Source of the DNA: Leucogyrophana mollusca
Lineage: Eukaryota; Basidiomycota; Agaricomycetes; Boletales
Direction of reading: 5' to 3'
Length of the DNA stretch: 64,000 nucleotides
NCBI GenBank assembly: GCA_021014945.1
Contig: MU266360.1
Coordinates: forward strand, 1-64,000
Positions 1-64,000 of this stretch are shown piece after piece. The number at the start of each line of letters is the position of its first letter. Position 1 is the first letter of the stretch. The notes under the pieces were generated by a model, which did not search any database, had not been told where the DNA came from, and saw nothing but the letters and a program-made list of their open reading frames with translations. The position numbers and the translations under genes were made by a program.

Positions 1-966
1 TCAAGAAGCAAGGGGGGGCAAAGGTCACCCTTATCCCAAGACCGGAGACTCAAGATGTGCACTAAACCTGTAGTCATTGATGTCGAGACATGAGCTCACA
101 TCCTCATATCTAGTCGGAATTGTACTGGGTATGTCTAACAGAAAATAGATAAAAAGAAATAATACTTGTGTCGGAGAATGAATAATCTGTGCTCGGCAAT
201 TCGGCAAATAGCCGAAAATGGCGCAAACGAAGTGCTAATGCCCGAAAAGTCAACCTGATTCTTCTCGCCCACCGTATGGCGGGCCACCTCGCTTCATAAA
301 TGCGTAAAACATCAAATTGCGGCCCCAGTCACCGTCCCGGTGTCAGTGAAACTGTAACGCCCACATCCACAGCCTTTGCTCGTTCTTTGTTGTGGGCGGG
401 GCGGGCACCTCAAACCCGCTCTCCCTCCAACTGACGTGCGCTTAGGGAAATAGATAATTGGTTCATCCAAAGAGCACCTAGCATTAAGTATATGTGACTC
501 GACTCAGCCTCCGTCCAATCATGCGTGTTTCGAGTAGCGGACGAGTAAGGATATCGGAAGCTTTGCCTGTTCTTTCTAATTTCCGAGGACTCTTTCGGTC
601 AGCAGACCGATGTGTGTAATAAAACAGCGAATATGGCCTCAGTCTGTGAGCAAAATCCTGGTGTGAGGTTCATCAGAAAGGCGAGGCAGAGATGGTTACT
701 GGCACCTGTCACGCGAGGGGGCACGCGTGACACACCGTCACATTCCGTGAGGAATCCAAAGAGCGGTCTGTCAGATCCTCGTTCCTCATTGCTTTTTCGC
801 CGTCATTCAGCTCTATTATCCAGTTTTCTCTCTATTCCTCGCAGCGGCTCTAACTAGAGTATTCTGTGCTTGGTCTCGCATGAAGATTGGCCTGGGATCA
901 AGGCCAGCACCGAGGGAATTCACAGTGGGCTAGTCACCAAACTCTCCTCAGGCCCCAGCGATCTCC
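1..966. other. Upstream region of the LIM-RhoGAP gene
   Basis: No convincing gene. Short open frames here lack splice continuity and family features. The last 150 bases before the first ATG at 967 are pyrimidine-rich, as is common near fungal transcription starts, so this probably holds the promoter and 5' UTR of the LIM-RhoGAP gene. Confidence 0.5.
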
Positions 967-3900
967 ATGGCTCTTGACTCTGAATCTCTTCGTCTCCGGA
1001 AAGGCGAAGACGCTACAGCTCAATCCGCTGGTCCTATTTCTGCCCCTCCGACTAGCCCGTTTCGTCTTCCCGATCGCCCTCATTTCCCTACAAGAGCTTC
1101 TACTCTCGGCTCCACACAGGACCTCGGCCGCAACAACCTGGCCGCCAAATACGACATGGCAGCTCAGTCGCACAGCGAAGATTTAAATCACGGTTTATCT
1201 GCCAGATATGATGGTAACGGTATGCCCGGATCTTTGCCGCCGCCTTCCCCTGCTTTTCTGTCCGCCAGTCGTCCCACCACTCCCAATGGTTCTAATCAGC
1301 ACAATCACCCTTCGTCTTCCGGTCACTCTGATGAAAGGGCTCGACGTACCAGCATCGTGTCGTACTCCTCGGCCCATTCTGGCTCCTCCAGCTCCAGCTC
1401 ACCCAACAAGGCTGGTCCCATGACATCCACGTCCTCCGCTACATCTACCAACATCTCATCATCGTGAGTATTTTGTCCGTAGCCATGTTTTACTTGCTTT
1501 CCTCCTCCCTCCATTTGCCATGTTATCTCCGGATCCACCATCTGATTATTTGATGTTTCTGCAGTCCATGCACGGCGTGTGGAAACTCGATGCAGGGAGC
1601 ATTCGTTCGTGCCCTTGGCACAGTATATCATCTGAACTGCTTCAAGTGCATGGTATGGCTCTCCCCAAGATTCATTGACTACCTCTTTAACCCGAGATCA
1701 GGATTGCGGCGATGTCGTGGCATCCAAGTTCTTTCCGATTGATGGTCCAGATGGCAAGCAGCAGCCTCTCTGCGAACGAGACTACTTTCGTCGCCTGAAC
1801 CTTATCTGCGCCAAGTGCGGTATGGCTTTGCGAGGGAGCTACATTACGGCATGCAGTCAGTATCTTACCATACCTTCTGGTGCACACTCTGATACACGTT
1901 CTTCAGACAAGAAGTATCATGTGGAACACTTTACATGCACACTATGTCCGACTCTTTTCGGTCCGCAAGATTCCTATTACGAGCACGATGGTGATGTCTA
2001 CTGTCATTTCCACTACTCTACGCGTTTCGCCACAAAATGTGCCGGGTGCAGCAGTGCCATCCTTAAGCAGTTTGTGGAGATCAACCGCAACATGCGCGAC
2101 GAGTGCTGGCATCCAGAGTGTTATATGATCAACAAGGTGTGTGCTGTGTGTAATTGCATGGACAAAACTCGGTTGTTCACATGCTGTCCAGTTTTGGAAT
2201 GTCAAGGTCGTCTCACGACGGCCGAACGGGTCGATAAGTGACGGTACCGAAATCAATGAATCGTACGTTGAAGAGGAGAAACAGGAGACGCCCACGTCGC
2301 TCAAAGAGAAGCAGGCGAGGATGGAGCAACTTGTTTATCGTATCTGGACGTGAGGAATAGTTTCCAACTTGGTCGAAAATTCCACTAACCTGCCATCGTC
2401 CTAGCGTGCTTTCCGCTTTCGAAGAGTCTAGTGCTGCTTGTATTTCGGATATGTTGCGGCAGGTCAGCAACGGACAGTATCTGGACGCGATTAGGATGGC
2501 CGAGAAGTTTATATTGCACGTGGAGGTCCTTTTTGGAACTATTGATGACCTTGAGCATCACTCTGCTCGCCTTAATTTGAAGGGTTCGTTTGTGCCGTAC
2601 ATTATTGGATGGCCTAGCTTACGTTGGCGATAGGAATGTCTCATGTCCGCGAAGCTCGTATGCTATGCCGCAAGACCGTCGATCTCTTTACGCTGCTATC
2701 ACGAACGCAGGAGACTGGTTCGCGACGGATGGGGATGACGCAGGAGCTGCTTGCCCTTGTGACCGGGATAGCCCATTATCTCAAAATCCTCATACGAATC
2801 GCTCTGACCGGAGCGCTCAAGCTGGAGCGAGAACAGAGTGTCCGGGAGGCCATGCCGTCGTTCCTCGACAAGCTACATCTCCTCGCCGTTCAAGGAGGCG
2901 ACCCAGCTGCGCGGAGGATTATCAAGAGTGCGAACGGGGAGGTGATGAATCAGAACAAAGGTGCCAACTATGGGACTCAGGGTGTTACGTATGGCTTCAG
3001 GAGTCTGGCCCCCGAGCATGCAGGAGAATCTCCATTCTCAGCTGCCTCGCCTTCCAGGCTAACGGTGAACAACCCACCTTCCGATCGATGCGTCAAATGC
3101 ACGCAGGCGGTTGAGGAGGATTGCGTTAGACTGGGAACTTACCAGCGGTGGCATTCGCACTGCCTGCAGTGTAACACTTGTGGCAAGGCGGCCGCGGTTC
3201 CGGTGCCGAAGGAGCCTACCCCAACAAAGACTGCAGAGGAGAAGGAGAAAGAGAAGGAGAAGGAGAAAGAAAAGGGAGAGAAAGACACACCTAAGGTGTC
3301 GACTGCACGACGGCCACCAGCTAATGTTGGCATCTTCGTGTATGATGTCGAGTCTGTCAAGGACACGCCCTCATTTGGTGAAGTACCGATCGTGACCCTA
3401 TGTACGGATCATGCCCATGCCGGGTGTCGGGGTGGTTTCCAGGCGGTGTCTCGGCTCGAGCAATACGCGTTCCTGTTAAACATCGCCCTCAGACGGCTAT
3501 ACCTAGTGCTGAAGCAGCAGGGCGTCGTCCCATTGTCCCCAGGTATGTCTCTCCTGTCTCGTGCGATCTTGGCCCCTCGTTGACGGAGATATCAGTTGCA
3601 TCCTCGGCTCCAAGTGTAAACCAAAAGACAGGGGAACAAGATCCGTACCGCAACTCTGGCGACATCATGCGCATGAAATCGGTACACCTGGATCGCAAGC
3701 TTTCTGCCACCGCAAGATTACCCAAGCGATCGACGATAGTTGAGAGCCCTGCAGGCAGGACCGTGCATCCCTCGGAGCCGCAACGTTCACAGCACGAGAT
3801 TAAGGCCCCACAGCCGCAGAGGGCCCCACCACCAGGTCCCCTTGTAGCCGGACGTCAACCATCCCAGTTAAACGCAACCGCCGTATCCCAGCCTCCATCT

Positions 3901-5659
3901 CGAGCACAAATACGATCTCCTGGGACTTTGGACACCAGTCAGGCTGGACAGGTTATTCGACCCAACTTTGGTCGCGGCAACACGGAGGTGAAGATCATCG
4001 ACGAGTCAGCACCAAATTCGCCTGCAGGTGGTCCAGAAGAGCCCCCCTTACACGCGCCAGATGATGGTATCACATTAGCTGATATTCCGCAGCTCATGGA
4101 GGCCGCTCAGGCGCGTGAGCAGCAGCGCTCACTACCACGCCAGACCACGATACCCCATATGGCCGAACTTAGTGCGCTTGAGCTTGCTATTGTCAAACAC
4201 TCGGCTGTTCTTGCACTCCAGCGGTCGCCGCTGCGCGATCAGATTGATCTGGACGAGCTTCTAGAATTGGTGGAGATAAAGAAGGGCGGATTTTGGAATA
4301 AGCTATTCAAGGCCGGCGACAAGAAAAACGTCAAGAAAAAGGGTAAGCCGCGGTGTGCCGGGCCTAACGGAACGCCTAATTGACGATTTCGGTTAGGTGT
4401 CTTTGGCATCCCTCTTGAACTCTTGGTCGAGAAGGAAGGTTCCGATTCGCTCCTCGGCGCCACACGAGCAACCCTTAGAGTGCCGAGTTTCATTGATGAT
4501 GTCGTTTCTGCCATGAGGCAAATGGGTAAGCATGCACATTCTAGAGTGGCCTTGTGATTAATTAACTGGTGTTTCGTAGACATGTCTGTTGAAGGGATAT
4601 TCCGACGGAACGGGAACATCAGGCGTCTCAAGGATCTCGCGGACGCCATCGACCATGACCCGTCGTCTGTCGACCTCTCCCAGGACAATCCCGTACAACT
4701 CGCCGCCCTTTTGAAGAAATTCCTCCGGGAGCTACCTGAGCCTCTGATGACCTTCAAACTACATCGTTTGCTGATTGCGTCCCAAAGTGTGTCCGCTATT
4801 TCCCTTTTTGTGTCAGCACGTCTCAATAAGTCGTGAAGCTTTGCAACAGGAGGCAGACCGGAGAAGAGTACTTCATCTGGTTTCGATCCTCTTACCTAAG
4901 AGTCATCGAGATACCATGGAGGTTCTCTTTGTCTTCTTAAAATGGGTGGCCTCTTTCGCACATATGGACGAGTCCACTGGGAGCAAGATGGATCTACCGA
5001 ACTTGGCAACAGTGATTTGCCCTAGCATCTTGTATTCGCGAGGCCAAAACGCTGTGCGAGACGAGAGCTTCGGGGCAATCCGCGTTATCACCTCCTTGCT
5101 TGAAAATCAGGACGAGTTCTACACTGTACCCGAGGAGTTCCTGCCGATATTGCACGACCAGGAGTACTTTTCCAACAGCATGGAGTTGCCAAGCAAAGAC
5201 TTTATGAAGAAATGTGACACCTATATGCGCCTCAAAGCCAATGGGCCGTCGTCCATGGCTTTCATGGGATCGCCTGCCCAAGTCAGTTCACCCAGAATCT
5301 CTCCTCCTGGCGATCGCCCCGCTCTCATTACTACACCGAGCGAGCCCCAAGTGCGGAACGGTCGGCAACAATCGCCGCACGCGCATCCTGGGGTGGTACA
5401 CTCACCAATGTCTTATCCATCACCTGTGCATCCGGCCTCACTCTCGCAGGGCGTAGCTATGATACACGGACAGTCAATGCCAAGTCGTAATCCACAGTCC
5501 CAAGAGTCCGAGTGGTCCGCACCGCAGCGACCTACTAATGGCACATCTACACCTTCGCCTCGGCCATCATCTTACGTTCCGCCACGGCTAAGTGGCGAAC
5601 AACCTCAACTCTCTCCTCCGAATGGTCACCAGCCTACTGCGGTACGGCAACGTACATAA
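967..5659 (+). CDS. LRG1: LIM-domain Rho GTPase-activating protein (LRG1-type)
   Basis: Predicted 1369-residue Rho-GAP. Exons: 967-1463, 1565-1652, 1702-1855, 1907-2136, 2192-2349, 2405-2583, 2634-3542, 3596-4342, 4397-4525, 4580-4788, 4850-5659; all junctions are GT-AG and the phases close. A Ser/Pro-rich N terminus (about 1-166) precedes LIM modules: CxxC at 168-171 with HLNC at 188-191, a second starting CAKC at 231, a third CAGC module that looks incomplete, and a fourth near 587-696 interrupted by a Lys-Glu run. The RhoGAP domain spans about 988-1200, with EGIFRRNG carrying the arginine finger (R1039). Several LIM domains plus a C-terminal RhoGAP is the yeast Lrg1 layout; Lrg1 is a Rho1 GAP in cell-wall control. 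The tail is Pro/Ser-rich. The exon 10 donor (AGT then GTGTCC) is the least certain junction. Confidence 0.9.
3235..3285 (+). repeat. Lys-Glu coding low-complexity run
   Basis: Purine-only tract of repeated GAGAAG/GAGAAA units inside the LIM-RhoGAP coding exon. It encodes alternating Glu and Lys and splits the fourth LIM-like module, probably as a charged helical insertion. Confidence 0.85.
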
Positions 5660-6054
5660 TCCTCGCTGCGCGCCGTAATTATGCTACGCGCTCGCCCCGT
5701 TCATTCCGTGCTCCCAGCCATCACCCACTCATTTGCCCTCCCTGCGCATCTTTGATTTTTCGCATTATCTGTAGTTTACCGTACGCTTTCACTTATCAGT
5801 ATGACACGGACGAATTATTTTCGCAGTATACTCATGATACCCGTGCATTCGAATGTACGCAGTTTGAATGAAACGAAATAGTCTCCTTCATCTCATAAAG
5901 ACAGTCATTAATCCTTTGGGGCGTCCCAAATAGACTTCACAGTATGTGCTACGGATGCAAAGGGTCGAAGAGCATAGCTCATACGCATGCAGCATATAAT
6001 TTTGAGTAGCAAAGACAGAGGAGATGACATAAAACAATAGCGTATTCCATTGCT
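5660..6054. other. Convergent 3' intergenic region
   Basis: Lies between the stop codons of the LIM-RhoGAP gene and RPS15. AT-rich and without a supported gene; probably holds the 3' ends of both transcripts. Confidence 0.6.
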
Positions 6055-6873
6055 TTACTTCAGAGGAATGAAACGGGATGCTGTTGATAGGTTGAGTAAC
6101 CCCTCGCGTTTGGAAGCTTAAAAATGGCTTACAGTGCGTTGCACCAATCTGCAAGGAATTCCAAGTGAGCAAAACAAAAAAGGAAAGGTATGCAACAATA
6201 ACTCACACCAGGGCGACCGTGCTTGACGGGTCTGTACGAGCAGGAGAATTCGGCGAGGTAGTGACCAGTCATCTCGGGCTTGATCTCAACAGAGTTGAAG
6301 ACCTGTGTTCACAAGTAGGCCTGTCAGCTTCCACAGTCCACTACACGCGGCTTCAGACGCACCTTGCCGTTGTAGATGCCGACAACACTGCCGATCATCT
6401 CGGGAACGATAATCATGTCCCGGAGATGCGTCTTTACAACAGCAGGCTTTTCATTGGGGGGTGCCTCCTTCTTGGCCTTGCGCAGCTTCTTAATGAGACC
6501 CATTGGGCGACGCTTGAGACCGCGGCCGAACCGGCGCCGGGCGCGAGCATGGACGAGCTATCGAAGGAGTGCAAATATAATGGTTAGGTCTCATGAACCC
6601 TGCAAGACTGAGATAACCATACTTCTACGAACTGTAGTCCGATTAAGTCAGCTCTGCGGACAAGCACATAGTAAAGCGGCGCACCTCCTCATTGCTCAGA
6701 TCCAAGAGTTTGTCGAGCTCGACACCACGGTACGAGAACGTGCGGAATGTTCTCTTCTTCTTAAGCTCGGCGGCGAGAGTAGGGTCAGTGACTGATGAAT
6801 CCGCCTGAAATTTCAGAATCTTCCGTCAGCACAAGATCGCCCGGGGTATCAGCAGGCGGCTCATTCGCACCAT
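6055..6873 (-). CDS. RPS15: 40S ribosomal protein S15 (uS19)
   Basis: Predicted 154-residue small-subunit ribosomal protein. Exons in transcript order: 6873-6871 (only the ATG), 6804-6685, 6631-6623 (9 nt), 6557-6363, 6302-6207, 6148-6133 (16 nt), 6080-6055; total 465 nt. The product carries uS19 hallmarks: [72 protein letters not shown], and the C terminus ATHSSRFIPLK. The 9-nt exon supplies Phe-Val-Glu between NEE and LVHAR, matching the yeast EDFVKL segment. The gene is divergent from RPP2 and shares its 383-bp upstream region, suggesting co-regulation. An ATG-only first exon fits other fungal ribosomal protein genes. Confidence 0.95.
6623..6631 (-). other. RPS15: 9-nt microexon of RPS15
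   Basis: Read on the minus strand, CTACAG, then TTCGTAGAA, then GTATGG: an acceptor, three codons (Phe-Val-Glu) and a donor. Branch-like CTGAC and CTAAC elements lie in the upstream and downstream introns. Skipping it would delete three residues in frame from a conserved helix. Confidence 0.85.
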
Positions 6874-7256
6874 CTTGTGTCGTGAAGTGTCTTGCGGTTG
6901 TCGTGGATAACGGTGAGGCAAGGATTCGGCGCTATTGGGGCGGAGCGTAAATTTGGAAATTGTGGCTGAACTTTGATTGAGCACTACTGTACAGTACCAC
7001 CCGACCGAAACTTGGCAGTGTGGTGAGGGATCTACAACAACATCGTCGGATAGAATCCACAGGTCTTCCCTCGCGGATTAAAGGTGTGTGATACGCTGCA
7101 TACGCAAGGCGAACATGCGGTGCTAAATGTGTGTGTTCGTAGTGATTTGTGGCTGCCCGTAACTCAGTCTAACCGTACCAAACTTTCGACACTTGAAAGT
7201 GCGTAATCATTGTTTTTGATTCAGTTGGATCAATCCCTGACATGCCCGCTCGATAG
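6874..7256. promoter_or_regulatory. Shared divergent promoter of RPS15 and RPP2
   Basis: 383 bp between the start codons of two ribosomal protein genes transcribed away from each other. No other gene fits here. A bidirectional promoter is inferred from layout; no specific factor site was identified with confidence. Confidence 0.6.
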
Positions 7257-7770
7257 ATGCGTCATATCGCTGCTTACCTCCTTCTCCAAATCGGCGGCAA
7301 CGCCTCCCCTTCTGCTGAGGACGTCAAGAAGGTTCTTGGTGCTGTTGGCATTGAGTCTGACGAAGACCGTCTCGAAAAACTTATCTCCGAGCTTGAGGGC
7401 AAGGATGTTAATGCTGTCAGTCTACTCCCCGTCCATAACCCGTTCTCCCACACTAAACTGTCGCTATAATAGCTGATCGCTGAGGGTTCGGCCAAGCTTG
7501 CTTCCGTAAGTCGCATGTTCCGACTTGTTGCTTATCATTGCTGATGCCCTCGTCAGGTACCCTCTGGTGGTGCCGTTTCCGCTGGTGGTGCCGCTGCCCC
7601 TGCTGCCGGCGGTGCGCCGGCTGCCGCTGCGGAAGAGAAGAAGGAGGAGAAGAAGGAAGAGGAGAAGGTTAGTAGCAAATTCTTTGATCCCCCTTTGGGG
7701 ATAGGTGCTGATGCCTTGGCAAATGCAGGAGGAGTCGGACGACGACATGGGTTTCGGTCTCTTCGACTGA
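7257..7770 (+). CDS. RPP2: 60S acidic ribosomal protein P2
   Basis: Predicted 114-residue ribosomal stalk protein. Exons 7257-7415, 7473-7505, 7557-7667, 7729-7770 total 345 nt. The N terminus [15 protein letters not shown] followed by [13 protein letters not shown] is typical of P2 dimerisation domains. A Gly/Ala-rich hinge and Lys/Glu run follow, and the conserved tail [13 protein letters not shown] is present. P2 pairs with P1 on the P0 stalk and recruits translational GTPases. The open frame runs past the first exon into intron, so an intron-less reading would give a truncated product. Confidence 0.96.
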
Positions 7771-8919
7771 TCGCGTTAAGATTCTACTTTGTACCTTCAC
7801 AAAAACACGTACAGCTACTCGATATTAATGAAAAGAGTTTCTGCCCACGACAAAACCCTTGTGAGACTACATTGAAAGCAGACATTCCAATCAGAACAGA
7901 TCCGATAAATCGAGTAGCATGCGAAATGGATACAAGACATCCCAATACAGTTTGGCGAGGCGATGCTAGTGCTGTGTCAAGGCAGCCGGTATGTTCTCGG
8001 ATTTAGCATCAAAAATAACTATTATATCCGGAATTACCAATTTTGGACATTGTTCCGGCGGTGTGGAAACGAAGTGATTGAGTCCGATTGGCAGGCACGG
8101 GCCGTTACCGACGGCAAGTATGTAATATGACTTCCTGCGGGTTCCAATATGGGTAGGCGCCGAGGGATGCCGCAACGCTGCTGTTTTACATGAAATCACA
8201 ACTTCCACGCAATGTCCAGGGTGTTCCTTGTTGCGAGGAAAGCGCTGGAACGCCGTGGTAGGTTCCATGCAGGTGGAGCGTTCTTTCTCCCCATAAGAAC
8301 TGAACTTTCGAATGTGGCGTTGCCGCAATGTTGCCGCAGGAATCGGGAACAGAAACAAAGCCGCCGGCCCGAAGAAGGAAATGATGTGGAGAAGGCGGAA
8401 AAAGCCGGACACGGCCGGCGGTGGCCAGATTTGTGTTAGTTTTGATCTGCATTGTTTCGCCTGCTTTCGCACTGTGACAAACTCTGCAAATCTGGCAAGC
8501 TGAGCCAGCCCCGAACTGTGTCGTGAGTGCGACCTGACAGGATAACAACGCCGTAGACTTACACAGTCGGCTTTATCTCGAATTTATATCCCAGGTCAGT
8601 TCTACAAATATCGTTAATTTGGGCCCAGTAACGTGAAGCCAACCTGGATTAACCGCTGGACTAATAGGTTTATACGGCCCTTCTACACGCCTACACACCT
8701 CCATAATAAGTTTGGCTTTCGTCGCCCGTAGGCTCTTCGCGTCTTTCCCTCTTCTCTTCAAGGCGCCGTTCTCTGTCAAAACATCCTCCTTTCCTTCCTC
8801 CGCCCATCTTCACCACCCAATCCCCAGCCCAGCCACTCTCTGTATCTCTCGTTCTCGTCCCCTGTACATGTCTCTTGGCCCTGCTAGCTTTCGCATCTTA
8901 CTCTCTGTTTAATTCTCGC
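7771..8919. other. Intergenic region between RPP2 and the Zn2Cys6 gene
   Basis: A 168-codon open frame on the minus strand (7966-8472) starts with GTG and shows no recognisable domain or splice continuation, so I do not call it. The region probably holds the RPP2 3' end and the upstream region of the transcription factor gene; pyrimidine-rich stretches precede the ATG at 8920. Confidence 0.5.
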
Positions 8920-11900
8920 ATGGATCCCTATCCTCGCTCTCGCGAGGGCCCTCCCCTTACAGTACAACCCTTCACTTTCGTTCCAGCCAACCAACCACCC
9001 CCCGATGGCTCTCGCTATATTGCGACTCCCTCTATGGATCTAGACAAGGGCGATACCAGCATTGCATTCATGAAAGGTCCAAAGCGCAAGCGGTTGGCCA
9101 AGGTATGTTCTCCCACTCCAATCTGCACCCTCCGCTTTGAACGAACTTTTGCGGAAGGCTTGCGATGCCTGTCATAAAAGTAAGCGGCGTTGTGACGGAA
9201 CCGGTACGTTATCTGTCATCCATTCATCGAATTCGGCCCTTCATGACCCTCGTTATTCTCAAGCACCCTGTAGCAACTGGTGAGTGACCAAATTCATCTT
9301 TTTAACCCAGCCATTCAGACGGCGTTACAGCTACTTTGCGTCCAAAAAGTGTAGCTACACCGACGCCGCCGGCAACCCTGTCCCCGCTCCCAGACCGGCG
9401 AGAGCAGACAGGGCAGATGTGCCTGCGGATACCAATCACGGCCCCTATGCCAACTTCACCGACAGTTTCCAGGCTGGGCAGCAACCCTTCTCCGTCCCTC
9501 CTATTCCCCAAGGAGATATCATGTCGGCGTCAGTCGACTCTGATGATGATCGCGCGGCGTCGCGGAAGCGATTCAGATCCGAGCCCGGCAAATCAACAGA
9601 CCCTGCGCCGAGGTCCCTACCGTCGGTTTCCGTTGTCGACCGCAGCTCAGCTGAGCGGGACCCGGCCCTCACCCGTGAACTCGTGCACTGTTAGTACCTG
9701 TTGTACGGTCTCTATCACAATTCACTGATGACTATGCGTGGACAGTGTTCTTTACGCACCGTCAACCCCAGCGGATGATCATTCACAAACCGACCTTTTC
9801 TGTCGCCCTTAGCCGGGGTTTGGTCCCTCCATATCTTCTCCATGCCGTTTGCGCAGTCGCCGCGCCATTATCCAAACAACCGTGTTTGCGCATGTCCCCA
9901 TCGCGCTATGCTGGCAATCGTTATGCCCAGGAAGCCGTGTCACTCATGTTCGACAGTAATACAAGGAAGTTGATTTGCGAGCACTCCCTAGCTACAGCGC
10001 AGGCCCTGTGTCTGCTTCAGCTTCATGATAGGATGGCCAAGTCGGCATGGAGCGCCCCTTATCATAGTGCGTGGTCTAACGGCGATAAGTGTGTCTTGGC
10101 TGATCCTTTGCCATCAGAGCTTGCGTTGGATGTTCTCGAAAGCCTTGGCATGCTCAATCAAGATTATGCCATAGCAGCTCCCGTAAACTCTCCGGAATAT
10201 ATCGAGGCATGCATCGAGCGCGAGTGCGCTCGGCGCATTTTCTGGCATATATATATTTCAGACGTACATGCCAGCGTTTTATACGGGCGCGACGTCTCAG
10301 CCACAGACGAGCAATTGAAGCTTCGTCTCCCAGTAGACGAGACAAGTTTCGAGATGTCTGTTCACACTACTGTACCAGGTAAGTTTGTCATCAACTTTTG
10401 CTTCCTTGCCCGCTTATGACGGTCCACAGAGTACTTGTACATACCTTCTCCTCGAACCCTATACAGTTCTGAGATCGGTCAACTTATTCGCGTTCTTGCT
10501 ATACACGTGAAGGTGGAGAAAACAATGGATATATTCAACGGTGTGTTCTACGTGACCCATTAGCTACCACTTGCGCCTTAACACGCCAAAGACCCTAATT
10601 CAGGGAGGCACCCAGTGGCGGACTTGAGGGAGCAAGATGCAGCTCTGACTGTGCGTCACTGTTCGCTTGCGTAATCATAGTTGTATCTGCTGACAGTCTT
10701 TCCATCAATCACAGGCTTGGTCCGAGAACCTGCCTGATCACCTCCAATGGTCAGACGATAATCTCAGTATCCAATTGTCCATGTTCGAATCGGACTCCAA
10801 CATGGGTGCTTGGTGCTTTTGCTTCATGCATATCACCCACTGTTCGTGCATTTTCGGCTTGAATCAGGTGAGCCGATTTGGGTTGCACGTTCGTCGCCAA
10901 TCGCCCTCGTTGACGTACGGATGTATTTGGTGAATGTGTGTACAGGCTAGGCAACGATGTCGCACGGCTCAGGAAGGAGGTCCACCGTGGGCCCGTGAGA
11001 GACTGGACAAGATAATCAATGGTCTGGGCGGGAGAGCAAAGAACAGTGTGATCTGTAAGTCCCCTTCGCATCGGCTACCGAGAAGCGAGACTAACCACCT
11101 AAATATATCAGTGGGTGCCGCCATGTGGGTAAGTAGGAGCTGTATTTCTCGGTGGTGTGTGTGTACTGATTCCAAATTCTACTCCTTTGTCGATGGCTTG
11201 GTCCTTTTTCTCTTCTTATCTTCCATCGGGGTGTACAGCCGCTTTGGAAGTATTTGCGTGGCGAGCACCCTCAAGTGCGAACGTGGACCAAGGAGTTTGA
11301 AGAGGTGTGGGGTGTGAAGATCCAAGACCTTTGCACCCCGGCTCCGGAGCCGTTCCAAATGCGCCCTCCACCTGCCCGCGACACACCATCGTCTTCGGGG
11401 CCACCTCCGACCCTCGCTCTCCATAACTCTCCCTTGCAGCGTAGCGGCTCTGTGGTTTCTAGCACCAACTCGATCGCTTCTTCGTCAGCGTATTATGCGG
11501 TTGGCCGGGCGTCAGTTGAGCAGCGTCGGGTCAGTAAGCCCCTGTTTGTGGAAGGCGAAGGCGTTTCCGGTGGCTCGGAATCTCGGGAGAAGGAGCATGG
11601 CAGTAGGATGATCCCCGATTCCAACATAGATCCAGCACTTCAAGCATCCCCTAATCCGCGCGTCCAAGCAGTTACTGAGGGACTTCCTTCCCTTCCGTCA
11701 TTGAAAGCAAGCGGTCTCCTAGAATGGAGCTCGGGTCCAAGCGACAATGCCGCAAGTGTACCCGGAACGTCCACTTGGCAGCTTTCGTCGCAGCATCTCG
11801 CCCTACCCCGCCAAACTTCACGGGATCCCGTCCGATCACCCTTGGTTTCAACTTCCCCAGCAGATTTCTCCTCTCCCCGTTCTAGTACTACAACCCGCCC

Positions 11901-11943
11901 AACTGGCATGCCTGCCGGCCTGGATTGGCTGGCCAATGAATAG
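8920..11943 (+). CDS. Zn2Cys6 fungal transcription factor
   Basis: Predicted 792-residue nuclear regulator. Exons: 8920-9102, 9158-9203, 9264-9279 (16 nt), 9331-9689, 9746-10378, 10430-10540, 10604-10650, 10715-10867, 10946-11054, 11112-11128 (17 nt), 11239-11943; total 2379 nt. The binuclear zinc cluster after residue 60 reads ACDACHKSKRRC, then DGTAPCSNC, then YFASKKC, a perfect CX2CX6CX5CX2CX6C. Two introns interrupt this cluster. The middle region (HRQPQRMIIHKPTF, then a helical stretch with an ECARRIFWHIYISD segment) matches the fungal-specific transcription factor domain. The C terminus is Ser/Pro-rich. In-frame sequence exists upstream, but 8920 is the first ATG. Targets cannot be inferred. 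Confidence 0.9.
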
Positions 11944-12183
11944 ATGATCATTACTACGGGGCTGGTAGCTGTATAGACCTTTCATGCTTTATGGTGCCAA
12001 GTCTTCCGCCCGCCACCTATACTTCCCTCTCTTAGGCGTTGTCCGTCTTTAGTATCTATTCACGCAACTGTACACACACCTTTAATCGCAATGGCGGGTG
12101 GTAGGGTATTATGCTTTGGTCGTTACATCAGTCTCTGTAGTATACTATGCATCTTGCGTCCGTAGTCTGACTTATGGAGTGAT

Positions 12184-12721
12184 TTACTGTGCTTCGGTGC
12201 CTCCAACTTTCGTCAGGTTGCGATGCAGCTCCGGCTTGACGAGAACAACGCGATCGAGGAGTTTCTTTACCACCTCATCCTTGTTCGCCTCGTAGGCATC
12301 CGTAATTGCCTGCAGCTTCACTTCCGTGTCTCTGTCGACGGCAGTCTGCGCGTTGGATGTTGTCCCAGCGTGCTACAGGAGCGGCATCAGCATGAGTCAA
12401 GGCACGCGACACATGTGCAGGTATACCGATGATTCGAATCCTCGGAACTCGGCCTCTTTGGCACTCCTGTACTCGTCTATTTCCCTGCTAGCCTCTGTAC
12501 GCGCATCCTTGAGCCTCTGTACGCGATCTAGGACAGAGTGCTTCAGCCACAGTTTCCGCGACCGAGTAAACCAAGACTGACATTGACGGGCCTGCTGTAC
12601 GATTTTGGCAGCTTCTTTCTCTGCTTCGAGCAGTGTCTGTATTCCTTGGGAGTGCTGGGCAGCCTATGACACTCTGTTAGCTATATCTTCCTTGTAATTC
12701 GACGAACTGTTGACGTGCCAT
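12184..12721 (-). CDS. VMA10: V-type proton ATPase subunit G
   Basis: Predicted 124-residue peripheral-stalk subunit of the vacuolar proton pump. Exons in transcript order: 12721-12719 (ATG only), 12663-12582, 12527-12427, 12372-12184; total 375 nt. Family features are clear: AAQHSQGIQTLLEAEKEAAK, QQARQYRVQRLKDARTEA, SREIDEYRSAKEAEFRGFE, and a helical C terminus. The first intron must begin with GC (GCACGT) directly after the ATG to give the usual Met-Ala-Ala-Gln start; no GT donor restores this start. A weaker alternative donor GTCGAA would give a few extra residues and a 40-nt intron. Divergent from the symplekin gene with 148 bp between start codons. Confidence 0.92.
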
Positions 12722-12869
12722 TGTAGTATAACCTCAGCAAAAGATCGAAATTGAAACTCCGATAAGTGAACGACGCCCAAATTGAAAGGCGGTTTCGGTT
12801 TTCCGACCGTTACCCGTTCGCAGTAAGACTGATTTATAGGCTATAACTTTTGCTTTCCAGGCCTATAAA
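12722..12869. promoter_or_regulatory. Compact bidirectional promoter of VMA10 and symplekin
   Basis: Only 148 bp separate the two divergent start codons, so both promoters and 5' UTRs must fit here or extend into the neighbouring transcript. A CTATAAA element sits directly at the symplekin ATG, too close to act as its TATA box. Confidence 0.55.
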
Positions 12870-15800
12870 ATGGCAGGGAATCCAGTTGATCCTCTGCAAA
12901 TCCTTTCTGCAGCTTTAGCAGTACCGCCTGACTCGAAAGAACAGGCAGATTTACTCGCTACTTTACGTGAATCTCTTGAAGCTCACCCAAATCCCATACC
13001 CATTCTCTGTACTACACTCATCAAAACGGTGTCGGGTGCTGGGGACTCCCTCCTCAAGAGATGGGTCCTGGACTTATTGCACTTTGCTATCTGTCGCTCT
13101 ACTTTGTCTCTCGAAGTTCGCACACAACGTTAGTTTCTATTTCAAGGCTCTGCTGCCTGTGTTGCACTCTAAGTAAATTGATGTCATCCTCTCTTAGTCG
13201 CGTCCCAGTCTGTCGAACCCTTAGCGGGCCTGCTGCACGATGCAAACGCCCGTACTGTTAAGGTGGCCGTCCAATGTCTGACAACAGTGTATCCGCTGTT
13301 GTTCCGAGTGCTGTGCGTTCATAGTCGCCGCGTTTACCAGTATATACCGGTGCATTGTCCTGACCACACGACCACAGGTGCGGGAATCGAACGCTCCGAC
13401 AGCAATGGGACATACTTTCTCAGTGCAAGACTCGCATACTGGAGTTCGTTTGGGCAGCCGGCAGCAGTAGCGGCGTGAAGCTGTCGTCCGTGAAATTCAT
13501 GCAGAGGGTCATCCTCGTCCAAACAAGAGGTATATCTGACCCTAGGGTAGTCTTTTACAGCTTCACTTTAAATATGAATATAGACTCACGTCGTATCATG
13601 CTGTGCATCTTTGCAGCTTCAGAACAAGAACGATCCGAACATATCTGCCGTCCCTGCAGACCACCCATTCATCTCATCGCAAGCGTTAGAAGCGGAGGGC
13701 ATGAAACTCCTTGAGGGGGTAATTACCATGCTATATACCAATCAGTGAGCTCATTTTGTCACTCGATATCTGAGTATACCCATATCTGATGCTCTTGTGT
13801 GTATCAAGAAACCCTGACATCTTGTCTGCTATCACGAACAGCTGGAGCAACTTGATTAAACTCCGCCCAAGCATGGTACAGCTGGTTGTCTCATCTCTAG
13901 CCTCGTGGACCCCTGCTGCTCTGGCTGGGCTCCCAGCCTCCTCCATAAAAAGTGTAGAAAAGGGCGTTCGAATATTGCTCATACACATATCGAGGTATAG
14001 TTGGTCTTTCCTACAGTCCCGCAGATCTTAAACGTTCGCCGCAGAGGCCCTCATGGTTCCAGTTTTGGGGCACAGATCAACGAGGCCCTTTCACAGCAGG
14101 CAGCTCGCATGGAAAGAGCATCTGCGGAAGAGAAGGCTCGGAAAGCCGCAGTGGCGGCTACTGCTACTGAAGCGACTAAGCGGCGCCCATCGTCCGCTCC
14201 AGCTGAACAGCCCTCGGATGCTAAGCGCCCGAAAATCGAACCGGATAATGCTGCCAGTGCCTCTGCCGCGTTCCTAGCGGACTTCGACTTCACGTCGCTT
14301 CCGGTTGCATTGATCACCGAGTTGATTGTCGCCAACTTACAGGCGTTCACTGAGCCCGCTCTCCTCGATCTTGTTCAGACGTATCGTCAAAGTCGTGGAT
14401 CGGTAGCAGCTCCTGCTGTCGACACCCCTCAGCCTGTACCCGATGCTGCTCTCTCAGAGCCTAGACCCGCGGCTAAAAGCAAATCAGTTGAGCCACCACA
14501 ACAAACTGTGAAACCCGAGCCCGTCGATCCACTCCAAATGGACATTGACGAAGAAGAGATGGAGTACGAGCCTGATAGACTCAACATTGAGGTGAGCTAT
14601 CAGTTTTTGGTCTGTCCGGTAGGCTCTAACAATGCACGACCAAGTTATCGGGCGAGACAGTTGCTGTGGAAGATGGGATGGCGCTCGCCGAGGCCCAAGA
14701 ACAGCCCTTGAGTTTGGGTCTAATAGATTTCAAACTACCCTCTCCGAAAGATCTTCCGGATACCGAACGGCAATCCCTAATGCGAGGTTCTGTGACTCGA
14801 ATATGGAACGGGGCAGAGGAGCTCAAGGCCGGCGCCGAGGATCTGTCACCAACCGCTGGGGCGTCCCCAGCTGATATGTGGATGCTGCTCATTGTTCGAA
14901 TGATCACCAGGGTGGCCGATCCACAGGCGAGTGAGTGGGGTGGGGATGACGAGGCGACAAAAGTGCCACAAGAAGACGAGACCGCGGTTGACTTCTACTC
15001 TCGGCAAGACAAGCTACGACAAACTCTTTGCGGGTATATCATGGAAGACTTTTCTACGAGGTATATCATTTATTCAGTCTCGTGTACGTCTTCTGATACA
15101 AGTATAGGTTACGTCTTGCGACAACGTGGATGAACGAGGAGTGGTACAATGATCGGATACGGCGGGTGGATGACCCTGACTGGGTATGACTGACTCCTAT
15201 CCCACAAGAAAATGCACCTCACAACTTATCTCAGCGAGGAAATTACGACTCGTGGCTTAATCACATAGTATCTACTTACCAGACAGTTCTTGAGGAGAAG
15301 TCGGAAGGTAAACCGGATAACAAGGACAAGGCCTTTGCGCGGTTCCTTCTCGACTTGCCTGCCGTGCCCTCGGATGTCATGGCGTTGCTACGCGACTTTT
15401 CCGTTGACCCTGACAAGTACGTCTTTCTTCGCGTTCAGATTTGTGGAGCTGAGCTGACTGTTTGTTCAGAATGCATGTAGGCTTCACAAGCCTTCGCGAA
15501 TTCGTGCTTGAGCGGCCATCACTTCGAGCCGAGGCACTCCAAGTTCTTCTAGAACTGACTACTCATCCAGGCACGTGTTGAGTACACCTTTCGACTGTCA
15601 ATTAATGTCCCTAATAGAAGCGGTCACCCGACGAGCTGCGATCAACACTGTGAGGCGATGGGTCACGGGTGCAGGAGCAGTGGACAGCATGATACGCGAT
15701 TTCGCGCTACAGGTTCTGCGTCGCCTGCAGAAACGTCTCCAGAAGGAAGAACCAAATTCCCCCGAGACGCATGTGAACGGTGCGTCTCAGGACGAGAACA

Positions 15801-17159
15801 TGGAAGATGGCCAGCTTCCTTGGGAAGACCTGGTGCAGACGCCGTACCTACCGGAAGACATTGAGCTACCAGCACAGAAGTCTCACGTCTTACAACACGT
15901 TGAGCTTCTGTTTGCTTTGTCTGTGAAAGTCCCAGAGTTCCTGGATGAGTGCGTACTTGATGTCGCCAAACATGTCATATGCTGAATTATGCACCGTGCG
16001 GACAGGATATTTGCTGCATACGCTCAAATGGAGGTCTCGGTTCAAGAGGCTATCCAGGATCTTATCACCGCGCTGATAAAATCTTTGGGGTCAACAAACG
16101 GGAAACTGTTGACGCTCATGCGCACATGTCCTCCAGGTGCTGAGTCGCTGGCTCTGCGGGTTCTGACTATTTTTACAGAGCACGGAAGACCAAGCTCGCA
16201 GCTCGTGGCATTAGTCAAAGGACTTATCAGCGAGCGTGATCTTGACGCCCGGTTTCTTATCCCCATCATCGCGGAAATGGACAAGGTATGTGGGGCTTGA
16301 CGACTTCATCTGTATTGTGCTAAACATAGATTCATTGCAAGCCGGATATCATGCGACATCTCCCTCGGATCGTGTCTATCCTCAACGGTCAGCAAGAACC
16401 CAAGAACCTGGTTCGTTCTGTATTTGGCTCTGTCGTCACCACGCCTCCACAGACATTTGGGAGCGTGACATCAAACCTACCTCGTGTAAGACAGAGCGAA
16501 CTACTGACGCCGGCCGAACTGATGGTGCTCCTCCACGACGCTGAAAAGGAGATTGGACTGAAAAGTGCAATCGAAGGTGCGTCCCAAATCTCACAATAGA
16601 TTTCTCGCTCATCATGACGTTCGTTCTTATTCAGCCATCGGCATCTGCTTCTCCATGACGGATGTATTTCGTTCCGAAATTCTCGCCGTGGTCATGCAAC
16701 AGATCGTGGACGAGCCTGTTATGCCCGTGTTGTTCCTCCGAACGGTGAGTTGCCCCGGACGCACGTTTCTAAGGACTGCGGGATAACACGGATCACATTC
16801 AGGTGATACAAGCAGTCACGACGTACAAATCACTCGTCGGCTTTGTGTCGACCACGTTGTTATCCCGCCTAATTACTAAAAAGATCTGGCAGAACCCGCA
16901 TCTGTGGGAAGGCTTCATTCGCTGTGCCAAAGTGATCGCACCCGCCAGTTTTGGGGCGCTGCTCCAGCTGCCCAAGGAACAACTCCGCGAGCTTGTTGAC
17001 AAACAACCTAGCTTGAAATCCGGTCTGCGGGACTATGTAACGAAGAAGGCTCCTAACAAAGCTCGGGTGGCTGGCTTCCTCGACATCTTTGGAGAAGACG
17101 AGAATGGGGCCCCTGTGCCATCAACTCCAATGGATGTGACCATGGCACCCCCTGCGTAG
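12870..17159 (+). CDS. Symplekin/Pta1-like mRNA 3'-end processing scaffold
   Basis: Predicted 1163-residue scaffold of the cleavage and polyadenylation machinery. Exons: 12870-13128, 13198-13312, 13378-13546, 13617-13744, 13809-13994, 14045-14591, 14645-15060, 15108-15183, 15235-15416, 15470-15570, 15618-15948, 16006-16285, 16342-16576, 16635-16744, 16803-17159. Total 3492 nt, no internal stop. The N-terminal half is HEAT-like helices; a charged linker with AKRPKIEP (nuclear-signal-like) follows. The C-terminal half has the symplekin C domain: LIPIIAEMDK, PDIMRHLPRIVSIL, AIGICFSMTDVFRSEIL, TYKSLVGFVSTTLLSRLI, KKIWQNPHLWEGFIRCAK. The intron 15571-15617 needs a GC donor (GCACGT). Human symplekin and yeast Pta1 link cleavage factor to poly(A) factors. 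Confidence 0.9.
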
Positions 17160-17580
17160 GGATTTGTTTATTGTAATACATGTATATCATAAGTACCACA
17201 ACAACTACAATAGCGTACGCTCACGATCTTTTTGGCTGAGCTGTTATGTATAATACCACCCACGGACTTGTGATTGTGCTGTGTGGCATTTATCGAGATT
17301 GCGCCAATCTTACGGCAACCAAGGTAAACGTTTATCTGTACGTCAATTGAAACGAAACTGGTTTGCTCTCCTGCCACAACATCTAAGCTGCGTCAAGGGA
17401 TCACCTTCAAGCGAACACGGCCAGCGCTTGTCCGAGTCATTAGGGTCCACTCCCATCACAGGCGCACACGGTACGTGTCCAGAGGAACCGTCTCGGCGTT
17501 GCACGCGACTTCAGTGTGTTTCTCAGCCTGAAGAGGCTTGAGGAGAACCAATCTCTGCCTCCCGAAACCTCTGCATCTCA
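17160..17580. other. Intergenic region before the MAP kinase
   Basis: 421 bases between the symplekin stop and the proposed MAP kinase start at 17581. No supported gene; likely holds the symplekin 3' end and the kinase promoter. Confidence 0.5.
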
Positions 17581-20163
<2,583 letters not shown>

Positions 20164-20316
20164 GCGCGGAGAAACGAACTGGAGGCACTTGACACCACCT
20201 TGCAACTTCAATAGAGCTATATGCATTACGACTGCAATACACGAGATGGAATAATCGATACATGATTGGATTGTCGGTGTGGAATAGGACTGAGGGATTT
20301 AAATCCACGATACATG

Positions 20317-21401
20317 CTATGGGTCTCCGAGTATCTCTTTAAGCCCTGTGGAGGAGAATCAGTATCGAGGAGTGGATCTTGGCCGCAACACTCACTCTCA
20401 ATTATATCCAGGTATGCAGTGGAGGCTGGGCTTTCTGGATACTCATCCAAGAAGCTGACACCGTAATCCGCACTCTTCCCGATTCTCGGGTCGAGCGGCA
20501 CCTTTCCTAACAGTTCAACACCGGTCTCCCGTGCAAGTCGCTCTGCCCCACCGGTACTGGGCCTAAATATCTGGCTTTCCGTTTTACAACCGGGGCACAC
20601 AAACCCAGACATATTTTCCACGAGCCCCAGCACCCTTATCCCAACCTTCCGACAGAAGTCGATCTCTCTTCTCACATCCTGCAGCGCGACCTCTTGTGGC
20701 GTAGTGACGAGAACAGCGCCGTCTATTCCACTCTCTTTGAGGTATTGCACGACGCTAAGATGTTCGTCTGACGTCCCTGGGGGTGTGTCAATCACCAAAT
20801 AATCGAGGTCACCCCAGTCGACGTCCTTGAGAAACTGAGCGATGAGTCCATTCTTCTTGGGACCGCGCCACATGATAGCGTCCCGGGACGATGGAAGCAT
20901 GAAACCGACGGACATGACACCGAGGTTATCCTGCACGTAGACAGGGGACCATCCGGAGGAGGAAGAGTGGACTTGCTCTGAAGCGATACCGAGAATGGTG
21001 GGTATCGAGGGACCACAGATGTCAACATCCATTATACCGGTTTGCAGTTGCTCATCCGCTGCGAACGCCCATCCGAGCTGTGCGGTAAACGTCGACTTTC
21101 CGACACCGCCCTTGCCGGACAGGACGAGAATCTTCCGCTTGACGGAATTCATCCGCTCGCGGATAAACGGAAGGGCAGGGTCAGGGCCTTTAGGTGTGCT
21201 TGATGCGCATATCTCTTGATTCGCACATCCATTGCAGGCGTCTGCTTTGCCTGCTAGCTCGGATTCCGTACCCTAAGATATGTGCTAGATTAGCATCTTA
21301 ACATTCTCAGGGACCTTTGGGCTTACCGGGCAGTGCTCCGGAGCATTTGATGGGACAGATAATGGATTTGGCACCTGAACTGGCTTTTGCACAGCGAGCA
21401 T
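20317..21401 (-). CDS. NBP35: Cytosolic Fe-S cluster assembly factor NBP35
   Basis: Predicted 326-residue P-loop scaffold ATPase of cytosolic iron-sulfur assembly. Exons in transcript order: 21401-21327, 21272-20396, 20345-20317; total 981 nt. The N-terminal cysteine motif is CX13CX2CX5C ([15 protein letters not shown], then NGC, then ANQEIC), which separates NBP35 from CFD1. The Walker-type loop GKGGVGKST follows, then [21 protein letters not shown] and the CPGC pair in SGFVCPGC. Splicing the last 29 nt gives the C terminus [11 protein letters not shown]; reading through that intron would add about 50 non-homologous residues. Convergent with the MAP kinase gene, 153 bp between stop codons. 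Confidence 0.95.
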
Positions 21402-22077
21402 TTCGTCACCACGCTCAACGGTGAGTGGAAGGTAGAGTCAAGCCTTGTCAAGCTGACAATAATTGCTTCCGAGTCCACCCTGATATCTAAGCTAGAAATT
21501 CCCTTTCTGAGAATTGTGGCGGATGCCAGCTCGTGACGCTGTTGACTTCAGATCATCATCCTGGCCTCTTGGTAGGTCTCCGTGCAAGACAATATCCCGA
21601 CAGGCGGCGATTGGATCGTTCCCTTTTTCTGCTTAAGCTCGATGGCGGGTACTTTTCCAGAGGCTATTACCGCATATCCCGGCAGCTAAGTGCCTGTTCA
21701 TGGCGCAATGCTGAAGAAGATGACTGCAAACGTGATCCACCCCCCCGTAATCCTTCGGAAATGAGGCTTTCCGACTTTACCTCGCGCGGGGATTATATAC
21801 CAGCGTGTCTGGCCATGCGCATTATGTCCTCGCATGAAGCGGGGAGTACGGACACCTCAGGAACGTTCGCTATCGATATCGTCCGATTTCCAACGCAGGC
21901 GTCCACTGGCCGCCAGGGGCCAGGGCACCGCTCGCTTCGCTGCTAGGCATGGTTTCTGTGCAGTCATTCAAGCCTACGCATGGATGACGTACCTGACTCT
22001 TTCACGATATAAGGGTATGCAGGGTGGGGAGTCCAGAAACCAACACGAACAACAGCACCTTAGTTCCCATCGTCATC
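21402..22077. other. Divergent intergenic region NBP35 / secreted protein gene
   Basis: 676 bases with no supported gene. It must hold the NBP35 promoter and that of the secreted protein gene. ATATAAG at 22007-22013 lies 65-71 bp before the secreted-protein ATG. Confidence 0.55.
22007..22013 (+). promoter_or_regulatory. TATA-like element of the secreted protein gene
   Basis: ATATAAG 65-71 bp upstream of the start codon at 22078, a plausible TATA box for an inducible fungal gene. Position and sequence only. Confidence 0.45.
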
Positions 22078-22630
22078 ATGAAACTTTTCTCTCTCGTTGC
22101 TCTTGCCTCCGTTTTTGCCTCATCCGCTCTAGCACAGAGTATTCAGATCGGTGCACCTGCAGACTGGTCCTCCGTTCTTCCCGGCGAAAGCGTTGTGGTG
22201 CAAGTTGATCGCCCGGTGGGTATCTTTTGGCGCACCTATAGTGTCTGTAGCACTCATTGGTGTGCAGAACTTCAACAGTCAAGCTTCAGAGGTAGCCGTT
22301 GTGATTGCTATCTTCCCCTGCTTCAGCGACCCACCGCTTAGCTGCCCCGCTTTCGAGCGCGACGGTGTCGGTGAAATCCTATACAACGGACCTTACAACC
22401 CGCAGTACCCCAGTCCTAACCCTGACAATGAACCTCCGCAACAGAATTTTACTGTGACGATTCCCTCTGGGATCAAAACGGGCCCTGCTGTGTTTAGCGT
22501 GACGCACTTTTCGTTTACCGGGGTAGGTGTTATCCGCAACTGTTATCGCAGAGGGCCCGAGCTGATTCCATCACAGGCCAACAACTTCCCCTTGCTCGAG
22601 TCAAAAAATATTACATTGGTTGTCCAGTAG
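22078..22630 (+). CDS. Small secreted protein, unknown function
   Basis: Predicted 148-residue protein. Exons 22078-22215, 22268-22522, 22577-22630 total 447 nt. MKLFSLVALASVFASSALAQ is a clear signal peptide with a probable cut after Ala-Gln or Ala. The mature part has a beta-rich pattern: SVLPGESVVVQVDRP, SEVAVVIAIFPC, NFTVTIPSGIKTGPAVFSVTHFSF, and a C-terminal KNITLVVQ, with two possible N-glycosylation sites (NFT, NIT) and two Cys near residues 60-70. This fits a type of small secreted beta-sandwich protein common in basidiomycetes, but I cannot name a family. The second intron (54 nt) has no stop and keeps frame, so a 166-residue isoform is possible. Confidence 0.75.
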
Positions 22631-23798
22631 AGCGGGATAGGAGCATGCAAGCTCTTTCGGACATGGGTGTACCAAATTCATGTGGTGGATAAATGCGGTG
22701 GACCCTCGAACGATTCTGTATCTTCTCTCATTATCGACTTGGATAAGCTTGGATAAGTGAATTCACGGGGTTGGAAGTACCTGATAAGGGCCATAGACAC
22801 TTGTAACAATGCGTGCGATGTATCGGCGAAGTGCCACGTTTTTGGAACTCAACACAAACCGAGTAGCAGAATAAGGGGACAAAGAAGCCTGCCGCGACGC
22901 TGGGAGCACTGACCCGAGTGCCCGCTTCGTATCTTCAATACTCCACCCGTACGATAGAGATTCTGTGCATCGTACGGCGCGCTCCCCCACGGGTCAGGCC
23001 CTGTTACTGTGTCCTCGGAGTGTGCAAGGGCTTCGACTGCCTCAGCGACTTCACCGCTCACCGCGGGCCTGTCATGCATACAGCCACTCTTTGTCTGTCT
23101 CTCACTCCATCTCGTAGGATATTGACTCCCTCGCACCTGCAAGACAGGCATGGCGCCCCTCCCACATGATGGCGTGGTGTTCGTGTTGACAGCACACGTT
23201 ATATACCTCTTGCACTGCTCTCACGACCACAACCAACACTTTTCTAGGAACATGGATGACACGCTGTGAGATCGAGGGACGGGCAGAGATCAGAGAAAGG
23301 ACCACTGATGAAGACTTTGCGTTGGATGGATGGTATGAGGTGTGATGCGCGGACAAATATAGCAGCTAGCACAGTAAACACGCGAGTACTCCAGTGCCCC
23401 AAAAAGCCTGAAGGACCAAGGACGGAGCTGGAGAAGTTGATCCGAGTGACGGGCACGCATGCGATACGCGGCGTGATTTTTGGCTTGAAGTGGACGGCAG
23501 CGCGTTTTCGGCAAGACCAGGCCTGAAAATAAGAGGACCACCGCGAAGGAGAGAAAGGGGGGCTCGACACATCTACTGCCCCTGCAAGTACCTCCGCCGC
23601 CTGAAGTACTCCCCGAAACAAATGGCGTCCAAGCACCCCGTGTCTACATAGTCCGACTCCGCATCACTGTCCTGAGACTCTGTGTCTGCGTGCGGGCCTG
23701 CCCGGACACCACCGCGCTGCGCTCGAGCACGAAAGTGTCGGCCTTGTTTGCCCCTGGGAGGGGCTATAACCAGTCGCTACGGGGAGCTCACACTTAGA
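22631..23798. other. Gene-poor interval
   Basis: Short open frames exist on both strands (longest about 130 codons, 23244-23636 minus, starting with GTG), but none shows a domain, a signal peptide or consistent splicing. I see no supported gene. Confidence 0.45.
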
Positions 23799-25543
23799 TC
23801 AAACACGGGTCGATAAAAATGGAACGCATACTTCATCAAGTTTTCCGAACGCTACGTTGGCCTCGTTCCGGTTTCTTGACGACCGTTCCCGGGAACGGGA
23901 AGGTCGCGCATTTTCTTGTGCATCTGCGGCCTTCTCTCGACGCGCTTGTTGATTGGTCGGAAACTAGGGAACATAAGTAAATATCAAACAAATATAAACT
24001 TTGCTGTTGAAACTTACCTCTGTGGAGACAGGTACTGTGGGTTGTTCGTCTGGAGGATGTGCTGAACCATCCGGGATGCCTGCGGAGATGCGAGACTTGC
24101 GAGGGTGTATACGTTGCCAGCGTTCACGGATGTCGTGCGACCATCGGTGACCAGACGCGGTGGGCTGAACATTCGATATTTCTTGCTCGCGCGGAGGATG
24201 CTGCTGAGGTTCGGTAGGTAGCTTAAACGACACACGAATAAGAGGATGCCACGCAGAAAAGCTCAACGAAAACTTACGAGTCGCGGACGTATCGACTCGG
24301 TGTCCCAGTCGTCATCGACACTTGGCTTTCTTTCCTGCGGGCGCTGGGTGACGGGCTGTTGCTGCACGACGAGGGGAAACTAGGGGGTATCAGTTTCGAG
24401 GCCCGCAGAATATGACAACGCAAGCTCACATCAAGTAGCGAAGAGTTTATCGAAGACGTGTCCTTGGCACAGGCTTGCCTGTGCTGGTTGGGGGGTGGGA
24501 TAGGCGTGGTGGGCAAGGCGGGCTGAGGTGGATAGTCAGAAGCAGCATTGAAACAGAATGAAGATATTCACTGAGGCTCGGATAGTGAAGGATTCCGTGT
24601 CCCACAAAGACACCGTGACCACGTCGCCCTCATTACCGCCATCGCTGATAATGTATCGACCATCGGGGGAGAACACCACAGAACGTACCCAGCGATGTGC
24701 ATCGAATGAATCTCCAACCTGCAGCCGCGTGTCCAAATCCCAAACCCGAACGGTATGATCCCGTCCTGCGCTCGCTATTCTTCGTCCGCCAGTGGTGATT
24801 GAAATGCGGTTGATGCCATCCTTGTGCCCCAGCATCGGCTTCCCTACTTCTACTCCCGTTTTGGAATCCCACACCCGGATGCTTTTATCCCATGACCCAG
24901 TCACGAAAAGGCGTCCGTCTGGCGAATACACGACCGACGACACCAAAGTGTCGTGGCCTTTTATGGGACCGACGACACTCTCGCCAGTCGAAACCTCAAT
25001 CACCTGGAAAGACCCATTCAAAAACCCAGCTGCGATCTGCGTCCCATCCGGAGAGAATGCCACGCAGAAGACGTCACCGTCACATTTCAGCGGTTCTCTG
25101 CCGGGTCTGCCAGTATTCGCGTCCCACAGCCGTATCTCCCTCTCTTTGGTGGCTATCGGTGTACTCGCAATCCAACGTCCGTCCGTGGAATAGGTCAGCA
25201 TCCAAACACTACCTCCTTTCATCTCGTGGACCTTTTCTCGTGTCAGCGCGTCTCAAATGATCAGCCCGCCCTCCTGCATTCCACTCGCAATTCTCCTGCC
25301 ATCCGGAGATATCGCTACCCACATGGCGCTGGAGCTATGCTGAAGGGGTTGCCCATCTTGCTTGCCGCTCTCAACGTTCCAGATGACGACCGTCGCGTCG
25401 ATGGACGCACTCACGATGCGTTGACCGTCTGGGAAATACGCAATGCAGCTGACTCATTTAGTGTGTCCTTTGAACACTCTCGTCGGACTGCACGACGCAT
25501 AACACACGCCTGAAGAGTCGATGGGGTTTAATGACGTCAACAT
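23799..25543 (-). pseudogene. WD40-repeat protein gene with two in-frame TGA codons
   Basis: The transcript-order reading 25543-24572, 24522-24430, 24379-24278, 24221-24018, 23963-23799 joins five exons by phase-0 GT-AG introns into 512 codons. It gives WD40 repeats (FPDGQRIVSAS, FSPDGTQIAAG, VYSPDGRLFVTGSWDKSIRVWDSKTG, FSPDGRYIISDGG) and a charged tail like other basidiomycete WD40 proteins. Two stops interrupt the first exon: TGA at 25456-25454 after RVFKGHTK, and TGA at 25255-25253 where the repeat needs the Trp of I-I-W-D. Frame, splice sites and the rest are intact, so inactivation looks recent. A shorter product could still start at the ATG at 25222. Sequencing error or readthrough cannot be excluded. 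Confidence 0.7.
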
Positions 25544-28037
25544 GGTGCAGAAAGACAGAGGAAACGAGAGTGACGGGTGAGGGTAGTGAAGGCGTTTGAG
25601 GCGACGTTGAGGGAGGATGGTGAGGCACGGGACACGGCCCTCTCAGGGTGAGCCTCCTCTTATGCTCTCCAAATCTATACATGCTATGAGCGCGCTATAC
25701 ATATGCTGTTCGACATCTTTTCCAGTGAACTCCAGCACTGCTACGACTGCCTGCAATATACCGGTGCTTCCTGGGTTCAACCAACGCCTACGCACAGCGC
25801 CGACGAGGAACTGGGTCTTGATCGTTCCCAGAGCATGATACGGTATGATGTTCCGGGAGTAGAAGAAAGGACCTCTTCACTAGAGTTGTCGCTAATTAGG
25901 CAGACGCCTACGACATTCAGAGACACCCCCTCTCTGGCTACCGCGTCTCGATTCGCCGATCCTACCTTCACACCACAGACGAGATATATGCTAAAAGACG
26001 CCATCGAGCACCTGAAACCACACTTCGATAATCACGCGGCTCCTCAATTCATGCGCTGATTTCCATCTCCATCATAAATTGGCGATCAACTCGGTACCAT
26101 CACCCGAAGGACGGGTTCATTTACAACGTACAGCGCAGGCGCGCACAGCCAGCACTCGCGGATCTTCGCCGAGCCTGGCGAAGCTGATAAATAAGCTGGT
26201 CAATGTCCCATGGGCGACTTTTTGGCTCTGGACGACGACGGGGCGCGCGCTCGGAGCAGCGTCTGCAGTTCTGCCTCGTCGATGAACGCTAGATGCCGCA
26301 TGCGCTTGAAGGCGGTGCCAGATTTCTCGACGGGCGGGGTTCTGAAGTATCTCTCCCCGTCTCGGTTACACCGAACGCGATCTTGAGCGATGGGGGTGAT
26401 GTTGATCGTGTGGGCTGTAATGGAGGACTGCCCTGTGTTTGCATCCTGGTGACGTTCGTTGGTGTGGTGGTGTCGGTCGACGGCGTAGCTGATGGTGCGC
26501 TGTCAGTCGGGGCCTCGATTCCATCGTGGCGACGGGTGGAGTAGTCGTCGTCGATGGTGCGGTGTCGATTGCAGGGATGTCCCTTCTGGGATACGACATA
26601 AAGGTGGACTTGTGCTTGTAGAAGGGGCCCGGGACAGTCTACCTGGTATCAAGGTCCTAGAGAAGGCTAAGTGTATGTAAGTATACATTGAACTTTGCGA
26701 ACCAGAGCCAAGACTTAGGACGTCCGTACCTTCAGTCCAGCAAGTGCTGCTGTTGCACTCGAAAATAAGATCGAGCAGCCGATGGTCTTAAAAGCATACG
26801 ACGCGATCAATGGGGCTGGTCTCTGAACTCGTGCGCCGGGATGGTCGGGAGAGTGCTGGCTCATCATTGCCCAGCCCAGTGAGCTCCCACCCGCGGCGGT
26901 GACTCGGCCTCACAACCTCGGTCAGGATATCTGTCGTGAATGAATTCGTTGTGTATTGCTCATATCAATTTGCACCATCACGGTGTTAGAGGAGACCCAG
27001 AAACCAATGGAGTCTCTCAGAAGCCGCCCATTAGCTTTCCCGCATAACAATAACCAACTCCATCCTCGTCGCCTTCACGGTGAGGTGGAGTTCTGAGTGC
27101 AGTCGACGCAAGGTGGACTTGTCCCCATAGAATACCGGATATCTTGAAGTCGGTCGAGTATGTCAACCGGTGGAATATTGTGGCAGCCGCACCTGTAAGC
27201 TATAAACATTGGTTAGCCGATCCATCTCTGAAATAACCACTCGAACTCAAGAACGCCCATCGGCATTTATCACTGCTCAGAGCCACGCTAAATCTCCCAG
27301 ACTTCTCGTGAAGATGTGAAGGGAAAAGCTGCAATCCTGTGGGTCTACCAGATATTAATTCTTCAATTCAATAGAAACGCACACCATGATTGTGTCCAAT
27401 TTTTAATACACCCGCAACGGAAGGGCTCAATGTCCCGGTCAATTAAGAATAAGCCGAAGAATCAGCTGACTCGGAGATGCCAGCTGGCCGCAGGTGTTTG
27501 CGCTTGTGATATTTGGAAGCCGTTGCCAAACACTGTATACACCATCCATGCACGTGATCGCGGTGAACCATTCCCAGAGCTTCCAAGATACAAAAAAAAA
27601 CACATATCAAAGTCTGTATGCATGTCGTTATCGAACTTGCTCAATAATGTGTGCTCCAGGACTTCTGCTTCCGTGAAATAGGACGACAAGCCGTGGCATC
27701 TCTCATTTGGGACCGAGCGGTAAGTTACTACGGATGGTACCCACGATTGTGGGGGCCAGTGGCATCGTGCCATCAATACTCCCGTCTATTCGTGCGAGAA
27801 TTAGCCTATGCGTGCTAATCTTGGTTCCCGAAGACTAGACTATTGTCTCGGAACCGCAGCTTCATGACCAAGTTTATCCTGTGGCTGTTAATTGCCTACC
27901 TGCCTCCGGCCCCTGCGGCGAGTAGTTAATAAAGGCGCCCTTGCGTTGCATCATCAACCATCAACACCGCCGCTAACAATCACTCCCTCCACAGCTAGCC
28001 ACCCATAAATCAATATTTTCGGGATACGCTCTCGCAA
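25544..28037. other. 2.5-kb gene-poor accessory interval
   Basis: Contains several short open frames without domains. One 118-codon ATG frame (25703-26059, listed separately) has plausible composition. The rest, including 26.3-26.7 kb and 27.3-27.7 kb, shows no splice-linked coding pattern. It may hold decayed sequence. Confidence 0.4.
25703..26059 (+). CDS. Hypothetical 118-residue open frame
   Basis: Single-exon ATG frame next to the broken WD40 gene. The product is polar, with ELSLIRQTPTTFRDTPS and a C-terminal YMLKDAIEHLKPHFDN helix-like segment. I recognise no family, signal peptide or membrane segment. It could be a small lineage-specific gene, a remnant of a larger gene or chance. Confidence 0.25.
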   Translation: MLFDIFSSELQHCYDCLQYTGASWVQPTPTHSADEELGLDRSQSMIRYDVPGVEERTSSLELSLIRQTPTTFRDTPSLATASRFADPTFTPQTRYMLKDAIEHLKPHFDNHAAPQFMR

Positions 28038-30012
28038 ATGGATGCATTGAACAGGAAAGCGTCCCTCAGTATAGACATTATCATAGTTGGCGGAAGTGAG
28101 TAAACGTGGGGTGTGACAAAAGCCCTCGTCTTTCGCATTAAGCCAACCTAACCTGTTCACCTGGACGGTCTCAGTCCCCTCGGCTTTGCTGACTCCTTAT
28201 ATTCAGGCATTGCTGGCCTCGCGACCGCCTATAGACTATGCAAGGCTGGACACAATGTTCGCGTTCTTGAGCACGCGGCGGGGCCACACAGGGCAAGTGT
28301 TGATTTCTCTGGTTGTTCAGCCCCATGCTCACCTCTGTGGCTAGTACGCTGCCGGGGCGCGCCTTCCCCCCAACCTTACAAAGATTCTAGGTGAATGGGG
28401 TCTCGGGGACAAGCTTGTTGCGCAAGCTCAAAGTATCCAGGGAAGCCAATGTCTCTCCCGTTAGTCCGAATACCACGTCGTGGGGTTTCTTGTGTGATGA
28501 CTTATGGAAATAGTGGACACGGGGGAACCACTTGGATACCTCCTCTGGCAAAAAGAGATTATGGCGGAATTAGGATCCGATTTCATGTTAATGCATGTAT
28601 GGATCAGCCTTATCTTGTCTAACTGGCACTGATCCCAGGTCACCACAGTATGCCGACCTACATGCCATGCTGTATGATATAGCGATCGACGCCGGGGCTC
28701 AGATATTGTATAATAGGACCGTCGTTCGCGTCTCTGCAGGGCCGCCTCGTGCTGTCCTCTCGAGCGGTGAAGAGCTACAGGCGGACATGATCATTGGTGC
28801 CGATGGACCGAGTAGCATTGTCCGTGAAGCAATAGGGGTTGAGGACGGGGCAATGATACCAGAAGGCCACAATTTGGCGGTCTACTCGTGCGTCTCGTCA
28901 TCGTTCTTTCTTGAGTTTTCGAGAAGGTAATGATATCTACAGAGCAACAATTCCGAGAGAAACATTGGAGAAAGACTCCGAACTCAATGCATTCACTAGT
29001 ACCGACCTTGGTGGACCTCAGGTGAATACATTTTCTGTCCTTTGCAACGAGCTTAGACCATCAACTGCCGTTTTGAATAGTATCCAATATTCATGGGTCA
29101 TAGGCGTTTCGCGGCTGGGTTCTCCGTGGTTGGTCGATTACCCAGTGTCATCTCCCCTTCAGAGAGCTTACATTCTGCGGTTGTAGCGCGGAGGCAGTGA
29201 ATATTCCGTTTCGGCCTTCTGGCCAGATGACGAGGCTGACGTATCTGCGGACGGATGGGATGTATCAATACCAAAAGAAACATTGGAAATAGACGGTGTG
29301 TCAAAGTGCGAATTTGACAGTCCCCCATCAGCCTCGCCCATTAGCTGATCGTGTAGTTACTGTCGTAGACTCCACCGACTCCTGCGCCTTTCATCAGACC
29401 TTCGTCGGATACGATATGTTGATCGGGAATCCCCCTCTGAATGGATAGACGAATCTGGAAGACTGTTGCTCATCGGCGAGGCCGCACACCCGTCATATGT
29501 GCGTGTGCATTCTGCTACGATTAAGTCACCTAGACTGACTCCGGTATGCCTGTCAGCCGTGCACGAACCATAGTTGTAGCCTACAAGTCGAGGACGCAGA
29601 AGTTCTTGGTACCCTCTTCTCGAGGCTGAGCAGCTTGGACCAGATCCGCCACTTCACGGAGGCTTTTCAAGAACTTCGACAGGCACGTTGCAACGCCGTA
29701 CATATGGCAGAGCGAATAGGCATATATATTGGCCGACTTCCCCCAGGCCCCGATAGAAACGTTCGCGACGACACACTTCTCGCAATGATGCACACTGGTC
29801 GCGAAGGCTGGGATGACGAGAAGATGCGTTGGCAGTGGGAGGAGATTAGCGATGTGTTTGGGTATAGTGCGCGGGAAGCAGCAGAGGGTTGGTGGGTTGT
29901 GTGGGGGCTACTGAGGGAACGAAGCAAAGCGAGGGAAGCCCACGAGGGGTTCTATGTTCCAATCGAAGTAACGGAGGTAACTACAGAGCAAGAAAGCAAG
30001 GCGCACATATAG
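28038..30012 (+). CDS. FAD-dependent monooxygenase, tandem copy 1 (salicylate hydroxylase-like)
   Basis: Predicted 470-residue flavoprotein hydroxylase. Exons: 28038-28095, 28207-28292, 28345-28459, 28514-28596, 28649-28887, 28943-29021, 29081-29128, 29187-29305, 29369-29498, 29557-30012; total 1413 nt. The FAD-binding Rossmann motif VGGSIAGLATAYRLCKAG (18-23 for GGSIAG), the GADGPSS motif and LIGEAAHPSY (GDAAHP-type) are present, followed by a C-terminal PPGPDR and Trp-rich extension seen in fungal relatives. No membrane segment. The second intron uses a GC donor (GCAAGT after AGG). Stops seen in the unspliced frame fall inside introns, so this copy is intact. The substrate is unknown; the family hydroxylates aromatic or polyketide compounds with NAD(P)H. 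Followed directly by a paralogue. Confidence 0.88.
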
Positions 30013-30768
30013 TTTGTTTGGGGAAGCGTTTGTAACTTCTCGTAGGGACTTTGGCGATGGTATAACACAACCTACACACCCATTGGTTATCGGCTGCTAA
30101 CTAATAATCAAACATGAAACCTGCTGTTTGTCCTTGTTAGAATCGAGGGATGATACCAAATACGTATACACAGCTCAAGCGTCACTGCCTCTCGACCTCT
30201 GAGCCTGACAGTACCAAATGCGGTGCTTTGTCATTATGGTGGTGATAAACCCTTGTTCGTTCTATCATCAATGATCATGCTACTTGTTATCACTATGTCT
30301 TCAGCCAATCAAACGCGATTCCAGGAACAATGAAAGGCCGAGGTGTACTAATTTCATTGGAAACTTGAGAGTCCACTCGCCCAGGCTGAAGTCAAGTCAT
30401 AGCATGCTAAGCTGCCATTGGTAGCGCAACTGTTGCGGAGGCCTACGGGAGCGCGTCCGAGTCGAAGCATCGGGCCATAATTAATATTCCCCCCGCCAGC
30501 TGTTCATGCGATAAATTAATCCTGCGCCCGCTATTTCCATCCATTCTCTCCCATGCCCCTGCCGCTACCACCAAATGTGTTGTCTCCGACCACAGCTTCT
30601 TAGATGTATCCCGTGCCCGGTGATTGCCCTTAGTGCCTCCGAACTATATGAGGATCAACTCGCGGGGACTCTCGTTTATTCTCCCATTGACACTGATATC
30701 TTACGATTCCTTAGTCCTCAAGACGCAACAAGCGACCAGAAACTACTCTTACATCCCACTTTCCCATC
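30013..30768. other. Spacer between tandem monooxygenases
   Basis: 756 bases holding the 3' end of copy 1 and the promoter of copy 2. No gene; no extended identity to the upstream region of copy 1 is visible by eye. Confidence 0.5.
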
Positions 30769-32747
30769 ATGGATGCACTGAACAGGAGGGCACTCCTCAG
30801 TTTGGATTTTGTCATTGTTGGTGGAAGTAAGTGAGCATGTCAGCGAATGAATGCTAGATCTCCTTGTCCTTTGCAACTCTACGAGTCCTCTTCCATGATC
30901 TCAGTTACCACGATTTCACTGACTAGGTGTGTTTAGGTATCGCTGGCCTTGCTGCTGCCTATAGACTATGTAAAGCGGGGCACAAAGTCCGCGTTCTCGA
31001 GCGCGCGTCGGGACCGGTCAGGGTAGGCACCTGTTGCCTTCGGCTCCTCGTGCATGCACTTATCGTCGCCGCTAGCGCGCGGGAGGAGTGCGCCTGCCCC
31101 CGAATCTCACTAATATTCTATACGAATGGGGTCTCGGAGATAAAATAGCACAGCAAGCTCAGCGTACTTGCGGAAGCGAATGCATCTCCCGTAGGTATAG
31201 TCCGGATCGATTTTTGTAGTAGCATACTGACACCATCGCGACTAGTGGACACAGGGGAGGTGGTCGGGCGCCTTCTTTGGCTCGAAGAAATTATGACAGA
31301 AATAGGAGCAGAGTTTCTGCTCATGCACGTACGCATATCTCCCTTTTCCATTCTACCACTAGCGCTAAGCTTGCCTTACCATAGTACGCGGACTTGCATA
31401 GTATACTGCATGCTGCAGCACTCGCTGCGGGAGCCCATATTTCGTACAACGCTACCGTCGTTAGCGTCCTCGCAAACCCGCCGCGTGTCCGGCTCGCGAA
31501 TGGGGAAGAATTGCAAGCAGACATGGTTATCGGTGCAGATGGTCCCCACAGCCTTGTCCGGGATGCAATCGAAGGCGAACGTGAAAACAACGTTTCAGAT
31601 AGATCGAGTCTATCAACTTATTTGTTAGTTCTTTTTCTGTGGGTGTTTCGAGGTAGTCTTACAATGGCTTCACAGAGCAACGATTCCAAGGGAACAGTTG
31701 AAGAAGGAGCCTGACCTTGAAGCATTCACCAATGCTGAGCTAGGTGGCCCCCAGGTATGTCATATTGTCTTCGCAGGGGTCAGTATTCCCTGGAGCGACC
31801 AACTTGCACAGTACCCTTTATGGATGGGCCATCGCCGGTTTGCTGTGGCATTCTCCGTGGTAAATGGAGCACTTTTGATCCTCGGGAGGTTTGGAGAATG
31901 CTGCTGATTTTCAATTGGCAGCGAGGGGGTAGTGAATACGCTGTCATAGCCTTTTGGCCAGACGACGAAACCGATACCACAGAGGACGGATGGGATATCT
32001 CCATCCCAAGGAAAAAATTCGTGGTAGACGGCGATTCCAGGCATGTTTTCTTGGTTCGAATACATATGTGCCTATTGAGTTTATCATATGAGGTTCCTCC
32101 AGGCTACAGAGAATACTGGACCTTTCACCCAACCTTTTTCGGATACGATACGTTGACCGCGAATCTCCCTCAGAATGGACGGATGAGTCGGGACGACTGC
32201 TGCTGATCGGCGAGGCTGCGCATCCCTCATTTGTGAGTTCCTCGAGGCCAGGTTGCTACGTGATACTGGACAATTTGCGCGTTTTTGTTAGCCGTGTAAT
32301 ACCCAAGGGTGCAGCCTACAAGTCGAAGATGCGGAAGTACTCGGATCACTCTTCTCTAGGCTACACAGCTGGGACCAGCTTCCTTATTTCACGGAGGCCT
32401 TCCAAGAAATCAGACAACCACGCTGCCACACCGTACATTCCAAAGAAAAGATGGGTTTCCAACTTGTGCGCCTGCCTCCCGGCCCCGATCGAGACGCACG
32501 CGACGAGGTTTTTCGGGCAATGATGCACTCAGGACTTCAAGGCTGGGACGAGGGGAAGATACGTTGGCAATGGGAGGAGCTTGGTGAAGTGTTTGGGTAT
32601 AATGCGCGGGAAGCAGCAGAGGACTGGTGGGTGCAGTGGGGAATGCTGCGAGAACGAAGTCAGAAACAGGGGGCCCCCGGGATCCCCATCCCGATCGAAG
32701 TGACAGAAGTGAAGATTGCGCAGGACGACCCCGGACACGAACAATAG
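30769..32747 (+). CDS. FAD-dependent monooxygenase, tandem copy 2
   Basis: Predicted 470-residue paralogue of the neighbour. Exons: 30769-30826, 30937-31022, 31076-31190, 31246-31328, 31385-31623, 31676-31754, 31812-31859, 31922-32040, 32103-32232, 32292-32747; total 1413 nt. Every exon has exactly the length of its counterpart in copy 1. Motifs: VGGSIAGLAAAYRLCKAG, GADGPHSLV, LIGEAAHPSF, then RLPPGPDRDARDE. The intron after exon 8 needs a GC donor (GCATGT after AG), whereas copy 1 has GTGCGA there; conversely intron 2 here starts GTAGGC where copy 1 has GCAAGT. Same cofactor and chemistry are expected; sequence divergence suggests a distinct substrate. Confidence 0.88.
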
Positions 32748-32906
32748 CTTCTTTGGAGAGTTTCCACTCAAAGCGCGTTGTTCATCCCGAGAGTTGCAAT
32801 ATTTATGGGTTCTATGTTATATCGGGTGTCTAGATTACAAATGCAGAGTAGAGCATATCGACAAAAGTGGGTCTCAAAACTCGACAGCGAAAGCGGACCT
32901 TGGAAA

Positions 32907-33639
32907 TCAGAGGTAGAAATCGGGCTTCCGAGAGTTGATGCCATATTCAGCAAGGGCAGCGCTGAGGTCATCCATAGTAAGCGTTGTCCTGGTCTTGTCC
33001 TGTTGACGGCAATGATCAGACAAGTGAATATATGATATATTGAATTGATAAACGACCCACCTTGGCTGATCCAGGTCCAGTCAGGGGTCCTCGTGCTCTG
33101 CCACCAGAGGCATTTGTTCTTATGCGCGCATGCTGGTATGCATCCGCGGCAATGTCGGATACGAACTTCTGGGCAGCCAAGGATAAGAGGCGCTTTCTGA
33201 GAGGTGGACGATATCAGCCAGCTACACTTCTTCTTCTGCAAGTAGATACGTGGACACATACAATCTAACATCTTCACACTCGAAACCTACCCTCTGCAGG
33301 TAGTAATCCGTAACCTCGTTTGGAATCTGTACATGCAGCCACCGTTCAGATCATAATCGCGTTCAAGTGCTTGATTTCACATACCAAAGGCTCATACTCA
33401 TCTAGCATTACCAGGAACTCAGCCAAGGTGCGATCTTTGCGCGCCTCCTCTGCTGCCTGGCGCGATTGCGGCTGGCCAGATGCAGGAGCTGTGGCGCTGG
33501 TGCTGCTCGACGCAACTGCTGTTTGACTCGCCCCGCTGGATTGTTGGGAGGTGTCTACGTATCCTTGCGGAGGATAATAGCCATACTGAGGGGCTTGAGA
33601 CTGGGAAGCTGGCGAGTCTGAGTAGCCCGGGGTCGACAT
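32907..33639 (-). CDS. TAF10: TFIID/SAGA subunit TAF10
   Basis: Predicted 182-residue histone-fold transcription subunit. Exons in transcript order: 33639-33385, 33326-33262, 33196-33061, 32999-32907; total 549 nt. The N terminus is Gln/Ser/Pro-rich. The conserved core begins at RTLAEFLVMLDEYEPLIPNE, continues VTDYYLQRVGFECEDVRLKR and LLSLAAQKFVSDIAADAYQH, and ends TLTMDDLSAALAEYGIN. This pattern is diagnostic of TAF10, shared by TFIID and SAGA. Convergent with monooxygenase copy 2, 159 bp apart. A TATATAAA-type sequence at 33698-33705 lies about 60 bp upstream. Confidence 0.95.
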
Positions 33640-34569
33640 GATTTTGGTAAGGATGAGCGGAGTAAGTGTTAAGTCGGAGTTAAGCGGTAGGAACGGGTAT
33701 ATAAACCTTCACACGATGTATGTCTCCTTACGATTTAATGTTCAGCTGGTTTTCTTTTTCTACGCGTCACCCTCTGTTCAATACTTTCATCTCAAGTGAG
33801 TATCTTTCTGGGTTGTCCTGTTATTTTTCTTCCTCTAGGCGGTGATTCCGCGCCGTTTGATACTTTATATGATGTTTGAGGCATTTGGCTTTACGCAGGA
33901 GCGCACCCTGCACTGCAGAAACCTATCTCAGCTACCTTCGGGGGAGCTGCTTTGGCAGTGTCCACCCGCTATTCTGATCTCATTTTATCTTTCGCATCAT
34001 AACAAACCCATATCGTTGATCATTCAAGCTAACAAATGTCTTTCGCAGTATCCTCGATTACCCGGTGGACTAAGCAACGTTAACGACAGTTTGGAGTTCT
34101 TCATGATTGTATCGCTACATATGTCTGAATTACATGTACACTTCATCTTAATTCAGCGGCGCACTGCGTTCGCACTGTGTGCTGGGACCTGCCTGCACAC
34201 AAGCTCGTCGATCTGAAATATTTTCAGCGACTTCGGCTAAAAAAAAGTTTCGAAGAACAGCCTTATGGCAAGAGCATAAAACCCCTTGCACGTTGAACCA
34301 GATTGAACTCTGATCGAGATCCTGCGCCTCACTGACCAGCACAACGACTGTGGGTAGCCAAAAGGCTTTTTGTTGGAAGTGGACGGACTCACCAACACAT
34401 TATTCAGGCCTCACCTTACAACACGCCACGCCCGACTCCATCCTAGATAATAACCAGTGCAGCGTCGTCGGTGGTGAGCCATCTTCTTCTGGCCACATTG
34501 ACGCACTTTGACCATCGTCGACGTGGTAGTACAGTAATTCGCGCAGCTCAAGACTATCGCAGTTCTACG
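33640..34569. other. Divergent region TAF10 / F-box gene
   Basis: 930 bases. A 125-codon plus-strand frame (33842-34216) has no features I can support. It likely contains the TAF10 promoter near 33.65-33.75 kb and the F-box gene upstream region. Confidence 0.45.
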
Positions 34570-36411
34570 ATGTATGACCCGCAGATCTCATTCGAGGACG
34601 CCACAGCGCCTGTCGTTCCAGATGCCGTCGCGCAAGCTCAAGCGCATATCGACAAGGAGCTTGAAGCGCTCGTGCGACGCATGGGAGACCTTCGAAGCCA
34701 ACGAAACACGCTCTCCCGCATATCATCTTTGCCACCCGAGCTTCTTGCAGCTGTCTTCGTACAGTATGCTCGCCAGTCCTTCTCGGAAACCCATCAGCCG
34801 TCATACTATAATCCCAAAATCGCTAAGCAATTGATGTGGACCAAAGTCACGCATGTCTGTCGCCACTGGCGTCAGGTCGCTCTTTCGTGCCCTGCTCTTT
34901 GGACCTTCCTCGTGTTCACATCGTCTCCCTGGTTAAAAGAGATGCTAGTCAGATCAAAGATGGCGCCCTTGGTCATCGACGTAGACTTGGCACGCATCCA
35001 GTCTGATGTTGAGGATGCCGTCGCAATGGCACTCGAACATTCTACACGTGTGCGCGATCTTCGGCTCGTTGCGCCAAAAGGGGTGATGGAGGGACTTTTC
35101 GCACCCCTCACCGCCCCTGCGCCGTTACTAGAGTCGTTCACCGTATCGAATAAGCCCGGCACCATAAATTTTGCCCTCCCAACCACATTATTCGGCGGGG
35201 AAGCACCTCGCCTTCGCAAAATCGAGTTGTTCAAATGTGATATTGCGTGGCCCGCACCTCTCCTTGTCGACCTTGTTCATCTCGATATCAACTACCTCGA
35301 TGCAGGTTCCCGCCCTACCATGAAACAGCTGCTTTCAAGTCTCGGTCGTATGCCAGCGCTGCACACTCTTTTATTAGAAGACGCTCTTCCGCCCGTTCCT
35401 TTGGCAGCCAGTGTCTCTTCTACCGTAGGCTCTGATCCACAAGTTGCTCTTTCCGCTCTTACACGACTTCACCTCGGGGGCAGCGTGTTGGAGTGCGCGG
35501 ATCTCCTCCGTCGTCTTAGCTATCCCTCCGGCATTGCGCTCAGCCTTAAATGCAAAGCCCCCACCACACTCGGGGTTGACTTTTCTTGCCTGTTCCCATT
35601 CATATCTGGAGTGAGGTGCGGAACCGACGACTCCTCATCACCATCTGTTGAAGCTGCGACGTTTCGCTCTGTGGTCATTTGCGGTGGCCATCGAAGTGCA
35701 TTGATCCGATGCAGCACGTCGGACACCTCTTCAGTATTCAACTGGCCTTCTTCGGACAAGGACCACTGGGCTAGGGGAGCCCACCTTGCGCTTGACATTT
35801 CTTGGCAAACACCGTGCAAACTGGGACCGATCTCGAGCATCTGCCGTGTCCTCCCGCTATCCAACGTTCAAACTATCTACGTGGACAGGCATACAGAACT
35901 TCCGGAGGCGTTCTGGCTGGATGGTTTAAGTGGTGCTCGCGGGTTGAGGTCACTCTTCCTCACTGGGTCGGACGTCAGTGGCCTAGTGAAAGCATTGGCC
36001 AGAGATGGTCCGGAAGCGTATAATGGACTCACAGGGACGACGCAGACCGAAACGATCTTTGCCCCCGCCCTGACTGCCCTTGAACTTGAGGACGTCGAGT
36101 TCGACGAAACGCACGACGTAGTGATGGGTTTCAGGGGGGCAAAGCCGACAGATCTGCGCGACGCTCTCATTGTGCGCGCAAACCAAGGCGTGGACCTACA
36201 AAAACTAGGGATGTCGAACTGCCGCCACGTGTTTGAGGAAGACGTAGATTTACTGGAAGAAGTGGTGGTTGACTTTAAGTGGGACGGGATCGAACGGTAC
36301 GATGGCGATTCGGATGATGAAGGCGAAGACGATGAAGACATGTACTATGGGGATGGTTTATATGGTGCCTATGACTCTGACGAGGGTGGTTCTCTTCATT
36401 TAGGTTGGTAA
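34570..36411 (+). CDS. F-box protein, paralogue A
   Basis: Single-exon gene, 613 residues. After an acidic N terminus and a coiled-coil-like helix (AQAHIDKELEALVRRMGDL), an F-box-type segment reads ISSLPPELLAAVF, then WTKVTHVCRHWRQVALSCPALW, the pattern of basidiomycete F-box proteins that bind Skp1 in SCF ubiquitin ligases. The rest is a leucine-rich repeat-like array (LTRLHLGGSVLECADLLRRL, LTALELEDVEF). The C terminus is Asp/Glu/Tyr-rich. The open frame extends upstream, but 34570 is the first ATG. Paralogue B lies at 39428-41326 in opposite orientation. Such F-box genes form large variable families in Agaricomycetes. Confidence 0.82.
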   Translation: MYDPQISFEDATAPVVPDAVAQAQAHIDKELEALVRRMGDLRSQRNTLSRISSLPPELLAAVFVQYARQSFSETHQPSYYNPKIAKQLMWTKVTHVCRHWRQVALSCPALWTFLVFTSSPWLKEMLVRSKMAPLVIDVDLARIQSDVEDAVAMALEHSTRVRDLRLVAPKGVMEGLFAPLTAPAPLLESFTVSNKPGTINFALPTTLFGGEAPRLRKIELFKCDIAWPAPLLVDLVHLDINYLDAGSRPTMKQLLSSLGRMPALHTLLLEDALPPVPLAASVSSTVGSDPQVALSALTRLHLGGSVLECADLLRRLSYPSGIALSLKCKAPTTLGVDFSCLFPFISGVRCGTDDSSSPSVEAATFRSVVICGGHRSALIRCSTSDTSSVFNWPSSDKDHWARGAHLALDISWQTPCKLGPISSICRVLPLSNVQTIYVDRHTELPEAFWLDGLSGARGLRSLFLTGSDVSGLVKALARDGPEAYNGLTGTTQTETIFAPALTALELEDVEFDETHDVVMGFRGAKPTDLRDALIVRANQGVDLQKLGMSNCRHVFEEDVDLLEEVVVDFKWDGIERYDGDSDDEGEDDEDMYYGDGLYGAYDSDEGGSLHLGW

Positions 36412-36972
36412 AACCTTCCGTAGCTTCGCACTGCCAGATCTAACTCGGTGTATCGGACACCCTCTCGGTCGATCATCTTCTCCGAGTTCTGCAGTATGGC
36501 ACTGCTTTCTGTCCACTACTTACTACACTACCCCTGATTATCATCGTTAGCGCAATCAGTTCTCATGCATAAAACATTATAAAGGTCGCAGCAAATGTGC
36601 TGTAATCTTCAGTTCGTCCCAAGCCCATGCGCGGACGTAGTCAACGCCGCCCAGTCATGACCGATCAGCACAGACTGTCAGTTACAGCCTTGTTATTCCA
36701 GGTTGCCCTTTAATGTTGCCTTGGCATTACTGACAATGGGGAGGGGCCTGTGAGGATCTCAGGCTGAGGATTGAGCTTGCAAGTTCGCTTTTCGGTAATT
36801 TCGGCCTCTGTGGTGTCATCGGATCGGGTTTACTCCGATACTCGAGACGTCTGTGGTGACACGAGGAAGGTGGTTGGAAAGCGTCCTTGAACCTCCAGAC
36901 ACAGTTCTGGTGCTATTCCATCCCCCAAACTCTCTTTCATACCCTCGCCCCATCCAAGGGCTCATCCTACCT
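36412..36972. other. Intergenic region F-box A / phosphatase
   Basis: 561 bases with no supported gene. The open frame before 36973 begins with GTG and is upstream of the chosen ATG. Probably the promoter and 5' UTR of the phosphatase gene. Confidence 0.5.
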
Positions 36973-38674
36973 ATGCCGGCGCCTTCTTCCCCACCCGCAA
37001 ATGACGATGGTCAAGCCCCAGACATTGTCGAGCCCAGTGCAGACACTCAGAGTCAGAGGCACGAACCGCAGGCGTCTTCGTCATCCTCTGAAAATCGCGA
37101 AGGAGATAACTTTAAACCGTCTGCCACGGGGTCTACTTTCGTCTCAGCTGCGCCAGACACGCCAGGCCCGCAGCCAACCGCCACCCGCGAATCTCCAGCA
37201 CGCCCCACTCAGACTTCCGTCAGGTCGCCAACCCCGTCCTCCGAAAAGACTGCAGGCCGCGATAAACAGGCAAAAAAATCCAAGAAAGCCGCTTCTAAAA
37301 AAGACGGGTTATTTACTAGACTTTTTCGGAAGTTTGTACCCTGCATTGCGCCCAGCAACCGCGCGCACCCTGTCGATGTCGACGAAGCCGTTGTCAGGGG
37401 TGCTCTTACGGGTAGTGTCGCGGGCCTCTCAGATCCAACTCTTGAAGCTGGGGATGCAACCGGGGAAAAGCAGCCCGAAGATGAGAAAGACATTCAAGGG
37501 GATGAGGCAGACAGCACTGCGCCACCGCCCGTTTCTATTTCAGCATTGATTGCTCCCCACAACGACTCACAGATAGTCATTCGTCCCGCCACACCCACTG
37601 ATGTTCTTCCGCCATCGGAGACGGGTGGGGCGACCAGCGGTGCAGTGCAGCCGCCAGGGTCGACGGGGGTGGTCGTACCATCACACGAAACCGCAACGAC
37701 AGACTCTGACTCCAGCAGCGTCTTGGAGGAGGAGCATATGGATGAAGAGGGTGATGAAAGTGAGGGCGAACGTACAGTCGAAGAGGTCGACGAAGACGCG
37801 GTGGTCAGGAACGGGGGTGCGGGCATTCCAATAGGGCCTGTAAGTACTTCTATGTCCGCCCTTTATTATAGCTCAACTTATCATCGGAGGCCTTCAGGAC
37901 GGTACACCATGCCCACTCCTTCCTCCAGTGGCATCACACCACACTGGACGCAAATGTCTCGTGTTGGACCTAGATGAGACTCTTGTGCATAGTAACTTCA
38001 GGGTATGGGCCTCTACCCTGGCTACACCCACGTACCCCGAAAACTTACTCATCCTTGTCACTCGCAGCCCGTCTCACAAGCTGACTTCATCGTCCCCGTC
38101 GAGATCGAGCACCACTGGCACAACATGTATGTCCTCAAGCGACCCGGCGTCGACGAATTCCTCCGGAAGATGGGCGAGCTGTACGAAATAGCGGTGTATA
38201 CCGCAAGTCTGAGTGCCGTACGTCCCGCTGGAGCGGCTACTGATTAACTTGTGGTATTGAACGGGGACTGAATAATGAGCCGACATGTGTGCATGGTCTG
38301 TAGTATGCCGACCCTGTCATCGACCAGTTGGATATCCACAACGCAATAACGTACCGACTGTTCCGAGAGAGTTGCTATCGACATAGAGGCAATTATGTCA
38401 AAGTACGTGTTTCCCATCGCGCTGCCAAAATCAACTGCTCACGTCGTCCCCACACTGTATCGTCCAGGACTTGTCACAACTCGGACGTCCCATGGGAGAC
38501 ACCATTATATTGGACAACTCGCCCGCCTCATATATCTTCCACCCGAACAACGCCGTGCCGGTCACCTCGTGGTTCAACGACCCGCACGACACAGAATTAA
38601 CAGACATGTCGCCGTTCCTGGCGGACCTGTGCGGGGTAGATGATGTGCGGGCCGTGTTGGATGGACGACGCTGA
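36973..38674 (+). CDS. Psr1-like CTD-type (HAD) protein phosphatase
   Basis: Predicted 475-residue phosphatase. Exons 36973-37839, 37898-38002, 38068-38217, 38304-38402, 38468-38674 total 1428 nt. The first 290 residues are a disordered, acidic, Ser/Pro-rich region with one basic patch ([15 protein letters not shown]). The catalytic domain starts with [12 protein letters not shown], the DxDxT signature of FCP/SCP phosphatases, and continues [24 protein letters not shown] sequence, [20 protein letters not shown], then [11 protein letters not shown] and [12 protein letters not shown]. Yeast Psr1 and Psr2 act at the plasma membrane in salt and general stress. The typical N-terminal lipidation signal of Psr1 is not obvious here. 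It sits between two F-box paralogues. Confidence 0.88.
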
Positions 38675-39427
38675 GCTCAGGGGTGTGGGTATGGATTGCG
38701 GATGTATATACCCCCACATATGCCAGTGGATCGGCTGCTGTCACTGTCTTACACGTTTAATGACTATCACGACGCCTTCAGCATGAAGCAGGATCGAATT
38801 CTGGTCGGCTTTTCTGCCCGTCCTTTTGTCCCACTGCACAACAGTTGGTTCACAGTATCGCGGGCACCGTCTTTGGTGATGATGGTTTTGAATGGTGTCT
38901 TTTATCTATAGGATCATTTACGTGATTGACGACAAGAGACGTTAGCTTTGCATAATCTAAACCTTATCTCACTGGTACCCATCGACTATTCCCTCTAGTC
39001 TTCAAATACTATCCCTCGTGCTGGTCGTCTATCTGCAAGCCTTAGCCGGGCTTGATGGAATACTCAAGTAGTTGAAGTACTTGGCGAAGAATGATGCTTT
39101 GAATTATGTAGTTGATTTTCAATTTCAAGTACATTATTGTAACTCCGATGTTACTTAGCCCAGCGATGGTATCAACAAAGAGTACCCACGTGATATAAAT
39201 CAGCCAGGACACACGGAAAAACCGTTGGAATGCCGAATTTTCAAAACCATCGCCTCCACCTCGGTATATGTGCTTGGCGATGATGGTGAGTTGTGGTAGA
39301 AACAGGGCCCGTCGCAAATAACCTGCTAGTAACTTTTAGATCCGGGATCTAGACGACGTTACGAACAAGCCCCTGTTTCTCAACGGGGTCAGTGCCCGTG
39401 TCTTAATAATGCGTAGGTCTTTGGTGA
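38675..39427. other. Convergent intergenic region
   Basis: 753 AT-rich bases between the 3' ends of the phosphatase gene and F-box paralogue B. No supported gene. Confidence 0.55.
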
Positions 39428-41326
39428 TCACCAGCCGCCAGGGTACGACCAGCCCAAAGAAAAGGACGCATTGTCGTCCGAGTCATCGCAGCTCCCTGTA
39501 CTACCATCCAGGAACATGTCGTCTTCATCTTCTTCGCCTCCCTCCTCCGAATTTCCATCGCACCGTTCGACCCCGTCCCAGTGAAAGTCGACCACAACTT
39601 CTCCCAATAAACCCGCGTCTCTCTCACACAGGTGGTGGCAATTCGACATCCCTAGTTTTTGTATATTCACACCTCGGTTTGCTCGAACAATGAGAGCGTC
39701 GCGCAGATCCATCGGTTTTACGCCCCTGCGTCCCAATCCAACATCATTCGCCCCGTCGAACTCGACGTCCTCAAGTTCAAGGGCAGTCAGGGCGGGGGCA
39801 AAGATCGTTCTGGTCTGTATCGTCCCAGCGAGCCCATTACACGCTTCTGGGCCATCTCTGGCCAAAACTTCCACTAGGCCACTGACATCCGACCCAGTGA
39901 GGGTGAGTGTCTCCAACGCGCAAGCGCTACTCAAAGAATCCAGCCAGAAAGCCTCTGGGAGCTCTGTACGACCGTTCACGTGGATACTCCGAACGTTGGA
40001 CAGCGGTAGGACATGGCAGATGCACGAAATCGGTTCCAGGTTGGACGGCGTTTGCCAGGCAATTTCGAGCGCAAGCTGCACTGCGTCAGACCAGTGGTTC
40101 TTGTCTGGGAAAGGCCAGCTAACCTCCGAAGGCGGGGAATCTGAAGTGCTGCATCGGATAAGCATGACACGACTGCCATTGCAAGGACCGGTACATATGG
40201 CCATCGAACGGAGAGTGACAGCTTCGGCACCGGAGGATGAGGAATTATCAACATCGGTACCGCCTCCTATGGAGGAGACGTAGGGGAGCAGACAAGGAAA
40301 GTTGGTCTCAAATGTACCGGGGCCTTTACATTTGAGGCTGAGTGCAGCATTTGCGGGGTAGTTGAGATGGGCGAGGAGGTGGGCGCACTCTAATACGCTC
40401 CCCGCGAGGTGAAGCCGTGTGAGAGTGGGAAGATTAACTTGGGGAACAGAGCCCTTAGTTGCAATTGAAGAGGCGGTGGCTGTCGACGGAAGGAGCGGTA
40501 GAGCATCCTCCAACGATAGAGTGCGCAATGCTGGCATACGGCTGAGAGTTGTAATAAATTCCGTCACGGTGGGGCGTGAAACGGCGAGGTAGCTGATGTC
40601 AAGTTCGACAAGGCCGGCGAGGAGGGGCGAGGACCATGCAATGGCGCATCCAAGCATCTCTACTCTGCGAAGGCGGGGAGTTCCCCCACTGAACAATGTA
40701 ACTGGGAGAAAACCGGTTCCGGCTGGATCTGAATTTCCTACGGCGAGTGTGTTCAACAAGGCGAGCGATTCCAGGGCTGGAGCAGCGGTGGTAAGCGGCC
40801 TTGTGAGCCCCTCTATTATCTCCTTCGACGCAACAAGCCGAAGCTCCCGCACACGCGCGGCATGCTTGAGGGCCTTTGAGACGGCATTAATAACCTTTGG
40901 GCCCTTGTTAGTCAAGTCTACATCAATGACCAAGGGCCCCATTTTTGATCTGGCCAGCATCGCCTCTGACCAGGCGGGTGTAAATGTCAGAGTAGTCCAA
41001 AGAGAGGGGCGCGAAAGAGCGACCTGACGCCAGTGACGACAGACATGTGTGACCGTGGTCCACACCCATGGTGTGTGCGTGTCGACATAAATCCTCCGAT
41101 GGTAGTTTGGATGGGGTGGACAGGAGGAGTACATGAAGATGGTTTCAAGAAGCCCGGGTGGCAAAGTCGATATAGGGGAGAACGTATTTCGTTGGGCTCG
41201 CAGGGCACGCATCCGTCGCGCAAGCGTTTCAAGCTCTTGGTCGATCTGCTCCTGAGCCTGCACGGCGACACCTTGAAGAACAGGTACAGTGGCGTCCCTA
41301 TCCGGGGAGGACGATGGATCCCACAT
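39428..41326 (-). CDS. F-box protein, paralogue B
   Basis: Single-exon gene on the minus strand, 632 residues from the ATG at 41326, chosen because MWDP aligns with MYDP of paralogue A. An upstream in-frame ATG at 41380 would add 18 residues. The F-box segment reads ISTLPPGLLETIF, then WTTVTHVCRHWRQVALSRPSLW. The LRR-like array and acidic C terminus follow paralogue A, with near-identical blocks APALTALELEDVEFD, LRDALIVRAN and QKLGMSNC. It faces paralogue A across the phosphatase gene, so the two form an inverted pair. Probable role: substrate adaptor of an SCF ubiquitin ligase. Confidence 0.82.
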   Translation of the reverse strand: MWDPSSSPDRDATVPVLQGVAVQAQEQIDQELETLARRMRALRAQRNTFSPISTLPPGLLETIFMYSSCPPHPNYHRRIYVDTHTPWVWTTVTHVCRHWRQVALSRPSLWTTLTFTPAWSEAMLARSKMGPLVIDVDLTNKGPKVINAVSKALKHAARVRELRLVASKEIIEGLTRPLTTAAPALESLALLNTLAVGNSDPAGTGFLPVTLFSGGTPRLRRVEMLGCAIAWSSPLLAGLVELDISYLAVSRPTVTEFITTLSRMPALRTLSLEDALPLLPSTATASSIATKGSVPQVNLPTLTRLHLAGSVLECAHLLAHLNYPANAALSLKCKGPGTFETNFPCLLPYVSSIGGGTDVDNSSSSGAEAVTLRSMAICTGPCNGSRVMLIRCSTSDSPPSEVSWPFPDKNHWSDAVQLALEIAWQTPSNLEPISCICHVLPLSNVRSIHVNGRTELPEAFWLDSLSSACALETLTLTGSDVSGLVEVLARDGPEACNGLAGTIQTRTIFAPALTALELEDVEFDGANDVGLGRRGVKPMDLRDALIVRANRGVNIQKLGMSNCHHLCERDAGLLGEVVVDFHWDGVERCDGNSEEGGEEDEDDMFLDGSTGSCDDSDDNASFSLGWSYPGGW

Positions 41327-42991
41327 CACAGCACGGCGATAATATTGATCTGCCAAGTAGGCAATTGTCAAAAACGTCATTGCGACCAGGGAGGGAGGTA
41401 CTCACCACTGTCGACGTTATCTCGGTGCCCAAGTATGTAGCGTACAGTTGATAAAATGTCGACGAAGCGTGTATAGGGTCTGCATGATGGTTTACACTAT
41501 ATAAGATTCGGGCGCCTTTTCAGCCCGAGATCCACTTGGCTGCCAAGCGGCTAGGTCCTGTAATCGCGCGTGCTCCGTCCATGATCCTGGAGTAAGTTGA
41601 CCCACATGTTGTGCAGAGTGCATATGTATGCGGCACGTCTTTTCTTCAGAACGAAGTGCAACCGCCAATGAAGTGGGTCTCGTATTATCTCCGGTATCGC
41701 AACAGGATGGAAGTGTACTCCTGGATCACGCGTCACACAGTACTGACGGCGCGAATCGCGCAGGGACTTGTGGACATACCCTGGATATGGGAAGTTGGGC
41801 TTCGGGGTGGGTGTGGGGCGCGCAACAGTGTCCAAGGCCAAGTAAGATTCGGTGATGTCCCCGATGGGTTCAATTTTGGCAAGTACAGGCGGGTTCCCGC
41901 CTGTTCCAGTATCTGCATCACTCAGTGGCACTTTCCGCCAATTATGCGCTGTGACAACTAGTGTACACTGAAGTACACTGACAGGCAATTTTACAGCGTT
42001 TAGCTTAGTCAGCGGAAATTTCCTCAATTAACTTGGCTGAAGTACACTGACAGGCAATTTGTCCTCGGTCAAGATCGCTGGTCGGGGCCTCAGGACTGGT
42101 GGAATTGTAGCTAAAAATCGGCGTTTACATTGCGTTGGATTCCAGCTTAAAAAGGTCGTAGAATAGAACAGTACGCACACGATTGAATCGATTCTGGTAT
42201 CATTGATTGTCACATGGCATATGTACTCGCCACGCCTATTTTGCTGTCGCGGCACAGTTACATGTCCGAGAGGAAGACTGAAACCAAAAGCTGTGCGAAC
42301 CTTGCGCGGCTCCGAAACAGAATCGACCGTTGACAGGCAGCTTGCCCCTTGGTCTCGACTAGATGCGCGTTTCAGGAAGTCCGAATAAATTCCGGTAAGT
42401 GGTTGTTCGAGGAAGCGGGCTCCCGACGGACTTTGATCGAAATTTGATCCGTGCTTCCTAGAACGGCTGACATCGAGACTACCTGCGGATATCGTCCAAA
42501 TATTAGCAAGGAGTTCGATAGGGCGCTGGTGTCTGGTGAAGAGCTCAACTGTCCTTGAAGCCCGTTGTAGTGTATCCACGACCGCCGAGTTGATGAACAA
42601 TTTTCATCCCAGCGAGAATAAAACCGGGGGCTATAAATCCTGGTAGCGATATATGGCCTGGTTTGTCGTGCTTTGCATGACCTCAGGAGTCTGAACAGCA
42701 CTGACCCCGCCACAGATGGCTTAAGTTATAACAGACTCAGCTCAGTATGGTCCTGGCCCTAGGGTGATTGGTGAAGGCTGTAGTTGTGGATATGTGCTCC
42801 ATATTCGAGGTAGCCGATTGCAAGTCGGATCTTACAGCATAGGGAATTCTGATTCAATTCTCAAAATCGTCAGTCCACAGAGATACGGCTTCCGCCCCAT
42901 GTGTACTATGGGCCTGGCCTGTATAACAACGTAGTGCAGGATTTGCTATGTCAGCATCGAGGTACAACACGCGATCCAGGGAAGCTCCCCT
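41327..42991. other. Unassigned 1.7-kb interval
   Basis: Two minus-strand open frames (41551-42027 and 42028-42600; the second starts with TTG) abut and each contains LPVSVLQ, because a 24-bp direct repeat lies in both. I recognise no family and found no convincing splicing. It could be a decayed gene or noncoding sequence. Opposite-strand frames at 41611-41961 are equally featureless. Confidence 0.4.
41968..42060. repeat. 24-bp direct repeat pair
   Basis: CTGAAGTACACTGACAGGCA followed by ATTT occurs at 41968-41991 and again at 42037-42060, start to start 69 bp. The first copy is also preceded by a partial GTACACTG, as in local slippage or tandem duplication. Confidence 0.85.
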
Positions 42992-44132
42992 TCACGCCAC
43001 CGCTCCGACCAAAGGAGGAACAGTGAACTTTGCGGCACACTCATCGAAGAGACTTGCTTTCGCGCTCAAATCGCTGACCATCGGGTGTGACGGGTGGGTC
43101 GTTGTGAGGCGGCTGTTCGGTTCAATATGTAGATGAGTATGACGGCGGATTTGGATCGTATTCCAATGAGCGGAAATATGATCATGTGATTTAAATATCA
43201 CGAACCTCCATGCCTCGTCCGCCTCGCTCTTCTTCCCCGCGCCTAGTCCAAGCGCAACGACGAGTGCGGCCAACACTTCAGCTGCACTGCTGGATTTGTC
43301 AGCTCCGCTTCGTTCCAGCACTGCGGTCGCTTCTTCCAAGTCACTGCGGCCAGCCGTGACTTCACCTTGCATGACCCGTGCGATTCCTCGGCCAACTAGC
43401 AGAGCAGGAGAAGAGACAGATGGGTTGGCGACCTGCTCGGTGTAAAAGGAGACGGCGGGGGTGTATGGCTCGCCTGAGATACCTGCAGAGCGTCGGTTAT
43501 AATGAAGCGAGTAGTGAGTATGAAAGAACCTACCTTGCGACCCCGTAACGAGACTGAGAGAGGCTTCGGCGAGTTGGAGGACGAGTGAGTCGGGGTTTAC
43601 TTTAAGAGCAGTGTCAAGGGTTTTTTGTGCTAGTGACGGCCGTGCAAGGGAGAGATATATTTGGGCCGTTATGGCTGCGCTGTACAAGGACGCACGTCAT
43701 TAATCGACCGTTGAAGGAAAGAAATAGGACATGCGCTTCGGTAGCATCCCTGCCTGCACCACTTAGCGTCTCGAGCGCCTCTTCAATTTCGCCCGCGCGG
43801 ACAAACGCAGTGGCGGCCAGGACCCTCACCATCTCCCTCTCCCACTCGGCTTCTTCCTCTTCCGCGCCTTCGATTTCGACACACAAGTCCCTCAGTGCTT
43901 CGAGCCCATCTTCACCATTCGCGAGGGCTGACACGGCGCGGAGAGCAAGGTTTTCGGTATCTTGTGGGAGGAAGGAGGGAGTGTCACCTAATGCGATGTG
44001 TGCTCGAGCTTTATAGAGGAGTGTCGGGGTGTAATCTGGAGAGTCGGGGGATGGGAGGGGCAGAGATGTCAGGGCTTGGTATGCGCCGAGGGTGAATTGC
44101 TGTTTTATATGGTAGACTTGTGACGATTCCAT
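42992..44132 (-). CDS. COPE: Coatomer subunit epsilon (COPI)
   Basis: Predicted 313-residue COPI vesicle coat subunit. Exons in transcript order: 44132-43735, 43679-43534, 43482-43206, 43112-42992; total 942 nt. The start MESSQVYHIKQQFTLGAYQA is family-typical, followed by TPR-like helices (YKARAHIALG, ENLALRAVSAL, AATAFVRAGEIEEAL, QIYLSLARPSLAQKTLDTAL) and the C-terminal HPMVSDLSAKASLFDECAAK that precedes the end of epsilon-COP proteins. The first intron (43734-43680) needs a GC donor, GCATGT: the only nearby GT donor gives the wrong phase. The last intron junction is chosen by phase. Divergent from the dioxygenase gene. Confidence 0.9.
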
Positions 44133-44230
44133 TTGGGCGCGTGATATGCTCTTAGGTATAAGTTAGTGGGATTTGAGGTTGACTTGGTCTATGAACGAGA
44201 TTTTGGCGGGGACTTGTTGTCGTGGCCGAC

Positions 44231-44258
44231 TTTATTTACTTATTTATTTATTTATACT
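44231..44258. repeat. TTTA-type microsatellite
   Basis: Imperfect run of TTTA/TTAT units about 100 bp upstream of the epsilon-COP start codon. Confidence 0.8.
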
Positions 44259-44777
44259 TTAGACATTGCAAGTGAAAACACTCACGTGATCAAGTCGCGT
44301 CGCGTCTGTGGCACTCACAATGTTTAATACCTCCGGCGTCACGGGGTCAATCGCCGTTATATTAAATGCTTCCGCTGTTCTTGTGGGAATAATCCTGCTT
44401 AGACTCGCGACCAGTCTGCGTACGTAAGCTCCCGCCTCTCATATGAGCAAGTAATATGCGTAGCGGAGTTTGAAACGCTGGTATCGAGCCTAAATCCTGC
44501 TGTCAATTAATTATATTTACATTCGCCGCTGCCGCTTGGCTGCCGTCGCCGATGTGCATGAGCACGAGTGTATCGTACGGCACAGTGAGCGCAGCCTTGG
44601 GATGATGAGCTGAGCCGCGGAGATGTAGCGGGCGGTGTTTACGGGAAAGATACGAACCCGGAGACAAATTTGGATTATGAGGCGTTGATTGGCTGTGTGG
44701 CGCGCTGTTCGGTTCAGAACCACTTCAACAAGGGATTCCATCTGTCACACCTACTCGGCAGCAGACTCCTGGCGCCC

Positions 44778-44784
44778 TATAAAA
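44778..44784 (+). promoter_or_regulatory. TATA box of the dioxygenase gene
   Basis: Consensus TATAAAA 43-49 bp upstream of the ATG at 44827. It fits a TATA-driven, regulated gene. Confidence 0.6.
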
Positions 44785-44826
44785 TAGACACCCGAACCAT
44801 CCATCCTTCTTCATCCTCGTTCCACG

Positions 44827-47800
44827 ATGTCCACCCTCAATCGTACTTTCTCTTCCCGCTTCACCTCCACAAAGAGCACGGCGGTAAGCCGCTACTAATC
44901 ATCGTAATGCATGACGCTCACCCTTTTTGATAGACAAATGGTTCTGCGACAACGTCGGACTTTGTTCAACCCCAGCAACAACCTGACTCTGGCCTGACGA
45001 AAGCCCTCGCACACGTTAAGGACCTCATGAAGCGCGCAGCCGAAGACATCAACGAGTCCACCATCGTGCGTTTGCATTTCCCTGTTGATATGGCTAAACT
45101 AATGACATCCCTCCATTCAGTCGGCTGCTCTCGATGCTATCCGTCATACAGATGCCATTGATGACAGAAAGATGCTCGTGAGTGACCTTGGCATCCCATC
45201 GGTGTCTACGCCCAACTAACGCGCGATACAGCTGGAGAACTTGCTAAACTTTATGGCACATCATCCTTCAGGGAAGATCCAGGACATCTCGCAAAACTTT
45301 GTTATCAAAGAACGTGCGTATCTTCCTTTTCAGGACTCCGCAAGTGATTCAACCCATTGGCAGTGTACAACGATCTCGCACATCCGGCTGCAACCTACCT
45401 TGGTGAGCAGTACGCTTTCCGAGCTGCCGACGGGTCCAACAACAACCCCGACGCGCCTGACATGGGCAAGGCCGGCACGCCGTACTCGCGTTCCGTCCAG
45501 CAGGGAAACCCCCTCCCGCAGAACCAGATGCCCGACGCAGGGCTGGTCTTCGATACCCTTCTCAAGCGTGAAAAGGTGGCTTCTTTCGACTGGAACAGCA
45601 TTCATCCACTAAATTGACATGTGACAGTTTGTCAAACACCCGGCGGGACTGTCGTCCTTGATGTTCTCCTTCGCTGCTCTCGTTATCCACAGCGTCTTCC
45701 GAACTTCGCACGAAGATGTCAACATCAATCTTACGTCATCATACGTTGACCTCGCACCGCTTTACGGGAACGACCAGGCGACCCAAGACAAGGTGCGGAT
45801 CAAGGACGGGCGGGGTCTGTTGCATCCCGACGCGTTCGCAGAGGATCGACTATTATTGCTGCCGCCTGCCGTGTGTGTGCTATTGGTTCTGTTTAACCGC
45901 AACCACAACGTGAGTTTGTTGTTATGGATGTGTTTTCGAAATGGGCGCTGATTAGACTGCTTATGTAGTATATTGCACGGCGTTTGCTCGAGATCAACGA
46001 GCGTGGGACTTGGGCTGATCCCTCGACACTCCCTGCGAACTCTCCGAAGTTAATCAAGCAAGAAGAGGGTGTGTACACATGACGGCCTTTCTCGTACTTC
46101 CCTGACTAAGTTTTACCTTTTCAATTCTAAAGAAATCTTCCAGATCACGCGCCTCAATAACTGCGCCTGGTTCGCCGCAGTCGTCTTCTCGGACTACTTC
46201 TCTTCCATCTTGGGTTTGGTGAGACAGGGATCGAGCTGGAGTCTGGAACCCTTTGGTGAATTCAGGGAGGATCACCAACTCTTCGAGCGTGGACGAGGGA
46301 ACAGCGTTAGTGTGGAGGTGCGTAGTGTTTGAATCCCGCTTGGGATCCTGGGGTTGTTGGGACTAACTGGTTCTTGTGGACAGTTCAACTGCCTTTACAG
46401 GTGGCATGCGACGACTTCGCAGGAGGACGAAGAGTGGATCAACTTGCAGCTACAGAATATCTTCCCCGGGAAAAACATTGAGGACGTGAGCATCAGTTTA
46501 CTTGTATTCGCTGGTTGCGCGACGCTCTGCGGTAGCATTGAGATGCCTGTTAGCGAAGAGCTCTTAGAGCCCTGCTATCTCGCTTATTTCTATTCTATTT
46601 CCTGTGTATTATGGCACGGGCGACAGGATTGTATGCTGACCTCAGATATAGCTCACCATCCGAGATTTCTACTCAACCTTAGGCGCCCTTCAAGCGCGGG
46701 AACCCGATCTTAGCGAGTGGACTTTCGACACGTACTTTCAGTCCCTTTTACTGCATTGCGCGCAACTGACGAAGTAATGTTACCTTTAGTCTCAAGCGCC
46801 AGGAAGATGGTTCATTCAAAGATGAAGACCTCGCTAAGGTCCTGCAGAACGCGTATGTGGGCTGCTTCCCTTCACTGTTGATTGTATTCAGGTTATCTTC
46901 TCTAGTACTTCGCACCATGCGGCTACGTTCGGTGCTCGTGGGACACCTGCCTGCATGCGTCTCCACGAGATCATGGGGATTGAGGCTAACCGTCGTTGGG
47001 GTGTTTGCTCGCTGAATGACTTCAGGAAGGTACGCCGTGCAACGTGGTATCTTCACTGCGTAACGTGACTAAACAATGACTTTGCTTGTATGCAAACAGT
47101 TCCTCGGGCTGAAGAGTGAGTCGGCTCCAATTGTTTGCAATATCACCTAGGCTGACTGCGTGCGACAGCGTACTCGAGCTTCCTGGAGTGGAACCCCAAC
47201 CCCGAGATTGCTGACGCCGCTGAAAAGCTGTATGGTCATATCGAGAACTTGGAACTCTACGTTGGTCTCCAGGCCGAGGAGGTCAAGCCTGTTATCGAAG
47301 GTGCAGGCCTGTGCCCTGGTGAGAGTTAAAGCCCTCTTTCCCGCCACTATTACTCACACTGGTGATTGTGTAGGCTACACAATCTCCCGTGCTATCCTGT
47401 CGGATGCTATCGCACTCACTCGTGGAGACCGCTACTACACGCAGGATTTCACTCCGTACAACATGACTGCCTGGGGCTTCGCCGACTGCCAGCGTGACCC
47501 TGAAGGGTACGGCTTTGGATCAACCCTCGGCCGTCTCTTCCTTCGTACACTTCCCGAACAGTACGACAAGGACAGTGTCTACACGTGGTTCCCTCTGATG
47601 CACCCTGATGCTATGAAGACCAACTTGACGAAGTTGCACAAGATCAACGGGTACTCACTGGAGCGCCCGAAGCCCAGGTCAACTTCAGTCACGAAGGTAG
47701 ATGGGTATGTCGAAGTCGGGGAGGTGTTGAGGAATGGAGAGAAATTTGAGCCGGAGTATGTCGAGAGGGCAAAGGAGGTTGTCAAGGGCAAAGGGTGAGT

Positions 47801-49237
47801 TGCCTCCTAGTTTCACTTGGAAACACGAGATGGGACTGAAGATGCATCGCTGCCATGATAGTTTCTTCACCGCTTCCGACGACGGATTGAAGGAGCAAGG
47901 CAGCTTCTTGGAAGCGCTCGCGCCGTCGCCTGAGGCTATCGCCAAGATTGGCGCATTCTTCTTCAACAAAACAAGGGAGCTCATCAACGTACACTCTTAC
48001 TCCCTCGTTGGCGAGAATACTCGTGCGGTGAACGTCGTTCGGGACGTCTTGAAGTTCGTCCCTATACACTGGGCGGCGACCGAGATCGCAGGCATCCCGC
48101 TCAAGACGAAGAAGCATCCCCATGGTGTTTACACCGAGCAGGAGTTGTACGACATCCTTGGGGATATCTACCAGTACGTAAATTTTCTCTGGTGGCTACG
48201 ATTTTCTAACCAGGAGACACTAGATTCGTCTTCCTCGATGTTGAGGCTGCCAAATATATGGTGCTGAAGGAGAAAGTCAAGGGTCACGTCGAGCAGCTCA
48301 CCAGCCACATCAAGAGTGCTTTGGGTGGTGCTGGTAACCGGATCTCAATCGCGGGCTTGGTCGGTACGATCTCTGCCATGTTCGGCACGAAGGGAAAGAA
48401 GAGTAGTCACTCGGAGCTGGTCAGGAAGCTCTTTGAGTTTGGGCACTCAACGGACCATGTGGTGAACTCAATTCTCGCGCTGATGGTTGGGTCGACTGTT
48501 GAGCTGTCGATTGGTCAGTTTTTCGGTATCTTGGACTTTGATTGTTGCTGACATGTGACGGCTACGCAGCGCTGACGAATGTCGTGAACATCCTTCTGGA
48601 CTCAGAGGAGCATGCGACTTTCCACACACAGGCTAAGAGTGTCGACACGAAGGACCTGTTAGGTCTTGAGGCGTATGTCATCGAGGCCCTTCGTCAGTTT
48701 ACTTTCCACCATCAGAATCCGGTTCAGAAACTCATTTGCCCTTCTAGGCGTTGACCCTCCTTTTGCTGGTGTTTACCGTGTTGCTAAAGAGGATGCCACT
48801 GTCGGCTCGTTGACTGTGAAGCAGGGCGAGCGTCTCTTCTTGGACATCGCGTCGGCAAACTTGAACGTAAGTTGTCCGCCTATCACTTCCTGACCTATAC
48901 CTGATGACACCAATTTGTATAGGAGGACGCTTTCCCCAGTCCAACTTCCTTCGATGCCACTCGTAGCCCGCGCGAGCGTTACCTGCGTGGAGACGGCGCC
49001 ATTAAAGTCCTTGGTGCTGAAGTCGCACCTAAGGCCATTGTCCAAGTCCTCCGCGCCATCCTCTCCTTCGACAATCTCCGCCGTGGACCCGGACAGTCTG
49101 GAAAGCTTACGCGCTTCAAGGATGCGGCTGTCCCACAACTGAACTACGCGTACCTCAACGACAAGATGTTTGTGAGCCCTTGGCCGACGTCACTGGTTAT
49201 CCAGTACGACGTTCCCAAGGCTGCGCAGGCGGCTTGA
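44827..49237 (+). CDS. Ppo-type fatty acid dioxygenase with degenerate P450 domain
   Basis: Predicted 1073-residue linoleate dioxygenase (psi-producing oxygenase). Exons: 44827-44883, 44934-45065, 45121-45177, 45232-45313, 45364-45575, 45628-45909, 45969-46068, 46133-46317, 46384-46485, 46652-46731, 46790-46852, 46906-47029, 47100-47115, 47169-47318, 47374-47794, 47862-48173, 48224-48513, 48570-48692, 48748-48866, 48923-49237; total 3222 nt. The haem peroxidase half has LVIHSVFRTSH (distal His201), TSSYVDLAPLYGND, LFNRNHNYIARRLLEINE and LYRWHA (catalytic Tyr374, His377). The P450 half keeps an ExxR (EALR), but the haem-thiolate loop reads GDGAIKVLG, with Val998 where Cys is needed. Expect dioxygenase activity without P450 hydroperoxide isomerase activity. 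Ppo oxylipins regulate fungal development. Confidence 0.92.
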
Positions 49238-49878
49238 GGGATATCTGTTGGAAGTTGTTGATCTGAAAATTACGCACATCTAGTACCACATTATACCGCC
49301 TTCAAACCAAAAGTCGAATGTTGTTGCACACCTTCACTCTCTTCATAATTTTCACGTTGGTCTCCTCTGTTTATTTCTAATGTTACTTACGACCATGTAT
49401 TGCACGTATACGTTTGATGCTTGAACCGCCCCATCACGACAGATGTCCGATCATCATCATATCTGTAAGTCCGTCCTGAGTCCTGACCAGTTCGTACCGG
49501 TTGGGACCAATCAAAACCAACCAAAACCACCAAGTTGTCACTCTGATATATAGGCTGAGTCGACTGGCAAACCTGCGGTCTTCATTCGATATAACACTGG
49601 CAGTTTGATGAGAAGAGACGGTAAGCATTGCCAGATTTCCCCCTACTCCTTACATAACGAGACAATACCCCTAAACGACGCTGACGAGAAACGTACCTCA
49701 GAAACATAGTCCGCCTGGATTGTCGGCTTTAACTTGTTTGAAGTTGTAGACCCTTGGACCCTTGGACCCACCATTACTCTTCAACCATGACAATCACACC
49801 GACAGTCGGCACCTTATAACTCTGGTGTCACCAGAGGTTGGTATCAATACCCCCAGAACTAGCGCAACAGTCACAACG
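49238..49878. other. Intergenic region
   Basis: 641 bases between the dioxygenase stop and the methyltransferase start. No supported gene; the frame at 49762 starts with TTG and runs into the methyltransferase 5' UTR. Confidence 0.5.
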
Positions 49879-50644
49879 ATGTCGCTCTTGAGACTCCCCG
49901 TTGTCCTTGGCACAACATACGCTATGCATATCACTATGACGCCTCCGAACCCTCCACCTCACAAGTCGGAGCACCAGAAACTCTCCATGTTGGAGCGCTC
50001 TACAATAAGGATTTTAAGAGTTGCGATGGCGGTATGTCTTTCGTCTTCCAGCCTTTCCGGCCATCGATGGCGAGCTGATGTTGTCCTAGTGGATAAACAT
50101 CCTTCCCGGCCTCGCGGAAGCGGTGGTGATTATCGCCATGCATGCCCGGCCCAACGGCCTGTCTAAGTTTACGCTTTCCACACTTACTCGCTCTCTTGGC
50201 GCTCCCGAATCCTGTACCGAAAGCATAGCCCTAACACCCTACCTCATCTTCGCCTTCGCTCTCGCCGCCTTCGGCGCATACATCCGATTGTGGTGCTACC
50301 GTACACTGGGGAGGCTATTCACCTTTGAGCTCGCACTTCGCCCCGATCACGAGCTCGTGACGAGCGGGCCTTACGCAATAGTGCGGCATCCGGGGTACAC
50401 CGGTGGGATCCTTGCTCTTGCAGGCTTCTCGCTCGCACATACTTCACCCGGCTCTTGGGCTCGTGAATGTGGTGCACTACCATCGGTATTTGGTCTCGCG
50501 TGTGCACTGCAAGTTGGCCTTTCGGTGGCTATCATACTGGAGAGGTGTGGTCGGGAGGATAAAGTGCTCAAGCGCCGGTTCGGGCGCTCGTGGGAGGTTT
50601 GGAATGCACGAGTTAGGTGGAAGGTGCTTCCAGGTATTTTTTGA
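49879..50644 (+). CDS. Isoprenylcysteine carboxyl methyltransferase (Ste14/ICMT family)
   Basis: Predicted 235-residue membrane enzyme. Exons 49879-50031 and 50090-50644 total 708 nt. Hydrophobic segments include the N terminus (LLRLPVVLGTTYAM), WINILPGLAEAVVIIAM, LIFAFALAAFGAYIRLWCY and a C-terminal LACALQVGLSVAIIL. The catalytic region has LVTSGPYAIVRHPGYTG and the terminal RRFGRSWEVW, both typical of ICMT proteins, which methylate the C-terminal prenylcysteine of Ras/Rho proteins and mating pheromones at the ER. The start follows ACG ATG with no upstream in-frame ATG. Family assignment is firm; whether it is the STE14 orthologue or one of several paralogues is not decidable here. Confidence 0.85.
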
Positions 50645-51535
50645 CATGTGCATACTTGGTGTATATTGTGGTCAGACGTATATAGCATGTCGCCACAGAC
50701 CTTGGAAGGGTACCCGGAGAGACAGCATGAACCCGTGTTTAACGTTTGCGTCTCTTGAAACATCCTAACCCCTCTAGCGAACGATCCAGTGTCCCGCAGG
50801 GCGTTGTCGTCTTGTCATCGCTGGTGCTAGAGCTCAATGCCGTGTGGCTGGGGAGTTCGAGATTAGACATGCATGAACTTCAATGATTCCATCAAGCATA
50901 CAGATTGCAGGCCCTAGACGAGTTGAGACTCAAGGTCAACGCGACCATCTACCTATTCAGCTGGTCCTCCGGTCTTCTTCACTGTTGGGATGATCCACAA
51001 ATCTTCCGACCTTAGTCGGTAAGTGCTCACATTCTGACATCGAGTGGATAACACTGACCCGATCAAACACGAGAACATCTTCTCTGACATCACTTTTCTC
51101 CTCAGCTCGAACTCCGTGGTCGGTATTTTGCAGAAAATCATCTTCCTGGTATTTCATCATCGTCTCGGGGTGCGTGTTCACTCCTTTTGGGCATGATTGT
51201 TAGCTACAAGCGCCGTGGCTCCACTGATTGATGATTGACGACCATGATGTTTTTAACCTCAGTGCCAACTGAGATAAAGTTGCGCTGAGGAATTGAGGTA
51301 GCTGGTAGCCTCCGGTGCTAATTGGCGGATCGAAGGGAGATCGGCAGCCGAGGGATCTTGCTTATCAATCCACCCGCAGTCTGACCGGAGAAAGCGGCAA
51401 TGGCAGACAGACGCCAGGCTGCAACAAGCCGTTCACTGACGCGGTCTCCACGATGTGCCGCGCGGTTCACACCCGTACACTTATAACCCATACATCTACC
51501 ATCCTACTTTATATCATAATTTCTCCACTCAAACT
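50645..51535. other. Intergenic region
   Basis: 891 bases. A charged minus-strand frame around 50958-51181 (DDFLQNTDHGVRAEEKSDVR) might be part of a small gene, but I could not join exons consistently. Otherwise featureless. Confidence 0.4.
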
Positions 51536-53212
51536 ATGGCCAATGTCCACCTTCTCGTACTTATCCATGGCATGTGGGGGAACCCTGGTCACCTCGCCGA
51601 ACTGGATCGGGTCATTCGCGACGTGAAAGGTGGCATTGAAGCCAACAGCCCCGGTGACGCAGAACTTGCCGTCCTTGTAGCCGAGACAAACCGAGACGAG
51701 TCCACTTACGATGGTATCGACTGGGGAGGCGAAAGGGTCGCCCAAGAGGTGCGTCGCTACAGGAAGCTCGGCAGCTGGTGAATAAGCTTGACGAGATTCA
51801 ACTAGATTCTCGATGAAGTCAAGAAGTTCGATGAAAAAGGTCGGACAGTTATCCGCTTCTCTGTTACAGGGTACAGCCTGGGTGGCCTCGTAGCACGTTA
51901 TGTCATTGGGTAAATGTCCTTCCTTTGTACATCTCTATCTACCATGTTCCACTCACACATTCATGACAAATAGCATTCTCCATCAACGCAAATTCTTTGA
52001 TTCGATTACCCCGGTCAATTTCAACACCATGGCTACACCACATATCGGCATCCCAAGATTCCCTTCCACTTTCTCTACCATAACCGCCTATCTTGCACCA
52101 AAGCTTTTGTCCAGATCTGGAGAGCAATTCTACTGTGTTGACAAGTGGTCTCCTAAGGGCAGACCACTCGTCGAAGTCCTCGCGGATCCAGGTCAGAACT
52201 ACGGGGCTCATGAGATACCGCGAGAGCTTATGCCCACTATCTTAATAGATCGCATATTCTACCAAGCATTACTGCTATTCCCCAATATCCGGATATATGC
52301 CAATGCGTGAGTGTGGTCCCTTGTTCTCCATGCAGCGTCCCGACTGATCTTCTTGCAGCATTAATGACAGGACCGTTCCCTTTGTGACAGCAGGGATTAG
52401 CACCGAAGATCCTTTTGGAGACCATGAGAAGAATGGCATCCAGATGTAACCCAGGCCTACCTATGCGCTATTCTACGCACTCATTCTTTCTCAGAGTTAT
52501 GCATGAAGACTACAAGAATCTGATCAAAGCATACACCATTCCCTCTTCGCCGCCACCGGCACCTGCTAAAGAACCTGAGGGCTGGTTGCAGACAATGCGG
52601 AACATGCGGCCACCGCTCCCACCTTTGTTCCAGCGCCCCTTTCCTTTGAACTTGGTCCGTGTTTTTTATGATTCATCGATACGGAATCCCACTGATAGGG
52701 CCTTCTCGTAGGTCATATATGCTCTTCTTCCCATTCTTTTCCCCACATTTGTATCCTTGGCTATCATTCGCCTTTCCATTGCCTCTCGCAAATCGCGTAC
52801 CCGGCTCAAGACACTCGAGTCGGCTTCGAACAGCGAGAAGCTGATACACATCATAGCAAAACTCGAAAGCGAGATCGAAAGTGCCATGGTGGACCTATAC
52901 GACGATCCCCAGTACAGCCCAACGCCGACGCCCCCCGCCTCCAGCCCAGATGTCAATGGCGACTCAACCAAACAGCTACAGAAGAAGAAATCACGCTCGA
53001 AGCCGCCGCCATACCAACCAATACTAACCCCCGTTCAGCTACGCTGTATCGAGCAACTGAACAAGATACCACAGTTGAAGAAGGAGACGGCGTTCTTTGC
53101 GGGCGTCATGAACTCGCACGCGGTGATCGTTTGTAGGGACGTCAAGAACTTCAAACATCATCTGGATGGTGCAGGGGTTCTCCACCACTGGGCGGATCAT
53201 TTCGAATTGTAG
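51536..53212 (+). CDS. DUF676 lipase/serine esterase
   Basis: Predicted protein of about 446 residues with alpha/beta hydrolase fold. Exons: 51536-51748, 51806-51909, 51974-52191, 52249-52306, 52359-52445, 52495-52654 (or -52660), 52712-53212; both variants of exon 6 keep frame. Near the start LLVLIHGMWGNPGHL gives the oxyanion-loop HG motif, and VTGYSLGGLVARYVIG has the nucleophile elbow GYSLG. NRDESTYDGIDWGGERVA and NTMATPHIGIP are typical of the DUF676 (ROG1-like) family. A membrane segment (VIYALLPILFPTFVSLAII) follows the hydrolase domain, then a charged cytosolic-type tail with HAVIVCRDVKNFKHH. Likely acts on membrane lipids or lipid droplets. Confidence 0.87.
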
Positions 53213-53603
53213 ACTCGGCGGGCTTGATATTTATTTATCTAGACAATACGAATCATTTAATTTGGCCAGATGTTATTCGGTGTATGAACGGCGAATGTGC
53301 TTTTAGTCGGCCTTGGTTGTCAGTGTGCTAGCTAGCTACTTATAGCCCTATGGATTTGCTTCCGTGACTGAGGGCACGTTGTCACGAGTCGCGACTGATC
53401 GAAGTGGCTCTTTGTTTCTACTTGACCACCAACACAATAATATTGTCGGGGACCCTTTGTCTGCTGTCGTTGAGTCGCGCCCGTTTATTCTTTGTGGACT
53501 GTCTGTGTATATAAGATACCTCACCATGAAAAATCGAGCACTATCACCCATCATTCTTGCCCAGTGTTTTTACTGACATCCAAGCTCCCCGACCTTCTTG
53601 ACC
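53213..53603. other. Intergenic region with TATA element
   Basis: 391 bases. TATATAAG at 53508-53515 lies about 90 bp before the ATG at 53604. No gene. Confidence 0.5.
53508..53515 (+). promoter_or_regulatory. TATA box of the orphan coiled-coil gene
   Basis: TATATAAG 89-96 bp upstream of the start codon at 53604, in a region without other features. Confidence 0.5.
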
Positions 53604-55668
53604 ATGGGTCCAATTCGCAACAGCCGTCACGTTTCTCGAACGGTCGGGAGTATAATCATTGAAGGGAGCCCCAATAACAGGACAAGTGAGTGAATGTGCT
53701 GCATTTGCCACTGCTGCTTCCGCTGCATGCTGAATCATCGATAGGGATGGGCACGACAATCGGGTTTGCTTGTGATAAATTTCGCGACGCAGGGGATATC
53801 GACTCGCCAATAGATGTCACCTTCGAACAATTTATGCGCATAAGTACGTCTATACCTAGCCGCCCCCTTACCGTTAGCACCTTTGACCAGATCAATGTTG
53901 TGCGTTTACCTCTGACAGTGCGCGATAAAGCTAAGATTGCTGGCATGCCAATAGGAAAAAGGACCGAAGCTAATATGGTTGATCTTCTCATCGAAGCTGT
54001 GAGCATGTTCATTGTCAACGATGGCTCGCTAACCGATGATTCCGGTTTCTTTTGGTATTTTAGGCCGCCAAGGAGCACATCGAAGTGGAGTTCGCGCAAC
54101 AAAATGGAGTCACCCGTGTTGCATCAATTAGAATCCTTCCCCAAACAAGGAAGAAGTAAGTCTGCAGAGACGCGACCTGCGTGACCAGTGGTAATGACGT
54201 CTTCATTGTCACCGTTCCTAGGCTCAACGGCTTTGTGGCGAAACTTAATGGCTACGGCGAACTCGATGAGAAAGTCAAATACAGGGCAGCCTTAGGCCTA
54301 TCTTCACGACATTTCAAGAGCAGAGGGCGATTACCCACAAAGAATGAGGTGAGCAACGTGGTCCTTGCAGTTTTCTGGCGTTGATCCATCCACACGCCTA
54401 GACCGTGAGCAATCTTTTAACGGTGCTCTCGCCCCAAGCGCGCGTTGCAAGCAGCCAGGCGGTGGCCGGACATAGGAGCATCCAGGTTGGCCCGAGTCTT
54501 GCTAACATCGACGCACCCGCGGTGGCTACAAACGGCCCCGACGTCACCATGGCGGGTCCCGGCGAAGAAGAGCAGGAAGAACCCGTCGTCGCCGAACCTT
54601 TGTACGTTCTCTCCATTGCTTCATCATGTGGATGCTGAGGTCATTTCAGAGAGGAGAGCGAAGTGACCGCTGGTCAGGAAGCACAAAGCGCTCAGCCCTC
54701 TCTCGCACCTGCGACCCCGTGAGTTACTATGGTCTACTTAGCACCTGCTGGAAACTTACGCGGGAATATGTAGCGCCCCTTCTTTTCTTACGAGATTGGT
54801 GCGTTCCACATTCGGGTTTCCTTATTCCACCCCGGAATCCATTCCTCGACGAGGCCCGATTCATTCCGTGTCATCTCCACCATCCTCCCCTTCCCCCGTT
54901 TCCCGGTCCCCTGATTCCCGTTTGACCTCCCACCTCAACGATGATGCGAACTCTTCCAATGCAACATTAGGGCCTCTTGCAGCCCTTGACGCAGCGTACA
55001 GTGGCGTTCGTAATATAGTGCAAGAAACTTATGACGAGGTTGGCACACTCTGGGATATCGTCTACAGAAAACCACTTATGCTGTCTGCCAACAGAATACC
55101 AGGCTATCGGAAGAAGTTGATCGGTACCGGGAAAAAACTGATGACCTTGAACGTCAGATTGGAAGTATTGAAGCCCAGCTGCGAACGGCAGAGGCTGCAA
55201 ATGGGGTCCTTCGGGAACAATGCCGATTCCAGCGAATCACTGCCGTTCTTGCCCTAACGTCGGGCCAACAACTTCAGCGAGAGAACCAAGACCTCCGCTC
55301 GGAGAACCAAGACCTTCGATCGGAGAACGAGAAGCTGCGGGGGGACCGCGCTAGTTTGCAGGCACTCATCGAGGAGATTCGCGGGAAAGTTGCGGACCTG
55401 CAGGTCGGATTCTCACTTGCGGAAGGTAACCTGCTCGCTCGGATCTCGACGCTCGAAGCCAGAAATGGAGTCTTGACTGGGCAAAATGCGGAGTTGAGAA
55501 CCAAACTTCACAAATTGAGGGAGAGTATTCCTGCACTCGCCCAACTTCTTGACTCGGTAGGTTTTCGGTTTTTTGGCACCCCTCCCTGGTCACCTTCTGA
55601 TCAGCTGTTTTGTTTTTGGGCACCTGCAGCTCAATAATAGCGTCGTCCCGCCGGCTGACGCACTGTAA
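53604..55668 (+). CDS. Orphan protein with C-terminal coiled coil
   Basis: Predicted 522 residues from nine exons: 53604-53685, 53745-53998, 54064-54155, 54222-54348, 54402-54601, 54650-54718, 54795-55038, 55095-55556, 55630-55668; total 1569 nt, all GT-AG. I do not recognise the family. The N-terminal 225 residues are a mixed polar globular-like region (FDQINVVRLPLTVRDKAKIA, KEHIEVEFAQQNGVTRVASI). An acidic, Ala/Pro/Ser-rich linker follows. From about residue 357 a long heptad region (NTRLSEEVDRYREKTDDLER, RENQDLRSENQDLRSENEKL) predicts a dimeric coiled coil to near the C terminus. No signal peptide or membrane segment. The ATG has a good context (ACCATGG) and a TATA box upstream. Probably lineage-specific. 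Confidence 0.7.
55281..55322 (+). repeat. 21-bp tandem coding repeat (ENQDLRS)
   Basis: Two 21-bp units at 55281-55301 and 55302-55322, each encoding Glu-Asn-Gln-Asp-Leu-Arg-Ser, followed by a diverged third (ENEKLRG). A heptad-length unit extends the coiled coil without changing its register. Confidence 0.85.
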
Positions 55669-56140
55669 CACAATGCTCTCGCATCATATTGGCGTAGTCT
55701 ATATATGCAATATCGTCCTCGTGGATTGAGGCGTGTAACACCACCTGCTGTCACTGCTCACAATGTACAATATTGATGATACCTCGCCCAACACTCTCCC
55801 GGAGGCCCGATCATTGGGGACAAATTGGCCTTAGTGTGCATCGTGATCTATGAAAACATTAACAGGTAACGATGGCAAAGAAAAGGCTTGATAAGAATGA
55901 TACATACTGGTCCGTGATACAAAGGATACATGTGATACAGATCCGCAAAATTATACGATATTAGGCTAGATAATAGAGCCAAGAGGCGCTACAGTAGAGA
56001 ATGTCCCAGTGCGACAGCGTACAGACAGCATGTAAAAGCGCGATAGCAAAGTCCCGTCTGATAACCCAGATGTAGCAACAAGCGAGTGGCGCGCACGACC
56101 AGCGTATACAGGGGAGGTGGAGGTGAGTGTAGATGATGCG
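55669..56140. other. Intergenic region
   Basis: 472 AT-richer bases between the orphan coiled-coil gene and the 3' end of the small minus-strand gene. Nothing else seen. Confidence 0.5.
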
Positions 56141-56420
56141 TCACGCGAACATCACGCTGCGACGACGAGAAGTGACAAGGATGAAGTCCTTGGGCATGAA
56201 TGAAGCACGCTGGGGTTTGTGGGTGACCCCGGTGACGCGTTTCCAGGCGCGGATAACTTGGCGCTCAATGTATTTTGTGCAGGATATGCGCGTGGATTTC
56301 CTGAAGAGGTGAGTCAGATGAGCTCAATTGGTGAATAAATTGGAAAGCTTACATAGGCTTAGTTTCCACAAGCCAGGATTCGGAAGAATGGTATGGGCGC
56401 TGGGGAATTCCGATGGGCAT
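56141..56420 (-). CDS. 75-residue basic protein, unknown function
   Basis: A two-exon minus-strand gene: 56420-56353 and 56300-56141, total 228 nt. Exon 1 gives MPIGIPQRPYHSSESWLVET then KPM; exon 2 gives KSTRISCTKYIERQVIRAWK, RVTGVTHKPQRASFMPKDF, then ILVTSRRRSVMFA. The intron starts GTAAGC and ends CTTCAG with a CTGAC branch-like element, in phase 2. Composition is strongly basic and non-random over both exons. No signal peptide or membrane segment. The longer open frame on this strand (56324-56629) is in a different frame and I do not support it. It may be a conserved small basidiomycete protein. Confidence 0.5.
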
Positions 56421-58222
56421 CGTGGAAGAGTTTGGCTGAAGAGTTCTGAGGTGGGGTAGTTTCGTTGGTAATGAAGAAAGAGGCTGGAGAAGCGTTCAAT
56501 TTGGTCGTCACAGACGTAGTAAGGAGTGAATAGAATGAATGTGCTTCCAGAGCAAGTTAGCGATACAGAAAGCACAGATGGACGGATGTAAGCCCCAAGA
56601 ACTTGGAAGAGGTTTGTGTTAGAGTGCATGCTTTATAGCCTTCGCGGTGTGCTGACCCAGACCCGTTCCACAATGCGCAGTGGTGATGGTAACTGACAAT
56701 GGAAGACTGCACACGACAAAAGGTTGCATTGTCCGAGGAGGACTGCGTGGCGGAGGGCAACAGCTTGAACAAAAGCTTGGCTGTTCGTTCGTGAGTCGTT
56801 TACAACACCTGCCTAATCGGGCGAACACTCATTGTATGTGGCTCCCACGCTTAGCTTATTGTCCTTGCACGCTATCCGGCAATTATCCGGTATATAAGCT
56901 GGCTGCTCTGGCAGTGACCTGCAGCCGATCAACGGTCATAGCCCCTTCACGGACGCAGCAGACGGCTTGGCCCAACTCCTATGAGGATCGCGAAACAACA
57001 TCTACGAACTCAGCTGGAAATTCCTTTGGCGGGCTAGGGTGGCGGCTTGTGGCCCAGCCACCAAGTGAGTATTTTGGTGGGGTTGATCACACTTCGGAAC
57101 ATAGCAGATGAGATGAGTGGATATCCGTGTGGGCAAGCTCCGAGTCTCCCAAGGCGTTGCCCTCGTGGTGAAGACTCTTCCTTCGGTCTGAGCCCTCACA
57201 GCCCCTCCACCAAACCCACGGAAACTCTAATCAGCCGTAGAATGAGCTGGAAGGTAGAAGTTCGTCATCCGACTCTGTTCTTTTTTGCCCATTCCATTTG
57301 TCAGACCACGAATCTCATTTTAGCGAGTGTAAGTCCGAGAAAATAGTCGTTGTAGACCATTAATTCTGGGGGGGCTCCTGCGGAATATTGTTATTCTTCA
57401 GTACAGCGAGGAAATACTATCCATGTGTCGTTTCCGCTGTGTCTTGGTCTGAGGGTACACTAGCGGGGGCAGTCATGTGCAAAATCCTGCAAAATCTGCA
57501 AATGACCACTCATAGTAAGCCATTCCGCTTGGGGCGTGTATACCTTCCATCGAAGTAGGCCAGCAGGCGACGGCTGTGTTGTGTGGCAGACTGCACTTGG
57601 TCTGTGCACATCGTTGCCGTGGACAAGAATCTGATATTCGGACGGACAACATACGTCAGACAACCCCAGTTCTTTGGGGCACCTGGAACACAACGGGGTA
57701 TGAGAAAAATGGCGGACTCTGCCAGTGGTCTTGGATATGGGATCGTGTGCGCCGTGAGACATCGCACGAAGGTGGGCGAATACCTGGAGGGATGCGGATG
57801 CGAAGGAGGCCCAGCTGGAGTGGGAGAGTGATGGCCAACTCCGTTTCAGCACACTGCTGCGGAAAGCTCCACAGAGTGAAACTCGGGCTCGGAGGACTTT
57901 GAAGAAAGCAATCGTCAAGAAACTCGACAGGCCGCGCGACGTACAGAATCTGCGTGCAATGATACTGGACCTCATCGTCAACAAGCGTCGCGGTTATAAC
58001 TCGGAGCACCGCGTTATTTACCTCATTTCGTTGGCCAAAGCTATGTCGAGTTCCGTACCGTGTCCCGTTAACCCTCTAGACTTAGTCTTCTCATGGTGCC
58101 TAATCATTTTAGTTTCGGTCCGCCACGGCCTGCGAAATGCTCAGGTGGTCTAAAGACCATTCCGTACTTATAACGAGCGGCATCTGGTGCGAGGCAGAAC
58201 CCCTCGCAACCCACTCGCCACC
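56421..58222. other. Doubtful locus and xylulokinase upstream region
   Basis: Open plus-strand segments hint at a multi-exon gene: 56.68-57.06 kb (AWPNSYEDRETTSTNSAGNS), then after a possible 40-nt intron 57.10-57.33 kb (RRMSWKVEVRHPTLFFFAHS), and a charged stretch 57.75-58.01 kb (EAQLEWESDGQLRFSTLLRK and RTLKKAIVKKLDRPRDVQNL). I could not join them in one frame with confidence. An antisense frame 57460-57984 also exists. Treat as hypothetical. Confidence 0.25.
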
Positions 58223-60046
58223 ATGTCCTCTCCGCTTTTCCTCGGTTTCGATCTCTCGACCCAGCAACTGAAAGCTATCATCATATCCGAGGACTCATCC
58301 ATCGTGCATGAATCTGCCGTGCACTTTGACAAAGACTTACCAGCGTATGGGACAGTCAACGGAGCCATACAAGGACCCGATGAAGGAGAAGTCACTTCCC
58401 CGGTTCAGATGTGGTTGGAAGCAATCGATCTAGTGATGGAGCGCGTCAAGAGTGCTGGTGTTGACCTCAGTGCCATTGCAGGCATCTCTGGTGCTGGTCA
58501 GGTCAGTCTTCAACGATTACGACATCGCTCGGCGTTTTGCTTAAATTGCCTTCAGCAACATGGCTCGGTTTATTGGTCGGAAGAGGGTGAAAAAGCCCTC
58601 GAATCCATGGACCCTAAGCGGTCACTTGCAGAAACTGGGCATTTGGCCCCCGGTGCATTCTCTTTGCCCAACGCGCCGATTTGGCAAGACTCCTCCACTA
58701 CACGCGACTGTCGTGATCTGGAAACGGCCATCGGTGGCCCTCAGGCTCTGGCAGACCTCACCGGAAGCAGGGCTTATGAGCGGTTCACAGGTCCCCAGAT
58801 AGCGAGGGTAGGTATTTAGATGATAGACTGGCCTCTGAGCCATATTGACTTCTCCGTTCCTCTTAGATCCGTCGTCTCAAGCCGGATGCATACCTGCGTT
58901 CCGCTCGTATATCTCTGGTCTCCTCTTTTCTCCCTTCCCTATTCCTTGGACATATCGCGCCTATTGAAATATCTGATGCCAGTGGCATGAACCTAATGAA
59001 CGTCCTGACCTGCAAGTGGGATGATGCACTTCTGGAAGCTTGTGGCGGGCCTGAACTTCGCGGGAAGATTGGTCCTGAGCCCGTGGCCGGTGGTACCGTG
59101 CTAGGGAAGATCTCGAATTGGTGGGTGGAGAGGTGGGGATTTGACCCAGGTGCGAGATTTGCCACGCCAACTAGATGTGCGATATTCTTATGCTTATCCT
59201 TCAACAGAATGCATCGTTGCACCGTTTACAGGTGATAACCCTGCAACCGTGGTCGCTCTGTCGGCTCCCGGAGATGCCCTTCTTTCACTCGGAACCTCAA
59301 CCACACTCCTGTTGTCCATCCCGCCAGCGGACACCGCTCCGAAGCGGTTCACCACTTCACACCTTCTCTCTCATCCCACGACCATCGAAGCTCAAATTGC
59401 CATGCTGTGCTACAAGAACGGCGCGTTGGCCAGAGAACAAGTTCGTAATCGTGATGCTGCGCAAGACTGGACTCGATACAATGAGCTGGTAGAGAGCTCG
59501 CCGGTTGGCAGCAATGGTCTCATGGGCTTCTACTTCCCACTCCCTGAGATCATTCCACCCAATGTCCAGGGCGAATTCGTGTTCTCCATGTCCGGAACAG
59601 GCGCACCTACTCTAGTGGACTCCGTGCCATCGGAAGCTCACCCTCGCGCCATCCTCGAATCCCAGTTCTTGTCCATCAAGTCCCGGATTGCTGCGATCCT
59701 CCCCCCGAATGCACCCCCGCTCCAGCGATTGATCGTCACTGGTGGCTCTTCTGCCAACCAGACCATCCGACAACTCGCAGCCGATCTCTTCGGCATGCGT
59801 GTGTATGTCGCAGAGTCGAAGGAAGCTGCAGGGACTGGCGGTGCCATTCTCGCTAAATTTGCATGGTGGAAGGACCAAAATGGTGGGGAGGGCACGTTTG
59901 AGGAAATGAGCTATGGTGACGTTGAACGGATGCGACTCGTCGCAGAACCGAAGGCCGAGGTTACGAAGGTATACGAGGGACTTGTGGAGACGTATCGCGC
60001 CTGCGAGGAACGTGTCGTTGCCATTTGCCGGAAGGATCAGGATTGA
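58223..60046 (+). CDS. XKS1: Xylulokinase
   Basis: Predicted 550-residue FGGY-family sugar kinase. Exons 58223-58501, 58556-58807, 58867-59149, 59208-60046 total 1653 nt. The phosphate-binding N terminus is LFLGFDLSTQQLKAIIISED. The sugar-binding part follows: ISGAGQQHGSVYW, then NAPIWQDSSTTRDC. Later motifs are ISDASGMNLMNVL, APFTGDNPATVVAL, LLSLGTSTTLLL, LIVTGGSSANQTIRQLAADL and a C-terminal GTGGAILA. It phosphorylates D-xylulose to xylulose 5-phosphate, feeding pentose from plant cell walls into the pentose phosphate pathway. The ATG has a strong context (CCACCATGT). The last intron must be removed to give DPECIVAPFTGDN. Confidence 0.95.
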
Positions 60047-60427
60047 TGGGACTTTTGCATGGGTTTCGCAGATCTTCATAGACCATAGAGCATAATCTCA
60101 TTCAATTCTTTTGTATTTTGGGATCACATTCTACGGGGATTATCGTATGTAGGGCATAGAACGCGGGCATACACGAACCTGCAATCTATTGACATGGGAT
60201 TTGGAGGGCTCCTTTGGTCCACTGTGGACGTGTGATCAATTCGTCTGCCCTTCCTTAACGGGAGTATTGTTGACGTCGGTCACCGCGACAGATCCACGGA
60301 TGTTTAGATGTCGCCCCTTGCTTCAAATCATTCATCGTGTACCATATACAGTAGGTTCTCTTTGTTCTGGATCGAAAGTTTTATATTCGTCTGTGCTGAA
60401 GCTATCGTCAAGTCGCGTTCCAGGAAT
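60047..60427. other. Intergenic region
   Basis: 381 bases between xylulokinase and PUS1. No gene; probably the PUS1 promoter. Confidence 0.5.
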
Positions 60428-62601
60428 ATGTCTGACATCCTCTCGACACCATCCGGGAAAAGAGCAGCGGTGGAGGCTCCCGAGTCATCAGACACGGCGA
60501 AGTACGCCAAAATCGATCACGAGGACGCCAAGATCGACGAGAGCATAGCGGACTCCCCCTCGTTGGAAACGGCAGAAATAAACGAGTCACAGAAAGGCGG
60601 TTCGAAGGAAGATAAACCTGCGCGTGCAGGGAAACGAGACGCTGGAGGCTGGCCGAAATCGCGCAAAGGTAAAGCAAAAGACACTAAAAACGTAGGCCGT
60701 CGCAGAGGCACGCGAAATGAAGAAGCCGCCTTGAGTCCAGACGCTGGCGAACCCTCAGGAGACCAAACACCCAAAGCTCCGAGATTGCCAAAAAGACAGT
60801 CCGCCCTGTTGATTGGATTTTGTGGGACGGGATGCAATGGAATGCAAATGTGCGCTTCCATACTCCCCATTTCACCTATCCTCCCGACGACCCTCGTCTC
60901 TTGCGCTCACAACTTACAATAGACAACCCGACGTCCGAACAATCGAGGGTGTCTTGTTCGAAGCTTTGGTCAGAGCAGGTGCTGTATCACAGGACAACGC
61001 CGATGACCCGGTGAAGGTGCCTACTCGGTACATACTGAACACCGTGTCATGGACTGAATGCATGCATGTCAGGTTAGCTTAAGTCGAGCTGCACGGACGG
61101 ATGCTGGTGTGCATGCAGCTGGAAACCTTGTTTCCATGAAGTTGATAACTACTATTCCGGGTGTGAAAGACTTCGTGGGGCGGGTAAACGAGGAACTTCC
61201 TCCAGAAATCCGCGTTTGGGGATATGTATGTTTTCAACCAGTGACATGGTGTACCTCTGACTGACAAGTAACCCACAGGGTCGCGTCCAGAATTCTTTCA
61301 ATGCACGAATGTTCGTTCTAGGAGGCCATGTCTCCTGCCACGCAGCTCCTAATTGTCACACACAGGTCGTGCGACAGTCGAAAGTACACCTATTTCTTTC
61401 CGACGTACTTGCTGATCCCGCCCAAGCCCGGTTCTGCATTTTATCGCTCTCGTCAGCAGCATGCCGAGTCTGTACAAGCCTCCACCGGTCTAGAAGGTGT
61501 CCCGCACCGGTTCTGGTCTTCCATCGATACTGAGTCATCGACTCATGACGATGACCTTCTCGCGAAGCGCAAATGGCGCATCGAGGGAGACCAGGTCGAG
61601 CTATTGCGCCAGACCGCGAAGAAATTCGAAGGCACGCATAACTTCCATAACTTTACTGTGGGTCGCGAGTTCGGTGATCGCAGTAGTCAACGGCACATGA
61701 AGAAGATAGAGGTCAGGACACTCCTTTTCTCACTGTGCCACCTCACTCAAGCCCATTCACGAAAGATATCCGAGCCGGTCGTCTACGGTGATACAGAATG
61801 GATAAGTGTTCTCTTCCATGGCCAGAGTTTCATGCTCCACCAGGTGGGCTTCGAGTTGCTTACCGCCATTCTTTCCTAAGCGACCTTCATTTATCAGATC
61901 GTGAGTGTCCTCATACCGCCATAGAACTTTCTCAAACTCATCTATGAACTTCAGCGGAAGATGATGGCTGTCCTTGTTCTCTCCTGTCGCACAGGTACCC
62001 CGAGCGAGGTCGTCGACGAAGTGAGCAGTCATGCAGCGCAGCCGGAGCGAACTCTGATTACCCATTATCAAGCTTTATGGTCCTCGTATGGTCCTTGTCC
62101 CTAAAATGCCTGCTCTGGGTCTGTTACTGGAATATCCTATTTTCGACTCTTACAACAGAAAGGTCTCGTCGATAAACGAGAAGCTACAGCCGACACACCC
62201 AGAGTATCGACCTGTAATAGACTTCGAGGAACATCGACCTGCCATCGATGCATTCAAGCAAAAACATATCTACGAGAACATGCGGGCCATTGAAGATCGC
62301 GATGGGGTGTGAGTACAGTTAGTGGGTGATGCCGGGCGTGCTAACATGGAATAGATTCGACGCATGGGTCCGATCTATAGACATATATGGAGGGGATGAC
62401 TTGCTCTATCTGAATCCTAAGGGAATTATTCCGAGCGCGGCCGTCATGAAAAAGGGAGAGAGAAGGCAGAACGCCTTCCGGGAGAAAAGACGGTTCGACC
62501 TCACGAGCTTCGCACCAGAGAAGGACACTGCGTCAGCAGTAGACGACGAGGAAGCCGAAGAAGGAAGTTTATACAAAGATTTGGAGGACACAGAGGGATA
62601 G
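60428..62601 (+). CDS. PUS1: tRNA pseudouridine synthase 1 (TruA family)
   Basis: Predicted 558-residue nuclear RNA-modifying enzyme. Exons: 60428-60849, 60923-61016, 61073-61225, 61279-61310, 61366-61711, 61766-61843, 61898-61900 (3 nt), 61955-62020, 62073-62308, 62355-62601; total 1677 nt. The N terminus is a disordered basic/acidic region. Then GFCGTGCNGMQIQPDVRTIE, the catalytic RAARTDAGVHAAGN (Asp of RTD), RVQNSFNAR, SRKYTYFFPTYLL, GTHNFHNFT, FMLHQIRKMMAVLVLSCRTG and MPALGLLLEYPIFDSYN, all typical of Pus1. The Ile of HQIRKM is encoded by the 3-nt exon. An acidic C-terminal tail ends the protein. Convergent with RPB4. Confidence 0.93.
61898..61900 (+). other. PUS1: 3-nt microexon of PUS1
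   Basis: Reads TTTATCAG, then ATC, then GTGAGTGTCC, placing an ideal acceptor and donor one codon apart. ATC encodes the Ile of the conserved H-Q-I-R-K-M. The flanking introns are 61844-61897 and 61901-61954, both 54 nt. Skipping it keeps frame but deletes Ile. Confidence 0.8.
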
Positions 62602-62707
62602 TTGGCCGAGCCAATCTCTCATAACCATTGCCTCACAGCACCGGGAGAGGACGTCATGGCTAGTACATAGGGATATTGTATTGGTATACATGCAAGTTGC
62701 ATACCGA

Positions 62708-63333
62708 TCATGACTGAAACTTCCTCATCGTTTGTATTTCGTCCAGTAAGGCTTGTAAACGGTCGTCGTCAATCTTGACAAGACTGCGAACCGATGTCAG
62801 CTCGCTGAGATGTTGACAAACCATCCACTTCACCTTGGAATGACGCTCTTTGCTTCTTCTGCGTCAGCGGGGCAGAGATTAGCGATCTGGGCAGTCTCGA
62901 ACTGAGTCAATGCGGGCTCCCGACGCAGAGTCCTAAAAGAGAGATGAGCAAAAACGGACAAGGGGTGACCGAGCGAACGAGTTTACTCTCGCACAGCGCT
63001 GGCTGAATCGGTGGTATTGAACTTCGCGAATGTCTTCACGTACTCAAGGGTTTTGTTGTATACTCTAGTTCATTGTTGGTTCATTGTGAATTAGCGTCGG
63101 TGTATTCAGAGGGATAGACCAACGCAGTATCTGGTGCATCTTTATCTCTGTTTTCAAGTAGGTACTTTACTTCAGAGATAAGTAGACAACCAGCATTATT
63201 GAACTCTGGCGTGGTGATAAAAGATATCGGTCAATTACTCAATAAGCAATAGAGTAGTCCCACCTGCTCCCAGTTTCAATGCCGACGCATCTTCTTCTTC
63301 GAGCTGAGGTCTGTGCCGCAAACGAGTCGTCAT
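62708..63333 (-). CDS. RPB4: RNA polymerase II subunit RPB4
   Basis: Predicted 134-residue stalk subunit of RNA polymerase II. Exons in transcript order: 63333-63264, 63205-63124, 63064-62987, 62932-62834, 62783-62708; total 405 nt. The protein reads EFNNAGCLLISEVKYLLENR, VYNKTLEYVKTFAKFN, then REPALTQFETAQIANLCPAD, AEEAKSVIPSLVKIDDDRLQ and ALLDEIQTMRKFQS, an almost textbook RPB4 core. RPB4 pairs with RPB7 in initiation and mRNA export or decay. The gene is too fragmented (exons of 70-99 nt) to appear as a long open frame. Stop codons of RPB4 and PUS1 are 106 bp apart. Confidence 0.96.
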
Positions 63334-64000
63334 GGTTTAATATGGAAACCGGAATGTGGTTGTAGTAAGCCTGTTTGGCAAAAGCCTCTGAAAATAACAC
63401 GACCAAATATTATCCAGGCAAGCACAGAAGACATCCAATGACATTGCGTTTAAGTTTAACCGCCAAAGCGATCTCTGCCAACTGCTAACTAGTACGTGAT
63501 GAGTCGTGGGGGATGTGAGCACAGATGATGCAGAGGTTAGGGAATGCTTTGAATCACTCTTGATTGTAGGATGCCAGAATAGTTGGCCGAAAATGTTTAC
63601 AGGCCTACTGTATCGATATCGTCCCTTCTTGTCGCTCATTCACGAGCAACGATAGGAAATAGGACAGAGCTTCTCCTGATTTCGTAATAACGAAAACAGT
63701 GGTCACCGTCAAATAGGCACGCCCCCGCCTGGCTTGGACCCACGCCTGATATTACACCATTTCTATAACTGGGGTATGCATGGTGCTGGAGCTCCATCAT
63801 GTTGGCTTGTAACATCTAAAGGGGAGCGAGCCGAATATCGCAGCGAAGTTGTTCATTTTACGGCTGGATTCCGTCCTTGCTTCCGCGCGGGTAAGCGGCA
63901 CAAAGGGAAACGAAAGTAGCTCCGGTAGCAACCTCCTGATGGCACATCTGTGAACAGACCTCGGGTAGACCCACTCGCTTTAGTGGTCATATAGCAAGAA
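63334..64000. other. Upstream region of RPB4 to window end
   Basis: 667 bases. It includes the RPB4 promoter. A 100-codon minus-strand frame (63337-63639) and a 61-codon plus-strand frame show no features. A further gene beyond the edge cannot be judged. Confidence 0.45.

What the first reader, a model, noticed from the sequence alone, without database searches (positions are those of the whole stretch)
61898..61900. A 3-nt microexon (ATC) in PUS1
The conserved HQIRKM motif is recovered only if one codon, ATC, is spliced between two 54-nt introns: CAG|ATC|GTGAGT. A three-base exon is near the lower limit known in any eukaryote and standard gene finders would miss it.
Basis: partly seen in the sequence, partly recalled or inferred. 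Interest (0 to 1): 0.75.

Follow-up and report, generated by a model that had tools for sequence, protein, structure and literature searches.

The report
Three-base exon in mushroom PUS1 gene
A fungal gene for an RNA-modifying enzyme very probably carries an exon of only three bases that supplies one amino acid next to the enzyme's active site, and most of the mushroom entries examined in public databases leave that amino acid out.

Summary
Window 60428-62601 (+) is a ten-exon PUS1 gene of a mushroom-type basidiomycete; closest listed protein Hygrophoropsis aurantiaca (Boletales, 77%). Exon 7 is ATC, 61898-61900, between two 54-nt GT-AG introns. Six splice products keep the frame and the motif surroundings; only this one gives HQIRKM.

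Comparison supports it strongly. Ile is present in 27 of 27 yeast-like proteins and 12 of 12 unnamed-source (lgn) Agaricomycete-like proteins, nine of these from contigs under 2.5 kb. Of 156 NCBI Agaricomycete cluster representatives, 101 read HQRKM, 24 have Ile, 9 read HQVRKM and 22 are otherwise altered. HQRKM is scattered over the protein tree like shuffled labels and was checked in ten orders. Nine of nine models that keep Ile but lose RK read I-V-(S/R/G), as expected from Ile plus a translated GT donor. So the exon is probably conserved across Agaricomycetes and widely misannotated.

The Ile matches human PUS1 Ile294, between active-site His292 and Arg295. Constitutive inclusion, with the introns removed one after the other, is inferred. 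Three bases is not the lower limit: 1-nt exons are published in plants and Fusarium. No RNA from this species and no DNA from relatives was available.

The parts
60428..60849 (+). PUS1 exon 1 (start codon, N-terminal extension)
   Evidence: spliced model; C-terminal part aligned to yeast PUS1; start codon inferred
60923..61016 (+). PUS1 exon 2
61073..61225 (+). PUS1 exon 3, with catalytic ARTD motif (Asp182)
61279..61310 (+). PUS1 exon 4 (32 nt)
61366..61711 (+). PUS1 exon 5
61766..61843 (+). PUS1 exon 6, ends GQSFMLHQ
61844..61897 (+). 54-nt intron upstream of the microexon (CAG|GTGGGC ... TTATCAG|ATC; a CTAAG begins about 21 nt before its end)
61898..61900 (+). 3-nt microexon ATC, Ile376 (human PUS1 Ile294)
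61901..61954 (+). 54-nt intron downstream of the microexon (ATC|GTGAGT ... CTTCAG|CGG)
61955..62020 (+). PUS1 exon 8, begins RKMMAVL (Arg377)
62073..62308 (+). PUS1 exon 9
62355..62601 (+). PUS1 exon 10, with stop codon
   Evidence: only its first residues lie in the yeast match, the rest rests on the open frame and the full-length matches

Best explanation
The gene is the only detected copy of PUS1 (tRNA pseudouridine synthase 1, TruA family) in the assembly. Its pre-mRNA contains a constitutive 3-nt exon, ATC, that supplies the Ile of the HQIRKM motif at the start of the active-site helix. Three bases leave no room for two splice-site complexes side by side, so the two short introns are most likely removed one after the other by intron definition. 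Either order leaves usable sites: CAG|GTGGGC with TTATCAG|ATC, and ATC|GTGAGT with CTTCAG|CGG. The same arrangement is probably ancestral in Agaricomycetes, and most gene models join HQ directly to RKM because predictors do not place a 3-nt exon. Shown here: the sequence, the single splice solution that restores the motif, the pattern in relatives' proteins. Inferred: inclusion in RNA of this species, splicing order, the exon's presence and age in relatives, and loss of activity on skipping.
For: Sequence and splice solution. Yeast and human PUS1 have HQIRKM. Over 196 distinct proteins listed by three searches (each list cut at 120): 27 of 27 yeast-like and 12 of 12 lgn Agaricomycete-like proteins have Ile; NCBI Agaricomycetes 24 of 156 Ile, 101 HQRKM, 9 HQVRKM, 22 other. 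In the first list lgn 10 of 10 against NCBI 17 of 109 with Ile, Fisher p 8e-8. Close pairs differ at this residue: P0006/P0007 (Pisolithus) 89% identical, P0014/P0027 (Lactarius) 90%, P0039/P0028 (Pleurotus) 88%; for 7 of 10 lgn proteins the best other hit among the 120 reads HQRKM, for 3 it has Ile. HQRKM shows no phylogenetic signal: 45 changes against 45.2 shuffled. Nine of nine models with HQI not followed by RK or RL read IV(S/R/G), and HQIVSRKM is also an available wrong product in the window, through a GT at 61907. The Arg after the Ile is human R295, an active-site residue with H292 (PMC3983220, passages; numbering), and yeast R362, whose Ala change cuts activity about 75% (PMC10631681, passages; numbering).
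Against: No genomic DNA of a relative was available, so the exon in other species is inferred from proteins. Twenty-four NCBI proteins have Ile, some perhaps through intron loss, others through correct models; nine read Val, unexplained. With four classes the labels need 48 changes against 51.4 shuffled (8 of 60 shuffles as low), a slight clustering. The downstream intron has no CTRAY branch motif in the simple scan, only CTCAT.
Confidence: 0.92

Rival explanations
1. A single 111-nt intron, 61844-61954, is removed and the protein truly reads HQRKM; the internal AG-ATC-GT is chance.
For: It is one of the six products; 101 of 156 NCBI Agaricomycete models read this way, including the closest listed relative.
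Against: 12 of 12 lgn Agaricomycete-like and 27 of 27 yeast-like proteins have Ile; HQRKM is scattered on the tree like shuffled labels; an Ile-coding 3-nt exon is seen in 1 of 461 comparable stretches, this one; it would shift an active-site Arg.
Confidence: 0.04
2. Inclusion is regulated: a measurable share of mRNA skips ATC in frame, giving a folded but inactive or altered PUS1 as a switch.
For: Skipping keeps the frame and uses the same outer donor and acceptor; a structure model of a natural HQRKM entry still forms the motif helix.
Against: No skipped form among 12 lgn proteins, though clustering at 90% could hide minor isoforms.
Confidence: 0.03
3. The second donor at 61907 is used, giving a 9-nt exon and HQIVSRKM.
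For: In frame; the same string stands in NCBI models P0012 (Artomyces pyxidatus) and P0160 (Marasmius crinis-equi).
Against: By the usual consensus (recalled) GTCCTC is a weaker donor than GTGAGT at 61901; it inserts two residues into a conserved motif; 0 of 12 lgn proteins have it.
Confidence: 0.01

Closest known systems
Single-nucleotide exon of CYP621A P450 genes in Fusarium (PMC12940212; parts 1 and 2 of 3 of the text read)
   Same: Fungal microexon inside a conserved motif, found because the motif breaks without it; combined intron more than twice the usual length; gene models wrong; reads support it there.
   Different: 1 nt, Ascomycota, one genus, a P450 of unknown function; here 3 nt, basidiomycete, a housekeeping enzyme, apparently class-wide, no reads seen.
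Conserved misannotated plant microexons such as APC11 and VPS55, 1 nt (PMC8831610, passages; PMC4674806, passages)
   Same: Ancient, missed by annotation, needed for the protein sequence; intron definition with one-after-the-other removal is proposed for APC11.
   Different: Plants; shown there by RNA-seq and RT-PCR.
3-bp microexon of Drosophila homothorax (PMC7392893, passages)
   Same: Exon of exactly three bases coding one residue.
   Different: Alternatively spliced from a 48-bp exon, in a region between domains; animal.
P450 microexons of Phanerochaete chrysosporium (PMC1184071, passages)
   Same: Basidiomycete, small introns of 45-55 bp, very small exons.
   Different: Shortest exon reported there 6 bp; a multigene family.

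Membership tests
PUS1 / TruA-family pseudouridine synthase | PseudoU_synth_1 domain (PF01416) | tested here: met
   51.5 bits against cut-off 23.3, residues 318-422
PUS1 / TruA-family pseudouridine synthase | Catalytic Asp in ARTD motif | tested here: met
   Asp182, the counterpart of human D146
PUS1 / TruA-family pseudouridine synthase | HQIRKM motif with His and Arg correctly spaced | tested here: met
   Met only with ATC included
PUS1 / TruA-family pseudouridine synthase | Pseudouridylation activity | not testable with these tools
   Needs an enzyme assay
Microexon (internal exon of 15 nt or less) | Flanked on both sides by complete GT-AG introns of normal size | tested here: met
   54 and 54 nt; other seven introns 46-73 nt
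Microexon (internal exon of 15 nt or less) | Present in mature mRNA of this species | not testable with these tools
   No RNA data; indirect support from lgn proteins of relatives
Microexon (internal exon of 15 nt or less) | Conserved in relatives | tested here: inconclusive
   Residue present in 12 of 12 lgn proteins, absent in NCBI models of ten looked-up orders; no relative's genomic DNA read
Stwintron (nested twin intron; definition from abstracts) | Internal intron splits a splice element of the external intron | tested here: not met
   In the model each intron has its own donor and acceptor and ATC stays in the coding sequence

The most novel reading that the evidence does not exclude
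The 3-nt exon is an ancient, class-wide control point: regulated skipping removes one residue beside the active-site Arg in frame and yields an RNA-binding but catalytically dead PUS1, so that pseudouridylation of tRNA and other RNAs in mushroom-forming fungi can be turned down by splicing.
Probability: 0.05. Interest if true: 0.75.

Novelty: new member of a known kind. Interest (0 to 1): 0.52.

Why it matters
If true it is a constitutive 3-nt exon in a fungal housekeeping enzyme, apparently kept across at least ten orders of Agaricomycetes. It also exposes a systematic database error: most of the mushroom PUS1 entries listed here lack or garble a residue beside the active-site Arg. The signature (a one-residue gap in a conserved motif, scattered over the tree, filled in transcript-like sequences) gives a cheap way to look for other tiny exons from protein databases alone, and the gene is a natural substrate for testing how very short exons are spliced by intron definition.

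Tried and rejected
Viral contigs: 21 stretches matched a pattern, none encoded a relative. Stwintron reading: rejected, since ATC remains in the coding sequence. Real evolutionary loss of Ile: not supported by the tree test. Retention of either intron: stops. A second PUS1 copy that could make the enzyme without the microexon: none found in the 32.3-Mb assembly, all 8 matches lie in this gene. Structure models of a natural pair, with Ile (P0006) and without (P0007): the motif helix forms in both; block confidence at the motif is 91 against 80, and around HNFHNFT 81-82 against 58-64, but the model without Ile is also lower overall (71.3 against 74.5) and the proteins differ elsewhere, so this is weak. 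Whether HQVRKM (9 of 156) is a real Val exon or an annotation choice could not be settled. The promoter scan uses a bacterial consensus and was ignored. The two later searches, meant to reach further, listed among named rows only what I recognise as Agaricomycetes and Saccharomycotina, so the age beyond Agaricomycetes is unknown. Each protein search listed only its best 120 of 973, 4478 and 1693 hits; entries are representatives of 90% clusters, not species. Class membership was looked up for ten species and is recalled from the genus names for the other NCBI rows; the grouping into yeast-like (74-100% identical to S. cerevisiae), lgn and NCBI was made by hand from the listings.

Full report
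What is there. The window lies on a 32.3-Mb, 545-contig assembly that is unnamed here. The gene at 60428-62601 (+) is PUS1: Pfam PF01416, best solved relatives yeast PUS1 7r9f/7r9g, then human PUS1 9h51, closest listed protein Hygrophoropsis aurantiaca at 77%. Ten exons and nine GT-AG introns of 46-73 nt give 558 residues. It is the only copy detected in the assembly: all 8 exon matches lie in this gene.

The microexon. The exon ending GQSFMLHQ stops at 61843 and the exon beginning RKMMAVL starts at 61955. The 111 nt between hold AG-ATC-GT exactly in the middle, making 54 + 3 + 54. Of the donor/acceptor combinations enumerated, six give a stop-free product with the motif surroundings intact and only one restores HQIRKM. 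Both introns contain in-frame stops if retained. Among 461 window stretches of 111 nt that start GT and end AG, an internal 3-nt exon of any sequence occurs in 29 and one coding Ile in 1, this site. The donor GTGAGT is the same as that of the gene's last intron.

Relatives. Three protein searches listed 196 distinct proteins; each list was cut at 120 rows and rows are representatives of 90% clusters. Ile is present in 27 of 27 yeast-like proteins, in 12 of 12 lgn-only Agaricomycete-like proteins and in the one Agaricomycete cluster with mixed sources, P0116. Of the 156 NCBI Agaricomycete proteins, 101 read HQRKM, 24 have Ile (one as HQIRLM), 9 read HQVRKM and 22 are otherwise altered. I treat lgn proteins as transcript-derived because nine of 12 have longest contigs under 2.5 kb and all align as full frames without intron-like inserts at the motif; strictly, only 4 of 12 have less spare sequence than the 497 nt of introns in the window gene, and three have longest contigs of 3.9-7.4 kb. 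Pairs 88-90% identical, one with and one without Ile, occur in what are by their named member Pisolithus, Lactarius and Pleurotus.

Why HQRKM looks like an artefact. If the residue had been lost in evolution, HQRKM should cluster on the tree. On a FastTree of the 169 basidiomycete-type proteins with the motif removed, and counting the 156 NCBI rows only, the HQRKM label needs 45 changes against 45.2 on average over 60 shuffles (31 of 60 at or below 45); Ile against not-Ile needs 21 against 22.5 (13 of 60 at or below); all four classes need 48 against 51.4 (8 of 60 at or below), a slight clustering that may reflect intron loss or annotation habits. Nine gene models keep Ile and then run on; all nine continue with Val, followed by Ser, Arg or Gly, as expected from an Ile codon followed by donors such as GTNAGN, GTNCGN or GTNGGN read as codons. 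One of the window's own wrong products is the same HQIVSRKM that appears in Artomyces pyxidatus and Marasmius crinis-equi. HQRKM entries were placed by taxonomy look-up in Boletales, Agaricales, Russulales, Polyporales, Hymenochaetales, Gloeophyllales, Gomphales, Geastrales, Hysterangiales and Sistotremastrales, one species each.

Function. By numbering from the human chain the Ile is Ile294, between His292 and Arg295, which are listed with D146 and Y201 as active-site residues (PMC3983220, passages). In yeast the following Arg and Lys are R362 and K363 by the numbering of the alignment; their Ala changes reduce activity by about 75% and 47% (PMC10631681, passages; that paper says they contact RNA and are not in the direct vicinity of the active centre). 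In a model of an Ile-containing relative the motif lies at the start of a helix, residues 371-387. Skipping would turn the start of this helix out of register; loss of activity is inferred.

Mechanism. Intron definition with sequential removal is inferred from the short introns and matches the proposal made for the 1-nt exon of Arabidopsis APC11 (PMC4674806, passages). Which intron goes first is open. The downstream intron's branch site is not obvious in a simple scan.

Novelty. Exons of 1-3 nt are known in plants, animals and, since 2026, Fusarium. I searched the held open-access library for microexon with fungi (25 of 61 listed), basidiomycete (9 of 9), Agaricomycetes (3 of 3) and pseudouridine synthase (4 of 4), for 3-nt, 3-bp and single-nucleotide exon phrases (23 of 23), for micro-exon, fungal, intron and stwintron (20 of 20), and for tiny or smallest exon with mushroom terms (none). 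No listed title or abstract start concerns this PUS1 exon; subscription papers are mostly not held. I class it as a new member of a known kind, of above-average interest because of its apparent age, its place beside the active site and the scale of the database error.

Noticed in passing
window 61279-61310: PUS1 exon 4 is itself only 32 nt, between introns of 53 and 55 nt.
   Followed up: no
P0002, P0018, P0040, P0042, P0048, P0055, P0079, P0105, P0109 (protein ids): Nine NCBI Agaricomycete PUS1 proteins read HQVRKM, in several distant genera; a real Val microexon or an annotation choice, unknown.
   Followed up: partly
P0101, P0118, P0127, P0134 and P0113, P0116, P0124 (protein ids): Several Coprinopsis-type proteins (P0135 is an exception) and the three Schizophyllum proteins listed have Ile; the flanking introns may have been lost there or the models are right.
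   Followed up: no
window 20229-21272 (-), 42995-43696 (-), 59105-60043 (+), 4775-5656 (+), 34447-36408 (+), 39431-41401 (-): Of ten other long open frames scanned, six match Pfam: NUBPL/ParA-type P-loop NTPase, coatomer epsilon, FGGY carbohydrate kinase C-terminal, RhoGAP and two F-box-like domains.
   Followed up: no
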